Positions 1-64,000 of a stretch of DNA of 64,000 bases are shown here, piece by piece. Every line of letters starts with the position of its first letter. Position 1 is the stretch's first letter. Source of the stretch: Terriglobia bacterium (lineage in GTDB: Bacteria; Acidobacteriota; Terriglobia; Terriglobales; Acidobacteriaceae); assembly GCA_020073185.1 (NCBI GenBank), contig JAIQFT010000016.1, positions 1-64,000 of the forward strand, read 5' to 3'. The notes under the pieces were generated by a model. That model saw only the letters and a program-made list of their open reading frames with translations, was not told the origin of the DNA and ran no database searches. Position numbers and translations under genes: made by a program.

Positions 1-102
1 GTGAAAGCTGTGCGCTTGCAAAACCGCCACGCACACGCTGCTCAATCGCACGCGCAAACAATGCGACGGCATACTCCCGGAACTGTCAAACTTTGGGAGC
101 CT

Positions 103-119
103 CCCCGGCAGAGCCGGGG
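103..119. terminator. GC-rich hairpin upstream of tRNA-Cys
   Basis: CCCCGGC (103-109), a 3-nt loop and GCCGGGG (113-119) form a perfect 7-bp stem, flanked by GGGAG (94-98) and CTCC that could extend it. No T-run follows, so it may be an intergenic repeat or mRNA-end structure rather than a classical terminator. Nothing else is recognisable in bases 1-232. Confidence 0.3.
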
Positions 120-232
120 GAACTCCTAGTTGCATTAGCTCTTCGTCGGTTCCCTACTCCGCTTTGCCTCTGGCGCGTGCACCTCGACTCTTGTCGTCCG
201 GGCGCTTAAACTTAAGGCGCCGCACTGAGGGC

Positions 233-307
233 GGCGCGGTACCCAAGTGGTAAGGGAGAGGTCTGCAAAACCTTTATACGTGAGTTCGATTCTCACCCGC
301 GCCTCCA
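233..307 (+). tRNA. tRNA-Cys (GCA), CCA encoded
   Basis: The acceptor stem GGCGCGG (233-239) pairs with CCGCGCC (297-303). The anticodon arm GAGGT/ACCTT closes the loop CTGCAAA, giving anticodon GCA for cysteine. The T-arm is GTGAG-TTCGATT-CTCAC. The discriminator base is T304, the identity element expected for tRNA-Cys, and CCA (305-307) is genomically encoded. All arms fold without mismatch apart from one G-T pair. Confidence 0.96.
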
Positions 308-409
308 AAACTGCCCTTAGCTCTTAGCCGTTAGCTTCCGGAGACTCGGGCAACGCAAGACATGCCGATCCCAGTCTAATTGTATGGCGCCGATGGAGGC
401 GCGCCGGGA

Positions 410-691
410 ATGCATAGGCATGACTACATCACCACGCTGCTGATCGCCTGTACGCTTGCTGCGCCGCTGGTGAACGTCGGCTGCGCAGAGCACAGATACG
501 CCCGCGTATACGACCCCTACCGTCGCGACTACCATCGCTGGAGCCCGGGCGAAGACGCCTACTACCGCCGCTGGGAAACGGATAACCATAGAGAGCATCG
601 CGAGTGGGCTCAGCGCAGCCCCGAAGAGCAGAAAGAATACTGGGGTTGGCGGCACGGCGGTCATGGTGATCACGACCACGACAAACACTGA
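410..691 (+). CDS. small His/Arg/Tyr-rich putative lipoprotein
   Basis: A 93-aa secreted protein of unknown function. I start it at ATG 410 because GGAGG (395-399) lies 10 nt upstream; an upstream in-frame ATG (380) has no ribosome binding site. Residues 1-25 are a signal peptide with hydrophobic core ITTLLIACTLAAPL and a loose lipobox ending NVGC. The mature part is rich in His, Arg, Tyr and Trp and ends GHGDHDHDKH, which could bind metal, though that is inference. It stands alone after tRNA-Cys, convergent with the next gene. Confidence 0.6.
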   Translation: MHRHDYITTLLIACTLAAPLVNVGCAEHRYARVYDPYRRDYHRWSPGEDAYYRRWETDNHREHREWAQRSPEEQKEYWGWRHGGHGDHDHDKH

Positions 692-781
692 TTCCCGGGG
701 AGTTCGCGTCGCGACCTGCCGATCCGCCGTCCACGCCCTTGACCAAAGACACGCCGCGCGAAGCTCGCGTACCACTAAGCT

Positions 782-1681
782 TCACGCGGCTGCTGCCCGG
801 CTTTGGTAGAGAGGCACGAACTCCTCCGCTACAAAAGCCTCGTACGAAGTCGGCGAACTATTGCGTGCGGAGCGTTGCTCCCACGCCCGCATGTACCCCG
901 AATTCATGGCAGCAGACATTTCCAGAATAAGATTGGCCGTGTTCAGTGAGAGGCCGGTTTGCGTCAACCCCATGCGCACCTGCTCGTCAGGCGCCTGAAT
1001 GTATGCGAGGTCAGGGTTACCGATTGCTGTGCCGATGATCGCCGCGGCTTCGGTCATGCTGATGTCGCGCTGTCCCAACAACTCGTGGGTCTCCCGCTTG
1101 AAGTCGAGCCCCCACAGTACCTCGGCGGCAAAGGCGCCGATATCGCGGGTGGCAATCATCGGGAGCTTCAGGTCGTGGCGCAAAGGCCCGGAGGTGATGC
1201 CGTGGGCTTTAATGATCCCGATTTGCGCGAGAGTGTTTTCCATGAAGTAGCCGGCGCGTAGATGGAAAACGTTGAGACCTGCAATGCGATTGAGCCGCTG
1301 CTCAAGATGATGCAGCCCCACCACCGGCCCGGTGTGCTCAGATTTGTCCGCCCCGATGCTGCTGAGGGAAACCGCGTACTCGACCCGCGCCTTCTCGATG
1401 GCGGCGGCGATTGCTTCTGTGAGGCGGTCTTGAAACGCGCGGAAGTCGTGGCTCCGCATGTCCGGCGGAATCATGACGTAAACCGCCTTCGCCCCAGTGA
1501 AGGCATTGGTCAGCGTCTGCGAGTCCGAAATGTCGCCGACAAATGGTTGCGCACCTTTTGCCGCCAGCGCTTTCAAACGCTCGGCATTCCAGCCAATCGC
1601 CCGAACTTGTTGCCCCTTGGCCAGCAGGCTGTTCGCAACCACACCTCCCGTGTTCCCGGTTGCACCCATGACAACGTACAT
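782..1681 (-). CDS. NmrA-like NAD(P)-binding protein
   Basis: A 299-aa atypical short-chain dehydrogenase of the NmrA/QOR2 type. The N-terminus MYVVMGATGNTGG holds the GxxGxxG Rossmann motif of this family. The start is ATG 1681, preceded by AAGGAGA at good spacing; a longer reading frame to 1768 lacks a binding site. Relatives are NADPH-dependent quinone or azo reductases or redox-sensing repressor-like proteins, so the substrate cannot be set from sequence. It is monocistronic, with no partner gene beside it. Confidence 0.85.
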   Translation of the reverse strand: MYVVMGATGNTGGVVANSLLAKGQQVRAIGWNAERLKALAAKGAQPFVGDISDSQTLTNAFTGAKAVYVMIPPDMRSHDFRAFQDRLTEAIAAAIEKARVEYAVSLSSIGADKSEHTGPVVGLHHLEQRLNRIAGLNVFHLRAGYFMENTLAQIGIIKAHGITSGPLRHDLKLPMIATRDIGAFAAEVLWGLDFKRETHELLGQRDISMTEAAAIIGTAIGNPDLAYIQAPDEQVRMGLTQTGLSLNTANLILEMSAAMNSGYMRAWEQRSARNSSPTSYEAFVAEEFVPLYQSRAAAA

Positions 1682-1945
1682 AGCAGTCTCCTTTTCAAGC
1701 CTTAGATGATGGATGAACCTCGGAGTGCTGCCTGAATATTCGCCTGTGCGGCGGCTTCGCTGTTCCAAGAAAGGGGATAAGCAGCCAGCGCGGCGTCACC
1801 GACAATGCAGCTTGGGACCGCGGCCCAGCTGCAACCGGTTCGGCAGACCCGAGCATCCAGCCGGAGGAACGGCTCCGCGCGCGGTTCAAGGTTTACGCAG
1901 GCAGGCGCACCTGGCACTGCGGAAGGGGCACTGCAGCCAGTATGC

Positions 1946-2275
1946 CTACGCGGCGTCGTCACAATCCTGAATGGCAGGGCGAACCTGAAGGACCGAACTC
2001 AGTTGCGTGGTCTCCAACACCTCACGGATTCGCTTCGAGGGATTTGTCAGTTGGATGGTTCTATCTCCATCCTTCGCCCATTTTTCCAATGCGACCAAAA
2101 CTCCCAATCCACCTGCGTCAATTGTCTCGACGCCGCGGAGGTCGATCTGAAGATGGCGTTTGTCCTGAGACATTACTGCCCGGAGAAGGTCATCGGCTCC
2201 GTCACCGCGAACGATCCTACCCGAGCAGCGCAGCACTGTAACGTGCGGGAAATTATGAATTTCAAACCTGAGCAC
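1946..2275 (-). CDS. STAS-domain protein, phosphoacceptor missing
   Basis: About 109 aa covering one STAS domain of the SpoIIAA/RsbV anti-sigma-factor-antagonist type. I choose GTG 2275 because GGAGG lies just upstream; GTG 2287 gives four more residues but has no binding site. The motif that is normally D-S-[ST]-G, whose Ser is phosphorylated by an anti-sigma kinase, reads TIDAGGLGVL here, so there is no Ser or Thr to phosphorylate. It may be a constitutive or structural partner rather than a switch (inference). No kinase or sigma gene is adjacent. Confidence 0.8.
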   Translation of the reverse strand: MLRFEIHNFPHVTVLRCSGRIVRGDGADDLLRAVMSQDKRHLQIDLRGVETIDAGGLGVLVALEKWAKDGDRTIQLTNPSKRIREVLETTQLSSVLQVRPAIQDCDDAA

Positions 2276-2511
2276 TTGGCCCTCCACGAACGGTTGCAGG
2301 CTCGCGTATGAAGATGAATACGTCGTTACAGAACGTCTGGTTCTGAAGGATATTCGCCCTGCAAATTAGACGTTTCAGGAGCCCAGACGTTTCCAAAATT
2401 GAGCTGGGGCGAGAGTAGCGCAATCCGGTTGGAACTGCGTGAGGGGGCGCCTGAAACAATCACCTGGGCTGCCGCGCGGACAATGGACCAACGTCGATGC
2501 AACAGCCTGAG

Positions 2512-3004
2512 TTACGATTGCCACTCCCAGCCGCAAACACAGCGCAGGGTTTGGTTTGGAGACGATTTGCACAAGACGCCGTTGCACTGGGGGCAAGAGC
2601 GCATCCAGACGCCGTTCTCTGAATCAACAGGCTCCAATCCTCTCCTGGGCGTAACGAGGGCGCCCCGATCATCATCGATGCAGACGGTTTCTAGTCCCAT
2701 ACTGGCGCCGTTCACGAGAACTGCGACAAAGTGACCCTGCGTAACGTGGCCACAATCACGCCGCACGACGAATGATGGTTGCCGGTTCCTGCTTCTTCCT
2801 GGCCATCTGCGCCGTCTGGTTGGCCAGGCAGCGGCCGGCTTCGGGCGCGGCGCTAACCATGGTATCGGAACCGCATACGCACCATGAACACGTCCAGCAC
2901 TCAGGTTTCTTGCGAACCAGGCCTCCGGCACGCAGACACAGCGCCGCTTTGTAAACATCGGTGCGAACGTGAGGATAAGGTAGCACCGCCACAACATAGG
3001 CCAA
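2512..3004 (-). pseudogene. decayed Cys-rich (zinc-ribbon-like) protein, frameshifted
   Basis: Two overlapping minus-strand frames look protein-like and join near 2760. The first (2756-3004) contains CWTCSWCVCG and a basic end ARKKQEPATIIRR. The second (stop at 2512) continues RRDCGHVTQG and has a zinc-ribbon-like pattern: CPQCNGVLC, then LRCVCGWEW. A one-base shift would fuse them. I do not recognise the family. It could equally be two unrelated chance frames in GC-rich DNA. Confidence 0.28.
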
Positions 3005-3215
3005 CCGTGAACCGGAACCAACAGCCTTGGCGCATCTGGCGGAAGTAGTCGTACACTGCTAAATCCGCCTTTGGAACATGCACAACGGGGAAATCTCGGC
3101 GCAACACGGCGCATCAAGGCGCACTGTCCAGGCAGCGCCCGCTCCCCCTACCCTGCCTCGCGGCTGCCGAGACAGTTGGGTTGCGCAATCATTTCGGGAA
3201 CTCCGGGCTGGGATG

Positions 3216-3231
3216 TGTGATGACGGTCACA
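3216..3231. promoter_or_regulatory. Crp-type palindrome upstream of PilZ gene
   Basis: TGTGA-TGACGG-TCACA matches the two half-sites and 6-nt spacing of the classical Crp/Fnr-family operator exactly. It lies about 100 bp before the PilZ start. No Crp-family gene lies in this window. Confidence 0.5.
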
Positions 3232-3333
3232 TTCAAGTATCCGGGTGCGTGCGACGATGGCCGGGAATTCTGACCACGGTACATGAGCCGTCAGCCCTGG
3301 GAAACATCGGCCCTGAGTGTTGTGGGAGGCACC

Positions 3334-3651
3334 GTGACCGATTCCAAATTCAAAGAACGACGCGGCCAGCACCGCACTCGCTTCGAAGCTCCGGCGACCG
3401 TGACTGCGGGCAAGCACAGGATCGCCGCGTCCACGAAAGACATCAGCGACCGAGGACTGTTCTTTTTCACCGACGCTCGTTGCAAAGTGGGCAGCGAGAT
3501 CGACATCGTTATTCGATTGCCGGAGGGAGTGGGATTGCCGTTGAGCGGTATGGTTTGCTGCCATGGGCGCGTCGTTCGCTCGAATTCTGCTGGCGGGCAG
3601 TACGGCGTTGCTATGCGGATCGACCGTATCGCCGCAGTGCCGCAGGCATAG
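3334..3651 (+). CDS. PilZ-domain protein (c-di-GMP receptor)
   Basis: A 105-aa single-domain PilZ protein. The start is GTG 3334, set by GGGAGG 5 nt upstream; an ATG at 3283 lacks a binding site. Both PilZ signature elements are present: an RxxxR loop (ERRGQHRTRF) and the [D/N]xSxxG motif (DISDRGLF), which together bind cyclic di-GMP. Such stand-alone proteins are cytoplasmic adaptors for motility, exopolysaccharide or signalling. Target unknown. A Crp-type site lies upstream. Confidence 0.85.
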   Translation: MTDSKFKERRGQHRTRFEAPATVTAGKHRIAASTKDISDRGLFFFTDARCKVGSEIDIVIRLPEGVGLPLSGMVCCHGRVVRSNSAGGQYGVAMRIDRIAAVPQA

Positions 3652-3852
3652 GCCCGCCGATTCGGCGCTCTTCGGCCTGCAAGGCCACGTGTGAGACCAT
3701 TCGCTCTTGGTGTTCCCCAGAGCCGCACCCACATGTTTCGCTTACTCGATCGAACCAAGGAACATATTCCGTTTCAATTGCATTCCTTCAAGGTTACGAA
3801 GAACAGGGCTGCGGGTAGAGTCAGGTTGTTGCTGCTGGGCAAGGAGGCTCTC

Positions 3853-4590
3853 ATGCGGCGCATTCTGCAGATTTCAATCATCATGACAGCAGTCGTCGTC
3901 GGTTGCGTGGCGCAGACGCAGATTGACGACATCTGGAAGAAAGCGAATCAGAAGGCGCAATCAGCGAACCTGAGCGGAGCCGGCCTGAGTACCGACAAAA
4001 TCACGGCCGGGCTGAAAGAGGCGCTCGCTGTGAGCACTGGCAAGGCGGTGGCGACCACCGGCAAGCCGGATGGGTTTCTCAAGAACGAAGCCATCAAGAT
4101 TCTACTTCCCGACAAGCTTCGGAGTGTTGGGAAGGGGATGCGGCTCCTTGGAATGGGATCGCAGGTGGACGAACTTGAAGTGGGCATGAATCGCGCCGCT
4201 GAGCAGGCCGCTCCACAAGCCAAGCAGATATTCCTGAGCGCTGTAACCAAGATGACGTTTGATGATGCCCGCAAGATCCTGTCGGGCGGCGATACGGCGG
4301 CAACCGAATATTTCAAAGGGCAGACCTCCGCGCAACTGACCACGGCGTTCAAGCCCATTGTTCACAAAGCCATGGTGAATGTGGGCGTCATCAAACAGTA
4401 CAACGCCATGATGCAGAACTCCGTCGCCGGCCCCCTGGGAGCCCAGAACTTCAACCTTGATGACTACGTCGTAGGGAAAACACTGGACGGGCTTTTCTAC
4501 ATGCTGGGTCAAGAAGAGAAGAAAATCCGCAAGGACCCGGTAGCCCGGACAACTTCCCTGTTGAAGGAAGTATTCGGAAAACGGATGTGA
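3853..4590 (+). CDS. DUF4197 family putative lipoprotein
   Basis: A 245-aa protein of the DUF4197 family, function unknown. ATG 3853 is preceded by AAGGAGG (3841-3847). The N-terminus has a hydrophobic stretch ending VVVGCVAQ, a likely lipobox, so the mature protein is probably a periplasmic lipoprotein. The body carries family-typical helical segments (FLKNEAIKILLPDKL, DDARKILSGGDTAATEYF, KTLDGLFYMLGQEE). It is convergent with dsrN and appears unrelated to the dsr operon. Confidence 0.85.
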   Translation: MRRILQISIIMTAVVVGCVAQTQIDDIWKKANQKAQSANLSGAGLSTDKITAGLKEALAVSTGKAVATTGKPDGFLKNEAIKILLPDKLRSVGKGMRLLGMGSQVDELEVGMNRAAEQAAPQAKQIFLSAVTKMTFDDARKILSGGDTAATEYFKGQTSAQLTTAFKPIVHKAMVNVGVIKQYNAMMQNSVAGPLGAQNFNLDDYVVGKTLDGLFYMLGQEEKKIRKDPVARTTSLLKEVFGKRM

Positions 4591-4666
4591 CGCGGCTTCG
4601 GCGAACAGAGAATTCGATCGGAGGCTCCGCTGTGCTGGAGACGGACCTCGGGTGGCGCATCGCGCG

Positions 4667-6061
4667 TTAGTTTCCCGCCGTAGCCATCGAGGATGACGCG
4701 AAACGCCGCGCGGCATTCACCAGTCCGCTTGCCCATTGCGGAGTTGCCAGGGCATGCACGTGTGTGTAGCCCGCCCAGACGTTCCCGGACACGATGCCGT
4801 CACGGTGCTGCCAGGCGCCAGAGCCACGACGGACTTCGCAGACGGTGTCGAGCGTGTCAGCCTGCAATTCGATCCGGGAGTAGTGAAATTCATGGCCGCG
4901 AATCACCAGCCCGGATGGATAAAACGGATTCTGGCGGTCAACCAGCAATTCGGTGTATCCGTGGCCCTGGGCCGTACTGCACACATGGGCGTCGAAGGGG
5001 AACAGGCCCGCCATCGGATGGCGCGAGCCGTGCCAGACGATTCCCCGGGATAGCAACATCAAGCCGCCACATTCGGCGTAGATCGGCAGCCCACTCTGCG
5101 ACGCCTCGCGCACGGATTGCAAGAACGACGTGTTCGCCGAGAGCGCGGCGGCGTGGACTTCGGGAAAACCTCCGCCGATATAGAGCGCCGACAATCCTGC
5201 GGGCAACCTGCCGGCGGTAAGAGCGGAAATGGGAAGCAGTTCGGCGCCGGCGCTCTCCAGCGCTTCCAGGTTCTCAGCGTAGTAAAAGCTAAAGGCGGCA
5301 TCCCTAAGATAGCCGACTCTTAAATGGGAAGCGTCGGGCAGATTGGGTTTCGGCTCAAGCTCGGCGCGCAGAGGTCCGGCGGTGCGCGCGATGCGCACAA
5401 TGGATTCCAGGTCCAGGTGGAGCACGACTTCGGCGAGCAGTTTGCTTTCCAGCGCCTCGCGCGCCGTGTGGTCGTCCGGCGTGACCAGACCGAGGTGGCG
5501 CTCGGGCACGAGTTCGCCGATGTCGAGCTTCGGGACAACCCCGACGACAGGAATGTCGGAAACCGAGGCAATCGACTCGCGCACAATCTGCTCGTGTCGG
5601 CGGCCGTTGACGTGGTTCAGTACCAGGCCGGCGATCTGCAGATCAGGATCGAGCTGCCGCGCGCCCAGGACGAAGGCGGCAGCGGTGCGCGTGACTTTCG
5701 TGACGTTCAACACCAGCAGGACCGGCGCCTGCAACGCCTTGGCAAGCGCGGCGCTGCTGTGAGTGCCGGCGACATCCATGCCGTCGAACACGCCGCGGTT
5801 GCCTTCGATGAGGTTCAACCCATCGGAAACCCCGTGGCGGGCGAAGGATGAAACGGCGCAATCGAAGCCCATCAGGTAAGTATCGAGGTTGCGCGCGGGA
5901 TTGGCCGACGCCCAACTCAGCCAGGCGGCGTCAATGTAGTCCGGGCCTTTCTTGAACGCGCGAACTGCAATACCGGCGCGGCGCGCGGCGAGCAGTAGCG
6001 CCATGGAGACAATGGTTTTCCCGCTGCCGCCGCCCAACCCGGCGACAACCACGCGCGGCAA
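4667..6061 (-). CDS. dsrN: DsrN, cobyrinate a,c-diamide synthase-type siroheme amidase
   Basis: A 464-aa CbiA/CobB-family glutamine amidotransferase; within dsr operons this protein is DsrN, which amidates the siroheme of DsrAB. The start is TTG 6061 with GAGGAG 6 nt upstream. The N-terminal P-loop ATPase reads VVVAGLGGGSGKT, and the C-terminal class I amidotransferase has its nucleophile Cys in YAECGGLM and the GHEFHYS motif. It is the last gene of the dsr operon, 28 nt after dsrD. A cobalamin role is possible, but no other cobalamin genes are nearby. Confidence 0.88.
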   Translation of the reverse strand: MPRVVVAGLGGGSGKTIVSMALLLAARRAGIAVRAFKKGPDYIDAAWLSWASANPARNLDTYLMGFDCAVSSFARHGVSDGLNLIEGNRGVFDGMDVAGTHSSAALAKALQAPVLLVLNVTKVTRTAAAFVLGARQLDPDLQIAGLVLNHVNGRRHEQIVRESIASVSDIPVVGVVPKLDIGELVPERHLGLVTPDDHTAREALESKLLAEVVLHLDLESIVRIARTAGPLRAELEPKPNLPDASHLRVGYLRDAAFSFYYAENLEALESAGAELLPISALTAGRLPAGLSALYIGGGFPEVHAAALSANTSFLQSVREASQSGLPIYAECGGLMLLSRGIVWHGSRHPMAGLFPFDAHVCSTAQGHGYTELLVDRQNPFYPSGLVIRGHEFHYSRIELQADTLDTVCEVRRGSGAWQHRDGIVSGNVWAGYTHVHALATPQWASGLVNAARRFASSSMATAGN

Positions 6062-6089
6062 TGTGCGCTCCTCTTTCACTGCAAGCCGC

Positions 6090-6347
6090 CTAGCCGGCAC
6101 TGGTCCCTTCCTCTTTCGGTGGCAACTGGATGTAGGAGCCGCCCAGATAGGCGTAAATACAGCGGCCGGAATCAATGAGGATGCGAATGGCCTGTTTGCA
6201 TTGCTCCTTGTTGCAAGCTTCCTCTCCAAACTTGGCTACCATGGCCTTGGTGAGATCGCCGGCCTTGAGGTTCTTCTTCCCGGCACATTCGACGATCAGG
6301 GCGTACATTTCCTCGGCGATTTTTTCGACGGGTACCGCTTCCGGCAT
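6090..6347 (-). CDS. dsrD: DsrD
   Basis: An 85-aa winged-helix protein of the DsrD family. ATG 6347 is preceded by GGGAGGG. The core runs AEEMYALIVECAGKKNLKAG, then FGEEACNKEQCKQAIRILID. DsrD activates DsrAB toward sulfite reduction and is mostly found in sulfite/sulfate reducers, being absent from classical sulfur oxidisers. Its presence beside a DsrL-like gene is the main clue that this operon works reductively, with the caveat that disproportionators and some reversed pathways also keep dsrD. Confidence 0.92.
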   Translation of the reverse strand: MPEAVPVEKIAEEMYALIVECAGKKNLKAGDLTKAMVAKFGEEACNKEQCKQAIRILIDSGRCIYAYLGGSYIQLPPKEEGTSAG

Positions 6348-6364
6348 AGGCCCTCCCTGAAAAC

Positions 6365-8074
6365 TCAATCCGCGCACGCAGCCGCGAGGCTGGTCTTGCA
6401 CGACTCCGGTTCCGTGCGACGCGCGGTGACCAGCGCACTGTCGCCGCAGATGATGGTGGATTCCACAACCGCAAAACCTGAGCGCTGCAGCGCCGCAGTG
6501 AGCCGGTCCGACGACCAGCTATGGACGATGCCGTCGGCCACCTGGCGCGCCAGCGCCCGGAGGGCGGCATGCGGCGCCGGTTGGACGCCCACGGGCAGCA
6601 GCGAATCGTGGCACAGCAAAACGCCGTCCGGCGGCATGGAAATTTGCGACAGGAGACCGGCAATGTCGGGTGTGCCGCACCACTCGAGCACGCCCGAGAG
6701 TATCACCGTTCCGAACTCTGCGCGGGGCACGCCGGTGCGGTCGCCGGAAAACGGGTTCCAGCCGTGCACTGCCAGTTCCGGCCAGCGCAGTGCGACGGCT
6801 TTGCCGTAGGCGACGTATCCCCACCCAACCACGAGCAGCGGGCCGGCGGGCGGCGCGTCGAGGCGGTTCACCACCTCGGCGGCGGCCAGGGCGGCCAGGC
6901 ACTCGGCGGCCTGCGAGCGCAATTCCTTGTTCCGGGCGACGAACCCGGTTTGATGGCCGTGGCGCGCGAAGTCCGAAAGCGCGTCCCAGTTGCAAAACTG
7001 GGCGGCGTCATAGAGGAGCGCGGCGCGCAGGCCCTGCGGCGAGGTCTGGCGCAGATAACGCGACGCCAACTCAAGATTGCGGTAGCCGTCGGCGCAGGAT
7101 TCGACCAGGCGCAGCGCAACAAGTGTGTTGAGGATCTCGCTGAGCGCCGCTGCGTCGAGACCAAGCTCGTGGGCAAGATCACACACCGGCACGGGCTCTT
7201 CCAGCGCGTCGAATAGCTCATTCTGCAGAGCCCACCCCAGCACCTGCGCGCCGAAGCCGGCGGCCGCCAGACGGAAAAGCTCGTCGGGCGCCGGCCCCAA
7301 AACCGCGGAAGTAGCGCGCGCGCGGCTGAGGTCGCGCTGGGAATGTTTCAACCTCTCGCGCAGCCGCACCACTTCGCCGACAACGAGAGTTGCGGGGGGT
7401 TTCAACGCGGCACGGCGGCACTCTTCAGCGATGGTGGCGAGGGTTCCGGTGACAGTGAATTCGTCGTGCCAGAACGCCTTCTGGACCATGGCGGAGGGGG
7501 TTTCCGGGGCACGGCCAGCGGCGATCAGCTTGGCGGCGATCTTGTCCACGTTGTGGACTCCCATGAGAAATACCAGCGTGTCGAGGCGCGCCAGGGCATG
7601 CCAGTCCATGCGCGCTTCCGTCCCGTTGGCGTTGTGGCCGGTAACAATGGCGACCGACGACGCGGCGTCGCGATGGGTGACGGCGATGCCCGCGCTCAAC
7701 GGCGCCGACAAGGCGGAACAGACGCCGGGGATGACTTCAAACGGAATGCCGTGGTCGGCGAGGTACTCGGCCTCTTCGCCGCCGCGTCCGAAGACGAACG
7801 GATCGCCGCCCTTGAGGCGGATGACGACTCTTCCCTCGCGCGCTTTTCGCACCAGCAGTTCGTTGACTTCATCCTGGCGCGAGTCGTGCTTCCCGACCGG
7901 CTTGCCCATATAAATGCGCTCCGCCGACGGACGCGCGAGGGCCAGCACTTCTTCCTGGATCAGGCGGTCGTAAACAATGACGTCACCCGTCTTGATGAGT
8001 TCGGCGGCCTTGACGGTCAGCAGTTCCGGATGACCCGGACCCGCGCCCACCAAATAAACTTTTCCCGGATACAT
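6365..8074 (-). CDS. uroporphyrinogen-III C-methyltransferase fused to an O-methyltransferase-like domain
   Basis: 569 aa from ATG 8074 (weak binding site). Residues 1-~250 are a complete SUMT/CobA domain making precorrin-2: VGAGPGHPELLTVKAAELI, RLKGGDPFVFGRGGEEAEY and the IPGV...AGIAVTHRD region. Residues ~265-569 resemble a winged-helix dimerisation region (CDLAHELGLDAAALSEILN) followed by a Rossmann methyltransferase fold whose SAM motif is degenerate (LLVVGWGYVAYG). The usual SUMT partner domains are HemD or SirC/B, so this fusion is unusual. In the operon it supplies siroheme precursor; sirC is divergent from dsrA. Confidence 0.85.
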   Translation of the reverse strand: MYPGKVYLVGAGPGHPELLTVKAAELIKTGDVIVYDRLIQEEVLALARPSAERIYMGKPVGKHDSRQDEVNELLVRKAREGRVVIRLKGGDPFVFGRGGEEAEYLADHGIPFEVIPGVCSALSAPLSAGIAVTHRDAASSVAIVTGHNANGTEARMDWHALARLDTLVFLMGVHNVDKIAAKLIAAGRAPETPSAMVQKAFWHDEFTVTGTLATIAEECRRAALKPPATLVVGEVVRLRERLKHSQRDLSRARATSAVLGPAPDELFRLAAAGFGAQVLGWALQNELFDALEEPVPVCDLAHELGLDAAALSEILNTLVALRLVESCADGYRNLELASRYLRQTSPQGLRAALLYDAAQFCNWDALSDFARHGHQTGFVARNKELRSQAAECLAALAAAEVVNRLDAPPAGPLLVVGWGYVAYGKAVALRWPELAVHGWNPFSGDRTGVPRAEFGTVILSGVLEWCGTPDIAGLLSQISMPPDGVLLCHDSLLPVGVQPAPHAALRALARQVADGIVHSWSSDRLTAALQRSGFAVVESTIICGDSALVTARRTEPESCKTSLAAACAD

Positions 8075-8104
8075 GATCAGACTCGAATGAGTTCCATATC
8101 CGGA

Positions 8105-8134
8105 TTGCGGACCACGCTTGCGCGTGGTCCGCAA
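8105..8134. terminator. 13-bp intercistronic hairpin inside the dsr operon
   Basis: TTGCGGACCACGC (8105-8117) and GCGTGGTCCGCAA (8122-8134) are perfect complements separated by TTGC. It lies between the 50-aa membrane protein gene and the SUMT fusion gene. There is no T-run on either strand, so mRNA processing, stability or partial attenuation is more likely than full termination. Confidence 0.6.
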
Positions 8135-8144
8135 CCCAGGTGTT

Positions 8145-8297
8145 CTACAAGTACGCTCGGCTGATGGCGACCAGCACGAACAACAAGATGACCCCGGTTC
8201 CGAAGGTGTACCAGATCAACTTCTTTTCAATCGGAAGCAGGGGCTCCTTTTCTCTTTCCATCTTTTGCAGTTCATCTTTCAAACGCACATCTGCCAT
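8145..8297 (-). CDS. 50-aa single-span membrane protein of the dsr operon
   Basis: ATG 8297 follows a GGGGTG binding site. The protein has a charged N-terminal helix (LKDELQKMEREKEPLL), then one transmembrane segment (YTFGTGVILLFVLVAIS). It starts 3 nt after the YeiH-type transporter gene stops, so it is probably a small subunit or modulator of that transporter. I know no family name for it. The good binding site and operon position support its reality. Confidence 0.65.
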   Translation of the reverse strand: MADVRLKDELQKMEREKEPLLPIEKKLIWYTFGTGVILLFVLVAISRAYL

Positions 8298-8300
8298 ACA

Positions 8301-9806
8301 TCACCCCTTTACGATTGGTGGCAACACTCCGGCGAAGAACAGCCAGGAAATCAGCAGGCCGACCCAGATGATGAACCCGAACAGGCACAGCACGTAGACG
8401 CCTGCCAGCTTGGCAATTCCTTCCTCCCAGAGCTTGCGGAAGTTGGAGAGCACACCAATGGCGAAGAACGTAAGCACGAAGAACAGGGCACGAAGGACGT
8501 TGGCCTGCCCCATCGACGCCTTGACCTTCGGGATCAGGGCCGGAGCCAGTACGCCGATCGCCAGCACGATCACGAACGTGGCAACGTACCCGAGGATGAA
8601 TTTCGGGAAGCGCTGCCAGATCGCGGAGGCTTTCACCTTTTCGCCCTGCTTGTGTTCGATCTTAGCCGACCACACCCACGCCAGAATGAACGCCCACACG
8701 CCGATGAAGATGTCGATGAACACCTTCACCGTGGTGCTGACGCCCATGATCCAGTTGGGAGCGTAGTTGACCCCGGTTGCGGCCATGGCCTTGGCGCGAA
8801 TCAGCGAATCGGCAATCGCGCCGCTAGCCACTGCCGCGCCGTCGGTCTTCACCGCCAATCCCATCCAAGCGCCCGCCACCATCGGCTGTCCATAGAGCCA
8901 ATGCTGCGCGGCGAACGGAAGGATCATCAGTTCGACCACGGCGAAAATCACGACCAGCGAAGACACCATGATCGGCACAATCGGGCGTGCCTTGATGGCG
9001 CTGCCGGTGGCAATTGCCGCCGACACCCCGCAGATCGAAATACCCGACGCCAACGGCGCCGCCCACTCGCGGCTGAACCCGAAGTACTTGCGCGAAACGA
9101 AGTACACGATCGGCCAGTAGATCAGGTAAGCCTCGACGATGGCGCACGCGCCGCGGAAGATCACGGAAGTGGCAAGCGCCCGCTGCTCCAGCGCGGCGAT
9201 ACCCAGGAACCCACCCAGGATGACGATCGCCGTCTTGATGTAGAGCTCGGGCCGGATTGCCTCTTTCATGCTCTTGGCAACGCCCGGCAGGAAATTCCCC
9301 ACGATCAGGCCCGCCAACAATGCCAGGATGAATCCCGACTCGTTGGTCAGGTTGAGCGACCATGGGATCTTCAGCGCCGCCCGCTTATCAGGAGTCGCTG
9401 CGATGTAGGCCCAGCTTCCAATAAACCAGCACACGTAACTGATGAAGAAAACGCCGGTAAAGCCTTTTGCGAAGGATTTGAGGTTGGCGCGCAAGGCCTT
9501 CGCGCCAGCCAGTAGGATCGCCAGCAAGAATATGTAAGTGCCGAGCAGAGAAACCAGCCCCGGCAAAGTTTTATAAGCTTTCGACGCGGGTGCGAGTGCC
9601 TTCGCCGGCGCGGTCCAAACCGCCGTCGTGACTACCCACCCCAGGATGTCGGCCCCGAACAGCAGGCCGAGTGAAAGTATGAACACCCCCAGACCGATGC
9701 ACACCGAGAGCCAGTCCTCGCTCAGCCACGGTTGTGGCGGCGGAGCCGCAGGACGTGCTTCTCGCGGTGGCGCCGGTCTTGGTGGCGCCTCAACCAACGT
9801 TGCCAT
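8301..9806 (-). CDS. YeiH-family (UPF0324) putative sulfate/sulfonate transporter
   Basis: A 501-aa integral membrane protein with about 12 hydrophobic segments, belonging to the YeiH/Cons_hypoth698 family often labelled 'putative sulfate exporter'. ATG 9806 has GAGGTGA upstream. A cytosolic Pro/Ala-rich N-terminus precedes the first span. Family-typical glycine-rich pore helices are present (GISICGVSAAIATGSAI; GAWMGLAVKTDGAAVASGA). It sits 3 nt after dsrP, so it is co-transcribed with the reductase. Import of sulfite or export of an anion would fit, but neither substrate nor direction is readable from sequence. Confidence 0.82.
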   Translation of the reverse strand: MATLVEAPPRPAPPREARPAAPPPQPWLSEDWLSVCIGLGVFILSLGLLFGADILGWVVTTAVWTAPAKALAPASKAYKTLPGLVSLLGTYIFLLAILLAGAKALRANLKSFAKGFTGVFFISYVCWFIGSWAYIAATPDKRAALKIPWSLNLTNESGFILALLAGLIVGNFLPGVAKSMKEAIRPELYIKTAIVILGGFLGIAALEQRALATSVIFRGACAIVEAYLIYWPIVYFVSRKYFGFSREWAAPLASGISICGVSAAIATGSAIKARPIVPIMVSSLVVIFAVVELMILPFAAQHWLYGQPMVAGAWMGLAVKTDGAAVASGAIADSLIRAKAMAATGVNYAPNWIMGVSTTVKVFIDIFIGVWAFILAWVWSAKIEHKQGEKVKASAIWQRFPKFILGYVATFVIVLAIGVLAPALIPKVKASMGQANVLRALFFVLTFFAIGVLSNFRKLWEEGIAKLAGVYVLCLFGFIIWVGLLISWLFFAGVLPPIVKG

Positions 9807-9809
9807 GGT

Positions 9810-10967
9810 TCACCTCACCTCGCGTACAGAAACCGTGATCTTGTAGAACACGGTGATCATTAACGCCCCAATCGCCCACACCCCCAAAACGATGGTCCAT
9901 TCCGGGGCGGTGGGCGAATATCGAGTGACCGATCCCAGCGGCGAAGGCACGAAGCCGCCGACGATCAGCCCTAGCCCTTTTTCGATCCAAAGAGAAACAA
10001 ACACCAACACCGACGCGGCCGCCAACAGGGTGTCTCGCTCCCGCAGCCTGGGGACCAGTAGCAGGACCAGCGCGGCCATTGCCGCAGCGACCGAAATCCA
10101 CATCCACGGAACCAGGTGGCGCTCCCCCTCGAGCCCCACGAACAGGTACCGGAAATGCTCCATCTCCTCGGGAATGCGGCTGTAGAAGACCGTGAACAGC
10201 TCGAGGAGAACAAAGAACACGCTGATCGACGTCGCGTAGGCGACAATCACGCCCAACTTGCGGATGGCCTCCTGCCCAACGTCGAATGACGTCAGCCGCC
10301 GCAGCAGCAGGCACAGCAGGATCAGCAAGGCCGGTCCGGAGGCGAACGCCGATGCCAGGAAGCGCGGCGCCAGGATTGCCGACAGCCAGAACGTGCGGCC
10401 CGGAAGCCCGCTGTACAGAAACGCGGTTACGGTATGAATGCTGACTGCCCAGGGGATGGAAAGGATCGCCACCGGTTTGATCCATCGCGGCGCCGGCACT
10501 CCGTTGTGCTCTGCACTCAGCATCACCACCGAAATCACCGCGTTCAGCGCCAGGTATCCGCCCAGCGATACCATGTCCCAGAACATCACCGAGTGCAGCG
10601 TGGGATAGCGCAGCACGTTCAGCACCCGCGCCGGCTGTCCCATGTCCACCAGGATGAAGAGCATGCACATGGTCACGGACGAAACCGCGAGCAGCTCGCC
10701 AAGAATCGTGATCTTCTGGAATTGCCGGACGTCATGCAGGTAGTACGGCAGCACCACCATCACCGCCGACGCCGCCACGCCGACAAGAAACGTAAACTGC
10801 GCGATGTAGAGGCCCCAGGTAACATCGCGACTGAGCCCGGTGATGACCAACCCGTAGCGAAGCTGCCGGAGGTAGCAGACACCGCCCAGCGCGATCAGGA
10901 CCAGCAGAAATGCGAGCCAGCCCCAGTACCTGCGGCTGCCGACCATCGCCTTTTCAAACATGAACAT
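9810..10967 (-). CDS. dsrP: DsrP, NrfD-type membrane subunit
   Basis: A 385-aa polytopic protein of the NrfD/PsrC family with about ten transmembrane helices, the quinone-interacting subunit of DsrMKJOP. The first helices read YWGWLAFLLVLIALGG and YIAQFTFLVGVAASAVMVVL. It follows dsrO by 6 nt. In the complex it exchanges electrons between menaquinol and the periplasmic DsrO/DsrJ subunits. No clear ribosome binding site is visible; translation is probably coupled to dsrO. Confidence 0.93.
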   Translation of the reverse strand: MFMFEKAMVGSRRYWGWLAFLLVLIALGGVCYLRQLRYGLVITGLSRDVTWGLYIAQFTFLVGVAASAVMVVLPYYLHDVRQFQKITILGELLAVSSVTMCMLFILVDMGQPARVLNVLRYPTLHSVMFWDMVSLGGYLALNAVISVVMLSAEHNGVPAPRWIKPVAILSIPWAVSIHTVTAFLYSGLPGRTFWLSAILAPRFLASAFASGPALLILLCLLLRRLTSFDVGQEAIRKLGVIVAYATSISVFFVLLELFTVFYSRIPEEMEHFRYLFVGLEGERHLVPWMWISVAAAMAALVLLLVPRLRERDTLLAAASVLVFVSLWIEKGLGLIVGGFVPSPLGSVTRYSPTAPEWTIVLGVWAIGALMITVFYKITVSVREVR

Positions 10968-10973
10968 AGGCGG

Positions 10974-11738
10974 TCAAACCAAATAGAAAATCGACGGGCC
11001 GGTGCCCAGCTCGGGCGTGCGCTGGATCGAATAACGAGCGCGCAAAACTTGACGCACGGATGACTGTTCGTCGTTCAGGTCGCCGAAGAGGATGGCTTTC
11101 TGCCGGCACGCCTCCACGCACGCCGGCGCGCGCCCGTTCGCCAACCGCTCCTCGCAAAAATTGCACTTCTCCACCACGCCCTTGGTGCGCGTGGGAAATT
11201 CCGCCGTCAGGTTGCGGATATACGGCCGGGGATCGGACCAGTTGAAACTCCTCGATCCGTAGGGGCATGCCGCCATGCAGTAGCGGCAGCCGATGCAGCG
11301 GTGCCAGTCCATCATCACGATGCCGTCTTCGCGCTTCCACGTGGCCGCCGTGGGACACACGCGCACGCAGGCGGGATTGGCGCATTGGTTGCACAGGATT
11401 GGCAGCACATGCCCTTCCAACGCCCGCCGCGTGTAATCGGTCTGCTGGAAGGAGAAGACTTTTTCGTATCGCTCTTTCCACACCCACTTCACTTCGCGCT
11501 CGCGCTCGGGGATGTTGGGGACGTTGTGCGCCAGACGGCAGGCATTCAGGCAATCGTCGCAGTCCTTATCGGCACGGCATTTCTGGAAATCAATCACCAT
11601 GCCCCAGCGCTTGGCGGCGGCTGACGCTTGCGGAGCGGTAGGATCGGCGGCGCTGATCGCCTGCACCGCCTTGGCCGCGCCCGCGCCCGCAGCCGCCAAA
11701 CCTGCTACGCAAAAAAATTCCTTGCGCGTGATCTTCAT
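10974..11738 (-). CDS. dsrO: DsrO, periplasmic four-cluster ferredoxin subunit
   Basis: 254 aa from ATG 11738 (GGAGGA upstream; the start overlaps the dsrJ stop as ATGA). The N-terminus ITRKEFFCVAGLAAAGAG looks like a Tat signal with Arg-Lys instead of Arg-Arg. Four Cys clusters follow: CRADKDCDDCLNAC, CNQCANPACVRVCP, CIGCRYCMAACPYG and CNFCEERLANGRAPACVEAC. It is the iron-sulfur electron-transfer subunit of DsrMKJOP on the outer face of the membrane, linking DsrP and DsrJ. Confidence 0.93.
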   Translation of the reverse strand: MKITRKEFFCVAGLAAAGAGAAKAVQAISAADPTAPQASAAAKRWGMVIDFQKCRADKDCDDCLNACRLAHNVPNIPEREREVKWVWKERYEKVFSFQQTDYTRRALEGHVLPILCNQCANPACVRVCPTAATWKREDGIVMMDWHRCIGCRYCMAACPYGSRSFNWSDPRPYIRNLTAEFPTRTKGVVEKCNFCEERLANGRAPACVEACRQKAILFGDLNDEQSSVRQVLRARYSIQRTPELGTGPSIFYLV

Positions 11739-12136
11739 GGCGTCCTCCGGGCGACGGAGGTCGGGTCCACATGGCAGTCCCAGCAGTACGGGCCTGAAAC
11801 GGCCGCGTAGGTATGGCAGCGATCGCAGAACTCCCCTTTCTTGGTGTGGCACTCGCCGAGACAGGTGGCAGAGAGATTGACGCGGTATTTCTTGCCGTCG
11901 TACGAGGTGTAATCCAGGCGGCGCTCGCGCACCGCGCCTTCGCGCCATTCGTTGAGCAGCTTCATGTGCGAGGCGCGCATGAACGCGACCGGCGCCACGC
12001 AAGTCTTCTGCTGTTCCGGCAATTTCAACTGCGGCCCCGCCGCCGTGGTTTTGGCGTAAACCGCGTGCCAGACGGGATACGTCGCCATGGCGACGAACAG
12101 CAGCAAGCCGATCGCGATCAGCACCCGGTCACGCAT
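11735..12136 (-). CDS. dsrJ: DsrJ, triheme cytochrome c
   Basis: A 133-aa protein with an uncleaved N-terminal anchor (RVLIAIGLLLFVAMATYPVW). Three heme-attachment motifs are seen: CLGECH (a C-x3-C-H variant), CDRCH and CWDCH. Cys46 (QQKTCVAP) is at the position of the Cys proposed as axial heme ligand in characterised DsrJ. ATG 12136 follows GGAGG and overlaps the dsrK end by 8 nt. It is the periplasmic cytochrome of DsrMKJOP. Confidence 0.92.
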   Translation of the reverse strand: MRDRVLIAIGLLLFVAMATYPVWHAVYAKTTAAGPQLKLPEQQKTCVAPVAFMRASHMKLLNEWREGAVRERRLDYTSYDGKKYRVNLSATCLGECHTKKGEFCDRCHTYAAVSGPYCWDCHVDPTSVARRTP

Positions 12137-13724
12137 GGGTTGCCTCCGCTGACAGCGGTTCGCCGCGCAGATCGGCCGTGCGTGGCTTCTCGCCGCGCAT
12201 GACGAGAGCGTTGCCGAGCAACTCGTGCACGCCCCCGACTTCCACGCCCGGCGCCCAGTACTCCATCAACGTCGGCAACGTCGCCTTATCAATGGCGCAA
12301 ATGCAGGCCAGCAGGTTGACGCCGTGCCTCTCCTGCACATACTTGACCGCGTTGGCGCGGGGGAAGCCGCCGCGCAGGCGCATTTCCAGGTTCTCGTCCG
12401 TGCCCAGGCCGGCGCCGCTGCCGCAGCAGAAGGTCTGCTCGCGGATCGTGTTCTCCGGCATTTCGAAGAACCGGTTGCAGGCGTTGCGGATGATGTACCG
12501 CGGCTCCTCCAGTAGGCCCATGGAGCGCGCCGGATTGCAGGAATCGTGATAGGTGACCCTCCAGCGGTCGTTGCGCGAGGCATCGAGCCGCAACTTGCCG
12601 CTGTGAATCAGGTCGGCGGTGAATTCGCAGATGTGCACCATGCGCGTCGAGCGCGCGTTCTCGAATTTCGTCCCAGTGATCGGCGACACCGGCTTTTCCA
12701 GGAAGTCGGCAGGACCGTTCATAGTGTCCATGTACTGGTGAAGCACGCGCCACATGTGGCCGCACTCCCCGCCCAGGATCCACTTCACGCCCAGCCGCTT
12801 GGCTTCTTCGTACACTTTCGCGTTCAGGCGTTTCATCAGCTCATGCGAGCTGAACAGCCCGAAATTTCCGCCCTCGGAGGCGAAGGCGCTGAAGCTGAAG
12901 TCCAAGCCGATCTCGTGGAACAGCATCATGTAGCCGAGCAGCGTGTAGTAGTGCGGCTCGGCGAAGTAATCGGCCGACGGCATGACGAACAGAATTTCAG
13001 CGCCCTTGCGGTTGATCGGGACGTCGACCCGGATGCCGGTGATCTCTTCCAGTTCGTCGGCCGCGAATTCCAGGCTGTCCTTGAAGCCGTGCGGCTGGAT
13101 GCCGAGGTGATTGCCGGTGCGGAAGCAGTTCGCCGCCGGCTCCAGCACCCAGTTGGTGTTGCAGCCGATCAGGTTCAGCAACTCGCGGCCGATCATGGTG
13201 ATCTCGGCCGTATCAATGCCGTACGGGCAGAAGACGGAGCAGCGCCGGCATTCGGTGCACTGGTAGAAGTAGTAAAACCATTCCTTGACGATGTCTTCCG
13301 TCAACTCGCGCCCGCCGGCCAGTGAGCCAAAAATGCGGCCGGCCAGCGTGAAATAGCGGCGGTACACGGAGCGCATCAATTCGGCGCGCACTACCGGCAT
13401 GTTTTTCGGGTCGCCGGAGCCGACGTAGAAATGGCACTTGTCGGCACACGCCCCGCAGCGCACGCAGATGTCCATGAATAGCCGGAACGACCGGTATTTC
13501 TGCAACCGCTCCTTCATGCCTGCCAGCAGAATCTGTTTCCAGTCGGGCGGGAGCTTCCAATCGGCGTCGAAGGGCTGCCAGTCGCGCGGATTCGGCAGAC
13601 CGAGGGCGCGGACGTTTTTGGCCGCGGCGCTATAACAAAAGACGCCCTTGCGGAATTGAACCGCAGGGTCCTTCCAGTTACCGCCCGGCTTTTTCGCCTC
13701 AATCTGCAGAAGCTCTGGTGGCAT
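12129..13724 (-). CDS. dsrK: DsrK, HdrD-like catalytic subunit
   Basis: A 531-aa cytoplasmic iron-sulfur protein related to heterodisulfide reductase HdrD. Two ferredoxin motifs are present (CVRCGACADKCHFY and CTECRRCSVFCPYG). The noncubane-cluster Cys motifs of HdrB/D proteins follow: GGECGHMW, HDSCNPAR, TFCCGSGAG and LACICAIDKA. DsrK is the site where DsrC trisulfide is reduced, with electrons coming from menaquinol through DsrM. It overlaps dsrM by 26 nt and dsrJ by 8 nt, indicating tight coupling. Confidence 0.95.
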   Translation of the reverse strand: MPPELLQIEAKKPGGNWKDPAVQFRKGVFCYSAAAKNVRALGLPNPRDWQPFDADWKLPPDWKQILLAGMKERLQKYRSFRLFMDICVRCGACADKCHFYVGSGDPKNMPVVRAELMRSVYRRYFTLAGRIFGSLAGGRELTEDIVKEWFYYFYQCTECRRCSVFCPYGIDTAEITMIGRELLNLIGCNTNWVLEPAANCFRTGNHLGIQPHGFKDSLEFAADELEEITGIRVDVPINRKGAEILFVMPSADYFAEPHYYTLLGYMMLFHEIGLDFSFSAFASEGGNFGLFSSHELMKRLNAKVYEEAKRLGVKWILGGECGHMWRVLHQYMDTMNGPADFLEKPVSPITGTKFENARSTRMVHICEFTADLIHSGKLRLDASRNDRWRVTYHDSCNPARSMGLLEEPRYIIRNACNRFFEMPENTIREQTFCCGSGAGLGTDENLEMRLRGGFPRANAVKYVQERHGVNLLACICAIDKATLPTLMEYWAPGVEVGGVHELLGNALVMRGEKPRTADLRGEPLSAEATHA

Positions 13725-14706
13725 GGTCGGCCTCGAGCGGAATCTCTGCTGCCTTGAGCTTGTCCCGGAAGTCGTCCTCCCACTCCGCGTAACTGTGAGT
13801 CTTGACCGGATAGTTCCAGGGGTTCACGTGCCGTTTCGCACGGTTGTTATTGGCAAGATTTCGGGTCGGGCTGAGAAACACTCCGCCCATATGCATCAGC
13901 TTGCTGAAGGGGATGTACGCCGCCAGTACACTGATCAGCGTCAGGTGCACGGCAAACACCGAACCCAGCGCCGCCGGATGCACCGGGTGAAACGCCGCCA
14001 GCCCGAGCGCGAACTGCTTGACGGCGACCACGTCCACGCGGGTCACGTAGCGCATCAACAGGCCGGATGCGGCAATGCCGATCAGCGTCAGCAGCGCGAA
14101 GTAGTCGCTGAACTGCGAAATGTAGCGGACCACCGGGTCGCGGAAGCGGCGCAACAGCAGGTACGCGAGCGCGCACGCAAGCACGATGTCCGAGACGTAG
14201 ACGGCCGGCACGCCGAGTTGGAAAAAGCTATCGATGCGTGCCAGCGCAACGACCAGCGCAGGCACGGGCTCGATGAACAGCCGCAGATGTCGAACCAGGA
14301 TCATGAGCAACGACCAGTGAAACGCCAGCGCCGCCAGCCAGAGGTACTTTTGCTCGGACAAGATCAGCCGTCTCTCGCGGAGCCCGACCTGGCTGTTGCG
14401 GAAGAGCGAGCGGAAGAGGAGGATTTCCAGCCCCATGCGGCCCAGCACGCCGCTGGTGGTTGAGGGATTCTCCAACGACGCGCTCTTGATCCAGGGCAGT
14501 GATGCTTGCTGCCCGCAAGTGGTCGGGATGCGAAACGGCACCGGCGCCGCCGCCCATTGCACGACGCGGTAGCAGAGGCCGGCGAGGAAGACGGCAAAGC
14601 CGGCATAAGCGACGGCGGCCATCCACGCGCTCCCGCCGATCAACACTCCTGCCCCGGCGGCTACCATGACCGCGCCGAGGGCCCCGAATACGTACACCAC
14701 CTGCAT
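13699..14706 (-). CDS. dsrM: DsrM, diheme cytochrome b
   Basis: A 335-aa membrane protein of the NarI type, with two N-terminal helices, a cytosolic loop and four more helices carrying candidate heme-ligand His residues (LAFHWSLLMILVRHLRLF; VFAVHLTLISVLAAY). ATG 14706 lies 9 nt after the preceding gene with a GAGG box. It oxidises menaquinol and feeds DsrK. The long C-terminal tail is cytosolic, where its partner DsrK sits. Confidence 0.93.
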   Translation of the reverse strand: MQVVYVFGALGAVMVAAGAGVLIGGSAWMAAVAYAGFAVFLAGLCYRVVQWAAAPVPFRIPTTCGQQASLPWIKSASLENPSTTSGVLGRMGLEILLFRSLFRNSQVGLRERRLILSEQKYLWLAALAFHWSLLMILVRHLRLFIEPVPALVVALARIDSFFQLGVPAVYVSDIVLACALAYLLLRRFRDPVVRYISQFSDYFALLTLIGIAASGLLMRYVTRVDVVAVKQFALGLAAFHPVHPAALGSVFAVHLTLISVLAAYIPFSKLMHMGGVFLSPTRNLANNNRAKRHVNPWNYPVKTHSYAEWEDDFRDKLKAAEIPLEADHATRASAD

Positions 14707-14715
14707 CTCTTCGCC

Positions 14716-15162
14716 TCACGGATGGCGCAGCGCCGGCCGTACCCGCAGGCGGCGCCGGGCCTCGTTGGCGCGAATCTCGGCGATCTGCTCGCGGCACAGC
14801 ATGTACCGGTCGAACGCCATGAGCGCGAGTTGATCGATGCGCGCCTCGATCATCGCCGGCCGCGCCGGATTCGATCCGCGCACGATGGGCCGCAGCAGGA
14901 ACACGAACCCGACCGCTTGGCTGGGCGTGAAATCCTGCACTACGCGAATACGCACGATTGCGTCCAGCGCCGGCGCGATGTTGCCTGCGTCCATGTTGCC
15001 GAGCACTTCCTGCAACAATACGGCCATGCTGGTGTGCAACGCGTGCCCCACAGGGTTGCGGAATCGATCCTTTTCCGACGCCAGAAACTTGGCGCTCAGG
15101 TGGGGAAAGGACTCCAGAGTCTGCGCCAACCACTGCTCCACCAGGTCATCACTGCTCGCCAT
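14716..15162 (-). CDS. RsbRD N-terminal-domain protein, candidate DsrT
   Basis: 148 aa from ATG 15162, 4 nt after dsrC ends. The sequence (LVEQWLAQTLESFPHLSAKF, then FRNPVGHALHTSM, then RIRVVQDFTPSQAVGFVFLL) matches the RsbRD N-terminal, non-heme-globin-like fold. Proteins of this type directly upstream of dsrM are often called DsrT; the name here rests on position and fold, so I leave the symbol empty. No STAS domain is attached. Role unknown, possibly sensory or an assembly factor for DsrMK. Confidence 0.72.
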   Translation of the reverse strand: MASSDDLVEQWLAQTLESFPHLSAKFLASEKDRFRNPVGHALHTSMAVLLQEVLGNMDAGNIAPALDAIVRIRVVQDFTPSQAVGFVFLLRPIVRGSNPARPAMIEARIDQLALMAFDRYMLCREQIAEIRANEARRRLRVRPALRHP

Positions 15163-15166
15163 AACA

Positions 15167-15484
15167 TCACACGCAGCCCGTTGGTTTGGGCAGTCCTGCC
15201 AGCTTGCACGCACCTTTGGCCGGCCCGGACGGGAACAACTGATAAATCTCGCTGAGCTTGTATCCCGTCTCTTTGCAGAGCTTCCGCACCATGGGCGCGA
15301 TGCCGAACTGGACATAGTAGTTGCGGATGTAGTTGATCACCTTCCAGTGCCCGTCGGTGAGGTCGGTGATCGCCTCGGTTTGCGCGAAATCCTTGGCCAC
15401 GTCCTGGTTCCAGCGCTCGGGTTCCTGCAGAAATCCGTCTTCATCCACTTCGTACTTGCGTCCTTCGAATTCGAATACCGGCAC
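15167..15484 (-). CDS. dsrC: DsrC, sulfur-carrier protein
   Basis: 105 aa from GTG 15484, with a GAGG box 8 nt upstream; longer starts lie inside the upstream gene. The C-terminal arm GACKLAGLPKPTGCV has both redox cysteines at the canonical spacing (C-x10-C, last Cys penultimate), so this is a true DsrC rather than TusE or a one-Cys paralog. DsrC accepts sulfur from DsrAB as a trisulfide and is reduced by DsrK. It sits between dsrL-like and the RsbRD protein. Confidence 0.96.
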   Translation of the reverse strand: MPVFEFEGRKYEVDEDGFLQEPERWNQDVAKDFAQTEAITDLTDGHWKVINYIRNYYVQFGIAPMVRKLCKETGYKLSEIYQLFPSGPAKGACKLAGLPKPTGCV

Positions 15485-15498
15485 GGTTCTGACCTCGC

Positions 15499-16698
15499 TT
15501 AGTTCAGCTCGATGTATCCGCAAGGGCATGCTTCCACGCACTTCTTGCAGCCATTGCAGAGTTCGAGCTTGATCTTGTAATGCTCGCCCTTGGGCAGTTT
15601 CACGAAACAGTTGTTGGTGCAATACATCCAGCAGGTTTCGCAGTCCATGCACATGCCGCACGACATGCAGCGCTTGGCTTCTTCGACGACCTCGGCTTCG
15701 GTGAGGCCGAACTGGATCGCCGGGGAAACCTCAGCGTGCGGCGGCGCCGCCGGATACCAGTCCAGCTTCACCCGCTCCGCCTTGATTACTGGGGGAGGGG
15801 CGGCTTTGCTCTCCGGCTGGCGGCCGGACAGAAAACCGTGAATTGATTCCGCGACCGAGCGTCCCTGGGCGATTGCGGGACTGATGGTGTTGGCGACGCG
15901 CGCGTCCAGCTCACTGACTTCCACGTACGGGCCGGCAGGAGACTCGGGAACAAGTTCGCCTACCACAACGGCGCCCTCTCCATCGCGTTGGACGGCGAGC
16001 TGCGATGCCTTCTGCAAACCCATGGCGAAGAAGACGGCGGCGTGATCGCGGCGAATATCGGCGAGGGTTACGTCTCGCCCGATCGCCGAACCGCATTTGA
16101 TCTGCACCCCTAAGTCGAGCAGGTTCTTAATCTCGGCGTCCAGCACCTCCCCGGGGATGACGCTGCGCGGCATGCGGTAGCGCATCATGCCGCCCGGTTG
16201 CGGCGCGGCATCGAATACCGTTACCGCGTAGCCGTGGCGCGCCAACTGGTACGCGCACGAGAGTCCCGCCGGCCCGGCGCCCACGATCGCCACTTTTTCG
16301 GCGACCGCGCCGGTTGCCTTCGCGAGCTTGAACCCGTGCGCGATTGCATAATCGCCCAGGAATCGCTCGACCAAGTGAACCGCGACCGCGCCATCCTTCG
16401 CCTTGCGGTTGCACGCCAGCTCGCACGGGTGTTGGCAAGTCCTGCCGCAGATCGCGGGAAACGGATTGCGTTCGGCGATCCGCTTCCATGCCAGCTCGAA
16501 CGCCTGCGCTGGCGTTCGTCCGTACGCCGACGCCTGTGCCAAGCCGACCAGCACGTCGCGGATGTCATTTCCGTGCGGACAACGGTCCGCGCACGGCGGC
16601 GTCATTTCCACATAACGGGGGCGCAACGGGCTGACATCGCCAGACCCCGCTGTCGCCCCCTTGATCACCGGCTTCTTGACTTCCTTGAATAGCCCCAT
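15499..16698 (-). CDS. DsrL-like iron-sulfur flavoprotein lacking the NAD(P)H domain
   Basis: 399 aa, against about 650 in classical DsrL. Order: an N-terminal GltD-type Fe-S region (CADRCPHGNDIRDV; CGRTCQHPCELACNRKA), an FAD Rossmann motif (VAIVGAGPAGLSCAYQLARH), then, right after VFFAMGLQKASQLAVQ, a jump to the C-terminal FAD-closing segment (ISPAIAQGRSVAESIHGFL). The NAD(P)H-binding domain is absent. A 2[4Fe-4S] ferredoxin tail follows (CMSCGMCMDCETCWMYC; CNGCKKCVEACPCG). It probably exchanges electrons between DsrAB and a ferredoxin-like partner instead of NAD(P)H (inference). Confidence 0.85.
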   Translation of the reverse strand: MGLFKEVKKPVIKGATAGSGDVSPLRPRYVEMTPPCADRCPHGNDIRDVLVGLAQASAYGRTPAQAFELAWKRIAERNPFPAICGRTCQHPCELACNRKAKDGAVAVHLVERFLGDYAIAHGFKLAKATGAVAEKVAIVGAGPAGLSCAYQLARHGYAVTVFDAAPQPGGMMRYRMPRSVIPGEVLDAEIKNLLDLGVQIKCGSAIGRDVTLADIRRDHAAVFFAMGLQKASQLAVQRDGEGAVVVGELVPESPAGPYVEVSELDARVANTISPAIAQGRSVAESIHGFLSGRQPESKAAPPPVIKAERVKLDWYPAAPPHAEVSPAIQFGLTEAEVVEEAKRCMSCGMCMDCETCWMYCTNNCFVKLPKGEHYKIKLELCNGCKKCVEACPCGYIELN

Positions 16699-16733
16699 GA
16701 GCCCATTCCCGCTGCCGCGGGCCTCAGGCGCAA

Positions 16734-17819
16734 TCAGTACTTGATGTGCGCCGACCTCGCATACGTCAACCCGGCATGTTTGAAGTCGTCAATGTGGTAG
16801 CGGGTGAACTCGAACCCGGTGAGCTGGAAGAACCGCGGCCAGCCAACGCGCTCGATCCACTCGCCCACGCGTTCGTACTTGCGGGCGTTCTTGGCGTACA
16901 CGTCCACGATCTTGACCACCGCATCCACCACCTCGGGCCAGCGCGGCGGATTGTTGGGCAGGAACGGAACCGCCAGCTTGGAGAACTTCGGCGCGCTGCG
17001 CGCGTTGCTCACCTTGCCGCCCACCCAGATCGAAAGCCCGTCGTGCTCCGGGTCGTTCATTGGCATGGCCGGGCATACCGTGTAGCAGTTGCCGCAGAAC
17101 ATGCATTGCTCCTCGATCAGCTCCACCGAGGGCTTGCCCTCATACGTTGCCGGGCGGATCGCGCCGGTGGGACACGATGCGATCAGCGTCGGCACCTCGC
17201 ACACCTTGGGCAGGGTGGCGTGCTGGATTTTCGGCGGCACCGTATGAATGCCGAGAATGGCGATATCCGAACAGTGCACCGCGCCGCACATGTTCAGGCA
17301 ACAAGCCATCGCGATGCGCAGCTTGGCCGGCAAGTCCTGGTGGGTAAAACGGTCGTAGAGCGCGTCCATCACCGCCTTCACAATGCCGGACGCATCCGTC
17401 GCCGCCGAGTGGCAGTGGACCCAGCCCTGTGTGTGCACGATGTTGCTCAGCGAATTCCCCGTCCCGCCGACCGGGAAGCCAAGCTGCGCCAGTTCCTGCT
17501 TGAGCGGCTCGATGTTGTTCCGCTCTTCCAGCAGGAACTCGATATTGTTGCGGCTGGTAAAACGGAGGTGCCCGCCGCAGTACTTGTCCGCCAGGTCGGC
17601 GAACTTACGCAGCGTCTGCACCGCCATCAGCCGGGGCGTGGCTGCGCGCACGGTGTACAGCCGGTCGCCCGATTCCGCCACGTGACACAGCACGCCCGGC
17701 GCCAGCATTTCGTGATACTTCCATTGCCCGTAGTTCTTCTTCACCAACGGAGGCAGGAACTTCTGGTAATGCGGCGGTCCAATGTCGGTGATGCGTGGAG
17801 TCTTCGGTGCCGTTGTCAT
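16734..17819 (-). CDS. dsrB: DsrB, dissimilatory sulfite reductase beta subunit
   Basis: 361 aa. The siroheme-[4Fe-4S] ligand pattern of DsrB is present: a Cys in [13 protein letters not shown] and the CCxxxC group in [15 protein letters not shown]. The inserted ferredoxin domain carries [16 protein letters not shown]. DsrB carries the catalytic siroheme of the alpha2beta2 enzyme that reduces sulfite (or works in reverse). The ATG overlaps the dsrA stop codon as ATGA, so synthesis is coupled. Confidence 0.97.
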
Positions 17820-19015
17820 TGCGCGCCTCCGTTCTTGGTTTCGAAGAATATGTATGGGTTGTCACGCGGCGCCGACACCATCTCCGCCACCGGTTCCAGA
17901 CCGATTCCGTCCAGGAACGCCGGCATGCCCACGCGCTGAATCAACTCGCCCACCCGCTCGCGGTTGGTGCCGTACTCATCCCAGAAGTCCCAGATCCGTT
18001 TGACCAGTTCCTTCAACGTGTCCAGCAGTTCGGCCGCGGGAACAAACGGGATCAGGACCGAGGAGAGCAGCGCCCCCTGCATGATCGGCGCCTTGGCCCC
18101 GATCAGGATGACCGCGCCGCGTTCCTTGCCGGGGCGCAGCGCCTTGGGCAGCACGTTGATGCAGTGCATGCAGTGCACGCATTCGCGGTTGTCGATCGAG
18201 AGCTTCTTGCCGTCCCAGCCCATGGTTTTGGTGGGGCAGAGATCGCAGACCTCTTTCTGGATATCGACGCCAGCGGCGGCGTAGTTGGCGACCTCCGCAT
18301 CGTCAACCTGGATGTCGTCCTTCCACGTCCCGATGACGGAAAGATCGGCGCGCGCGATGGAGGCGACGCAATCGTTCGGGCAGCCCGCAAACTTGAACTT
18401 GAACTTGTAGGCGAACGCCGGACGATGCAGTTCGTCCTGGTAAGCCTGGGTGACGTCGTAGCACAGCTTCATGGTGTCGAAGCAGGCCCACTCGCAGCGC
18501 GCCATGCCCACGCAGCAGTTGGGAGTGCGCACCGCCGAACCGGACCCGCCCAGGTCGAAGCCGTTTTGCGCCAATTCCTGGAACGCAGGCTCAAGTTGGT
18601 CGGTAGTCGTTCCCAGCAGGATGATGTCGCCGGTGGAACCGTGCATGTTGGTCAGGCCCGATCCGTGCCGCTCCCAGATATCGCAGATCGTCCGCAGCGC
18701 ATCGCTGGTGTAAAACCATCCCGCGGGATGGTTCACGCGCATGGTGTGAAAATGCGCGACCTGGGGAAATTCTTCCGGGAGGTCGCTGTAGCGGCCGATT
18801 ACGCCGCCGCCATAGCCGAGCACGCCGACCATGCCGCCGTGCTTCCAGTGCCCCTTCTTCTCCTCGTAGGAACGTTCCAACTGGCGGAGCAGGTCGGTTG
18901 CTTTTTCGCTGCTTTGCGAGGCTGATTTGATTTCCTTGACGAAGCTGGGCCATGGGCCTTGTTCCAACTGGTCCAGCAGCTCGGTTTTCGGTTTTCCGTT
19001 GGTGGCATCGGCCAT
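17816..19015 (-). CDS. dsrA: DsrA, dissimilatory sulfite reductase alpha subunit
   Basis: 399 aa from ATG 19015, preceded by AAAGGAGA; an ATG eight codons upstream is less well placed. The alpha-subunit cluster ligands are C-x5-C in [11 protein letters not shown] and C-x3-C in [10 protein letters not shown], and the ferredoxin domain has VCDLCPTK and [13 protein letters not shown]. First gene of the operon. A roughly 270-bp divergent control region separates it from sirC. A full-length, intact, conserved protein. Confidence 0.97.
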
Positions 19016-19098
19016 GATGTCTCCTTTGCCTCCTGCCAATTTCCGCAGGAATGCAAGTGGGCTAACGGTTCAGCCTAGGCCCGCTAGAACGCGCTGAA

Positions 19099-19177
19099 TG
19101 TGACCCGGGTCAAGCAAGGATGTGATCGGCGAGTACATCACAGGCCATAAAGACAGTGATCACAGGCACGATGTGAT
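19099..19177. promoter_or_regulatory. dsrA-sirC divergent control region with Crp-type and repeated TGTGAT elements
   Basis: TGTGA-CCCGGG-TCAAG (19099-19114) is a Crp/Fnr-type palindrome containing the perfect 12-mer TGACCCGGGTCA. Downstream are four copies of the hexamer TGTGAT: direct at 19121 and 19172, inverted (ATCACA) at 19137 and 19159, the two inverted copies exactly 22 bp apart. This looks like a multi-site operator set for both divergent transcripts. The regulator is not in the window. Confidence 0.5.
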
Positions 19178-19288
19178 AGTGGGGGTGCGCCGCCTGCCGG
19201 ACGAAGTGGCGCAATGACCGCTGTTGATGCGGGTCCCGCTGGGGTACCATGTTGATATCGCGAAGCCCCCTGGCAGCGAGGATGAGGG

Positions 19289-19906
19289 ATGGACCTGTTT
19301 CCCATTTTGGTCCGATTGCGGGCCCGCCGATGCGTCGTGGTAGGCGCGGGTGAGGTTGCGGCCTCCAAAGCGGAGGCTCTGCTGGCTGCCGGCGCGCCGG
19401 TGATCGTGGTTGCGCCGCGCGCCGGTGAATGGGTCCAGGAGCAGGCGCGGGCAGCCCGCCTCACCTGGCATCAGCGTGAGTTCGTGCCTCACGACCTTGA
19501 CGGCACGTTTCTGGTGATCGCCGCTACCGATTCCCCTAGTGTGAACGAAGCAGTTTTTCGCGCCAGCGCCGAGCGGGGGATGCTGTGCAATGTCGTAGAC
19601 GATCCGGAGCACTGTGATTTCTTTTATCCCGCGGTCGTGCGCCGTGGAGCATTGCAGATTGCCGTCTCCACCAGCGGGCAGAGTCCTGCCCTGGCGCACC
19701 GCCTGCGTGTGGAGTTGGAGCAGCAGTTCGGGCCGGAATACGAGCACTGGGTAGAGCACGTCGGCCGGCAGCGCCGCGAAATTCTTGCCCGCAACATGAC
19801 AGAGGAAGACCGGCGCCGGTTGCTGGACGAGATTGCCAGCCGCGCCGCGTACGAGGAATTTGTCCGCGCGCGCCCCACGGTCACCGAACCCGCGCAAAAG
19901 GAATGA
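19289..19906 (+). CDS. sirC: SirC-type precorrin-2 dehydrogenase
   Basis: 205 aa, the size of single-domain SirC/Met8-type enzymes that oxidise precorrin-2 to sirohydrochlorin; some also chelate iron. An NAD-binding Rossmann motif CVVVGAGEVAASKAEALL is at the N-terminus. The family pair NVVDDPEHCDFFYPA and GALQIAVSTSGQSPALA is present. Divergent from dsrA and functionally tied to it: together with the SUMT domain of the fusion protein it gives the siroheme route. A GAGG-like box precedes ATG 19289. Confidence 0.9.
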   Translation: MDLFPILVRLRARRCVVVGAGEVAASKAEALLAAGAPVIVVAPRAGEWVQEQARAARLTWHQREFVPHDLDGTFLVIAATDSPSVNEAVFRASAERGMLCNVVDDPEHCDFFYPAVVRRGALQIAVSTSGQSPALAHRLRVELEQQFGPEYEHWVEHVGRQRREILARNMTEEDRRRLLDEIASRAAYEEFVRARPTVTEPAQKE

Positions 19907-20066
19907 CCGGCGGCCTGCCGCTCGGTAGTCCAGCCTGTGATCAACACCACACCCACTCAAGGAAACCGGGCTTCATTCCTACCCCCCGCCAATGCTGTCG
20001 TTCGCGGCCGCAGGGCACTGCCGCTGGAGCAAGGCTGTGCGTTGTGCCAGGAAACGGGCTCAAGGG

Positions 20067-20082
20067 TGTGACCTGCATCACG
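20067..20082. promoter_or_regulatory. Crp-type palindrome before DUF2461 gene
   Basis: TGTGA-CCTGCA-TCACG matches the Crp half-sites with one mismatch and the right 6-nt spacer. It lies about 105 bp upstream of ATG 20187, in an otherwise featureless 280-bp gap. Confidence 0.4.
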
Positions 20083-20186
20083 TGACATCGTGCAAGCGGG
20101 ATACGGCGCTGCAAGCGCTGACTCGCCGGTCCTGTCTTGGCACCTGCGCTGGAGGCGAAGGCAACTGCCCGGCTACACTACGGGTT

Positions 20187-20852
20187 ATGCCCGCCTATTT
20201 CACTGCAGAACTATTCGACTTCCTGAAGCGGCTCAAGCGCAACAACAACCGTGACTGGTTTCTGCGTCACAAGCAGGAATATGAACGCTGCGTTCGCCAG
20301 CCGGCGCTGAACTTCATCGCCGATTTTGCCGGACCGCTATTCGAGATCTCGCCCTACCTGGTCTCCGATCCGCGCTCCAGCCGGGGATCGCTGTTCCGCA
20401 TCTATCGTGACACGCGGTTCTCCCACGACAAGCGCCCTTACAAAACTCATCTGGCAATGCGCTTTTCCCATGCCGGGCGCGACGTCCATTCACCCGGCTT
20501 CTACCTGCACTTGGAGCCGGGCGGGTGCTTTGCCGCCGCCGGACTATGGCATCCGGAGCCGCCGGTCCTGTTGCAGGTGCGTACCGCGATCACGGCACGC
20601 GCCGAGGAATGGAGAAGAGTTCGCGGCCTGTTGAACTGGGACGACGCGAACAAGCTGAGCCGCCCGCCGCGGGGATTTGCGCCCGACCACGCGTTCGTCG
20701 AAGACCTCAAGCTGAAGGACCTGGGGACCTCCGTCGACTTCAGCGACCAGCAAGTGTGTAGCCCCAGGTTCATGCCGGTGTTGGCTGGCGCGTGCCGCAC
20801 CATGGCGCCGCTGGCGCGGTTCTTGAGCAGCGCTCTGGGACTAAAATTCTGA
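20187..20852 (+). CDS. DUF2461 (TIGR02453) family protein
   Basis: 221 aa covering one DUF2461 domain. Family hallmarks are the N-terminal block FDFLKRLKRNNNRDWFLRHK, the central RIYRDTRFSHDKRPYKTHLA and the Gly-rich GFYLHLEPGG. Function is unknown in all members; they are cytosolic. ATG 20187 is chosen because the domain begins at once (MPAYFTAELFDFL). A longer in-frame extension upstream has no support. Possibly co-transcribed with a tiny downstream frame. Confidence 0.88.
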   Translation: MPAYFTAELFDFLKRLKRNNNRDWFLRHKQEYERCVRQPALNFIADFAGPLFEISPYLVSDPRSSRGSLFRIYRDTRFSHDKRPYKTHLAMRFSHAGRDVHSPGFYLHLEPGGCFAAAGLWHPEPPVLLQVRTAITARAEEWRRVRGLLNWDDANKLSRPPRGFAPDHAFVEDLKLKDLGTSVDFSDQQVCSPRFMPVLAGACRTMAPLARFLSSALGLKF

Positions 20853-20854
20853 TC

Positions 20855-21052
20855 ATGCAGCGGCCGCCGTCCATCCACGAAGTGCTTGCAGCGCTGGACT
20901 GGGTGCGGCGCGAAATGATGCACCGTGGCTCACCCGACTTCATCCGCCAGCGCGAGCTCGAGGCGCGAGTGCGCCGGTTGGCCTCCCGACTGGCGCGCGG
21001 TCGTGGTTCTTCGCGCCGGGCGGTTGGTGTGAAGCCGCGCGGCGTCCGGTAG
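20855..21052 (+). CDS. 65-aa basic hypothetical protein
   Basis: ATG 20855 starts 2 nt after the DUF2461 stop, so translation could be coupled. The product is Arg-rich and probably helical (LAALDWVRREMMHRG, RQRELEARVRRLASRL). No family recognised and no separate binding site. It may be a real small protein or a GC-driven reading frame. Confidence 0.35.
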   Translation: MQRPPSIHEVLAALDWVRREMMHRGSPDFIRQRELEARVRRLASRLARGRGSSRRAVGVKPRGVR

Positions 21053-21166
21053 ACTCTAATTGCCGGGGCTGTGGATTCCCGGGCGGCATGATCGTCGTTC
21101 GTCGTTGACCCTTAGCGGTTCGCGCAACGACTAACGACAAACGACCAACGACATTCAGGAGCGGAG

Positions 21167-22744
21167 ATGAAGCTGGCGAACTATGTCTGCGGGCAGTGGC
21201 AGCAAGGCGCGGGCAGCGGCGAGGCGCTGCTGGACCCGGTCACCGGCGAAGAACTGGCGCGGGTTTCGTCCGAAAACATCGATGCCGGCGCGGTGCTCGA
21301 ATTCGCGCGCCAGCACGGCGGCCCGGCGCTGCGGGCGCTCTCCTACGCGCAACGCGCCGACCTGCTGGCCAAGGTTGCCGAGGTGCTGGCGGCCAATCGC
21401 GCGGAATACTTCCGCATCTCTGTGCAGAACTCCGGCGCCACCGAGGCGGACGCCTCCTTCGACGTGGACGGCGCAATCTACACCATGAAGCACTACGCCA
21501 AGGCCGGACGCGCGCTGGGGGACGGCACCATGCTCAAAGAAGGCGCCGTGGTCGCGCTCTCGAAAACGGGTGCCTTCGTCGGGCAGCACTTCCTCATGCC
21601 GCGCAAAGGCGCCGCCGTTTTCATCAACGCCTTCAACTTTCCCGCCTGGGGGTTCTGCGAGAAGGCCGCGCCGGCGTGGCTTTCCGGCGTGCCCGTCGTG
21701 GTGAAGCCGGCCTCGGCCACGGCGTGGCTCACGCAACGCATGGTGGAAGATATCGTCAAGGCCAATGTTCTGCCCGAAGGCGCGCTCTCCATCCTATGCG
21801 GAGCGGCGCACGACCTCCCCGAGCACGTGCGCGAGGAAGATGTCATCTGCTTCACCGGCTCGGCGCAGACCGGCATGAAAATCCGCTCGCATCCTAACGT
21901 GCTCGCCCGCTCGGTGCGCGTCAACCTCGAGGCTGACAGCATCAACTCCACGATTCTCGGCCCCGACGGTGCGCCCGGTAGCGACGTGTTCGACTTGCTG
22001 GTGAAGGAGGTGGTGCGTGAGATGACCCTCAAAACCGGCCAGAAATGCACCGCGATCCGCCGCATACTGGTTCCGCGCGCGCAGTTGAAAGTCGTGGGCG
22101 ATGCCATCGCCGCCAAGCTCGCCGCGGTGAAGGTCGGCAATCCGCGCAATCCGGAAGTGAAAATGGGTCCGGTGGTCAGCAAGTCGCAGCAGGCCGCGTG
22201 CCTGAAGGGAATCGCGCAATTGAAGAACGAATGCACGGTGGTATTTGGCGGCGATGACAATTTCCAACCGATCGACGCCGATGCGCAGCGCGCCGCCTTC
22301 GTCCAACCCACGCTGCTCGCCTGCACCGACGGGCTCAGTGCCGGCGCCGTGCACGATGTCGAGGTCTTTGGTCCGGCGGCTACGCTGGTGGCCTACGACT
22401 CTACCGGCGACTTGATTGCGATCGCCCGCCGCGGCCTCGGTTCCCTGGTCGGCTCCATCTTTTCTAATGATCCGCAATTCGTCGAGCAAACGGTACTCGG
22501 TATCGGCGATCTGCACGGGCGCATTATGGTGGTAGACGGTTCCGTCGGCGCCCAGCACACCGGGCATGGCAACGTCGTGCCCAGTTGTCTGCACGGCGGC
22601 CCCGGGCGTGCCGGCGGCGGTGAAGAGGCTGCCGGGTTGCGCGCCCTGCTGCTCTATCACCAGCGCATGGTGGTGCAGGGGCCGTCCGCCCTCGTCGCCA
22701 GCCTCGCGGCGCGCTGCACCGATGCCGCGTTGCTCTACACGTAA
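21167..22744 (+). CDS. PaaZ/BoxD-type CoA-linked semialdehyde dehydrogenase
   Basis: 525 aa, an aldehyde dehydrogenase of the PaaZ N-terminal/BoxD type that oxidises acyl-CoA semialdehydes in aerobic phenylacetate or benzoate catabolism. Catalytic Cys is in KTGQKCTAIRR and the general-base Glu in VRVNLEADSIN. The family-specific end GHGNVVPSCLHGGPGRAGGG is present. The R-specific hydratase domain of full PaaZ (~680 aa) is missing, so BoxD-like 3,4-dehydroadipyl-CoA semialdehyde dehydrogenase is the better guess. No other ring-cleavage gene is nearby. GGAG precedes ATG 21167. Confidence 0.82.
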   Translation: MKLANYVCGQWQQGAGSGEALLDPVTGEELARVSSENIDAGAVLEFARQHGGPALRALSYAQRADLLAKVAEVLAANRAEYFRISVQNSGATEADASFDVDGAIYTMKHYAKAGRALGDGTMLKEGAVVALSKTGAFVGQHFLMPRKGAAVFINAFNFPAWGFCEKAAPAWLSGVPVVVKPASATAWLTQRMVEDIVKANVLPEGALSILCGAAHDLPEHVREEDVICFTGSAQTGMKIRSHPNVLARSVRVNLEADSINSTILGPDGAPGSDVFDLLVKEVVREMTLKTGQKCTAIRRILVPRAQLKVVGDAIAAKLAAVKVGNPRNPEVKMGPVVSKSQQAACLKGIAQLKNECTVVFGGDDNFQPIDADAQRAAFVQPTLLACTDGLSAGAVHDVEVFGPAATLVAYDSTGDLIAIARRGLGSLVGSIFSNDPQFVEQTVLGIGDLHGRIMVVDGSVGAQHTGHGNVVPSCLHGGPGRAGGGEEAAGLRALLLYHQRMVVQGPSALVASLAARCTDAALLYT

Positions 22745-22826
22745 ACCGCCAAGGTGCGTTACAGAACGCCGATTCAGCTCAACGCCAACCCTCCTCGCCG
22801 CATCGTAAATAAGGGAGGTGAGTAGC

Positions 22827-23390
22827 ATGCGGAAAGTGTGCCTGATTTTCACTTTCGTTTTCTTTGCCGCCACCTTGTCTGCCCAAACCACCGCGCTGCC
22901 GCAGGAGCGCGAGAAGCTCGGCGGCGCCGAACCGACGCAGCGCATTACCCGCGAGGTCCTGCACGAGCTGCTGATGCTGCCTTACTACAGCGTCTGGGAT
23001 AACCTCGCGTTTCAGGTGAACGGGTACACGGTCAAGCTCTCCGGCCAGGTAACGAATCCATCCACCAAGTCCGACGCGGAGTCCGCGGTGAAGCACATCG
23101 AGGGCGTGGACAAGGTGGTCAACGACATCGAGGTGCTGCCGACATCGCCGGCGGACGACCGCATCCGGCGCGCGGAGTACCACGCCATCTACGGCTTCGA
23201 CGGGCTGAGCAAGTATTCCTGGGGCGCGGTGCCTTCCATCCACATCATCGTGAAGAACGGTCACGTGACGCTGGTCGGGGTGGTGAACAACCCGGCCGAC
23301 AAGCAGATGGCGGAAATGCAGGCTAAGAGCGTGCCGGGCACGTTCGCGGTTACCAACAACCTGCAAGTGGAGAGCCGGGGCAAGAAGTAG
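22827..23390 (+). CDS. secreted protein with two BON domains
   Basis: 187 aa with a Sec signal peptide (KVCLIFTFVFFAATLSAQ). Two BON domains follow: the first about residues 50-115 (YTVKLSGQVTNPSTKSDAES, GVDKVVNDIEVLP) and the second about 120-185 (HIIVKNGHVTLVGVVNNPAD, FAVTNNLQV). BON domains bind phospholipid or envelope polymers, so a periplasmic, stress-related role is likely. ATG 22827 follows GGGAGGTG. Confidence 0.88.
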   Translation: MRKVCLIFTFVFFAATLSAQTTALPQEREKLGGAEPTQRITREVLHELLMLPYYSVWDNLAFQVNGYTVKLSGQVTNPSTKSDAESAVKHIEGVDKVVNDIEVLPTSPADDRIRRAEYHAIYGFDGLSKYSWGAVPSIHIIVKNGHVTLVGVVNNPADKQMAEMQAKSVPGTFAVTNNLQVESRGKK

Positions 23391-23400
23391 TCTGCATGAA

Positions 23401-23520
23401 GGGGTGGCGCAGGCCTTCAGGCCGGCGGTTTCTGTGAGGCAAAAAAGCAAGCGGACTTTAGCCCCTGCGGTGCATCCGGCGAAAGTCCCTCAGCGGCTGA
23501 AGCCCTGCTCCACCCAGGAG
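23401..23520. repeat. dispersed intergenic repeat (palindromic modules)
   Basis: Contains GCCTTCAGGCCGGC, then an imperfect inverted pair: GGACTTTAGCCCCTGCGG and TCCCTCAGCGGCTGAAGCCC. The second module recurs nearly identically at 53598, with GACCTGAAGGCCGT beside it in changed order. It looks like a REP-type element in the gap between the BON gene and panE. Confidence 0.5.
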
Positions 23521-23523
23521 TGC

Positions 23524-24465
23524 TCAATGGCCGGAGCGGGCCCGTGCCTCTTGCGGCAACAGGCTGGCGTAGATGAACTGGGTGGCAGGGCTGGGCACGC
23601 CGCCAGCCATGCCGAAGCGGACTACGCTGCCGATGATGGCCTCCAATTCGGACGGACGCCCGTCCGCGACGTCGCGCTGCATGGAGGCGGTACCTTCCTT
23701 GGGCATGGTGTCGATAAACGCCATGGTGCGCGTGACGATGTCGTCGGCGAGGCGCACGCCACGCCGGCGCGCGACCGCCGCCACTTCCTCCATTACTTGC
23801 TGCAGTAGCGCGCGCGTAGGCGGCGACTGACGCACTTCGCCTACGTTAGCGCGTGACACAGCGCCGACCCCGCTTACCGCGGTGATGAACAGCAGTTTTT
23901 CCCACAATGCCGACTGGATGTCCGGCACCGCCTTCACGTTGACACCGGCGGCGCGAAACGCTTCCAGCAGCGCGCGGGCGTTGCCTGCCAGTTCCGAACC
24001 GTCGAGTTCCCCGAGCACGACGATCGGCTCCATGCCGCCGATCTTGATCACCCCCGGGGCGGCGATGGAGGCGATGATGCGGCACAATCCGCCCAACACG
24101 TGCTCGCGACCGAGCACCTGCACCAGGTCGTCGACGGCTTCCACGCCATTCTGCAGGGGCACGACACGCGTGTTCGGTTTCACCAGCGGGCGCATCGCTT
24201 TGGCCGCAGCGGGCACCTGCCAGGCTTTGACGCCGACGAGGACGATGTCCACCGGTCCAATGTCGGCGGGATTGTCGCTGGCCGCGGCAGGAGTGATGGT
24301 GAACTCTTCCTTCGGCGTTTGTATGCGCAGGCCCTTTTCGCGAATGGCCTGCAGATGTGCGCCACGCGCAATCAGCGATACGGGATTGCCTGCGCGCGCG
24401 AGCACGGCGCCGAAGTATCCTCCGACTCCGCCGACACCATAGACAGCGACTTTCAATTCGCTCAT
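23524..24465 (-). CDS. panE: 2-dehydropantoate 2-reductase
   Basis: 313 aa, full length. The NADPH-binding motif VAVYGVGGVGGYFGAVLARA is at the N-terminus. The ketopantoate reductase signatures are present: VVPLQNGVEAVD and the catalytic-lysine region ALWEKLLFITAVSGV. It makes pantoate for coenzyme A. The ATG overlaps the stop codon of a truncated ATPase remnant by ATGA, showing that panE was once the last gene of the ArsA-like operon now cut by the restriction island. Confidence 0.9.
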   Translation of the reverse strand: MSELKVAVYGVGGVGGYFGAVLARAGNPVSLIARGAHLQAIREKGLRIQTPKEEFTITPAAASDNPADIGPVDIVLVGVKAWQVPAAAKAMRPLVKPNTRVVPLQNGVEAVDDLVQVLGREHVLGGLCRIIASIAAPGVIKIGGMEPIVVLGELDGSELAGNARALLEAFRAAGVNVKAVPDIQSALWEKLLFITAVSGVGAVSRANVGEVRQSPPTRALLQQVMEEVAAVARRRGVRLADDIVTRTMAFIDTMPKEGTASMQRDVADGRPSELEAIIGSVVRFGMAGGVPSPATQFIYASLLPQEARARSGH

Positions 24466-24586
24466 TGGCTCATCCCGGCGACCGGTTGTGGGAAGGCTAA
24501 GTCCGCCATCGTCATCTTTAACGTCACTGTGCTGCGGACCTCATTATCAAACAAAGGGACGATGGCGCGCACGCACATTGTCGAAG
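24462..24586 (-). pseudogene. 3' remnant of an ArsA/Get3-like ATPase gene
   Basis: Translated on the minus strand, this stretch gives PLFDNEVRSTVTLK, then ADLAFPQPVAGMSQ-stop. It aligns with the end of the intact ATPase at 27060 (PLFDNEVRGTAALR, ADFAFPQPVAAGMSK-stop). A 4-nt insertion breaks the frame near its upstream end, and the match stops at about 24586, where island DNA begins. Its TGA overlaps the panE ATG. The nucleotide copies have clearly diverged, so it is a paralog remnant, not a fresh duplication. Confidence 0.8.
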
Positions 24587-25040
24587 GGCGAGCGAGGTTG
24601 GCGTTAGTAGTGCAATCAGTTTTCATATACCCCCCTGGGGTGTGTGAGTAGTGGAATCAATTACTTAGCCACGGTATACCGTCGAAAACTCACGGTAACC
24701 GTGGGGAAGGAGTGGTCAGTGGCTGGTGGCCAGTGGCGAGTGCATGTGGGAGCGACCGGCGGAGTAAGGCGCGCCATCGAAGAGTCGGCCATAATGGTCC
24801 CTATTCTGAGCTTAGCAAACTTGAGGGGTAAACCCGCCACATATGGCGGCGATATTTCTCCAGCATTTTCAACAGCGTGCGGGGAAACTTCGGGTTTTGG
24901 GGGGTTGACAAGATAGCAGCCCGGATAGGCTGCGGGCTGATGCTGGGTGCGGAAGAATTCGCATTCCCGCCCTTCGGTATTGGGAAAATTCTCATTCCTG
25001 CAAATCGCACAAAGCGGACCGCTTTCCTCGCGCTTCCTTC
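24587..25040. other. left flank of the restriction-modification island, no gene
   Basis: About 450 bases with no supported gene. The base composition is visibly more AT-rich than the neighbours (CATATACCCCCC, TTACTTAGCCACGGTATACC). Overlapping frames on both strands lack binding sites and domains. Confidence 0.45.
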
Positions 25041-25070
25041 TGGCGTACATACGATGTATATATGTAGCAG
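25041..25070. promoter_or_regulatory. palindromic control element of the methylase gene
   Basis: TACAT-ACG-ATGTA (25046-25058) is followed by TATATGTAGCAG (25059-25070). The end ATGTAGCAG is repeated exactly upstream of the regulator gene at 26946-26954. It sits directly before the methylase ATG, which has no ribosome binding site, so the mRNA may be nearly leaderless. Probable controller-protein (C-box-like) operator. Confidence 0.55.
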
Positions 25071-25073
25071 CCA

Positions 25074-25991
25074 ATGCGTTTCGAGACTCCACATCCGATT
25101 CCGTATCAGGGCAGCAAGCGGCTGCTGGCGCCCGCAATTCTCTCGTTCGTTCCCCCACAGCGGTTCCGACGATTGGTGGAGCCGTTTGCAGGGTCAGCGG
25201 CAATCACACTCGCGGCAGCACAGAAGAATCTTTTCCGCGAATATGTGATCGCAGACATTCTCAAGCCGCTCACTGATATCTGGCGCGCAATCCTGAACGA
25301 ACCATCAAGGTTGAGCGCAGCATACCGGGAACTGTGGGAATCGCAATTGCGCGGCGACCCGATAGACCGGTTCAATGCCATTCGCAACCAATTCAATTGC
25401 GACCACGACCCGGCAAAGTTGCTCTTCCTTCTGGCACGATGCGTCAAGAACGCCGTGCGGTTCAGCACCGCAGGCCAGTTCAATCAGTCAGCGGACAAGC
25501 GTCGGCGCGGAACCCACCCGGACACGATGGGCAAAGAGATTGAGGGTGCTCACAGGGTCCTTAGTGGCCGCTGCGAAGTTGTGTGTGGAGACTTCCGCTC
25601 TGTTTTGAGCAGCGCAACTGACACCGACCTGATCTACATGGACCCACCGTACCAAGGTACGAGTGAAGGCAGGGACAGGCGCTACATAAACGGCGTGGCG
25701 CGGAGTTCAATGGTCAAGCAGCTCGAAGACCTGACCGCACGTCGAATTGAATATCTGCTGAGCTACGACGGCCACTGTGGTGGCAAGACCTACGGCGAAG
25801 CGCTTCCAGCACACCTGAATGCGCATCGTGTCCTGTTGGAGGTCGGTCGTTCGAGTCAGGCAACGTTGAATGGGAAGGAGGATGTGACCGTCGAGTCGGT
25901 CTACTTGTCGCCGGGACTCGCAGACCAGTCGCACCCGACTCGTCCAGTGCCGCTGAAGCAGTTCGGTGCGCAAGCGGCTTTATTTTCCTGA
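25074..25991 (+). CDS. D12-class (Dam-like) N6-adenine DNA methyltransferase
   Basis: 305 aa. SAM-binding motif EPFAGSAAITLAA, N-terminal PYQGSKRLLAP and catalytic DPPYQGT are all present in D12/alpha-class order, so this is an intact N6-adenine methylase. It is tail-to-tail with the HNH nuclease gene, overlapping it by 12 nt. It would protect the host site of the restriction system; recognition sequence not deducible. Codon use is less GC-biased than in flanking genes, pointing to transfer. Confidence 0.9.
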   Translation: MRFETPHPIPYQGSKRLLAPAILSFVPPQRFRRLVEPFAGSAAITLAAAQKNLFREYVIADILKPLTDIWRAILNEPSRLSAAYRELWESQLRGDPIDRFNAIRNQFNCDHDPAKLLFLLARCVKNAVRFSTAGQFNQSADKRRRGTHPDTMGKEIEGAHRVLSGRCEVVCGDFRSVLSSATDTDLIYMDPPYQGTSEGRDRRYINGVARSSMVKQLEDLTARRIEYLLSYDGHCGGKTYGEALPAHLNAHRVLLEVGRSSQATLNGKEDVTVESVYLSPGLADQSHPTRPVPLKQFGAQAALFS

Positions 25992-26675
25992 CCTGACAAG
26001 TTCCTTGATTGCGGTTGGGAGGTCTCTACCCTCACGCTTGCACTTTTCGCGGATAGTGTCAAAAGCCTTCGCGTCGTCACCTTCCCAGACCAAGTCGATT
26101 CTGCGTATCTCCTCAAGCGCAACGTGTGTGTGCATCTGCGGATTTGCCCAGTAACAGCTTTGGCATTTCGCAATACTCTTGAGCTGCGCAAAGTTGGCGC
26201 AGTGCTCGCAAATCCATGACTTTCGCCGATTGCACGAGCCGCAAAGGACCATGTAGGAATCAGGCTTGTCTTTCAGCGACTCGCCAGCAACTTGGAATGG
26301 AACGCGATGGTCTACCTGGAGATCGTGCTTGGCGGCGCAGAGTTGGCACTTGTGACCAGCAACCGCGATGATTTCCTCCCGGTTCCGCTTCGGCAGCGCG
26401 ATGCGACCGGCCCTGGAATCGCATACGCTCTGCTTGAGGTCGAAAGAATATGCGGCGATGGACTTGCCAGACGAACTCTTCACCCGCTTCGTAATGATGG
26501 GAAAGCCGAGATCGAGCGCATCCATTCGTGCGCGGGGTGGGTGGTCGTACCCGATGTCCTTGAGTTCCTCCGTCGTGATGCTTCCGTTCTTGGCGATGCG
26601 ATCAAGCACGAGCCGCGCTCGCTTGTTCGTCACGCCTTTAATGCGCTTAAGAAACTCTGATGGAACTTTTCCCAC
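25980..26675 (-). CDS. HNH restriction endonuclease
   Basis: 231 aa. Residues ~1-75 look like a winged-helix, DNA-reading part (SITTEELKDIGYDHPPRARM). The nuclease core has the HNH layout with zinc cysteines: HKCQLCAAKHDLQVDHRVPF, VLCGSCNRRKSW, then CEHCANF and CQSCYW. Position between a C-type regulator and a methylase supports a type II restriction enzyme. It overlaps the regulator gene by 29 nt, so they are co-expressed. Target unknown. Confidence 0.85.
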   Translation of the reverse strand: MGKVPSEFLKRIKGVTNKRARLVLDRIAKNGSITTEELKDIGYDHPPRARMDALDLGFPIITKRVKSSSGKSIAAYSFDLKQSVCDSRAGRIALPKRNREEIIAVAGHKCQLCAAKHDLQVDHRVPFQVAGESLKDKPDSYMVLCGSCNRRKSWICEHCANFAQLKSIAKCQSCYWANPQMHTHVALEEIRRIDLVWEGDDAKAFDTIREKCKREGRDLPTAIKELVRSGK

Positions 26676-26901
26676 GGTGGCCGCGGCTTTCGGAAATGAG
26701 TTCTGCCGGTGACGTGCGCAGAGCGATTGCGAGATCGTTCAAGGTTTCGAGCGTCACATTGCGCTCTCCCCGCTCAATCGCACCGACGTAGGTCCTGTGC
26801 AACCCGCACCTCTCGGCCATGACTTCCTGCGACCAGCCCCGCGCACGCCTCAGCGCACGCAGATTATGAGCTAGGATGGCATTCGGATGCGGTTGCGGCA
26901 T
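26647..26901 (-). CDS. XRE-family controller (C) protein
   Basis: About 84 aa from ATG 26901; a TTG at 26919 is an alternative and neither has a binding site. One HTH_XRE domain: LRALRRARGWSQEVMAERCG, then HRTYVGAIERGERNVTLETL, typical of restriction-modification controller proteins. It is first in the C-nuclease transcript and probably delays nuclease expression by binding the shared elements at 25041-25070 and 26927-26954. Confidence 0.85.
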   Translation of the reverse strand: MPQPHPNAILAHNLRALRRARGWSQEVMAERCGLHRTYVGAIERGERNVTLETLNDLAIALRTSPAELISESRGHRGKSSIRVS

Positions 26902-26926
26902 CGGTGCAAGTCTGTTCAAATGATGA

Positions 26927-26954
26927 CTGTATATCTACAGACTAGATGTAGCAG
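26927..26954. promoter_or_regulatory. candidate C-box upstream of the controller gene
   Basis: CTGTA-TATC-TACAG (26927-26940) is a perfect palindrome. It shares an arm with a second one, CTACA-GACTAGA-TGTAG (26935-26951). The tail ATGTAGCAG is identical to the element before the methylase gene. Alternating half-sites suggest two dimers side by side, as in known controller operators. Confidence 0.5.
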
Positions 26955-27012
26955 GTATCACGGATGGAACTGGCGGGTGGCGCCCGTCCCCTTCGCTACC
27001 AAAATGTGGGAA

Positions 27013-27039
27013 CCCACCCTCCGCGATTCGAAGGGTGGG
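27013..27039 (-). terminator. hairpin after the ArsA-like operon
   Basis: CCCACCCT (27013-27020) pairs with AGGGTGGG (27032-27039) across an 11-nt loop, 20 nt past the stop of the ATPase gene. On the minus strand it is followed by TTCCCACATTTTGG, so moderate termination is plausible. Confidence 0.45.
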
Positions 27040-27059
27040 ATCAAGGACGACTAATTCGC

Positions 27060-28064
27060 TTACTTGCTCATTCCGGCCGCGACCGGTTGCGGGAAGGCGA
27101 AGTCTGCCACCATCCTCAACGCCGCGGTGCCGCGGACTTCGTTATCGAACAGCGGCAGGACGGCGCGCACGTTGTCGAAGTCGCGCCAGATTTCCGCCAT
27201 GTAGTTGTCCTGCATGGCCACGCGGTTGCGCACGAACTCGGGCGAGTCGGAGCGCACCTGGGCCTTGTCGATCAGCATGTTGACGATGACGCCGCCGACG
27301 GGAATGCCGAAATCGTGGAACCAGTTGATGAAGCGCTTGATCACCGCGATGGGCAGCGCCTCCGGCAAGGTCACGAAGAAGAACGCGGTGAGCGCTGGGT
27401 CGGTAAGCAGGTCGCGGGCGTGCGCGATGCGCTCGCGGAAGCTGAGCAGGTAATCCATCAGCGGGTCGGCTTCCTTCTTTTTGGTGAAAGAGAACAGGTC
27501 GCGCAGCGACTGCGCTTCCTCGCGCGACTTCACCATCTTGTTCACCCACAGCGAATACACCTTGCTCATGCCGAGCAGGCGGCGGGCGTTAGCGGTGGGC
27601 GCGGTATCGAAGACGTAGGCGTCGTACTCGTTCTTGAACATCAGGTCCACCATGTTCTCGAACATCGCCGACTCCTCGAAGGCCGGATTCATGGTGGCGC
27701 TCTCCACGAACATGTCGGCCTGGGTGGAAATCTCGGCGAACTTCAGGAACCAGCGGATCTTGGTCTTGATGTCCTGCTTGGAGCGCTCGATGGTTTCCTT
27801 GGTGTCAATCTCGTAGGCCCAGAGGTTGGGAACGTTGTTCACCGGAGTGGCCTTGCCGTAGACGTCCTGGTCGAGCAGGCCGCTGAGCGAGTGCACCGGG
27901 TTGGTGGAGGCGAGCATGACGCGCTTGCCCTGCGACGCCAGATGAAGCGCCGTCACGCCGGCCATGACGGTCTTGCCCACGCCGCCCTTGCCGCCGAAGA
28001 AGGAGAACTTCAACTGCGGGTGGTCGGTCATGTAATCGGTGAGTGAGTGATTAATCCCCGGCAT
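27060..28064 (-). CDS. ArsA/Get3-like ATPase with Asp-to-Asn switch residue
   Basis: 334 aa, single ATPase domain. The deviant Walker A is FFGGKGGVGKT. Switch I, which in Get3/ArsA reads DP-x-H-[SN], is STNPVHSLS here, so the catalytic Asp is Asn55. In yeast Get3 the same change (D57N) is used to block hydrolysis, so this copy is predicted to bind but barely hydrolyse ATP. ATG 28064 with GGGAGG upstream, 3 nt after its paralog. The two probably form a heterodimer. Real arsenite transport is unlikely: no metal-site Cys and no ArsB nearby. Confidence 0.85.
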   Translation of the reverse strand: MPGINHSLTDYMTDHPQLKFSFFGGKGGVGKTVMAGVTALHLASQGKRVMLASTNPVHSLSGLLDQDVYGKATPVNNVPNLWAYEIDTKETIERSKQDIKTKIRWFLKFAEISTQADMFVESATMNPAFEESAMFENMVDLMFKNEYDAYVFDTAPTANARRLLGMSKVYSLWVNKMVKSREEAQSLRDLFSFTKKKEADPLMDYLLSFRERIAHARDLLTDPALTAFFFVTLPEALPIAVIKRFINWFHDFGIPVGGVIVNMLIDKAQVRSDSPEFVRNRVAMQDNYMAEIWRDFDNVRAVLPLFDNEVRGTAALRMVADFAFPQPVAAGMSK

Positions 28065-28067
28065 GGC

Positions 28068-29057
28068 TCAGTGCCTCCCGTTTCCGTTGCCGTACATGAT
28101 ATCGGCAAGCTTCTCGATCATCTTCAGGCCGGTGACGTCGCGCTCCAGCTCGGGAACGCGGCTGACCACCTGCTTGCCGAAGGTCAGATCAATTTCTTCC
28201 AGGTAGTGTCCCTGCATCTTGAGGCGGTTCTGGAGGTAGGGCGGTATGTCCTTGCCCGCCAACTCGGCCGGCAGCACGCGATTGACGACGTAGCCGGCAA
28301 TAGGCACGTCGAACTTGGCGAACAACTGCGCCGCCTTTTGGGTGTCGAGAATGATCATCTCCTCCGGCACCACGACGAAGAAGAACGCGGTCTTGTCCCG
28401 GTCGGTCAAAATTCCCGACGACTGGTTGATGCGGTTCTTGATGTACAGCAACTCGTTCAGAACCAGGTCTTCTTCGGTCGTCTTCTGCCGCTTGATGCGC
28501 GCCACCATCACTTCGTGCTGACGCATTTCCTCGCGCAGCTTGGTGATGCGGTTGATCCACTCGTCGTAGACCTTGGCCATGGAGAGGTAGTAGAGGGCGT
28601 GGCCGAGCGGAACCAAGTCGTAGATGTAGTAGTCGTAGTCGCCGCCGACGACGATGTCGACCACGGCATCGAAGATGGCCGACTCCTCCATCGCGGGCTC
28701 GGCCGAGGCCGCCTGGATGTAGTGCTCAATCTCCTCCGGCACCTCCGCCAGGCCGTACATGTCGAGGATCTTCTTGCGGATTTCGTTCTGGTAATTCTTG
28801 ATGTGGCTGTCGGCGTCAATCTCCTGGGCGTAGAGGTTGTCCATGATCTTGACCGCGCCCTTGCCAAAGATGTCCTTCTGGAAAATGTCGCTGAGCGAGG
28901 CTTGCGGGTCCACGGAGAAGACCAGGACCTTGTGTCCCTGCTGCGCCAGCCAGAAGGCGGTGGCGGCGGAGAAGGTGGTTTTACCCAAGCCTCCCTTGCC
29001 GCCGAACATGATGTAACGCCGTTCTTTGTTAGCTTCGAAAGTTTCGCGGAATGACAT
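28068..29057 (-). CDS. ArsA/Get3-like ATPase with intact switch residue
   Basis: 329 aa. Walker A is FGGKGGLGKTT, and switch I is SVDPQASLSD, so Asp50 is kept. Otherwise it shares the architecture of the next gene (MEESAIFDAVVDIVV here, FEESAMFENMVDLMF there). ATG 29057 follows AAAGGA. As the hydrolysing partner of the Asn-bearing paralog it may drive a membrane-protein targeting or assembly cycle for the two small proteins encoded upstream (inference). I know no named pathway for this four-gene set. Confidence 0.85.
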   Translation of the reverse strand: MSFRETFEANKERRYIMFGGKGGLGKTTFSAATAFWLAQQGHKVLVFSVDPQASLSDIFQKDIFGKGAVKIMDNLYAQEIDADSHIKNYQNEIRKKILDMYGLAEVPEEIEHYIQAASAEPAMEESAIFDAVVDIVVGGDYDYYIYDLVPLGHALYYLSMAKVYDEWINRITKLREEMRQHEVMVARIKRQKTTEEDLVLNELLYIKNRINQSSGILTDRDKTAFFFVVVPEEMIILDTQKAAQLFAKFDVPIAGYVVNRVLPAELAGKDIPPYLQNRLKMQGHYLEEIDLTFGKQVVSRVPELERDVTGLKMIEKLADIMYGNGNGRH

Positions 29058-29084
29058 GAGTGAATCCTTTATGAGTGCGTACGA

Positions 29085-29172
29085 ATTGCGGTTGTCGGTT
29101 GTCGGTCAGCGGTTATCGGTAAGCAAAACCCGGTCATTAACCGTAAACCGACGACCGAAGACCGAGAACCTG
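29085..29172. repeat. low-complexity intergenic string
   Basis: A run of near-repeats built from GTTGTCGGT, GTCAGCGG, then ACCGTAAACCGACGACCG and AAGACCGAGAACC, partly self-complementary. It is non-coding and lies between the small protein and ATPase genes. Similar strings occur elsewhere in the window. Confidence 0.5.
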
Positions 29173-29175
29173 CCT

Positions 29176-29451
29176 TTAAAACATGGCGTCGGAAACGTCC
29201 TTCTCCCGCAGCATGCGGCGCTTCCAGGTGGCGATGTTGGGCACCACGTAAGGGAGCAGGCGCAGCGAGTAATACGGCGGCAGGATGGGAACGCCGATCA
29301 GGTCGCCCATGGTGATCAGGATGAACAGGTGCTCCATGCTGGCGCGGGTACGCATGGCGTAGCGCGACATGTCATGAGCGCTCATCCCGTAGGCGATCTC
29401 CTTGATCTTGCTGAACAAGCCCTGTTTTTCGTCTTTCGGTTCGTCTGCCAT
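29176..29451 (-). CDS. small ArsA-operon protein A (91 aa)
   Basis: ATG 29451 follows GAGGAGA. An N-terminal charged helix (KQGLFSKIKEIAYGMSAHDM) leads to a hydrophobic stretch and a Pro-rich turn: LITMGDLIGVPILPPYYS, LRLLPYVVPNIATWKRRM, then LREKDVSD. The central half is nearly identical to that of the next small protein. It probably associates with the membrane through the hydrophobic region. Family not recognised. It is encoded just upstream of the two ATPases and is a likely client or partner of them. Confidence 0.75.
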   Translation of the reverse strand: MADEPKDEKQGLFSKIKEIAYGMSAHDMSRYAMRTRASMEHLFILITMGDLIGVPILPPYYSLRLLPYVVPNIATWKRRMLREKDVSDAMF

Positions 29452-29459
29452 AAGTCTCC

Positions 29460-29570
29460 TCAATTGCGAAACTGCGGAATTGCCGAATTGCGGAACTGAA
29501 ACGCCAAGTTGCAAATTCGTTATTGGGCTTTGAATTCCGCAATTCCGCAGTTGTGCAATTCCGCAATCCT
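29460..29570. repeat. low-complexity intergenic string with inverted copies
   Basis: Units such as GCGGAATTGCCGAATTGCGG, then further on CCGCAATTCCGCAGTT and GCAATTCCGCAATCC, mirror one another. It is non-coding and separates the two small-protein genes. The same unit type (TTCCGCAGTTCC) recurs near 56780. Confidence 0.5.
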
Positions 29571-29864
29571 TCAAACTCCGTGCAGGTGAAACTCTTCCTT
29601 ATCCGACAAATCGCGCTCCCGCATGACGCGACGCTTCCACTTCTCGATGGCCGGGACGACGTAGGGGAGCAGGCGCAGCGAGTACAAGGGCGGCAGCACG
29701 GGGACGCCGATCATGTCGCCGAAGGTGATCAGCATGAACGCCGACTCGAGCTCGCCGCGCATCTCCAGCGCCTGGCGCTCGAACTCATAGGCGCAAAAGC
29801 CGTGGATGAACTCGCGGATCTTGCGCCATGCGTCACCTGACACTGCCGTTGCCCCCATGTTCAT
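29571..29864 (-). CDS. small ArsA-operon protein B (97 aa)
   Basis: A paralog of protein A. The matching core is LITFGDMIGVPVLPPLYS, LRLLPYVVPAIEKWKRRV, then MRERDLSD, after an N-terminal helix (WRKIREFIHGFCAYEFERQA). ATG 29864 or ATG 29858 may be used; neither has a strong binding site. It is the first gene of the minus-strand set leading to the two ATPases. Strong conservation between A and B, while their N-termini differ, suggests two versions of one role, one for each ATPase. Confidence 0.72.
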   Translation of the reverse strand: MNMGATAVSGDAWRKIREFIHGFCAYEFERQALEMRGELESAFMLITFGDMIGVPVLPPLYSLRLLPYVVPAIEKWKRRVMRERDLSDKEEFHLHGV

Positions 29865-29916
29865 CCGTCGCAGCCTGACCGCGCCGCGCTACAATCCTAG
29901 TTCCCTGGCGCTTGGC

Positions 29917-30540
29917 ATGTCGCTCAATCTCGCTCTGTTCATCGTCGTCGTCATCTTCGTGGTCGGCTGGTTCGCTGCCGGCACGCACTACAACGTCCGC
30001 AAGGGCGAAGCCGCGCTGACCTGGCTGCAGCAGGGCCTGCCGCTGATCGGCGGCAAGACCACGCTGCGCTGGCTCGGCTCCTCCGTCGTCGAGCTCAAAA
30101 TCCACCCGGCGAAAGCGCCCTTCCGCGAGGCCGCGGTGCTGGTGGTGCTCGAACCGCGCGACGTCGCGCTGCTCTGGTGGATCGCCCGGCTGCGCGGCCG
30201 CCGCGACCTGCTGGTTTTCCGCGCGACACTGCAGCAGCGCCCGCGAATCGAAATCGAGGCCCACGACCCGAAATCGTGGACCCTCGGAACGCCCGGGAAG
30301 CCCGAGGGCTGGGAAAGTGTCACCGCTCCCGCGCCGCTCGTTGCCCTAGCTCCCCGGCTCCAGCGCAGCGCTGCCGACGCGCTTGCGGCGGCCACGTTGG
30401 AGGGCTGCCGGCTGGTCCGACTCACCGTCCGCGCCACCGCACCTCACCTCGAAGCGCAGTGGCGGCTCGATCAACTCCGCAAGCACGAGCCGCGCGAGGT
30501 GTTCGAAGCCATACGCAGCATCAGCTCCCTGCTTTCGTAG
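29917..30540 (+). CDS. membrane-anchored hypothetical protein
   Basis: 207 aa from ATG 29917, chosen because the protein then opens with a membrane anchor (SLNLALFIVVVIFVVGWFAA) and does not overlap the divergent small gene; ATG 29806 or 29857 are possible but would overlap it. The rest is soluble and basic, with alternating strands and helices (GGKTTLRWLGSSVVELKI, EAAVLVVLEPRDVALLWW). No family recognised. Codon usage matches the neighbours. Unclear whether it relates to the ATPase operon, from which it diverges. Confidence 0.6.
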   Translation: MSLNLALFIVVVIFVVGWFAAGTHYNVRKGEAALTWLQQGLPLIGGKTTLRWLGSSVVELKIHPAKAPFREAAVLVVLEPRDVALLWWIARLRGRRDLLVFRATLQQRPRIEIEAHDPKSWTLGTPGKPEGWESVTAPAPLVALAPRLQRSAADALAAATLEGCRLVRLTVRATAPHLEAQWRLDQLRKHEPREVFEAIRSISSLLS

Positions 30541-30581
30541 TTCGCAGTCGGTAGCCCGGCCCGGACTAGCGACCACTGCCT

Positions 30582-32663
30582 TTAGTCGTGCGCCGACACC
30601 AGCTCGCGCTCGCGGTCGCGAGTCGGAGTGGGCGTGGCGCCTTTCACGTCCAGCTTCCGCCAGGCCTTGAACGCGTCCCAGGCGATCAGGATGGCCGCAA
30701 TGAACAGCAGGCCGGCCACGATCAGCATCGCAATCGCGCCGAAGCTGTTAATCGGCTGCGCTGCAATCTTGGGATTGGACAGGATGCTGGCGTACAAGTT
30801 ATATGCGGTGACCAGGATCGCCGCCATGGTGGTGACGTACATGAAGATCATCGGCCAGAAGGCATAGCGCGGACTGCGTCCGATGGACTTCAACCACAGG
30901 CTGACGATCAGCAGGCTCAGCGCCGCCATCAACTGGTTGGATGCGCCGAACAACTGCCAGAGGTAAATCCAGGTGCCGCTGAGCACGAGCACGAGCGCCA
31001 GACCCATGGAGACGATGGCAGAGATGTGCGCGTTCTTGAACCCAGCCCAGGTATCGCCCAGCCACTCGCCCAAAGTGACGCGCATGACGCGGAAGACCAG
31101 TTGCACCATGGTGAGCACGATGACAACGAATACGCCGAAGCCCAGGGCGGTACCGTAGGCCGGGGCAATGGCGCCGAAGGTCACCATCCCGAGCAGTTTG
31201 CCTACACCCGCCGCGAAGGCTCCCGCACCTGCGCCGCCGGCGATGGAAACCGCCACCAGCGAGAGGAGTGCGAGCGCGTTCTCGGAGAACATGCCGCCGC
31301 CGCCGACCGGAAGCGCGTCGGTTTCATATTCCAACTGCCGCGCCGTGCCGATGGAGCCCACCAGCGCGTGCCAGCCCGAGATGGCGCCGCAGGCGATGGT
31401 CACGAACAGCATTGGCCAGATCGGCTGGATGGCGGGCAGCGCCTGCAGGATGTTGCCGGCCGCGTCCTTGGCCTGGCTCATCGGCATCAAGGTGGAGAAC
31501 ACCTTGGTCTGGAAGGTGACCGCCTTGATCATCTCGGGATTGCCGAACAGCGCGCGCACACCGCCGACAATGGCGCCGAGCGCGGATAGTCCGATGGTAA
31601 TGAACGTCACCCAGAACCCAATATAGTTCGTCGGCTGAGCGAATCGCCAGATGGGCAGCACCGTCCCGAGATAGGAGAACAGGAACACCATCAGGCACCA
31701 GAAGACGAACGAGGGCATCATCTTGATGGCGCCGCTCTTGTCCACGTACTTGGGAACAATCTTGCCGTCGGCAGTGATGACGGTGGTCGCCAGCCGCGGG
31801 TCGGCCTTGGTCGGGTCCACCACCGTGTACATGGGTTCGCCACCGGTGATCCGGTTCAGCCCGTTGCCAACCTTCTCGACGACGGAATTCACCGGGCCGC
31901 CGAACACGATGGTGGCCGCCGGCTTGCCATCGGGCGTGACGCCTTTCGCGCTGCTGATTCCCTTTGCGCCCAGCGCCATGCCGCCCAGAGTGAGCGCCAC
32001 GGCGATGAAGGTCACCAAGATCAGGTCCATCTTCCACTTATAGAGCATCTGCCCCATCAGCAGGCCCATGATGGCGAGCATCAAGATGCCGAACGGGACG
32101 TCGGCGCGCGGATCGAAAATGCCGGCCATGATGCCGACGAATGCGCCCGCGAGCAGCAACAGGTAGAAGAAGATGAAGACGAACAGGATGATGCGGGCGC
32201 GCGGCGAGATCAGCCGGTGGGCAATGGCGGACAGCGAATTGCCGTCGTTGCGGACGGCCACCACGATGGCCGAGTAGTCGCTCGCCCAGCCCAGGAACGA
32301 GACACCCAGCGTCAGCCACAGCAGGGCCGGCATCCAGCCCCACAGCGTGGCCGCGGCAATCGGGCCGACGATGGGGCCCGCCGCCGCGATGGACTTGAAG
32401 TGATACCCATACAGCACGTTGCGGCTGGTGGGCATAAAGTCCACCCCGTCCATGTACATGCGCGCCGGCGTCGCCTTCTTGTCATCGGGACGGATGACTT
32501 CGGCATCAATGCGCCGGGCGTAGCGGGTGTAGGCGAGCCAGATCATCACCGCGCCCAGAACCGCCACTACGGGCGCGGACATGGGCGTCTTGGTTACCGC
32601 GAATCCGCCTGCCACCAGAACGGGAATCAGGACTAGTGCGAGGATCGTGAGCCGGATCTTCAT
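30582..32663 (-). CDS. cstA: CstA carbon-starvation transporter
   Basis: 693 aa, normal length for CstA, with many transmembrane helices. N-terminal CstA core: RPDDKKATPARMYMDGVDFM, then YGYHFKSIAAAGPIVGPIAA. The C-terminal CstA half holds the QLFGASNQLMAALSLLIVS motif. CstA-type proteins import pyruvate or peptides under carbon limitation. ATG 32663 follows GGAGG. Single gene. Confidence 0.93.
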   Translation of the reverse strand: MKIRLTILALVLIPVLVAGGFAVTKTPMSAPVVAVLGAVMIWLAYTRYARRIDAEVIRPDDKKATPARMYMDGVDFMPTSRNVLYGYHFKSIAAAGPIVGPIAAATLWGWMPALLWLTLGVSFLGWASDYSAIVVAVRNDGNSLSAIAHRLISPRARIILFVFIFFYLLLLAGAFVGIMAGIFDPRADVPFGILMLAIMGLLMGQMLYKWKMDLILVTFIAVALTLGGMALGAKGISSAKGVTPDGKPAATIVFGGPVNSVVEKVGNGLNRITGGEPMYTVVDPTKADPRLATTVITADGKIVPKYVDKSGAIKMMPSFVFWCLMVFLFSYLGTVLPIWRFAQPTNYIGFWVTFITIGLSALGAIVGGVRALFGNPEMIKAVTFQTKVFSTLMPMSQAKDAAGNILQALPAIQPIWPMLFVTIACGAISGWHALVGSIGTARQLEYETDALPVGGGGMFSENALALLSLVAVSIAGGAGAGAFAAGVGKLLGMVTFGAIAPAYGTALGFGVFVVIVLTMVQLVFRVMRVTLGEWLGDTWAGFKNAHISAIVSMGLALVLVLSGTWIYLWQLFGASNQLMAALSLLIVSLWLKSIGRSPRYAFWPMIFMYVTTMAAILVTAYNLYASILSNPKIAAQPINSFGAIAMLIVAGLLFIAAILIAWDAFKAWRKLDVKGATPTPTRDRERELVSAHD

Positions 32664-32844
32664 CGGAACCTCCGTGTCACAAAAAGCACTGCGCGCGACA
32701 CGCGAAAGCCCGCATTCCCGGAAATGGGAAGAGGATAGGCGGGGTGCTAGCCGGCGCTCCGTGCTGACGCTATGTCATTGATTTCAGGAAAACGGTGATG
32801 CAACGCACAGCCCTGTGTGAGCTTGGCGTCCCGACCCTTGCCGC

Positions 32845-34071
32845 CTACTCGTAGCGGAGAGCTTCGATGGGGTCGAGCTTGGAGGCCTTGCGCGCGGGAT
32901 AGAAGCCGAAGAACACGCCCACGGCGACGGCGAACAGGGCAGCGATGACGATCGCCTGCGGCGGGATTTCCATCGGCCAGCGCAGCGCGCGTCCCACCAG
33001 GTAGGAGCCGACGACCCCGAACGCGACACCGATCAGGCCCCCGAACAGACTGAGCATCACGGCCTCGCCGAGAAACTGCATGGCGACGTCGCTGTCGGTG
33101 GCGCCGATCGACATGCGCACGCCGATTTCGCGGGTGCGCTCGGTCACCGAAACCAGCATCACGTTCATGATGCCGATGCCGCCCACCAGCAGCGAGACCG
33201 AGGCAATCGAGATCAGCAGCAACGAGAAGGTGCGGCGGGCTTCCAGTTGCGTGTTGATGAATTCGTCGGGGCGGCGGATGTTGAAGTCGTCGTCTTGGCC
33301 GGGGCGAATGTGGTGGCGCTCGCGCAGCAGCGCGGAAATCTGCTGGATGGCGGGATTGATGGCCTCCGCGGAAACCGCCGAGCAGACGATATCGTCGAGC
33401 CAACTGTTGCCCTTGAGTTTTTTCTGCGCGGTGGTGTAGGGCATGACGATGGTGTCGTCCTGGTCCTGGCCAAAGGCGGTTTGTCCCCGGGGCGCCAGCA
33501 CGCCCATCACCTGGCAGGGCAGGTTTTTCACGCGGATGACTTTGCCGATGGGGTCCTCGACATCAAACAGTTGCTGGCGCACGGTTTCGCCGATGACGCA
33601 AACATCGCTGGCGCGGTCCACGTCGGCCTGCGTGAAGGGTGCGCCCATCGATAGCGACCAGCGCTTGATGGTGAACCATTCCGGCGCCACCCCGCGATAG
33701 CCGGTGTTCCAGTTCTTGTTTGCGTAAATGATTTGAATGCGGGAATCCACGTTGGCCGAGGCCAGCTTGACCAGCGGCACCTGCTTGACGATGGCCTCGA
33801 CGTCGCTCTGCAGCAGCGTCTTGGTGCCGTGGCTGCCGCTGCGGATGCCGTTGGGGGCGCGCGATCCCGCCTCGATCCAGATAAAGTTGTCGCCGAGATT
33901 GTTGAGCTGTTCCTGGACCTGCGCCGAGCCGGCCTGCCCGATGGCGACCACGCAGATCACCGCGCCAATGCCGATGGTGATGCCCAGCACGGTCAGCGTG
34001 CTGCGCATCTTGTTGCGGAACAGCGCGCGCAGGGCTTCGCGGATGATGGCGCGGGGAGACATTGACAACAT
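32845..34071 (-). CDS. MacB-type ABC transporter permease
   Basis: 408 aa with the MacB layout: one N-terminal helix (STLTVLGITIGIGAVICVVA), a periplasmic MacB_PCD domain of ~220 residues, then three helices with the FtsX fold (VGGIGIMNVMLVSVTERTRE). The ATPase domain that MacB usually has at its N-terminus is missing, and neither an ATPase nor a membrane-fusion gene adjoins it. It may work with an ATPase encoded elsewhere, exporting a peptide, lipoprotein or drug. The exact start (34071 or 34062) is uncertain; no binding site seen. Confidence 0.82.
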   Translation of the reverse strand: MLSMSPRAIIREALRALFRNKMRSTLTVLGITIGIGAVICVVAIGQAGSAQVQEQLNNLGDNFIWIEAGSRAPNGIRSGSHGTKTLLQSDVEAIVKQVPLVKLASANVDSRIQIIYANKNWNTGYRGVAPEWFTIKRWSLSMGAPFTQADVDRASDVCVIGETVRQQLFDVEDPIGKVIRVKNLPCQVMGVLAPRGQTAFGQDQDDTIVMPYTTAQKKLKGNSWLDDIVCSAVSAEAINPAIQQISALLRERHHIRPGQDDDFNIRRPDEFINTQLEARRTFSLLLISIASVSLLVGGIGIMNVMLVSVTERTREIGVRMSIGATDSDVAMQFLGEAVMLSLFGGLIGVAFGVVGSYLVGRALRWPMEIPPQAIVIAALFAVAVGVFFGFYPARKASKLDPIEALRYE

Positions 34072-34388
34072 GATTCTACGCCCAGCTTGGGTACAACCGA
34101 AGGTTATGAAGATCGACTTCCGCGAGCACGCTAGTCTAGGGCTCGTAGCGGCTGCAGGATTCGGTCAGAAGTTGAAAATGGCGACGCACAAACGTGAGTC
34201 CCTTAACAGGTATGGCGTTGCGGTCATTTGAATAAAGGCAGTCACCGCGGTCAGGAAACGCTGGCATCGGTCAAACTGGCAGAAAAGCGCGCGTCGGCCT
34301 AAATACTCTTCGTGCCAGCACCAAAGTACCCTTCCAAACTCTTTGTTCCGAGGACTAGAGTCAACTCGGCTCGGGACGCCCTACCAAG
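34072..34388. other. divergent intergenic region, no gene seen
   Basis: 317 bases between the permease and a PilZ gene. No reading frame with a binding site and no obvious hairpin or palindrome. Presumably it holds both promoters. Confidence 0.5.
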
Positions 34389-34844
34389 ATGCCAGTGAGA
34401 CGAATCTTACGGAGGCTTTCTGCCTTGCGCAGGTCGCAGGCTAACCGCATCAAGGCTGTCATCTTTCCGCGTCGTCAGCATCCACGGGCATACCTGACCA
34501 CCGAGGTCAGAGTGGAAGGACACGACCTCGCCTTCACCGCCCGCAGCGTGCAATTGGGAACAAGCGGCATGTCTCTGGAGCACGCAGGCCAGCTTGCGAT
34601 GGCATACCCGGTACTGCTGACGTTCGCCTTGCCGTCAGGCTTTCCGGTTAGGGTCGGCGCGGTGGTTTGGTGGAAGACGAAAGAACTGGTCGGCTTGCGC
34701 TTTGACCCCCGAGACGACAACCGCCAGATCCAAGAATGGGTACAGAGAGCGGCAGTCGCTAAGAGTGCCGCCGCCAGGAGTGAAGAGGCGGCGACGGCCG
34801 GTGCCGTAGACGCTTCACAAATCGGTGACTCAAGCTACGCGTAA
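34389..34844 (+). CDS. degenerate PilZ-domain protein
   Basis: 151 aa. After a basic N-terminus the RxxxR-like loop reads FPRRQHPRAYL. The second PilZ motif is altered (SVQLGTSGMSLE instead of [D/N]xSxxG), so c-di-GMP binding is doubtful. The beta-barrel part continues with VRVGAVVWWKTKELVGLRFD. The Ala-rich tail is probably disordered. It precedes a three-gene envelope operon on the same strand, 170 bp away, and could belong to it. Confidence 0.65.
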   Translation: MPVRRILRRLSALRRSQANRIKAVIFPRRQHPRAYLTTEVRVEGHDLAFTARSVQLGTSGMSLEHAGQLAMAYPVLLTFALPSGFPVRVGAVVWWKTKELVGLRFDPRDDNRQIQEWVQRAAVAKSAAARSEEAATAGAVDASQIGDSSYA

Positions 34845-35016
34845 CCAGAACCGCTTGTTTAGCAGTTGCGGGGCCAGAACCTCGTTTCCGTGCGGTGTTC
34901 TAAATTAGGAAACCACCCAGATTTTGAAATTGACATCGGGCCGTGTCGGGAATACCGTAAAATCGTCCCCCATATAACTGTTACCTCACGGTGGCGCCAT
35001 CGGGACGGTACTCCCT

Positions 35017-36474
35017 ATGTTTAGGTCCTCTTGTCGGCTCATCTTTGCGCTGGCAATCCTCGTTCTTCCTCTAGGGTCGCAGCAAACACTTCATTCGGCG
35101 CCACAATGGCCTTCAGACCAAGAGTTCTTGAGGGTGAATCGGGCGATCCAAGCAGCGTGCCAGCGGTACACAAACGTGGACGAGACGCTCGTTTGGGCGC
35201 TGATGTGGGAAGAGAGCAAGTATGATCCGCTGGCATTGGGCAGCAAGGGCGAGGTTGGGCTGGGACAACTGATGTCGCGCACGGCAGAAGCACTTGGGGT
35301 GCGCGACAGAACGGATGTGAATGAGAGCGTCACTGCCTCAGTGAAACACCTTTCGTATTTGTTGACGAAATATAAGAACAACACCCGACTCGCGCTTGGG
35401 GCATACAATGCCGGCGAGCCGGCAGTAAATCGCTGCAAGTGTGTTCCAGCGGCTTCGCGTCCTTACGTCAGCCGTATTGATCAGAACCGATTTTTTGCAC
35501 GGCGCATTGTCGAGTATGTCCAACAGGCAATACTGCCGGTTGCTACGCACGTCGCGCAGGCCAAGCAACTGGAAGAGCGCGTAGCTACGCTCCAGACGAA
35601 TATTCATCTGGATGCCTCGGCTCGAACCGAGTTAGGCAAGGCACGTGAGACGCTTCAGCGGACGCAGGCCGAGGCGGATGCTCTTCGCGCCGAGCGTGAC
35701 CGCTTGCAGTCCGAACTTCGACGGGAGAACAGCGTCGGAGCACAGGCACTTGTCATGACTGATACCTTGCGCCAGAGGCTTGAGTTGGTCGAGAAGCAGA
35801 TCAACACGGGTACCGTGTCGCAGCAGAACGGAACTGAGGCATTTGTCGAATTGGCCGATATCAAGCAGGAGGTTGCCGATCTAAAAGCAGCAATCGAAGC
35901 GCGCAATGTGCAGGACAGTGAAACTCAACGCCGTATCGCGGAATTGGCAGCAGCAGTTGAGCGAGCCTCCGACAAGCCGTTGCCGATCGCGAAAGCCGCC
36001 AAGAAAAGTTCCACCGAACCGCCGACGGTTGCGCTTGTTACGGCTTCATCGCAGCCGGGAACTTACTTGGCAGACAGCGCCTTGAGTGGCGTGCTGCAGG
36101 ACGCTCTCTTGAAACACGGGCTGGGTGTAAACGTTGAATTGGAGACGCCAGAGTTCTTGACGCGTAACCTCAATGCGCTCATTGCAGGCCACGGCGAGGC
36201 CCTGAAGAAATCCAGGGCAAAGCACGGGCCAAATTGGAACTACGTGGTAGTGGTTCGCTTGGTCGGAAAGCCGAATGGCGACGGAATGGAAGGTACGACT
36301 GCGTACAGAGTAATCGCTGACTCACGACTTTATTCGGTAAAAGGCGACATATTGGGCATGCAAACGTTTTCGGAAACAGGCGCAGGTTTTTCGGAAGCGC
36401 AGGCCAGAGATGCTGCGACGGCGAGGGTGGGTCGAGTAATTGCTGAGTACGTCAGTTCTGCTCTTCCTCGTTGA
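35017..36474 (+). CDS. lytic transglycosylase with coiled coil and C-terminal FlgO/TolB-N-like domain
   Basis: 485 aa. A signal peptide (SSCRLIFALAILVLPLGS) is followed by an SLT domain at about residues 40-160: catalytic Glu in ALMWEESKYDPLALGSKGE, then VGLGQLMSRTAEALGV and ALGAYNAGEPAV. Residues ~180-320 are a coiled coil rich in Glu and Gln. The last ~140 residues form an alpha/beta domain ending FSETGAGFSEAQARDAATAR, resembling the end of the third operon protein. It cleaves peptidoglycan in the periplasm. First gene of a three-gene operon. Confidence 0.85.
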   Translation: MFRSSCRLIFALAILVLPLGSQQTLHSAPQWPSDQEFLRVNRAIQAACQRYTNVDETLVWALMWEESKYDPLALGSKGEVGLGQLMSRTAEALGVRDRTDVNESVTASVKHLSYLLTKYKNNTRLALGAYNAGEPAVNRCKCVPAASRPYVSRIDQNRFFARRIVEYVQQAILPVATHVAQAKQLEERVATLQTNIHLDASARTELGKARETLQRTQAEADALRAERDRLQSELRRENSVGAQALVMTDTLRQRLELVEKQINTGTVSQQNGTEAFVELADIKQEVADLKAAIEARNVQDSETQRRIAELAAAVERASDKPLPIAKAAKKSSTEPPTVALVTASSQPGTYLADSALSGVLQDALLKHGLGVNVELETPEFLTRNLNALIAGHGEALKKSRAKHGPNWNYVVVVRLVGKPNGDGMEGTTAYRVIADSRLYSVKGDILGMQTFSETGAGFSEAQARDAATARVGRVIAEYVSSALPR

Positions 36475-36487
36475 ATCAGGAGGCGTT

Positions 36488-37453
36488 ATGAGGCGCAGGG
36501 GAATGCGCGTTTTGACGATGTTCGCTCTAGTTCTATTTCTTTTTAGCGTCGCGACTCCGGTGATGGTTTCTCAGGACGTGAAGACGTTATCCTCAACTTT
36601 GGCGAAGAGCATAACTGCATCTGGTCGAAGGAATGTCGCGGTCGTGGATTTCACCGACTTGCAGGGCAACGTGACGGAACTTGGCCGGTTCTTGGCGGAG
36701 GAATTCTCTGTTGACCTGTTGGGCGAGGCGAAGGGTTTCGAGGTGATTGATCGCACTCACCTTAAAGCGATCTTGCAGGAACATCGGCTCGCGACGACCG
36801 GTCTGATTGACCCGCAAACAGCCCGAAAGCTGGGGCAGATCGCCGGTGTTGACGCCCTCGTGACCGGTACAATAGTGCCGCTAGGCGACAGCGTCAGGCT
36901 TTCTGCAAAGGTCCTCGATACGAACACGGCGAAGATGCTCGGCGCAGCGACCGCGGAAATTCCAAAGACCAAAACAGTGGAAGAGCTCTTGCAACGCGGT
37001 ATCGGTTCAACAGCTCGTGTTGATGGAGCGCCTTCGCAACCACCGCCAACAGTTCGCTCGCCGGAATTCCGGACGGAGTCTTACAGGATCGTTGCGGAAT
37101 CGATGCGAAAGGTGGACGACAAGGCAACCCTATTGCTTAACGTCGATGCGGTCCGCTCAGAGGTTACTCACCTCGAACTAAGAGAGTGTTCGTTGTTAGA
37201 TGAAAGCGGTGAACGCTGGGAAGCGGCAATTTTTATTCAAAATTTCTATTGTGGCGACAGTGCCCAAATAAGTCAGGCAGGATGGGGTTGTGCTGGTGTG
37301 GACTTACTGCCCAATTCGAAGGTGAGGAGCCAATTCTGGTTCAAAGCTAGGGGTAGCACTGCCGGAACCCTGTTCTCTTTGAACTGCATCGAGGGATCGC
37401 CAAGGAATGGCCGTACTGTCCACATGGAAAATATTCCGCTGAAAGGACGATAG
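36488..37453 (+). CDS. FlgO-like/CsgG-fold periplasmic protein
   Basis: 321 aa from ATG 36488 with AGGAGG just upstream, 13 nt after the transglycosylase stop. Signal peptide RVLTMFALVLFLFSVATPVM. The FlgO/TolB-N-like domain spans ~50-175: RNVAVVDFTDLQGNVTELGR, then FEVIDRTHLKAILQEH, GVDALVTGTIVPLGDSVRL and AKVLDTNTAKMLGAA. The last ~120 residues, with several Cys, are unassigned. FlgO-type proteins are periplasmic or outer-membrane envelope parts. No flagellar genes are nearby, so this is a domain call, not a flagellar claim. Confidence 0.8.
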   Translation: MRRRGMRVLTMFALVLFLFSVATPVMVSQDVKTLSSTLAKSITASGRRNVAVVDFTDLQGNVTELGRFLAEEFSVDLLGEAKGFEVIDRTHLKAILQEHRLATTGLIDPQTARKLGQIAGVDALVTGTIVPLGDSVRLSAKVLDTNTAKMLGAATAEIPKTKTVEELLQRGIGSTARVDGAPSQPPPTVRSPEFRTESYRIVAESMRKVDDKATLLLNVDAVRSEVTHLELRECSLLDESGERWEAAIFIQNFYCGDSAQISQAGWGCAGVDLLPNSKVRSQFWFKARGSTAGTLFSLNCIEGSPRNGRTVHMENIPLKGR

Positions 37454-37533
37454 GTACACGGTTGTGGTTTGCGTGAACAAGCATGCATTGCTGACCGCAA
37501 GAACCGCTGCTCTTGAGCAGGAGAGTTTACGGC

Positions 37534-38397
37534 GTGAGAGTCTACCTTGAGCGGTTCATAATCCCGATCCTCGCAAGCCTGCTCGCGGCGGTGCTCACGG
37601 GCCAGTTTGCCGTCTCCGCGACATACCGCACACAAATCATGTTGGGCGTTGCGGGAGTTGCATTGATTGCCGCTTTGGTCGCGCAACGGACAGCGCTCGC
37701 TCAGGTCGATCGGGATTCTGATGCGAAATCGAGGTTTTTCTCCGTTGTTCTTATACTCGCTGCATGCGCTACTGCTGGTAGTTACCTTCTCGTCCGCTCG
37801 CATCCCACGTTGTTAACGAGTGCGCATTCTCAGAGTACCGGCACCGCCGCTGATCAGAAGCAGGTAGGTCAGCAACAGCAGCCCTCAAGCGAGCTTGGAT
37901 CAGCCCGAACGGCCGTACCACAAACGTCTAACCCGCCGATTCGGGATGGTGTTTCTACTGAACCGAATGGCAGCGGCCGTCATGACCTCAGGCAATGGGC
38001 CGTGTTGATTGCGGCCGAGGAAGATACCGGCTTTCCGGAACTGAAGAGTACCGTGTCTGACGCCCTTGCAAGTAAGGGGCATAACATCACAGAAATCCGT
38101 CATAATCCCGAAGCGTTTGGAAACGCGGTCGAGCTGAGACGAGCACTGGCTCGTCAATGCGATGGTCTTGTGGCTGCGAAGCGCGTATCCGCCATATCAG
38201 AAAGTACTGATCTGGACAAACTGCTAACCGCCCGCGTAACCCTCGATGTCAGGATTCTTAGCATAAGCGAAGCCACAACGGATGTTCGCTTCCGGTTGGA
38301 AGAAAATGGCGCAGGGTTCACGGCAGCAGACGCCAACTCCAGGGCGAATGAGCGGATCGCAAAGCAGCTTCGGGAACGATTGAGTGTGATTCCATAG
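37534..38397 (+). CDS. inner-membrane protein with C-terminal FlgO-like domain
   Basis: 287 aa from GTG 37534, selected because AGGAGAG lies 8 nt upstream; TTG 37513 is an alternative. Three N-terminal membrane segments (FIIPILASLLAAVLTG, MLGVAGVALIAALVA, FFSVVLILAACATAGSYLLV) are followed by a Gln/Ser-rich linker and an alpha/beta domain: WAVLIAAEEDTGFPELKSTV to EENGAGFTAADANSRANERI. The ending resembles the end of the transglycosylase. It is the last gene of the operon and could hold the complex in the inner membrane (inference). Confidence 0.7.
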   Translation: MRVYLERFIIPILASLLAAVLTGQFAVSATYRTQIMLGVAGVALIAALVAQRTALAQVDRDSDAKSRFFSVVLILAACATAGSYLLVRSHPTLLTSAHSQSTGTAADQKQVGQQQQPSSELGSARTAVPQTSNPPIRDGVSTEPNGSGRHDLRQWAVLIAAEEDTGFPELKSTVSDALASKGHNITEIRHNPEAFGNAVELRRALARQCDGLVAAKRVSAISESTDLDKLLTARVTLDVRILSISEATTDVRFRLEENGAGFTAADANSRANERIAKQLRERLSVIP

Positions 38398-38477
38398 GGG
38401 CCTCGAATCATCACATTCGGCGAGCATTTGCCCACCGGACCTCTGAGAGTTGCTGACCACTAACCGGCCCCTGCTTT

Positions 38478-41400
38478 TCAATCGTGGTGTCCCAGCAGCG
38501 CGGCTTCATCCAGTGGCGTGGCGGCGCGCGCCTTGCGGCGTTCTTGCCACACCTGAACGCGACGTTGCAAGCGGTCCAGATAGACGTAATAAACAGGAGT
38601 GATGTAGAGGGTCACGAGCTGCGAGAAGAGCAGTCCGCCGACCACCGCCAGGCCCAGTCCGCGCCGCGACTCCGCTCCCGCGCCAAAGCCGATGGCGATG
38701 GGCAGCGTGCCCATCAGCGCCGCCATGGTGGTCATCATGATCGGACGGAAGCGCACCAGCGCGCCCTGGTAGATCGAGTCCTCCGGCGACTTGCCTTCGG
38801 TGCGTTCCGCTTCCAGCGCGAAGTCGATCATCATGATGGCGTTCTTCTTCACGATGCCGATCAGCATGATGATGCCCACGAAGGAATATAGGTTCAATTC
38901 CTGGTGGAAGATGAGCAACGTCAGCAGCGCGCCCACGCCGGCGGAGGGCAGGCCGGAAAGAATGGTGAGCGGGTGGACAAAGCTTTCGTACAAAATTCCC
39001 AGGATGATGTAGATCACGAGCACCGCCGCCACCAGCAGCAGGCCCATGCCGGTGAACGACTGTTGGAAGGCCTGCGCCGTGCCCTGGAAGGTGCCGACGA
39101 TGTCAGGCGGCAGAATCTTCTGCGCCTGCTGCTGCACCACGCGCGTCGCGTCGCCCAGCGCCACGCCCGGCTTCAAGTTAAAGCTGATGGTCACCGCCGG
39201 CAGCTGGCCCAGGTGGTTGACGGTGAGCGGACCGACGGAGGGCACGAGCTTCGAAACCGTGTCCAGCGGAATCAGCTTGCCCGCGTTCGAGCGAATGTAG
39301 AGCGACGACAGCTCGCTGGGATTGTTCTGGTACCGCGGCTCCAGCTCCGTGATCACGTAGTATTCGTTGTTGGGCGTGTAAATGGTGCTGACCTGGCGCG
39401 TGCCGTAAGCGGAGTAGAGCGCGTCGGTAACCTGGCCCGGAGTCACGCCCAGGGCGTAAGCCTTGTCGCGGTCCACCTGGATGGTCAACTGCGGGTTCTT
39501 GACCTGCAGATCGCTGGTCACGTCCTGCAACTGCGGCAGATTGCGCAGCGCCGCTTCCAGCTTGGGCGCGCTGGAATACAGTTCGGCCAGATCGGGCGTC
39601 TGCAGGGCGTACTGATACTGCGACTTGGTGAGATTGCCGCCAATGCGGATGGTGGGCGGAATCTGCAGGAACGCGTTGATGCCGGGCACCTGCGCCAGTT
39701 GGGGACGCAACTCCTGGATAATCTCGGTCGCGCTCATGTGGTGGACGCGGTATTTCTTGTCCTTGAGGCGAAAGAACATGCGCCCCTGGTTGAGCGAGCC
39801 GCCGAAGGAGGGATTTCCTCCCATCGAAGAAATCAGGTTCAGCACGTTGGGATCGCGCCGCACTATATTGGCCGCCTTCTGCTGCAACTCGAACATGTCG
39901 TGGAACGATATTCCTTGCCGCGCCTCGGTGAAGGCGAACACCAGCCCCTGGTCTTCGTCCGGCAGAAACCCGGTCTTGACCTGAAGGTAGAGCACGGCGG
40001 TGAGTGCGATCACCACCAACGACACCATCAGGGTGGCGAACTTGTGCCGCAGCACCTTCTTCAGCGACCAGTCATAGCCGCGCAGCCAGGCGTCGAAGAC
40101 GCGCTCGCTGGCCTGGTAGAAGCGGCCGTGCTCGCTCGGCGCCTGGTGCTTCAGGAAGCGGCTGCACAGCATCGGGGTCAGGGTCAGGGACACGAAGCCC
40201 GACACCAGGATGGCGACACCGATGGTGACCGCAAATTCGTGCAACAGGCGGCCGATGATTCCGCCCATGAACAGCAGGGGAATGAACACCGCCGCCAGAG
40301 AAATCGTCATCGAGAGGATGGTGAAGCCGATCTCGCGCGAACCTTCCAGCGCTGCCTGCATCGGGCCCTTGCCCATTTCCATGTGGCGGACGATGTTCTC
40401 CAGCATGACGATGGCATCGTCCACCACGAACCCCACCGAGAGGGTTAACGCCATCAGCGACAGGTTGTCCACGCTGTAGCCGAGCAGGTACATCACCGAG
40501 AAGGTGCCGATAATCGCCATCGGCAGCGCGAACGAGGGAATCACGGTGGCCGAAATATTGCGCAGGAAGAGAAAGATCACCATCACCACCAGCGCGATGG
40601 TGAGCAGGAGGGTGAACTTCACGTCGTTGACCGAGGCGCGAATCGACTCCGAGCGGTCGTACAGGGTATCGATTTTCACCGAGGCGGGAATCTGCGCTTC
40701 CAGGCGAGGAAGCAGCTTCTTGACGCCGTTGACGACTTCGACGGTGTTGGTGCCGGGCTGGCGCTGGATAGCGAGCACGACGGCGCGGTCGCCGTTGTAC
40801 CAGCTCGCGCTCTTGTCGTCCTGCACGCTGTCGATGACTCTGCCCAGTTCGTTCAGGCGCACCGGCGAGCCGTTGCGGTAAGCCACGATCATGGGGCCGA
40901 ACTGCGCCGCGTTCTGCAACTGGCCGTTCGACAGCAGCGTGAAGGTGTTGGTCTTCCCGTACAGCGTGCCGGTGGGAGTGTTGGTGTTGCCGGCGGCCAG
41001 GGCGGCGGTCACCTCGTTAATGCCGATCTGACGGCTGGCCAGCGCGCGGGGATCGAGTTGCGCCCGCACCGCATACTTCTGCGAGCCGAACACCGACACC
41101 TGCGCCACCCCGTTCACCATCGAGATATTCTGCGCCATGGTGGTTTCGGCGGCCTCATCCACGTCGGACAGCTTGAGCGTCGGCGAGCTGACGGCGAGAT
41201 ACAGGATCGGCTGGTCGGCGGGATTAACTTTTTGGAACGACGGCGGCGTCGGCATCTCCGGCGGCAGTTGGCTGGCCGCCTTGGATATCGCCGATTGCAC
41301 GTCCAGCGCGGCTCCGTCCAGGCTGCGGCTGAGGTTGAACTGGATGGTGATGTTCGAGCTCCCCAGCGCGTTGGTCGAGGTCATCGAATCGATGCCGGCG

Positions 41401-41621
41401 ATGGTGGAAAACTGTTTTTCCAGCGGCGTCGCCACCGAGGACGCCATCGTCTCCGGGCTGGCGCCGGGCAACTGCGCGATCACCTGGATGGTGGGGAAGT
41501 CCACGTTGGGCAGGTCGCTGACCGGCAGCAGCGTGTAGGCAAAAATGCCGAAGATCAAGATCGCCGCCATGACCAGCGTGGTCATGATCGGCCGCTTGAT
41601 GAAGAGCTCGGAAATACTCAC
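38478..41621 (-). CDS. RND multidrug efflux permease (AcrB/MdtC type)
   Basis: 1047 aa from GTG 41621 (GGAGG upstream; GTGA overlap with the adaptor gene stop). Twelve transmembrane helices and two large periplasmic loops. The proton-relay Asp pair is in [16 protein letters not shown]. The substrate-pore start SELFIKRPIMTTLVMAAILI is typical of HAE1 RND pumps. Pairs with the lipoprotein adaptor encoded just before it. No TolC-like outer-membrane gene is adjacent, so a shared one must exist elsewhere. Confidence 0.95.
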   Translation of the reverse strand: MSISELFIKRPIMTTLVMAAILIFGIFAYTLLPVSDLPNVDFPTIQVIAQLPGASPETMASSVATPLEKQFSTIAGIDSMTSTNALGSSNITIQFNLSRSLDGAALDVQSAISKAASQLPPEMPTPPSFQKVNPADQPILYLAVSSPTLKLSDVDEAAETTMAQNISMVNGVAQVSVFGSQKYAVRAQLDPRALASRQIGINEVTAALAAGNTNTPTGTLYGKTNTFTLLSNGQLQNAAQFGPMIVAYRNGSPVRLNELGRVIDSVQDDKSASWYNGDRAVVLAIQRQPGTNTVEVVNGVKKLLPRLEAQIPASVKIDTLYDRSESIRASVNDVKFTLLLTIALVVMVIFLFLRNISATVIPSFALPMAIIGTFSVMYLLGYSVDNLSLMALTLSVGFVVDDAIVMLENIVRHMEMGKGPMQAALEGSREIGFTILSMTISLAAVFIPLLFMGGIIGRLLHEFAVTIGVAILVSGFVSLTLTPMLCSRFLKHQAPSEHGRFYQASERVFDAWLRGYDWSLKKVLRHKFATLMVSLVVIALTAVLYLQVKTGFLPDEDQGLVFAFTEARQGISFHDMFELQQKAANIVRRDPNVLNLISSMGGNPSFGGSLNQGRMFFRLKDKKYRVHHMSATEIIQELRPQLAQVPGINAFLQIPPTIRIGGNLTKSQYQYALQTPDLAELYSSAPKLEAALRNLPQLQDVTSDLQVKNPQLTIQVDRDKAYALGVTPGQVTDALYSAYGTRQVSTIYTPNNEYYVITELEPRYQNNPSELSSLYIRSNAGKLIPLDTVSKLVPSVGPLTVNHLGQLPAVTISFNLKPGVALGDATRVVQQQAQKILPPDIVGTFQGTAQAFQQSFTGMGLLLVAAVLVIYIILGILYESFVHPLTILSGLPSAGVGALLTLLIFHQELNLYSFVGIIMLIGIVKKNAIMMIDFALEAERTEGKSPEDSIYQGALVRFRPIMMTTMAALMGTLPIAIGFGAGAESRRGLGLAVVGGLLFSQLVTLYITPVYYVYLDRLQRRVQVWQERRKARAATPLDEAALLGHHD

Positions 41622-42796
41622 TGGCTGCCTCCGGCCGCAGGGGCCGACGCGCTGGTGGGAACCGTACTCTGCACATTGACCTTGCCATTCGGTGCGATGC
41701 GCAGCTGTCCATCCACCACCACGCGCTCGCGCGGCGCCAGCCCGCTGGCAATCAGCGTCAGATCGTGAAACGTGCCGCTGGTTTGCACCGGCTGCGGCTT
41801 TGCCGTGTTGTCCTGTGTCACGATGTAGACGTAGGTGCCCTGTTGGCCGGTCTGCACCGCCTTGGTCGGCACGACAATCGCGTTCTTGCGGACCGAGAGG
41901 TCCAACACGACATCCACGTACTCGCCGGGCCACAGCCGCTTGTCCTTGTTCTGGAAGGTGCCCTTCAGCTTCACCGTGCCCGTGGTTGGATCCACGCCGT
42001 TGTCAATGAACGTAAGCGTGCCCTCGCCGGGGTCGGTCGTCTGCCCCTTGGGATACGCCAGCACCTTGAGATGCCCGCTGCGGGAATATTCGCGCACCTG
42101 CTGAAGCTGTGTTTCAGGAATCGAAAACGTCGCGTAAATGGGCGCGATCTGGTTGAGCTGCACCAGATAGGGCGTGTCGTTCGCCTTGATCAGGTTGCCG
42201 ACGTTGATCAGCAGCGCCCCGGCGCGCGCCTCAATCGGCGCCTTGATATCGGTGTAGCGCAGTTGCACCTTGGCGGCGTCCACCGCGGCCTTGTCGGCGT
42301 TGACCGCCGACGCGTTGGCCTGCGCCTGCGTGCGCATCTGCTCCGCCTGCTCGCGCGAAATCACGCCCTGCTTTTCCAGCGCGGTGTAGCGGGCGGCCTG
42401 CGCCTGCGCGTTGACCGCATTCGCCTGATCGCGCTGCAAGTTGCCTTCGGCCTGCTCTAGCGCGGCCTGGAATGGCGCCTTATCGAGTTGGAACAGCAAC
42501 TGTCCCTTGCGGACGTCGTCGCCTTCCTTGAAGTAAACGCGCTCCAGTTGTCCGTTGACCTGCGAGCGGATTTGCACCGTCTGGTACGCTTCGACGTTGC
42601 CGATCGCCGTGATCTGCACCGGAATGTCGCGCTGCTCCACGCTCGCGACCACCACCGGAGCCGCAGGCCGCTGCGCGCTCTGCCCACCGGGGCCAGCCGC
42701 CTGCGCGGTGTTCTTGCTGCAACCGAGAAGAACCAGGATGACTGCGAGCGCTGCCGGCAAGGCGCAAGAGCGCAACTTCACAAAACGCGGCTTCAT
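41618..42796 (-). CDS. RND membrane-fusion lipoprotein (AcrA/MdtA type)
   Basis: 392 aa from ATG 42796; upstream starts are possible. Lipoprotein signal with the lipobox VLLGCSKN. Typical adaptor order: lipoyl/barrel-sandwich half, alpha-hairpin (EGNLQRDQANAVNAQAQAAR), then barrel and membrane-proximal domains with ARAGALLINVGNLIKANDTP and DPTTGTVKLKGTFQNKDKRL. It links the inner-membrane pump to the outer-membrane channel. A palindromic operator candidate lies about 50 bp upstream. Confidence 0.9.
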   Translation of the reverse strand: MKPRFVKLRSCALPAALAVILVLLGCSKNTAQAAGPGGQSAQRPAAPVVVASVEQRDIPVQITAIGNVEAYQTVQIRSQVNGQLERVYFKEGDDVRKGQLLFQLDKAPFQAALEQAEGNLQRDQANAVNAQAQAARYTALEKQGVISREQAEQMRTQAQANASAVNADKAAVDAAKVQLRYTDIKAPIEARAGALLINVGNLIKANDTPYLVQLNQIAPIYATFSIPETQLQQVREYSRSGHLKVLAYPKGQTTDPGEGTLTFIDNGVDPTTGTVKLKGTFQNKDKRLWPGEYVDVVLDLSVRKNAIVVPTKAVQTGQQGTYVYIVTQDNTAKPQPVQTSGTFHDLTLIASGLAPRERVVVDGQLRIAPNGKVNVQSTVPTSASAPAAGGSQ

Positions 42797-42844
42797 GATG
42801 TCGTTACGGATCATTGCGAATGTGCGATGCCCCCACGAACGCGA

Positions 42845-42862
42845 AGTAAGCAACTACTTACT
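42845..42862. promoter_or_regulatory. palindromic operator before the second efflux set
   Basis: AGTAAG-CAACTA-CTTACT is a perfect 6-bp inverted repeat with 6-nt spacer in the only sizeable gap of the efflux cluster. TetR/AcrR-type repressors use sites of this shape; no such gene is in the window. Confidence 0.4.
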
Positions 42863-42940
42863 CTTCGATGCTTCCGATGTAAAGAGGGATTCGCCAGACC
42901 AAGTGAAGATTTTACCTTTGTTTACATTCTGACGAACGAA

Positions 42941-45900
42941 CTACGGCGCATGTGGCTCCAAGCCGGCCCCGCCTCCCAGCTCGGGTCCCGCTTTGCCGCG
43001 CAGCCGGATCAGCTTCCAGCGCAGCCGGTCGAGATACAGGTACATCACCGGCGTGGTGAACAGGGTCAGCGCCTGGCTGACGATGAGCCCGCCCACGATC
43101 GTTAGTCCCAGCGGCCTGCGCAATTCCGCGCCCACGCCTCCGCCCAGCGCTAGCGGCAGCGCGCCGAACATGGCCGCCAGGGTGGTCATCATGATCGGCC
43201 GGAAGCGCAGCAACGACGCCTCGTAGATGGCCTTGTCCGGCTCCATGTGGCCGCGCCGCTCCGCGTCGAGCGCGAAATCAATCATCATGATGGCATTCTT
43301 CTTCACGATCCCAATCAGCAGGATGATGCCGATCAGTGCCATCACCGTGAGGTCCGTCTTGGAGATCAGCAGCGCCAGCAACGCGCCCACGCCCGCCGAA
43401 GGCAGGGTGGAGAGAATCGTGATCGGATGCATGTAGCTCTCGTAGAGCACGCCGAGCACGATGTACACCGTAACCAGCGCTGCCAGGATCAGGATCGGCT
43501 GGTTCTTCAAGGATTCCTGGAAGGCCGCCGCCGTGCCCGAAAAGCTGGCCAGAATGTTGCCGGGAAACATCATGCGGCGCTCCGCGTCGTCGATGGCGCG
43601 CACTGCCTCGCCCAAGGAAACTCCGGGCGCCAGGTTGAAGGAGATCGTGGTCGCCGGAAACTGCGATTGATGGTTGACCGCCAGCGCCGTGTTACTGGGC
43701 TCGTAGTGAGTAAAGGCGCTCAGTGGGACCAACTTGCCGTTCACCGCGTGCACGTAAACCTGCTTCAGCGCGTCCGGATTCTGCTGGAACTGCGGTGCCA
43801 CCTCCATCACCACGTGATACTGGTTGAGCTGCCGGTAAATGGTGGACACCTGGCGCTGCCCGAAGGCGTCGTACAGCGCCTCATCCACCTGCTGCGGTTG
43901 CACGCCGAGGCGTCCGGCGGTGTCGCGGTCAATCACCAGCCTCAGCTCCAGCCCCTTGTTCTGCTGGTCGCTGGAGACGTCGCGCAACTCTTTCATGACC
44001 TTCAGGCGCTGCATCAGGCGCGGTGCCCATTCGTTCAACTCGGCGAGATTGGCATCCTGCAGCGTGTACTGGAATTGCGCGTTGCTCATGCGCCCGCCGA
44101 CGCGCACGTCCTGCACCGGCTGCAAAAAAAGGTTGGCGCCGGGGATGTGGCTGAGTTTTCCGCGCAGCCGGGCGATCACCTGGTCGGCGCTGGCTTTGCG
44201 CTGATTCAGCGGCTTCAACTGGATGAAGAAGCGCGCCGTGTTGCGCGCGCCGCCGCCGGTGAAGGCGCCGACCGTGTCCACCGCCGGATCGGAAAGCACG
44301 ATGTCGCTGAACTGCTGCTGCTTCTGCCGCAGCGAGACGAACGAGATGTCCTGCGACGCCTGGATGCTGCCCATCAGCCGCCCCGTGTCCTGCTGCGGGA
44401 AAAAGCCCTTGGGCACGATGATGTAGAGGTAGACGGCCAGCGCCATGGTGGCCAGCATGACCACCAGCATGAGCGCCGAATGTCGCAGCACCCAGCGCAG
44501 CCCGCCGGCGTAGCCGTTGTGCATTCCGTTGAACGCCCGCTCGCTGAGCCGGTACAGCCGTCCGTGCTTGCGCTCCGATTCCGGCCGCAGAAACTTCGCG
44601 CACAGCATGGGCGTGGTCGTCAGCGACACCAGCAGCGACACGGCCACCGCCATACTCAGGACCACCGCAAACTCGCGGAACAGCCGCCCCACGATGCCGC
44701 CCATCAGCAGAATCGGAATGAACACCGCCACCAGCGAGGTGCTCATGGAGAGCACGGTGAATCCGATCTCGCGCGCCCCTTTGAAAGCGGCGCGCACCGG
44801 AGGATCGCCCGCCTCGATATAGCGCGTAATGTTCTCGATCACCACAATGGCATCGTCCACCACGAAGCCGGTGGCGACGGTCAGCGCCATCAGCGACAGG
44901 TTGTCGATGCTGTAGTGCAGCAGGTACATCAGAGCCACCGTGCCCAGCAGCGACAGCGGCACCGCCACGCTGGGGATAAACGTCGCCGCCGCGTTGCGCA
45001 GGAACAGAAAGATCACCATCACCACCAGCGCGACGGCCAGCGTGAGCGTGACCTCAACGTCCTGCACGGAAGTGCGGATGGTGGTGGTGCGGTCGTTGAC
45101 CACCGACAGCTTCATCGCGCCCGGGATCGAAGCCTGGAACAGCGGCAGCAGCTCGCGAATGCGGTCCACGGTGCCGATAATGTTGGCGCCCGGCTGGCGG
45201 AAGATGATCATCAGCACGGCCGGCTTGCTGTTGAACAGCGCCGCGTTAAGCGTGTTCTCGACCGAGTCGAAAACGTTGGCGACCTGGTCCAGCCGCACCG
45301 GCGCGCCGTTGCGATAGGTCACCACCAGCGGCTTGTACTGATCGGCGACTTTGAGCTGGTCATCGGCGGTGATCGCCAGCGAGTCATGAGCGCCGCTGAA
45401 CTCGCCCTTAGGACTGTTGGCATTGGCGCGGTTCAGGGCGTTGCGCACCTCATCGGTTCCAATGCCGTAGGCGGAAAGCTGCGTCGGATTGACCTGCACG
45501 CGCACCGCCGGCTTGGCGCCGCCGCCCACGATCACCTGCCCCACGCCTTCCACCTGCGCGATTTTCTGCGCCAGGATGGAATCGGCCGCGTCGTACATGC
45601 GTCCCAGCGGCATGGTGTCCGAGGTCAGTGCCAGCAGGATGATCGGGGCGTCGGCGGGATTGGTCTTGCGGTAAGTCGGCGAGTTCGGGAGGTTGGCGGG
45701 AAGCTTCCCGCGCGCCGCATTGATCGCCGCCTGTACGTCGCGCGCCGCCGCGTCGATGTTGCGGCTCAGGTCGAACTGCATGGTGATTTGCGTCGAGCCG
45801 AGCTGGCTCGTCGAGGTCATCTCGGTGATGCCGGCTATGCGGCCGAATTGCCGCTCCAGCGGCGTCGCTACCGCCGAAGCCATGGTCTCCGGGCTGGCGC

Positions 45901-46057
45901 CGGGCAGCCCCGCCTGCACGGAAATGGTCGGAAACTCGACTTCCGGCAGCGGCGAGACGGGTAGCAGGAAATACGCGATGAACCCCGCGATCAGCACCGC
46001 CACGGCAAGTAGCGACGTCCCCACCGGCCGGCGGATGAACGGTTCCGAGACATTCAT
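42941..46057 (-). CDS. RND efflux permease (MdtC type)
   Basis: 1038 aa, full length. The N-terminus SEPFIRRPVGTSLLAVAVLI is of MdtB/C type, and the relay motif [19 protein letters not shown] is intact. It starts 2 nt after the preceding RND gene, so the two are co-translated, as in mdtBC where two different permeases make one heterotrimer. Downstream of it, after a 144-bp gap, comes a second complete adaptor-permease pair. Confidence 0.94.
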   Translation of the reverse strand: MNVSEPFIRRPVGTSLLAVAVLIAGFIAYFLLPVSPLPEVEFPTISVQAGLPGASPETMASAVATPLERQFGRIAGITEMTSTSQLGSTQITMQFDLSRNIDAAARDVQAAINAARGKLPANLPNSPTYRKTNPADAPIILLALTSDTMPLGRMYDAADSILAQKIAQVEGVGQVIVGGGAKPAVRVQVNPTQLSAYGIGTDEVRNALNRANANSPKGEFSGAHDSLAITADDQLKVADQYKPLVVTYRNGAPVRLDQVANVFDSVENTLNAALFNSKPAVLMIIFRQPGANIIGTVDRIRELLPLFQASIPGAMKLSVVNDRTTTIRTSVQDVEVTLTLAVALVVMVIFLFLRNAAATFIPSVAVPLSLLGTVALMYLLHYSIDNLSLMALTVATGFVVDDAIVVIENITRYIEAGDPPVRAAFKGAREIGFTVLSMSTSLVAVFIPILLMGGIVGRLFREFAVVLSMAVAVSLLVSLTTTPMLCAKFLRPESERKHGRLYRLSERAFNGMHNGYAGGLRWVLRHSALMLVVMLATMALAVYLYIIVPKGFFPQQDTGRLMGSIQASQDISFVSLRQKQQQFSDIVLSDPAVDTVGAFTGGGARNTARFFIQLKPLNQRKASADQVIARLRGKLSHIPGANLFLQPVQDVRVGGRMSNAQFQYTLQDANLAELNEWAPRLMQRLKVMKELRDVSSDQQNKGLELRLVIDRDTAGRLGVQPQQVDEALYDAFGQRQVSTIYRQLNQYHVVMEVAPQFQQNPDALKQVYVHAVNGKLVPLSAFTHYEPSNTALAVNHQSQFPATTISFNLAPGVSLGEAVRAIDDAERRMMFPGNILASFSGTAAAFQESLKNQPILILAALVTVYIVLGVLYESYMHPITILSTLPSAGVGALLALLISKTDLTVMALIGIILLIGIVKKNAIMMIDFALDAERRGHMEPDKAIYEASLLRFRPIMMTTLAAMFGALPLALGGGVGAELRRPLGLTIVGGLIVSQALTLFTTPVMYLYLDRLRWKLIRLRGKAGPELGGGAGLEPHAP

Positions 46058-46059
46058 GG

Positions 46060-49000
46060 CTAATCCGCTACCGGCACCTGCTCGGCGTCAATGCGATTGC
46101 CCACGCGGAAGCGTTGCAGCTTGCGCGCCAGGCGGTCAAAGAAGAGGTAGACGACGGGCGTCGTGTACAGCGTCAGCAACTGGCTGAGCAGCAATCCGCC
46201 GACAATGGTAATGCCCAGCGGATGACGCAACTCCGATCCCGTGCCGCGGCCCAGCGCCAGCGGCAGCCCGCCAAAGAGCGCCGCCATGGTGGTCATCATG
46301 ATCGGGCGGAAGCGCAACAGGCACGCCTGGTAGATGGCGCCCTCCGGCTCCATGCCCCCCTTGCGCTCGGCCTCGAGCGCGAAGTCAATCATCATGATGG
46401 CGTTCTTTTTCACGATGCCGATCAGCAGCACGATGCCGATCAGCCCCACCACTCCCAGGTCCATCCCGAAGATCAGTAGCGCCAGCAGCGCGCCCACACC
46501 CGCCGACGGCAGCGTGGACAGGATCGTGATCGGGTGGATGTAGCTCTCGTACAACACGCCGAGCACGATGTAGACGGTCACCACCGCCGCCAGGATCAGC
46601 AGCGGCTCATTCTTCAGCGACGACTGAAACGCCGCTGCCGTACCCTGGAAGCTGGCGTGAATGCTCGGCGGAAGTCCGATTTCCTTTTCCGCTTGCTGGA
46701 TCGCTTTCACTGCATGGCCCAGCGAAATCCCCGGCGCCAAATTGAACGACAGCGTCGTCGCCGGGAATTGCCCCTGGTGCGTAATGGTCAGCGGCGCACT
46801 GGTGCGCTCCACGCGGGTGAACGCACTCAGCGGAATGGCTCCCCCAGTCGCCGAGCGCACATAAATACTCTTGAGGTCGTCGGGAGTCTGCTGGAACATG
46901 GGGTCCACCTCCAACACCACGTGGTACTGGTTCAACTGGGTGAAGATGGTAGACACCTGCCGCTGCCCGAACGCGTCGTACAGCGTGTTGTCCAGGTCCG
47001 CCGGGAGAACACCAAGCCGCCCCGCGGTGTCCCGGTCGATGGTGATCGCCGCCTGCAATCCGCCGTTCTGCTGGTCGCTGGCGACGTCGCGCAGTTCCGG
47101 CCGCGTGCGCAGCTTCTCCACCAGCCGTGGCGTCCAATCGTTCAACTCCTGCGCGCTGGCATCTTCAATGGTGTACTGGAACTGGGTACGGCTGACGCGG
47201 TCCTCCACCGTCAGGTCCTGCCCCGGCTGCATGTAGAGCGTGATGCCCTCGACCCTGGCCACCTCCGGCTGCAGTCGCCGGATGATTTCCGAAGCCGTGG
47301 CGCTGCGTTCCTCGCGCGGCTTGAGATTGATCTGGATTCGTCCGGTGTTGATCGTGGGATTGATTCCATCTACGCCGATGAAGGACGCCAGGCTGGCGAC
47401 GTCAGGATCCTTCAATATGATTTCCGCCACCCGCTGCTGCCGCTCCGTCATCGCCTGGAACGAGACCGTCTGCGTCGCCTCGGAAATCCCGAGAATCGCG
47501 CCCGTGTCCTGCACCGGGAAGAATCCCTTGGGCACCACGATGTACAGGAAGATGGTCAGCACCAGCGTACCCACCGTCACCAGCAGTGTCTCCCGCTGGT
47601 GACGCAGCACCCAGCGCAGCGTGGTGCCGTACTTCTCGACCGCCCAGTGAAAGAACTGTTCCGATTTGCGATAGAACCAGCCCCGCTCTTGTTCCGTCCG
47701 GTGGCGCAGCAGCATGGCGCACATCATCGGCGTCAAGGTCAGCGAGATGACCGCCGAAACCAGGATGGTGACCGCCAGCGTCACCGCAAATTCGCGGAAC
47801 AGCCGCCCCACCACGTCGCCCATGAACAGCAGCGGGATCAGCACCGCGATCAGCGACACCGTCAAGCTCACGATGGTGAACCCGATCTGCTCCGAGCCTT
47901 TCAGCGCGGCCGTCAACGGCGTCTCGCCTTCTTCAATGTAGCGCGCGATGTTCTCGATCATCACAATGGCGTCGTCCACCACGAAGCCGGTGGAGATGGT
48001 CAGCGCCATCAGCGAAAGGTTGTCCAGGCTGTAGCCCAGCAGGTACATCACGCCGAAGGTGCCCACCAGCGACAGCGGCACGGTGATGCTGGGGATCACG
48101 GTCGCGGACAGCGTCCGCAGGAAAAGGAACATCACCATCACCACCAGCGCGATGGTGAGCATCATCTCGAACTTCACGTCCTTGACCGAAGCGCGGATGG
48201 TTTCCGTACGGTCGGCGAGCACGCTCACGTTGACCGCGCTGGGCAGCGCCGCGCGCAGTTGCGGCAGCAGCTTCTGAATGTGGTCCACCACGCTGATGAT
48301 GTTCGCGCCCGGCTGGCGCTGGATGTTCATGATCACCGCCGGGTGCGTGTTTTCCCACGCCGCCTGCTTTACGTTCTCGGCGCTGTCCACCACGTTGGCG
48401 ACATCCATCACGCGCACCGGCGAGCCGTTGCGGTAGGCGACGATCACCGGCCGGTATCCCTCGCCCGTGGCGAGCTGATCGTTGGCGCCGATAGTGTACG
48501 AGAGCCGCGGCCCCTCGATGCTGCCCTTGGCCTGATCTACGTTGGCCTGCGCCAGCGCGGTGCGCAGGTCTTCCAAGCCCAGCCCGTACGAAGCCAGCGC
48601 CGTCGGGTTGGCCTGCACTCGCACGGCCGGCTTCTGCCCGCCGCTGATCGAGACCAGCCCGACTCCCGGTATCTGCGAAATCTTCTGCGCCAGCGTGGTG
48701 TCCGCCAGATCTTCTACTTTCGACAGCGGCAGCGTGTCCGACGTTAGCGCCAGCGTCAGCACCGGCGCATCGGCCGGATTCGTTTTGGTGTAGATCGGCG
48801 GGTTAGGCAGATCGCGCGGCAGGTAGGTGGACGCCGCGTTAATGGCCGCCTGGACTTCCTGCTCGGCAACGTCGATGCTTTCGTTGAGATTGAATTGCAG
48901 CACCACGATCGAGCTGCCGAACGAGCTCGTCGAGGTCATCTGGTTCAGCCCGGGCAGTTGCCCGAACTGGCGCTCCAGCGGAGTGGTCACGGAAGAAGCC

Positions 49001-49176
49001 ATGACCTCCGGCCCGGCGCCGGGATAAAAAGTGAGAATCTGGATGGTCGGGTAATCCACCTGCGGCAGCGCCGAGACCGGCAGCTGCCGGTACGCCACCA
49101 GGCCCACCAGCAGCAGGCCTACGGTCAGCAACGAGGTCGCCACCGGCCGCAGAATAAAGAGCCGCGACGGATTCAT
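46060..49176 (-). CDS. RND efflux permease (MdtB type)
   Basis: 1038 aa from ATG 49176, overlapping the adaptor stop by ATGA. Start [20 protein letters not shown]; relay motif [20 protein letters not shown]. The middle gene of an MdtABC-like trio (adaptor, permease, permease). MdtABC exports bile salts, novobiocin and metal-related compounds in enterics; the substrate here is unknown. Confidence 0.94.
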
Positions 49177-50345
49177 GCCCCCGGCGCTCCGCTCGCCTTC
49201 GACGCTCCGCTTCCCCGGTTGCCGCGCTGCTGCACTTCCACCTTCGCGCCCGGCTGCAGCTTGTCCTGGCCGTCGGTGACCACCAGCTCTCCCGCGCTCA
49301 GCCCCGTCTCGATCGAGGCCACGTTCCCTTCCGTGACCCCCACCTTCACCGCCCGCACTTCCACCGTGTTGTCGGGCTTCACCACGTAGGTGTAGACCCC
49401 TTGGCTCCCGCGCTGGATCGCGGCTACCGGCACCGTCAGCGCGTTCGGCATCGTCTCCAGCAGCAGCCGCACGTTGACGAACTGGTTGGGCCACAGCACG
49501 CGGTCTTCGTTTTGGAAGACAGCTTTGTACTTGTTCGTTCCCGTGGTCGGATCAATCTCGTTGTTCAGGGTGAGCAGCTTGCCGCTCGCCAGCTTAGTTT
49601 TGTCGTCGCGGCTGTAGGCCTCCACATTCAGCGGCCCCTTGCGCATGTGCTGCAACACCTGCGGGATGTAATCCTCCGGCAGCGTGAACAGCACCGCGAT
49701 GGGGTGCATCTGCGTAATCACCAACAGCCCGTTCTGGTCCGTCGCGTGCACCATGTTGCCGGTGTCCACCAGCCTCAGCCCGATGCGCCCGCTGATGGGT
49801 GCCGTGATATGGGAGTAAGTGATTTGCAGCTTCGCGCTTTCGATCGCCGCGTTGTCGGCGCTGATCGCGCCCGTCAACTGCCCCACCATCGACTGCTGCG
49901 AGTTGTACTGCTGCTGGCTGATTACGCCCTGCTTGTACAGCTCGGTAAAGCGCGACAGGTTCAGCTTGGCGTCGGCCAGCGTCGCTTCGTCCTTCGCCAG
50001 GTTGGCTTCCGCCGTGTGCAGTTGCACCTCGAAGGGGCGCACATCAATCTGTACCAGCAACTGCCCCTGCTCGACCTCCTGCCCCTCCTGGAAATTGATC
50101 TTGGTAATCTGGCCGTCCACGCGCGTTCTCACCGTGACCGTGTTGAACGCCAACACCGATCCCAACCCGCGCAGGTACACGGGCACATCGCGCGCCACGA
50201 CCGGTTCGGCCAACACCGGGACGCCGCGGTTCGCCGGGTTGGGCGCCGGCCCCTTTGCGGTTTTCTTGTTGCGCATCAGGGCCGCGGTGCCGACCACGAC
50301 CAGCAGAATGCAGGCAAGGATTACGACGATTCGTGCACGAAACAT
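49173..50345 (-). CDS. RND membrane-fusion protein (MdtA type)
   Basis: 390 aa with an N-terminal anchor ([19 protein letters not shown]) and no lipobox, unlike the second adaptor. HlyD/MdtA features: [20 protein letters not shown] and [18 protein letters not shown] (lipoyl half), hairpin, then [20 protein letters not shown]. First gene of the efflux cluster; the promoter should be in 50346-50549. Confidence 0.92.
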
Positions 50346-50498
50346 TCGGAATTCCCGTCAGCGACGGCCGCGCGCGAGGGAAGAGTTAATGTAGATGCCG
50401 TTTCCCGAGATGAAGCCGCCCCGCAATTCATGATTATATGCCCCAGGGAAACCGCCTATTGAGGCCGCGGGAGAGCCATCGCTCACAATAAACCCATG

Positions 50499-50514
50499 CA
50501 CCACGACGGTGGTG
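50499..50514. promoter_or_regulatory. palindrome between efflux operon and spermidine-synthase-like gene
   Basis: CACCAC-GACG-GTGGTG is a perfect 6-bp inverted repeat. It could be an operator for the efflux operon or the 3' hairpin of the gene ending at 50550. There is no T-run. Confidence 0.35.
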
Positions 50515-50549
50515 TAAAGAGTTTTATTGCCGACGTAAAGTTTTGTAAT

Positions 50550-52982
50550 TTAGCGAACCTGCGGGACATGGCGCAGCCGCGGCAACAGCGCCAGCGCCAC
50601 CAGATACGCCAGCGCGCCGCAGGCCAGCGTCCAGCTCAAGCCAAATTGCAGCGCAATCACCATCGCCAGCACCGAACCGAGTACGCTGGACGCTGCATTT
50701 AACGCCCATGCCCACTCGATGGTGTTGCCGTCCGCCGACCTGCCCGCCGCCAGCGCGCGCAGGCCGCTGGGAAACGGCATGCCCATCGCCAGCCCCAGCG
50801 GAATCAGCGCCACGCCGCTGATCATCAGCTTCACCACGAACGGCAACCCGACCAGCGACCGCAGCAGCGGCGGCAGCGCCCACACGTACGCCAGCAATAG
50901 CGCGATTACCACCACCAGCGCCGTCCGCACTTGCAGCGGATCCAGCAGCCATCGCCGCGACAACAGGCTGCCCGCGCCGCTGGCCAGCAGCATCAGAAAG
51001 ATGACCACGGTTAACGCGTACGTCGGGTGGCCGAGGAATAGTACGAAGCGCTGGATGAAGGCGATCTCGGCCAGGATGTAGCCCAACCCGATCGCTACGA
51101 AGTACAGCAGCCGAACGCCATGTGGCACACGCGCCCCCGCGTGCGCGGGCGCCAACGCCAACGGCAAAATCAGAAACAACAGCACCGAGAGCACGGAAAT
51201 CACCAGCACCATCCCCAACACGACCACGCCGAGGTTGATCCGCCAGTCCATGCCTCGTCCGCTGCCGCTCACAATCCCGCGCAACACGTCGCCGATTTTG
51301 ATGGTGAAAAAGAAGAAGGGCGCATTGTCGGAAACCGGTGCAACGTTATAGCTGTAGTCAGCGGCGAACGAGCGCGGGTCGCCGATCGTGATTAAGGAGC
51401 GGAACGTGTGTGGCCCGGGCACGCGCCAGTCGTCAAGATCGAGAGAGGCCGCCTCGGAGGGCATGTACAGCGCGTGCAGTTCGGGATATTGCGCGATGTG
51501 CGCGCGCACCGCGGATTCCTCTTGCGGGGTGAACGCCGATTTCTTGAACAGAACCGTGACCGGGCGCCCGTCTTCGTTGAGCGCGCCTTCAGAAACCACG
51601 ACGAAGTGCGCCCCAGCGTCCGTGATTCCCGCCTGCTTCAGCACCTCCAACTCCTGCGAGACCACGCGCAGCGCCTCCCGCGGCCGCTTGAACTCCCAGC
51701 GCGTGATCGCGATGATCCCGTCCGGCTTGAGGTGATCGAAGTACTCTCGGAACGCCTCGACGGTATAGAGATTGTTCTCGCTGAGCGCAAACGCGCCTGC
51801 CGCCGTCGAAGCCCACGTATCCACCAACGTCATTTGCACGACATCGAATTTCTCGGTCGCGTTGCGCACCCAGGAACGCCCGTCGCCGACGTGCATATGC
51901 ACCTCCGGGCGATCGTAGAGGTGATACGACCAGTCGGCCCAGCGGCCGCGCATGATGTCGTTCACGATGATGGGATTGATCTCGATCCCGGTGACACTGG
52001 GGCTGCCGTTGGCCAGCGCGCGCAGCACGTCCACGCCGCCGCCGGGTCCGATGATGGCGTAGTCGCCGCGCGGGCGGATCACGTTCACCACCGACGGCGC
52101 CGCCGACATCAGGTTCCGCTTGTAGTCCGGCCGCCAGTCGTGCGGGTCGGTGTTCATGATGTAGGTGGAGGCGTCGGCGTCAATCACGATCACCTGCGCC
52201 CCGCCCTGGTCATCCACTTCGACGCGGGAAATCGCGTTCCAGCGCGCGAACTTCACCCATGGCTTGTCCCGCCTCACGCCCTTGGCATAGACAATGTCCA
52301 CCAGCCTGCCCGAGTAGTTTGCCGCCATGACGACCACGATGACCGCGCCGAGTACGATCGCGAAGCGGCGCTTCTTGCGCGTCGGCGCCCAGATGGCTGC
52401 CGCAGCGGCGGATGCCACGGCGGCAAACAGGATCGCGTTCGGTCCGCCGATGAAATTCAGCAGCGGCACCACCCCGACGCACGCCAGCGCTCCGCCGCAC
52501 AAATCCGCCGCATAAAGCTGCGTGATGCCCGAGGTCTGCCGCGCAAACACCACCGCGAAGAACAGGCCGGTGAAAAAGAACGGCGCCGCCGACGTCAGGT
52601 ACACCACCGTCAGCGACATAAAATTCTGTCCGCTGATCTGCAACGTCACCGGCGTGTGCAGGTCAATCTCCAGCACCACCAGCAGAGCGATCGCATTGAT
52701 CACGGCAACCCGCGCGCCCAACGTCCGGGTGTCTAAGCGCGCCAGCCAGTTCTTCGCCAGGTAGGCAAACACGCCGCCCGCGCCCAGCCCCAGCAACGCG
52801 ATAGAAATCGCCAGGAATGCGAAGTGATAAAACAGGATCACCGAAAATAGCCGCGTCAGCGACAGCTCCAGCAGCAAGCTGGAAAAACTCATCACCAGCA
52901 CGCCGGCGAGAAACACGCGGCGGTCCGCGTCAGGAGTCAGCTCAGCCGCCTGCTGCTGCGGTACGACAACGGTTTCGGACAA
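50550..52982 (-). CDS. membrane-fused spermidine synthase-like protein
   Basis: 810 aa from TTG 52982 (CCGGAG box 7 nt upstream). Several helices form an N-terminal membrane part (YHFAFLAISIALLGLGAGG). Residues ~300-500 are a spermidine synthase-like Rossmann domain: YAIIGPGGGVDVLRALANGS, then VTGIEINPIIV and FDVVQMTLVDTW. More helices follow. The catalytic acid is not obvious (TLVDTW where polyamine synthases have a D-x-x-D-P-type motif), so a polyamine role is unproven; many such fusions are of unknown function. Single gene. Confidence 0.8.
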   Translation of the reverse strand: MSETVVVPQQQAAELTPDADRRVFLAGVLVMSFSSLLLELSLTRLFSVILFYHFAFLAISIALLGLGAGGVFAYLAKNWLARLDTRTLGARVAVINAIALLVVLEIDLHTPVTLQISGQNFMSLTVVYLTSAAPFFFTGLFFAVVFARQTSGITQLYAADLCGGALACVGVVPLLNFIGGPNAILFAAVASAAAAAIWAPTRKKRRFAIVLGAVIVVVMAANYSGRLVDIVYAKGVRRDKPWVKFARWNAISRVEVDDQGGAQVIVIDADASTYIMNTDPHDWRPDYKRNLMSAAPSVVNVIRPRGDYAIIGPGGGVDVLRALANGSPSVTGIEINPIIVNDIMRGRWADWSYHLYDRPEVHMHVGDGRSWVRNATEKFDVVQMTLVDTWASTAAGAFALSENNLYTVEAFREYFDHLKPDGIIAITRWEFKRPREALRVVSQELEVLKQAGITDAGAHFVVVSEGALNEDGRPVTVLFKKSAFTPQEESAVRAHIAQYPELHALYMPSEAASLDLDDWRVPGPHTFRSLITIGDPRSFAADYSYNVAPVSDNAPFFFFTIKIGDVLRGIVSGSGRGMDWRINLGVVVLGMVLVISVLSVLLFLILPLALAPAHAGARVPHGVRLLYFVAIGLGYILAEIAFIQRFVLFLGHPTYALTVVIFLMLLASGAGSLLSRRWLLDPLQVRTALVVVIALLLAYVWALPPLLRSLVGLPFVVKLMISGVALIPLGLAMGMPFPSGLRALAAGRSADGNTIEWAWALNAASSVLGSVLAMVIALQFGLSWTLACGALAYLVALALLPRLRHVPQVR

Positions 52983-53084
52983 TGAAATCTCCGGTAGCTA
53001 GCGTCCGGTAGCCGGTAGTTGGTGGCTGGTGGCCTGTCCACGCTGCGCAAACTGATACCCGACGGCCATGCGAACTCCCAGCCG

Positions 53085-53468
53085 CTAGCTACCGTCTTCC
53101 AATATCACCGACGCGATCGCATGTTCCTTGGTATGCGACAGCGACAGCGCCGAGCGCTTCACGCCCAGGCGCGCGGCGAATTCAGCCGCTTTGCCGCTGA
53201 AGGCGATGGCGGGGCGTCCGCCGGGCTCGCGCCGCACCTCGACGTCAGTCCACGATACGCCGTGTCTCCATCCGGTGCCGATGGCCTTGAGCGCGGCTTC
53301 CTTGGCGGCAAAGCGCGCCGCGTAACGCTCCATGCGATTCGCCTTGGAGTCGCAGTACCGGATTTCATTCTCGGTAAAGATGCGCCGCAGAAAGCGCTCG
53401 CCGAACCGCTCAATCGCGGCGGCGACGCGAGGCACTTCGGCAACGTCGATGCCGGTCCCGACTATCAT
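53085..53468 (-). CDS. acpS: holo-[acyl-carrier-protein] synthase
   Basis: 127 aa, normal AcpS length. The N-terminal motif IVGTGIDVAEVPRVAAAIER holds the Mg-binding Asp, and RYAARFAAKEAALKAIGTG carries the Glu-Lys pair of the phosphopantetheinyl transferase family. SLSHTKEHAIASVIL closes it. It transfers phosphopantetheine from CoA to acyl-carrier protein in the cytosol. Confidence 0.95.
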   Translation of the reverse strand: MIVGTGIDVAEVPRVAAAIERFGERFLRRIFTENEIRYCDSKANRMERYAARFAAKEAALKAIGTGWRHGVSWTDVEVRREPGGRPAIAFSGKAAEFAARLGVKRSALSLSHTKEHAIASVILEDGS

Positions 53469-53781
53469 GCTGGCAAGCCGATTACGTTAGCACACTAGCT
53501 GCAAGCGGCGGGTCGCGAATGCCCGTGACTGACGCGCAACTCGGAACTTGCAACTCGGAACTCCCTCCCAGGGAAGCTCTGATCAAGCACATCGCCGGTC
53601 CCTCAGCGGCTAAGGCCCTTTGTACAGCATTTACGGACGACCTGAAGGCCGTCCCCTCCAAAAACCGGGGTTGATCAGACCATCCCTAGCCAACCGCCCC
53701 AAAAAGGGCTACCGTGGCGGGTTGCAATTAACGATTCCGGCACCGCCGGTCTCCGTCCGGGCGTTCGCCGAGGAGGAATTC
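53469..53781. repeat. intergenic region with a dispersed palindromic repeat
   Basis: The 313-bp gap upstream of citrate synthase begins with a low-complexity string (GCAACTCGGAACTTGCAACT). Then comes a copy of the repeat modules seen near 23401: TCCCTCAGCGGCTAAGGCCC at 53600 and GACCTGAAGGCCGTCCCC ending near 53656. The final 20 bases carry the ribosome binding site of gltA. Confidence 0.55.
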
Positions 53782-55089
53782 ATGGCCAACGACACGCTCA
53801 CCATCATCGACAACCGCACCAACCGCAGCTACACGCTGCCCATCGAACACGGCACCATTCGCTCCATGGACCTGCGTCAAATCAAGACCGGTCCCGACGA
53901 TTTTGGCCTGATGGGATACGACCCGGCCTTCATGAATACCGCTTCCTGCCACAGTAGGATCACCTTCATTGACGGCGACCGTGGCATTCTCCGCTACCGC
54001 GGCTACAACATCGAGGACCTGGCCGAGAACTGCACCTTCCTCGAAGTCGCGTACCTCCTGCTGAACGGCGAGCTGCCTACGCCCGAGCAGCGCCAGGAGT
54101 GGATCAAGCAAGTGACGTTCCACACCATGGTGCACGAGGGGACGCGCAGCTTCATCGGGCACTTTCGCTACGACGCCCATCCCATGGGCATCCTGGTCAG
54201 CGCGCTGGCGGCGCTCTCCACTGTCTACCCTGAAGCTAAGAACATCTCCGACCCCGAGTGCCGGCGGATGCAGATCGTGCGCCTGATCGCCAAGACGCCC
54301 ACCCTGGCCGCCTACTCCTATCGCCACAGCCTCGGATACCCGATCGTTTATCCCGACAACGATCTCAGCTACACCGAAAATTTCATGAATATGCTGTGGA
54401 AGATGGTGGAGCCCAAGTACGTCGCCAATCCGGTGATGGCCCGCGCCCTCGACGTGCTCTTCATCCTCCACGCCGACCATGAGCAGAACTGCTCCGCCAA
54501 CGCCATGCGCTCGGTCGGCAGCTCCCAGGCCGACCCGTACCTATCGGCGGCCGGAGCGGCGGCGGCGCTGGCCGGCCCGCTGCATGGCGGCGCCAACGAG
54601 GCCGTTTTGCGCATGCTCGACGAGATCGGGGACATCAAGCACGTGCCTGAGTACGTGAAGCGCATCAAGGAGGGCAAGGGCAAGCTGATGGGCTTCGGTC
54701 ATCGCGTCTACAAGAACTACGATCCCCGCGCCCGCATCATCAAGCAGACCGCCGAGGACGTGTTCAAGGTCACCGGCCGCAATCCCAAGCTGGACATTGC
54801 CCTCGCGCTGGAGAGGGTCGCGCTGGAGGACGAGTACTTCATCTCGCGCAAACTCTATCCCAACGTGGACTTTTACAGCGGCATCATTTACCAGGCGATG
54901 GGCTTTAAGCCCGACATGTTCACCGTGCTATTCGCCATTCCGCGCATGGCCGGCTGGCTGGCGCAGTGGCAGGAATTGCTGGAGGACCGCGAACAGAAGA
55001 TCGCCCGCCCGCGACAGGTCTACCTCGGACACGAGCTGCGGAAGGTCGAAAAGCCCCGGCAGACAGAGCGCGCTTTCGTCACCCGCTAG
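53782..55089 (+). CDS. gltA: citrate synthase
   Basis: 435 aa from ATG 53782 with GAGGAGG upstream; an in-frame extension to 53620 runs through repeat DNA and is rejected. Type II hexameric-like citrate synthase: SYRHSLGYPIVYPDND, the catalytic-His region LHADHEQNCSANAMRSVGSS, GPLHGGANEAVLRML and GFGHRVYKNYDPRARIIK. It condenses acetyl-CoA with oxaloacetate. Monocistronic. Confidence 0.96.
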   Translation: MANDTLTIIDNRTNRSYTLPIEHGTIRSMDLRQIKTGPDDFGLMGYDPAFMNTASCHSRITFIDGDRGILRYRGYNIEDLAENCTFLEVAYLLLNGELPTPEQRQEWIKQVTFHTMVHEGTRSFIGHFRYDAHPMGILVSALAALSTVYPEAKNISDPECRRMQIVRLIAKTPTLAAYSYRHSLGYPIVYPDNDLSYTENFMNMLWKMVEPKYVANPVMARALDVLFILHADHEQNCSANAMRSVGSSQADPYLSAAGAAAALAGPLHGGANEAVLRMLDEIGDIKHVPEYVKRIKEGKGKLMGFGHRVYKNYDPRARIIKQTAEDVFKVTGRNPKLDIALALERVALEDEYFISRKLYPNVDFYSGIIYQAMGFKPDMFTVLFAIPRMAGWLAQWQELLEDREQKIARPRQVYLGHELRKVEKPRQTERAFVTR

Positions 55090-55118
55090 CGCAACCGCCT
55101 TGTTCGTAGCCGGAACAG

Positions 55119-55172
55119 GGTAGTCCGCGGCCCGGGACAACCCGGACTGCGGACTGCCGGCTCCGGACTACC
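55119..55172. terminator. hairpin between convergent gltA and response regulator
   Basis: GGTAGTCCG (55119-55127) pairs with CGGACTACC (55164-55172). The loop itself folds through CCGGG and CCCGG. It lies between two converging genes, so it may block transcription from both sides, though no T-run is present. Confidence 0.4.
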
Positions 55173-55238
55173 GCGAATTTCCGCAGTGCAGGGTCTTGTG
55201 TTGCAAGCCCTGGGCCGGAGCCTGAAGCCCACAGCTTG

Positions 55239-55892
55239 CTACGCCACCGCTTTGCGGAGTTCGTTGCGCGCGATTGCCGCCAGCTCCAAGCGGTCGTGCG
55301 CGCCGGTCTTGTTGAAGATGGACTGCAGGTGGCACTTCACCGTGTTCTCGCTGATGCTCAACTCCCCCGCAATGTCCTTGTTCTTCATTCCGCGGCCCAC
55401 CAGCGCGGCGATCTGCCGCTCCCGCTCCGACAATCGCCGCATCGCGGACGGCTCTTGCCTGGTTTCGCGCGCCATCGCACTCAATACCTGCTGCGCCAGG
55501 TCTTCCGAGAACGCGAGTTCGCCGTTGGCCACCGAGCGGATGGCGGCAAAAAGCCGCTCGGGGCCTTCTCGCTTCAACACCAGCCCACGGGCGCCGAGCC
55601 GGACTACTTGCACGTAGTCGAGCTGGTTCTCCGATCCGGTGAGCACGAGCGACGCAACCTGGCTGCCCGCCTTGTCCAGCGTGCGCAACACTTGGAAGCC
55701 GTCGGTATGGGGCAGAAAAAGGTCTAGCACCAGAACCTGCGCATGATTCTGATTTACCATTCGCAGAGCTTCCGCTCCGGTGGCCGCTTTGCCCACCACC
55801 TCGAAGTCCTTCTGCGTGTTCAGCAGCAGAGCGAGGGATTCGCGCAACACCGCATGGTCATCGGCGATTACGATCGGGATCCGGTTGTCCAT
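55239..55892 (-). CDS. NarL/LuxR-type response regulator
   Basis: 217 aa from ATG 55892, at the start of the receiver domain. Receiver: acidic pair in IPIVIADDHAVLRESLALLL, phosphorylatable Asp in VLVLDLFLPHTDGF, Thr in SLVLTGSENQ; the usual switch Lys region reads GLVLKREGPE. Output: LuxR helix-turn-helix RRLSERERQIAALVGRGMKN, then LSISENTVKCHLQSIF. No sensor kinase lies beside it. Targets unknown. Confidence 0.9.
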   Translation of the reverse strand: MDNRIPIVIADDHAVLRESLALLLNTQKDFEVVGKAATGAEALRMVNQNHAQVLVLDLFLPHTDGFQVLRTLDKAGSQVASLVLTGSENQLDYVQVVRLGARGLVLKREGPERLFAAIRSVANGELAFSEDLAQQVLSAMARETRQEPSAMRRLSERERQIAALVGRGMKNKDIAGELSISENTVKCHLQSIFNKTGAHDRLELAAIARNELRKAVA

Positions 55893-56113
55893 TGACCGTA
55901 TGGTACACACAACTGTCATTACCTTACGATGCAACGAGCCGAGGCTGGGATAGCTGCCGATCTTCATTTTGGGCCGGCCTCCCGCCTTGACCCCGTTTCC
56001 CGGAAACCTGATTTCCCTGATCCCTTTCGCGGCGCCCGCGAATCAACCATCGCAAATCGGAAATTAGAAGTGGTATATTCCGCCACAGCCCCCAGCCCAT
56101 CGCAGGAGATGCC

Positions 56114-56713
56114 GTGACGGTCGACGAGGAACTCGACGCCCTGGAGCAGAACGTACGTAGGCTGAAAATTGAGTACGACATCTTTTTCGGCGGCGGCTCC
56201 AAAAAACCGCCCGCCGACACCGAGTGGCGCGTCCAGAACCTGATTAAGAAGCACAGTGACTCCTCCAAGCTGAGTTACTCGCAGCGCTTCAGGTACAACG
56301 GCATTGTCCAGCGCTACGCCCTGTTCAGCGACCTGTGGCGCCAGAAGATGAAGATCAAGGAAGAAGGCTACCGCCGGCCGCAGGACGCCGTCCTCGGCAT
56401 TCAGGGCATGCGTCGCGAGGAGGAGAAGGCGGCTGCCGCGGCCCTGGAAGCGGGCGCCGTCGAGGAGCCGTTCAAGATTCACTGCTCCGATGTCGAAGCG
56501 GACCACGCCGCCGTCAAGTCGCTCTTTGACGCCATGATGGAAGCCAGAAAGAAGGCGGGCCAGCCGGTCGATCCCAACAGTTTTGACTCCTTCAAGGCCT
56601 TCGTCAAGAAAAAGACCGAGCAGATCCGCAGCGAGTACGACTGCTTGGGCGTTGAATTTTCGGTCGTGATGCAAGAAGGCCAGGTCAGGCTGAAGGCAAA
56701 AGCAAAAACCTAG
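56114..56713 (+). CDS. MXAN_5187 C-terminal-domain-like protein
   Basis: 199 aa from GTG 56114, with AGGAG 6 nt upstream. An acidic/basic helical protein: LEQNVRRLKIEYDIFFGG, KKPPADTEWRVQNLIKKH and FRYNGIVQRYALFSDLWRQK match the pattern of MXAN_5187-like C-terminal domains of myxobacteria and Acidobacteriota. Function unknown; no signal peptide. It is divergent from the response regulator, so a regulatory link is conceivable. Confidence 0.65.
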   Translation: MTVDEELDALEQNVRRLKIEYDIFFGGGSKKPPADTEWRVQNLIKKHSDSSKLSYSQRFRYNGIVQRYALFSDLWRQKMKIKEEGYRRPQDAVLGIQGMRREEEKAAAAALEAGAVEEPFKIHCSDVEADHAAVKSLFDAMMEARKKAGQPVDPNSFDSFKAFVKKKTEQIRSEYDCLGVEFSVVMQEGQVRLKAKAKT

Positions 56714-56744
56714 TTTCGAGGTTCTAACTGTCGCTCCGAAGGTT

Positions 56745-56763
56745 TGCCGACCTCCCGTCGGCA
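56745..56763 (+). terminator. short hairpin after the MXAN_5187-like gene
   Basis: TGCCGAC-CTCCC-GTCGGCA, a perfect 7-bp stem 30 nt past the stop. Only a weak T content follows, so efficiency is uncertain. Next to it is a low-complexity string containing TTCCGCAGTTCCACAGTTCC. Confidence 0.35.
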
Positions 56764-56871
56764 CATTCAATTACCCGATTCCGCAGTTCCACAGTTCCGC
56801 ATTCATTCTCGGCGCTCTCGGTGTCTCGGTGGTTACTTGCCAGTCCCTCGACGTGGGCAGACAGTGGAACC

Positions 56872-57417
56872 ATGACCCACCAGGCCCTGGTCGAACTCGC
56901 TGTCCGCTGGCTGCGCACGAGGTATCGGTGCGGCATCATCCTTTCCGAGCAGGCCTGCTGCAGCGGTGAAATTCCTGACGTGATCGGCTGGAAAGCGAGC
57001 TGCCGGTCCGTCCTGATCGAATGTAAGGTCTCGCGCGCCGATTTCCTCACCGACCGCGGCAAGCCCTGGCGCGTCGATCCCCAGGTCGCCCTCGGCTGCG
57101 AACGCTTCTACATGGCGCCGGCGGGTTTGATCGCCGCCGCCGAACTGCCTCCCGGATGGGGACTGCTTGAAGTTCGCGGGCGCAAGCTGGAGATCGCCGT
57201 CGCCTGTAATAAGCGGAAATCGCTGCGCACGCCCGAAGGCCTGCTCAACGAGATGAACCTGCTGCTGGCCAGCTTGCGGCGCGTGGAAATCCGCATCGAA
57301 CCGCAGACCATCACCGACTTTTTGAAATGGGAGAATCGCCTGGCACGCTACAACGGCGGCGCGCTGCCGCAGGGCGTCAGCGACCCGACCGGGCTTAACG
57401 CGTACTTGCGTGTTTAG
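56872..57417 (+). CDS. PD-(D/E)XK nuclease-like (MmcB-like) protein
   Basis: 181 aa from ATG 56872. The nuclease-fold core reads EIPDVIGWKASCRSVLIECK, i.e. Asp then Glu-x-Lys at the right spacing, followed by VSRADFLTDRGKPWRVDP and PPGWGLLEVRGRKLEIAV. This resembles MmcB-type DNA-repair proteins and related PD-(D/E)XK domains. A DNA-processing role is likely; the substrate is unknown. Not part of a restriction system here: no methylase adjoins it. Confidence 0.7.
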   Translation: MTHQALVELAVRWLRTRYRCGIILSEQACCSGEIPDVIGWKASCRSVLIECKVSRADFLTDRGKPWRVDPQVALGCERFYMAPAGLIAAAELPPGWGLLEVRGRKLEIAVACNKRKSLRTPEGLLNEMNLLLASLRRVEIRIEPQTITDFLKWENRLARYNGGALPQGVSDPTGLNAYLRV

Positions 57418-57444
57418 GTCACGGCTTTCGCAATTGTCACTGAC

Positions 57445-57468
57445 TAGCTGTGACCCCCGTCACAGCTA
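57445..57468. promoter_or_regulatory. Crp-type palindrome upstream of purH
   Basis: TAGCTGTGAC-CCCC-GTCACAGCTA is a perfect 10-bp inverted repeat with a 4-nt centre. Inside it TGTGA-CCCCCG-TCACA matches both Crp half-sites exactly at 6-nt spacing. It lies 66 bp before the purH ATG, where it could act on the promoter. Confidence 0.6.
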
Positions 57469-57533
57469 CTCTGTTCGCTGCTAAGATTTAATTCTGCTTC
57501 CCGCCCAATCCCGCACCCATCGGAAAGGAGCTC

Positions 57534-59111
57534 ATGGCAAAGATTCAGCGCGCCATCCTCAGCGTCACCGACAAGACTGGTCTGGCGGACTTCGCCAAAC
57601 AACTGGCAGACCTCGGCGTCGAACTCATCTCCACCGGCGGCACTGCGCGCCTGCTGCGCGACAGCGGCATCAAGGTCAAGGACATCTCCGAGCTCACCGG
57701 CTTCCCCGAGATGCTCGACGGCCGGGTCAAGACGCTGCATCCGCGGGTGCACGGCGGCATCCTGCACCTGCGCTCCAATCCCGAGCACCGCTCCACCGTC
57801 GCCGAGCACGGCATCCAGCCCATCGACATGGTGGTGGTGAACCTCTACGCCTTCGAGAAGACCGCCGCCAAGCCGGGCGTGCGCCTGGACGAACTGATCG
57901 AGAACATCGATATCGGCGGGCCTTCCATGATCCGCTCGGCGGCAAAGAATTTTCACGACGTCGCGGTCGTGACCTCGCCCGTCGACTATCCCGCCATCGT
58001 GGACGAAATGCGCTCCTGTGGCGGCGAACTCTCCGGCGCCACCAAGTGGAAGCTGGCGCAGAAGGCCTTCGCCCTCACCGCCTCGTACGATTCCGCCATT
58101 GCCTCCACACTGGAGCGCGTGCACGCCAACGGCGACTTCGAACTCCAGACCCAGGATGGTTTTGCGGCCACCTTGCGCCTTCGCTACAACAAGGTGATGA
58201 ACCTGCGCTACGGCGAGAACCCGCACCAGAAGGCGGCCATGTATTCCGACGGCACCAGCGCCGGCGTCGCCAATGGCAAGCAGCTCCAAGGCAAGGAACT
58301 CTCCTACAACAACATCGTTGATCTCCAGGCCGCCTGGGACCTAGCCGCCGAGTTCGACGAGCCCTTCTGCGCCATCATCAAGCACACCAACCCCTGCGGC
58401 AGCGCCGTGGGCAAGGATTCCATCGAAGCCTTCCGGCGCGCCTTCGAGTGCGATCCCGTATCCGCTTTCGGTGGCGTCATCGCGCTCAACCGCCCGGTGG
58501 ACGGCGCCATCGCCGAAGCCATCGCCGGCCTGCGGCATAACGGCGTGGCCCTATTCATCGAGTGCATCATCGCTCCCGCCTTCGACGACGCCGCGCGCGC
58601 CCGCTTCGGCAAGCGCAAGGATCTACGCCTGCTGGAAGTCACGCCCGCGCCCATGAAGTACGTCATGAAAGCCATCTCCGGTGGCGTGCTGGTTCAGGAC
58701 AACGACCTGCACAGGCTCGATCCTGCCTCGGTGAAAGTGGTCAGCCAGCGCCCGCCCACCGAGCGGGAAATGCGTGACCTGCTGTTCGCCTGGAAGATCG
58801 GCAAGCACGTCAAGTCGAACGCGATTCTTTATGCCAAGGACGGTCGCAGCGTCGGCGTCGGCGCCGGCCAGATGAGCCGCGTCGACTCCGCCAAGATCGG
58901 CGCCATGAAATCGCTGCTGGGAACCAATGGTTCAGTCGCCGCTTCGGACGCGTTCTTTCCCTTCCCCGACGGCGTAGAAGAAATCGCCAAAGCCGGCGCC
59001 ACCGCCATCATCCAGCCCGGCGGCTCGGTGCGCGATCAGGAAGTGATCGACACTGCTAACAAGCTCGGTCTTGCGATGGTGACGACCGGCATCCGGCATT
59101 TCCGTCACTGA
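57534..59111 (+). CDS. purH: bifunctional AICAR transformylase/IMP cyclohydrolase
   Basis: 525 aa, standard PurH length. The N-terminal MGS-like IMP cyclohydrolase domain has [20 protein letters not shown], then STGGTARLL and [15 protein letters not shown]. The C-terminal AICAR transformylase has [29 protein letters not shown] (catalytic Lys-His) and [18 protein letters not shown]. It catalyses the last two steps to IMP. AAAGGAGC precedes ATG 57534. Confidence 0.97.
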
Positions 59112-59324
59112 GGCGCGGCAAGGATGGCAAGGATGGATGATGATAATGATACGTGGCTTGACAACCGGCGCGGTGTGCGCCATTGCGGAACTTTGGTAAC
59201 GCGTCTTTCTCCCTACGCCAACGCAACTCCCTCTTGAATTTCGCGTAAAATTAGAGTGACACCCGCCGGAAGGGATTAGCATCCAACCCGTGGAGTGGTA
59301 TTTCTGTCTCGATTAAGGACGTCA

Positions 59325-61433
59325 ATGATCACCGGTAAGCCCGCCTTAGTTGTACTTCTGCTTGCCTCCCTGGGTGGTGCAGCGCAAACGGCTCCGGCCG
59401 TCAATCCCGCACCCGCATCGCAAGCCCCAGCCGCTGCCGCCCCGAACACCTCCAAGCAGGCCAGGAAAATCGACCACGCCGCCTCGTATTACCACTACGC
59501 CCTGGCCCACATGTACGAAGAGTTGGTTGCGATCTATGGCCGTCCCGAGTACGCCAACAAGGCAATCGACGAATACCGGCTTGCCATCGAGAACGATCCC
59601 GCCTCCGAATTCCTGAACGCCGGCCTGGCGGAGCTTTTTGCCAAGACGGGCCGCATCCGCGACGCGGTACTGGAGGCGCAGGACATCATCAAGCGCGATC
59701 CCAACAATCTTGAGGCCCGCAAGCTGCTCGGCCGCATCTACCTGCGCTCGCTCGGCGACCTGCAGGCGGGCACGCAGTCGCAGGAAATCCTGAAGCGGGC
59801 CATCGAGCAGTACGAAGCCATTGTCCGCCTCGAGCCCAAGAACCTGGAGAACCATGTCCTGCTGGGCCGGCTCTACCGGCTCGACAACGAACTGCTCAAG
59901 GCGGAGAGCGAATTCAAAACCGCGGTCAGCCTGGAGCCCGGCTCCGAAGAGGCGCTCACCACCCTCGCCTATCTCTACAACGAGGAGGGCGACTCGGCCC
60001 GCGCCGCCGAGGTACTGAAGAAGGTTCCCGAGTCGCAGCGCACCGGCAAGCTCTACTCCGCGCTCGGTTACACCTACGAGCAGCAGAAGGACTACAAGAA
60101 CGCCATCGCGGCGTACAAGAAAGCCGCCGATCTGGATCACGACAACCTCGATGCGGTGCGCGGCCTGGCGCAGAACTTGATGAGCGACAATCAGAACGAC
60201 GCCGCGCTGGAGCAGTACAAGACCATCGTCGAAGCCGACCCGCACGACGTTCAGAGCCTGATGCGCATCGCCGAAATCTACCGCCGCAGCGGCCGCTTCG
60301 ACGATGCCCTCGCCACCCTCAAGAAGGCCGATGCCGAGGTGCAGGACTCGCAGGAAGTCCCCTACAACATGGCCGTCATTTACCAGGCGCAAGGCAAGTT
60401 TGACGACGCCATCCAGGTGCTCAACCGCCTGTTGCAGAAGAACGAGAAGCCCGACGGCACCTTCACCCCCGGCGAGCGCAACAATCGCGCCGTGTTCCTG
60501 GAGCGTCTGGGCACCATCTATCGCGACACCGGGAAGACGCAGCTCGCCATTGATACTTTCAAAAAAATGCTCGTCCTCGGCGACGACAACGTCACCCGCG
60601 GTTATCAGCAGTTGATTGACACCTACCGCGAAGCCAAGCAGTGGAAGGAAGCCACCGCCATCGCGCAGGACGCGGTCGCCAAGCTTCCCAAGGACCGCAA
60701 TTTGAAGATGGTGCTCGCGGGCCAGTTGGCCGACACCGGCCAGGTGGACCAGGGCCTCAGCCTCATCAAAGGCATGCTCAAGGGCACGCCCGACGACCGC
60801 GAGGTCTACATCTCCCTGTCGCAGGTCTACAGCCGCCTGAAGCGCTGGCCGGAAGCCGAGGAGGCCCTGGCCAAGGCCGACCAGCTCTCCAGCAAGCCGG
60901 AGGAGAAGGACTACATCATCTTCGTTGCCGGATCCATCTATGAGCGGCAGAAGAAGTACGACAAGGCCGAGGAGATGTTCAAGAAGGTGCTGGCCAACGA
61001 TCCCAACAGCGCGGTCACCCTCAACTATCTCGGCTACATGCTCGCCGACCGCGGCGTGCGCCTGGAAGAAGCGCTCGGGTACGTGAAGAAAGCCATCCAG
61101 CTCGATCCGCAGAACGGCGCCTATCTCGATTCGCTCGGCTGGGCCTACTTCAAACTGGGCAACTACGAACTGGCGGAAGAGAGCCTCCGAAAGGCCATTG
61201 ATCGCATCCAGAACGATCCCACCGTGCTCGACCACATGGGCGACTTGCTGCAGAAGACCGAGCGCCTGAAGCTCGCAGCCGCCTACTGGGAGCGCGCGCT
61301 GGCCGAGTGGGCCAAGAGCGTGCCCACCGACGTGGACAACACCGAGGTCGCCAGGGTGCAGAAGAAGCTCGACTCTGCCCGCGTCCGCCTGGCCAAGCAG
61401 AACGAACGCAAGGCGGAAGCGGTGAAACCCTAG
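59325..61433 (+). CDS. large secreted TPR protein
   Basis: 702 aa from ATG 59325 (AAGGA upstream; GTG 59295 is worse placed). Signal peptide PALVVLLLASLGGAAQT and an Ala/Pro-rich linker, then at least fourteen tetratricopeptide repeats filling residues ~70-690 (for example YSALGYTYEQQKDYKNAIAA; NYLGYMLADRGVRLEEALGY). TPR proteins are scaffolds; this one should act in the periplasm or at the outer membrane. A strong terminator follows, so it is transcribed alone or as the last gene. Confidence 0.9.
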   Translation: MITGKPALVVLLLASLGGAAQTAPAVNPAPASQAPAAAAPNTSKQARKIDHAASYYHYALAHMYEELVAIYGRPEYANKAIDEYRLAIENDPASEFLNAGLAELFAKTGRIRDAVLEAQDIIKRDPNNLEARKLLGRIYLRSLGDLQAGTQSQEILKRAIEQYEAIVRLEPKNLENHVLLGRLYRLDNELLKAESEFKTAVSLEPGSEEALTTLAYLYNEEGDSARAAEVLKKVPESQRTGKLYSALGYTYEQQKDYKNAIAAYKKAADLDHDNLDAVRGLAQNLMSDNQNDAALEQYKTIVEADPHDVQSLMRIAEIYRRSGRFDDALATLKKADAEVQDSQEVPYNMAVIYQAQGKFDDAIQVLNRLLQKNEKPDGTFTPGERNNRAVFLERLGTIYRDTGKTQLAIDTFKKMLVLGDDNVTRGYQQLIDTYREAKQWKEATAIAQDAVAKLPKDRNLKMVLAGQLADTGQVDQGLSLIKGMLKGTPDDREVYISLSQVYSRLKRWPEAEEALAKADQLSSKPEEKDYIIFVAGSIYERQKKYDKAEEMFKKVLANDPNSAVTLNYLGYMLADRGVRLEEALGYVKKAIQLDPQNGAYLDSLGWAYFKLGNYELAEESLRKAIDRIQNDPTVLDHMGDLLQKTERLKLAAAYWERALAEWAKSVPTDVDNTEVARVQKKLDSARVRLAKQNERKAEAVKP

Positions 61434-61468
61434 TTTCGAGTTTCAGTTTCAGTTTCGAGTTTCAGTTG

Positions 61469-61498
61469 GTCCGGCCGGAGATGGCCGGACTTTCTTTT
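61469..61498 (+). terminator. rho-independent terminator after the TPR gene
   Basis: GTCCGGCC-GGAGAT-GGCCGGAC, a perfect 8-bp GC stem, is followed directly by TTTCTTTT. It is 35 nt past the TPR stop. Before it is a string of TTTCAGTTTCGAG repeats. Confidence 0.85.
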
Positions 61499-61631
61499 GC
61501 CACAGATCAACAGTGATCAACGCAGATTGAAAATGTTCCGACCTGCTTTTGCATCGACCATCGACCGCTTTCTCGCAACTCGCAACTCGAAACAACTTGA
61601 AACTAGCAACCAGAAACTAGAAACTGTCTTC

Positions 61632-62765
61632 ATGCTCGCTCCCTACGCCGCGCGCGTTGAACAGAGCCGCGGGCGGCGTCATCCCGAGGCTTCGCACCCC
61701 TACCGCACCGACTACCAGCGCGACCGCGACCGCGTTGTCCACGCGCGCGCCTTCCGCCGCCTCGAGGACAAAACCCAGGTCTTCACCCGCCGCTACTCTG
61801 ACCACTTCCGCAACCGCTTGACCCACACCATCGAGGTGGCGCAGATTTCGCGCACCATCGCCGCACAACTCGGGCTGGAGGTGGACCTGGTCGAGGCGCT
61901 TGCGCTGGTTCACGACATCGGCCATCCGCCCTTCGGCCACGCCGGCGAAAAGGCGCTCGACGCCGCCATGCGGGCCCACGGCTCCTTTTTCGACCACAAC
62001 CTGCACGCGCTGCGCATCGTCGAGGACTTCGAGCAGCGCTACGCCGCCTTCCGCGGGCTCAACCTCACGTTTGAAGTCCGCGAAGGCATCATCAAGCACT
62101 CCCGCGATTGCAGCCCGCAGGAGTTTCCCGAGCTTGCCGAGTACCTGCTCGACCAGCGTCCGCCGCTGGAGGCGCAGCTCATTGACCTCACCGACGAGAT
62201 CGCCTACAACACCGCCGACCTCGACGACGGCTACGAGGCCCACATCCTCAAACTCGAGGATATCCGCGCCGGCCTGCCCGTCTTCAATCGCTTTTACGAA
62301 CAGGCGGAGGCGCGCTATCCGGCAGTCCGCGAGAAACTGAAATTCAACGAAGCGCTCAAGGCCGTGCTCGACCGCATGGTTTCCGACCTGATCTCGGCGG
62401 CATGCCGCCGCATCGACGAAGCCGGCGTGAAGTCGCTCGCCGACGTTCGCGCCTGCCCCACGCGCTTGGCCGGCTTCAGCGCTGAAGTCGAAACCGAGCG
62501 CCTTCAGTCGAAGTCATTTCTCCACGAAAAGCTCTATTACAGCGACGCACTGCGACCGGAAAAGTCCGGCGCCGAGCGCGTCGTGACCGAATTGTTCTCC
62601 TACTGGACGGCGCATCCCGAGTCGCTGCCCACGAGCTATCGCGAGCAGACCACCCGCGAGCCCGTGCACCGCATTGTTTGCGATTACATTGCCGGCATGA
62701 CCGACAGCTTCATCCTCCACCAGCACCGGGAACTCTGTGGCAACGGTGGAAGCGCCGGGCTCTAG
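61632..62765 (+). CDS. dGTPase-like HD-domain phosphohydrolase
   Basis: 377 aa from ATG 61632; the in-frame region upstream is low-complexity. HD metal ligands: His in NRLTHTIEVAQISRTIA, His-Asp in VHDIGHPPFGHAGE, and Asp in LIDLTDEIAYNTADLDDGYE. The N-terminal FRRLEDKTQVF motif is typical of the deoxyguanosinetriphosphate triphosphohydrolase-like type 2 group, which cleaves dNTPs to nucleoside and triphosphate. Cytosolic. Confidence 0.92.
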   Translation: MLAPYAARVEQSRGRRHPEASHPYRTDYQRDRDRVVHARAFRRLEDKTQVFTRRYSDHFRNRLTHTIEVAQISRTIAAQLGLEVDLVEALALVHDIGHPPFGHAGEKALDAAMRAHGSFFDHNLHALRIVEDFEQRYAAFRGLNLTFEVREGIIKHSRDCSPQEFPELAEYLLDQRPPLEAQLIDLTDEIAYNTADLDDGYEAHILKLEDIRAGLPVFNRFYEQAEARYPAVREKLKFNEALKAVLDRMVSDLISAACRRIDEAGVKSLADVRACPTRLAGFSAEVETERLQSKSFLHEKLYYSDALRPEKSGAERVVTELFSYWTAHPESLPTSYREQTTREPVHRIVCDYIAGMTDSFILHQHRELCGNGGSAGL

Positions 62766-62839
62766 TAGTTCCTGGTCGGTTCCGCCCAGCCACCAGCGAC
62801 CAACTACCGAAAACGTGAACTCAGCTAAAATCAAAAGCG

Positions 62840-63532
62840 ATGAAGCCCACACCGTTCCTGCTTCTCCTGTTTGCGTCTTCCCTCTGCGTCGCTCAAAGCA
62901 CCGCCGCCGTCCCCGTCACCAGGGAACCTCACCACCACCTCATTCTGGAGAACCAGTACACGCGCGTCTTCGATGTCACCGTCGCGCCCCACGAATCCAC
63001 GCTCATGCACCGCCACGACAACGACTACGTTGCCGTCATCCTCTCGCCCTCCGAGATTCAGAACGCGGTCGAAGGCAAGCCCGTCACCACCGGACGCGCC
63101 GGACTGGGCGAAGTGCGCTTCGTCTCCGCACCCATGACTCACCGCCTCACCGACACCGGCGACAAGCCGTTTCGCAACATCACCATTGAAATTCTGCACA
63201 AGAAGTCACCCCAGGCGAACGTGCCCGCCACCGAGCGCGGCCTCGACGTCGGCCACGGCGGCATGAGCGACGTCGTCGTGGACAACCGCGAGGTGCGCGT
63301 ACAGGAAGTGCAGATTGGCCCCGGCGGCATGCTGCACAAGCACACCCACAAGTTTCCTTTCCTGGTGGTGGCCATCAGCGACCTCGACCTGCACAACATG
63401 CCGCAAGGCAAGCCGGCGACCATGCTGCATCAGAAAGCCGGCGCGGTGAAATGGATCGGCGCCGGTTCCACCCACGAAATGATGAACATGGGCAAGCAGC
63501 AAGCCCACTTCATCGAGGTCGAATTCAAGTAG
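62840..63532 (+). CDS. secreted bicupin protein
   Basis: 230 aa. Signal peptide KPTPFLLLLFASSLCVAQS. Two cupin barrels: the first with the metal-ligand motif TLMHRHDNDYVAVIL, the second with GGMLHKHTHKFPFLVVAI; later His residues (STHEMMN) could complete a site. The enzyme activity is unknown: bicupins include dioxygenases, isomerases and binding proteins. Probably periplasmic. A strong bidirectional terminator follows. Confidence 0.82.
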   Translation: MKPTPFLLLLFASSLCVAQSTAAVPVTREPHHHLILENQYTRVFDVTVAPHESTLMHRHDNDYVAVILSPSEIQNAVEGKPVTTGRAGLGEVRFVSAPMTHRLTDTGDKPFRNITIEILHKKSPQANVPATERGLDVGHGGMSDVVVDNREVRVQEVQIGPGGMLHKHTHKFPFLVVAISDLDLHNMPQGKPATMLHQKAGAVKWIGAGSTHEMMNMGKQQAHFIEVEFK

Positions 63533-63576
63533 CGAATCGAGGAAACAGCCTGCCCAAAACGAAAGACAAGAACAAA

Positions 63577-63606
63577 GGCACGGAAGCCGCTCCGTGCCCT
63601 TTTCAT
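63577..63606. terminator. bidirectional terminator
   Basis: GGCACGGA (63577-63584), loop AGCCGC and TCCGTGCC (63591-63598) form an 8-bp stem, extendable by AA/TT. It is followed by CTTTTCATTTC on the plus strand and preceded by AAGAACAAA, giving T-rich DNA on the minus strand. It serves the bicupin gene and the convergent membrane-protein gene. Confidence 0.85.
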
Positions 63607-63639
63607 TTCTTCATCCGTGAAAATCCGCGGCGATCGTGG

Positions 63640-64000
63640 CTACACTTTTGCCGTAGCCGGCTTCACCAACTCGATGATCGCCGGCACGCTGAACACTACC
63701 GCGCTGAACAATAGATCCGACACCACCTCGTTGCGGAAAAACGGCAGTGCGGCGGCATAGCACGCCGCCAGACCGCTGAGGTTGTGTGGGTACATGTTCC
63801 ACACCAGCCACACCGCGAAGTTGCTGATGGCGAAAAACGACACCGCCGTCGCCAGGGCCGCGCCCGCGATCCGCGCCGGGCCGGCATTCCTACCCAGCAG
63901 CGTTCCCAACCCGACCACTGCCGCGTACCAGGCGATGGTGGCAAGATGATCGACCGTGTAGGGATACCCATAGACAAACTTGGTCAGCACGACATCGCTG
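63640..64000 (-). CDS. DUF6580-like membrane protein, 5' end outside the window
   Basis: The frame is open to the window edge, so at least 120 residues of the C-terminal part are seen. About four transmembrane segments: TIAWYAAVVGLGTLLG, GAALATAVSFFAISNFAVWL, then GLAACYAAALPFF and DLLFSAVVFSVPAII. The pattern FFAISNFAVWLVWNMYPHNL is typical of DUF6580 putative transport proteins (ECF-S-like fold). A GTG at 63990 could be an internal start only. Confidence 0.7.
   Translation of the reverse strand, partial: SDVVLTKFVYGYPYTVDHLATIAWYAAVVGLGTLLGRNAGPARIAGAALATAVSFFAISNFAVWLVWNMYPHNLSGLAACYAAALPFFRNEVVSDLLFSAVVFSVPAIIELVKPATAKV

Follow-up and report, generated by a model that had tools for sequence, protein, structure and literature searches.

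Two adjacent ATPases of the Get3/ArsA type, one carrying asparagine where a catalytic aspartate is expected, raise the question of whether nature has built an enzyme with one active and one disabled site, and what process such an enzyme would serve. We addressed this question for a gene pair in a stretch of 64,000 nucleotides, which is referred to here as the window.

The ATPase pair and its known relatives

Both genes lie on the minus strand, 3 bases apart, and each encodes a single-domain, cysteine-free protein. The first transcribed gene (D, positions 28068 to 29057) encodes 329 aa with the P-loop GKGGLGKTT, switch I SVDPQASLSD and switch II DLVPLGHALY. The second (N, positions 27060 to 28064) encodes 334 aa with the P-loop GKGGVGKTV, switch I STNPVHSLSG, in which Asn stands for the catalytic Asp, and switch II DTAPTANARR. 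The original prediction had placed SVDPQASLSD and STNPVHSLS in these two frames and had called the difference a natural catalytic change; motifs, coordinates and strand were confirmed, and the change is real, as phmmer alignments with archaeal Get3 structures pair the Asn of STNP with the Asp of STDP. The second switch, overlooked at that stage, is split the opposite way, with the sequence DTAPTANARR in N and DLVPLGHALY in D. Over 294 residues the two proteins are 33% identical. They matched PF02374 with 221 and 249 bits (cut-off 24.3) and TIGR00345 with 215 and 234 bits (cut-off 135), and with these profile scores and the deviant Walker A motif GKGGxGK(T/S) they are members of the Get3/TRC40/ArsA ATPase superfamily. 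The top structural matches of the AlphaFold2 model of N (pLDDT 84.9) were Get3 structures, including the closed ADP-AlF4 form (3zq6, VIA-align Z 29.1, rmsd 3.5, 295 aligned) and the ATP-bound D57N form (9ns5, Z 28.2), rows within about 1 Z counting as tied.

Get3 is a homodimer that targets tail-anchored proteins and holds a zinc CxxC site at its dimer interface. Fold, P-loop and signature Lys are common to N and Get3/TRC40, and N naturally possesses the residue of the D57N and D74N mutants of these proteins. The zinc CxxC of Get3, however, was found in none of the 113 N and 106 D sequences collected below, and by this test the pair is not a standard Get3. The arsenite pump ATPase ArsA, in turn, is a fused two-domain protein of about 600 aa with three conserved cysteines, which form the arsenite-binding triad in E. 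coli. The window encodes instead two separate proteins of 334 and 329 aa and, as neither contains cysteine, the triad is absent. The idea that the pair is a split ArsA, driving a pump for arsenite or another oxyanion, draws on the PF02374 match and on partial matches to ArsA models, but with 111 and 100 bits both proteins stay far below the ArsA equivalog cut-off of 650, the neighbouring gene encodes CstA, and a Pfam scan of ten window proteins revealed no arsenic gene. We thus give this idea hardly any credence, and the pair is not an arsenite pump.

A closer parallel for the asymmetry is offered by BagA and BagB of M. tuberculosis (Rv3679/Rv3680), which we take, partly from the title of the PDB entry, to form a heterodimer. 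Their structures (PDB 6bs3-6bs5) contain two unlike Get3-like chains in one crystal. Two pairs of BagAB relatives are likewise encoded by adjacent genes and have split motifs, the columns being matched by eye. However, other residues are lost than in the window pair: BagA relatives contain Glu at the Asp column (VEVENRQ, VEVEGRQ), and BagB relatives keep the Asp and lack the signature Lys (GSGGVGKT, GAGGVGKT). The window proteins scored 35-52 bits with the BagA and BagB models (NF053622, NF053621), below the cut-offs of 400 and 521. BagAB is an asymmetric precedent in which other residues are lost. Together with the remark of Castillo & Saier, in the text available of their 2010 paper (PMC2963123), that Asp in the SXD motif of ArsA homologues with a single domain "can be substituted only by N", this makes the expression "a new regulatory design in this family", used in the original prediction, too strong.

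The consequence foreseen for the substitution agrees with published data. According to the accessible part of PMC12506534, yeast Get3 D57N binds ATP without hydrolysing it and adopts a closed, ATP-bound state in the complex with Get4/5, and TRC40 D74N is called presumably ATPase-deficient in the available text of PMC6633398.

Conservation of the Asp/Asn split and origin of the pair

To survey homologous pairs for the split, as had been suggested for this locus, we scanned GTDB species genomes with N, which yielded 132 relatives, and kept the best 80 (68-97% identity). By record title, most of these best 80 of 132 relatives belong to Chloroflexi and others to Terriglobia/Acidobacteria, Deltaproteobacteria, Rokubacteria, Gemmatimonadetes, Bacteroidetes, Spirochaetes and Actinobacteria, although labels of metagenome-assembled genomes can be wrong. 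Motif counts are given for distinct sequences with the window included, several loci being present twice under different labels. The survey upheld the split throughout: switch I contained Asn in all 113 distinct N sequences with a readable switch I and Asp in all 106 distinct D sequences. One N sequence (L187) had been missed by the first motif pattern and was read by eye as STNPVHSIS, also with Asn; sequences truncated where a contig or locus ends (N in L046 and L201; D in L086, L127, L140, L170, L183, L185 and L268) are excluded from the counts. The P-loop and signature Lys were retained in 113/113 N and 106/106 D sequences. Switch II was nearly as constant, reading DTAPTANARR in 108 and DTAAVANAVR in 4 of the 113 N sequences (one unread), and DLVPLGHALY in 102 and DMPPFGHGVR in 4 of the 106 D sequences. 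Both variants come from the same four pairs, which form a deeper Chloroflexi branch within the same phylum, with N 44-51% identical to that of the window, and all four kept the split in switch I. In the phylum of L114, a locus titled Deltaproteobacterium, Asn was present in 19/19 N loci and Asp in 18/18 readable partners (L253 is from the genome of L114 and hence already among the 113 N), and three actinobacterial loci (L243-L245) show the same division. The signature Lys is retained in all these loci too, with a single N (L271) having Ser in place of the P-loop Thr.

Among 128 loci, with some genomes present twice, 83 encode the Asn by AAC and 45 by AAT, so the conservation acts on the residue and not merely on the DNA. 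We considered chance, erroneous sequencing and a decaying N gene as sources of the Asn and rejected them, given an intact gene, two alternating codons and a constant residue. Pairs with Asp in both copies, which the original prediction named as counter-evidence, were sought among the separate adjacent genes read and not found. Fused two-domain ArsA proteins differ, with Asp in both halves (L158, L238, L239); thus the split marks the D/N pair and not the whole family. In all of the best 80 of 132 loci D and N lie on the same strand at most 1.3 kb apart, and in 76 of these 80 the gap is at most 150 bp (wider in L077, L078, L092 and L103).

Phylogenetic analysis of 81 ATPase domains by maximum likelihood placed the 21 N rows and the 21 D rows each in a single clade (SH-aLRT 99 and 100) and united both in one N+D clade (SH-aLRT 99). 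N and D were sister clades with matching subclades inside both. The tree was obtained by a quick search with SH-aLRT in place of bootstrap; its BagA row has a branch of 5.24 and a meaningless placement, and "GET3d_like" on five outgroup rows is our own untested label. As N, D and N+D are each monophyletic, a single Asp-to-Asn event fits, and the tree would be explained by one duplication, one Asp-to-Asn change and subsequent joint inheritance. Mirror correlations over 50 loci were 0.84 for N-D, 0.82 for N-CstA and 0.84 for D-CstA, values that are expected anyway of co-inherited neighbours. Furthermore, relatives that occur as a single ATPase next to a small protein of the cory type described below had Asp and the motif D[TS]AP[TS]GHT in 32/32 loci (L207-L235, L237, L249, L250), two of which (L217 and L218) have an identical sequence; L236, L251 and L252, where no cory protein was found, and the two-domain L238 and L239 are left out of this count.

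Such single ATPases would have to act as homodimers or monomers, and homodimers were suggested for the single-domain CstA-linked ArsA homologues by Castillo & Saier, in the text available of PMC2963123. Judged from sequence alone, the window pair may accordingly also represent two separate homodimers, a D/D ATPase and an N/N ATP sensor or scaffold, that are adjacent simply as products of a duplication. The constant company of N and D in 80/80 of the best 80 of 132 loci, their reciprocal motif loss and their mirrored subclades argue against this, as does the fact that known relatives with two unlike halves join them, by fusion in ArsA and presumably as a heterodimer in BagAB, to judge from the entry title. 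We regard separate homodimers as improbable.

The CstA-linked gene cluster

The two ATPase genes are part of a larger unit that also comprises two cory-like proteins and cstA. The two small-protein genes upstream and the adjoining cstA did not figure in the original prediction. The gene nearest to D (c2, positions 29176 to 29451, minus strand) encodes 91 aa with one long hydrophobic stretch and the motif GDLIGVPILPPYYSLRLLPY; the listed reading frame extends upstream to 29574, but an AGGAG-like site precedes the ATG at 29451. Its paralogue c1 (29571 to 29864, minus strand; 97 aa) is 49% identical to c2. With the cory-CC-star model NF041419 c2 and c1 scored 33 and 35 bits, below the equivalog cut-off of 80, and the Pfam scan of c1 and c2 matched no family. 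Their C termini, ...DAMF in c2 and ...HLHGV in c1, lack the Cys-Cys end that was present in 15/15 genuine NF041419 loci read versus 0/171 rows of the c1/c2 type. In an alignment of 26 sequences, mostly c2, the core GDxxGxPxLPPxYSLRxLPY was invariant at the letters shown. The AlphaFold2 model of c2, with two long helices, is poor (pLDDT 57) and unfit for a fold search.

Between c1 and cstA, a gene of the opposite orientation encodes a 207-aa protein with an N-terminal transmembrane-like stretch (positions 29917 to 30540, plus strand; putative start codon within the ORF 29806-30540). Neither Pfam nor NCBIfam gave a match to this protein at E 0.01. Relatives of the gene were found in 48 of the best 80 of 132 loci, with the strand opposite to N in 44 and a location between cstA and D in 30. 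The gene cstA itself (30582 to 32663, minus strand) encodes a CstA-family transporter of 693 aa that matched PF02554 with 319 bits (cut-off 27) and scored 116 bits with the E. coli CstA equivalog NF011590, below its cut-off of 1188. With a gene of opposite orientation between c1 and cstA, cstA and the ATPases need not share a transcript. A promoter scan gave 1 site versus 1.3 expected from shuffles. As a side observation, 10 terminator-like sites were found where 4.6 were expected.

The linkage to cstA recurs widely. Among the best 80 of 132 loci, 50 have cstA upstream in the same orientation and 3 have it at another place in the locus; in 17 more, the sequence available ahead of the cluster's first gene is shorter than 2 kb, and 10 have at least 2 kb there, yet no cstA. 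The genomes of those 10 loci and of L083 all encode CstA elsewhere (11/11). Clustering of neighbouring frames was dominated by antisense frames, with 1182 frames from 80 loci in the largest cluster, and was used only to spot cstA. In 400 genomes from the phylum of L101, a locus titled "Chloroflexi bacterium", the pair occurred in 38, CstA in 39 and both in 36; the Fisher value for this co-occurrence is descriptive only, as it treats related genomes as independent. In one of the three CstA-only genomes (G592), cstA is accompanied by two small proteins and, at the contig end, by the start of D (L240); the other two (G544, G625) have no ATPase or small protein within 11-12 kb (L241, L247). In the two genomes with the pair where CstA was not found (G457, G688), the pair lies on contigs of 3.0, 3.9 and 4.9 kb.

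A related arrangement exists in Actinobacteria. A cory match was obtained from 22 of 246 genomes in the phylum of L142, a locus titled Actinobacteria, and exceeded the cut-off in 16; the 15 cory loci read all have a single ATPase downstream (15/15) and almost all cstA upstream (14/15). The NF041419 loci of Actinobacteria and the window thus have in common the order cstA, small protein, ATPase, and their small proteins are weakly related (33-35 bits); the actinobacterial loci differ by one canonical ATPase in place of the D/N pair and by a small protein ending in Cys-Cys. The 14 single-ATPase cory loci in the window's own phylum have no cstA nearby, except for a short 48-bit match on the opposite strand in L227, and a weak cory match in G1094 is not accompanied by an ATPase within the 10 kb read (L246).

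In outline such a system is already known. In the available text of PMC2963123, Castillo & Saier (2010) reported 26 cases of ArsA homologues beside CstA, 24 of them with CstX, a protein of about 90 aa with one transmembrane segment, and in five archaea CstY, of about 210 aa, also with one. Their cluster 15, with Pyrobaculum arsenaticum and Symbiobacterium thermophilum, contains adjacent ATPase pairs. The window pair fits this CstA-linked ArsA branch, being single-domain proteins of about 330 aa found with cstA and a small protein of about 90 aa, features shared with clusters 14-18 as presented in the text available of that paper. The small proteins c1 and c2 are probably of the CstX type, as size, position and partner genes agree with published CstX, and the 207-aa protein resembles CstY in size and single transmembrane segment, a likeness by description and not by homology. 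In the same portion of that text, the pairs are not tied to the remark on Asn and the split of switch II is not reported. The literature search, with most subscription journals outside its range, returned no link between the D/N split and paired ATPases. In the literature searched, CstX together with CstA and ArsA was found only in PMC2963123, and the name "cory-CC" was not found. The strict division of D and N within the pair is therefore the addition made here, and the context of CstA and small proteins is a better clue to function than the catalytic split alone.

A candidate ATPase for CstA carriers

We propose, as the probable explanation, that D and N form an obligate heterodimer in which D hydrolyses ATP and N holds it, and which powers, gates or assembles CstA. 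One duplication would have produced the two subunits of this Get3/ArsA-type dimer. As the P-loop and signature Lys are retained, both are predicted to bind ATP and to close the dimer. D, with its water-activating Asp, would be the likelier site of hydrolysis; N, with Asn, would bind ATP without turnover as a held, structural or regulatory site. From the gene cluster and the co-occurrence we infer that the dimer serves CstA, which belongs to a family of H+ symporters for pyruvate and peptides, and that the small cory/CstX-like proteins c1 and c2 mediate this; hydrolysis may be coupled to transport or gate it, as with ArsA and ArsB. The proposal that ArsA energizes CstA with CstX as a linker was made in 2010 (PMC2963123, available text), and the literature searched contained no experiments on it. 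The small partner YbdD is needed for pyruvate uptake by CstA in E. coli, according to the accessible part of PMC5847655. In the available text of PMC7730263, from which the word ATPase is absent, E. coli CstA moves pyruvate on the proton gradient, so this type of transporter as such needs no ATPase. The main doubt concerns D: the original prediction assumed one working site, which the data leave unsettled, as the Asp copy also departs from the consensus in switch II. There, Asp and GH are kept and TAPT is changed to LVPL (DLVPL versus DTAPT; DMPPF in the deeper branch), and activity of D would not be assured.

The same heterodimer could alternatively be a Get3-like chaperone that brings the hydrophobic segment of c1 and c2, or of CstA, to the membrane, the cluster then representing a client with its chaperone. 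This would agree with the Get3 fold and the best structural matches, including the closed ADP-AlF4 and ATP-bound D57N forms, and with clients as short as c1 and c2, each with a single hydrophobic stretch and, in the poor model of c2, two long helices. In Get3 and TRC40, an insert carries the hydrophobic helix associated with the client groove. By a weak test, this insert was somewhat less hydrophobic in the pair, with a best 11-residue Kyte-Doolittle mean of 0.37 (90 N) and 0.17 (104 D) versus 0.59 and 0.51 in two archaeal Get3 sequences. The absence of the zinc CxxC from the 113 N and 106 D sequences also speaks against a chaperone, and nothing resembling Get1 or Get2 emerged from the Pfam scan, in which neither c1 and c2 nor the protein encoded on the opposite strand had a match. 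An Asp-to-Asn enzyme traps clients in the GET pathway, as reported in the available text of PMC6633398, a further point in favour of chaperoning. On balance, energizing or gating of CstA is our first choice and membrane chaperoning, which we consider rather unlikely, the second.

A bolder form of the CstA proposal, which we put forward only tentatively, is that the locked heterodimer turns a CstA-family proton symporter into an ATP-driven or ATP-latched importer. N would be permanently loaded with ATP and hold the dimer on the carrier, and each ATP hydrolysed in D would give one one-sided power stroke, relayed by both small membrane proteins. If this is true, it would be a new asymmetric design of primary active transport outside the ABC and ArsAB kinds.

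The D57N-type residue, hitherto a laboratory tool, occurs here naturally as a fixed feature of one member of a pair across several phyla. With a natural Asp-bearing partner alongside, the role of each site in a Get3/ArsA dimer becomes testable in an undamaged system. Moreover, the 2010 proposal that ATPases of the ArsA type serve CstA carriers gains a second case that is well defined.

Duplicated gene end and repeats around the ATPase pair

The 3' end (27053-27180) of the N gene, the minus-strand Get3/ArsA-type ATPase gene with Asn for the catalytic Asp (27060-28064), recurs as a 76% identical copy at 24455-24586, and this duplicated end was also found in a genome of the same genus (locus L066). 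The copy lies downstream of the N gene, and in the block that separates the two, 25074-25991 encodes a D12-type adenine methylase, 25980-26675 is an HNH-like gene whose score falls slightly short of the Pfam cut-off, and 26647-26919 encodes an HTH regulator. The block looks like an old, restriction-modification-like insertion with which the gene end was duplicated. On either side of c2 (29176-29451), which encodes a small cory-like protein upstream of the partner ATPase gene, the gaps at 29452-29570 and 29058-29175 carry short, partly palindromic repeats (TTGCGGAATTGC; CGGTTTACGGTTAATGACCG), which by eye are like small intergenic repeats.

A second lopsided ArsA-like protein and further small proteins

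Another contig (C61) of the same genome encodes an ArsA-like protein with two domains (locus L003), also of the lopsided Get3/ArsA type: the first half reads STDPAHSLAD and DTAPSGHTLR, the second STGPSHSLSG and DSAATGHL, with Gly replacing the catalytic Asp in STGPSHSLSG. Among the loci of the best 80 of 132 relatives of N, 14 encode three small cory-like proteins, the third coming after the N gene (L093, L095, L097-L102, L104, L106, L108, L113, L115 and L116). An ars operon with arsD and ArsA on a haloarchaeal plasmid (L158, 5617-8422) likewise pairs ArsA with small proteins, two of them, hcsL and hcsS, annotated "halo-CC-star".

Small protein-ATPase modules away from cstA

At 14 loci from the same phylum as the window (L222-L235), a cory-type small protein accompanies one canonical ATPase; near these modules we found no cstA, the CstA-family transporter gene, save at L227, where the opposite strand gives a short match of 48 bits. 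Since the gene adjoining the module at L228 resembles, as read by eye, a metal-transporting P-type ATPase, the small protein-ATPase module may serve carriers other than CstA.
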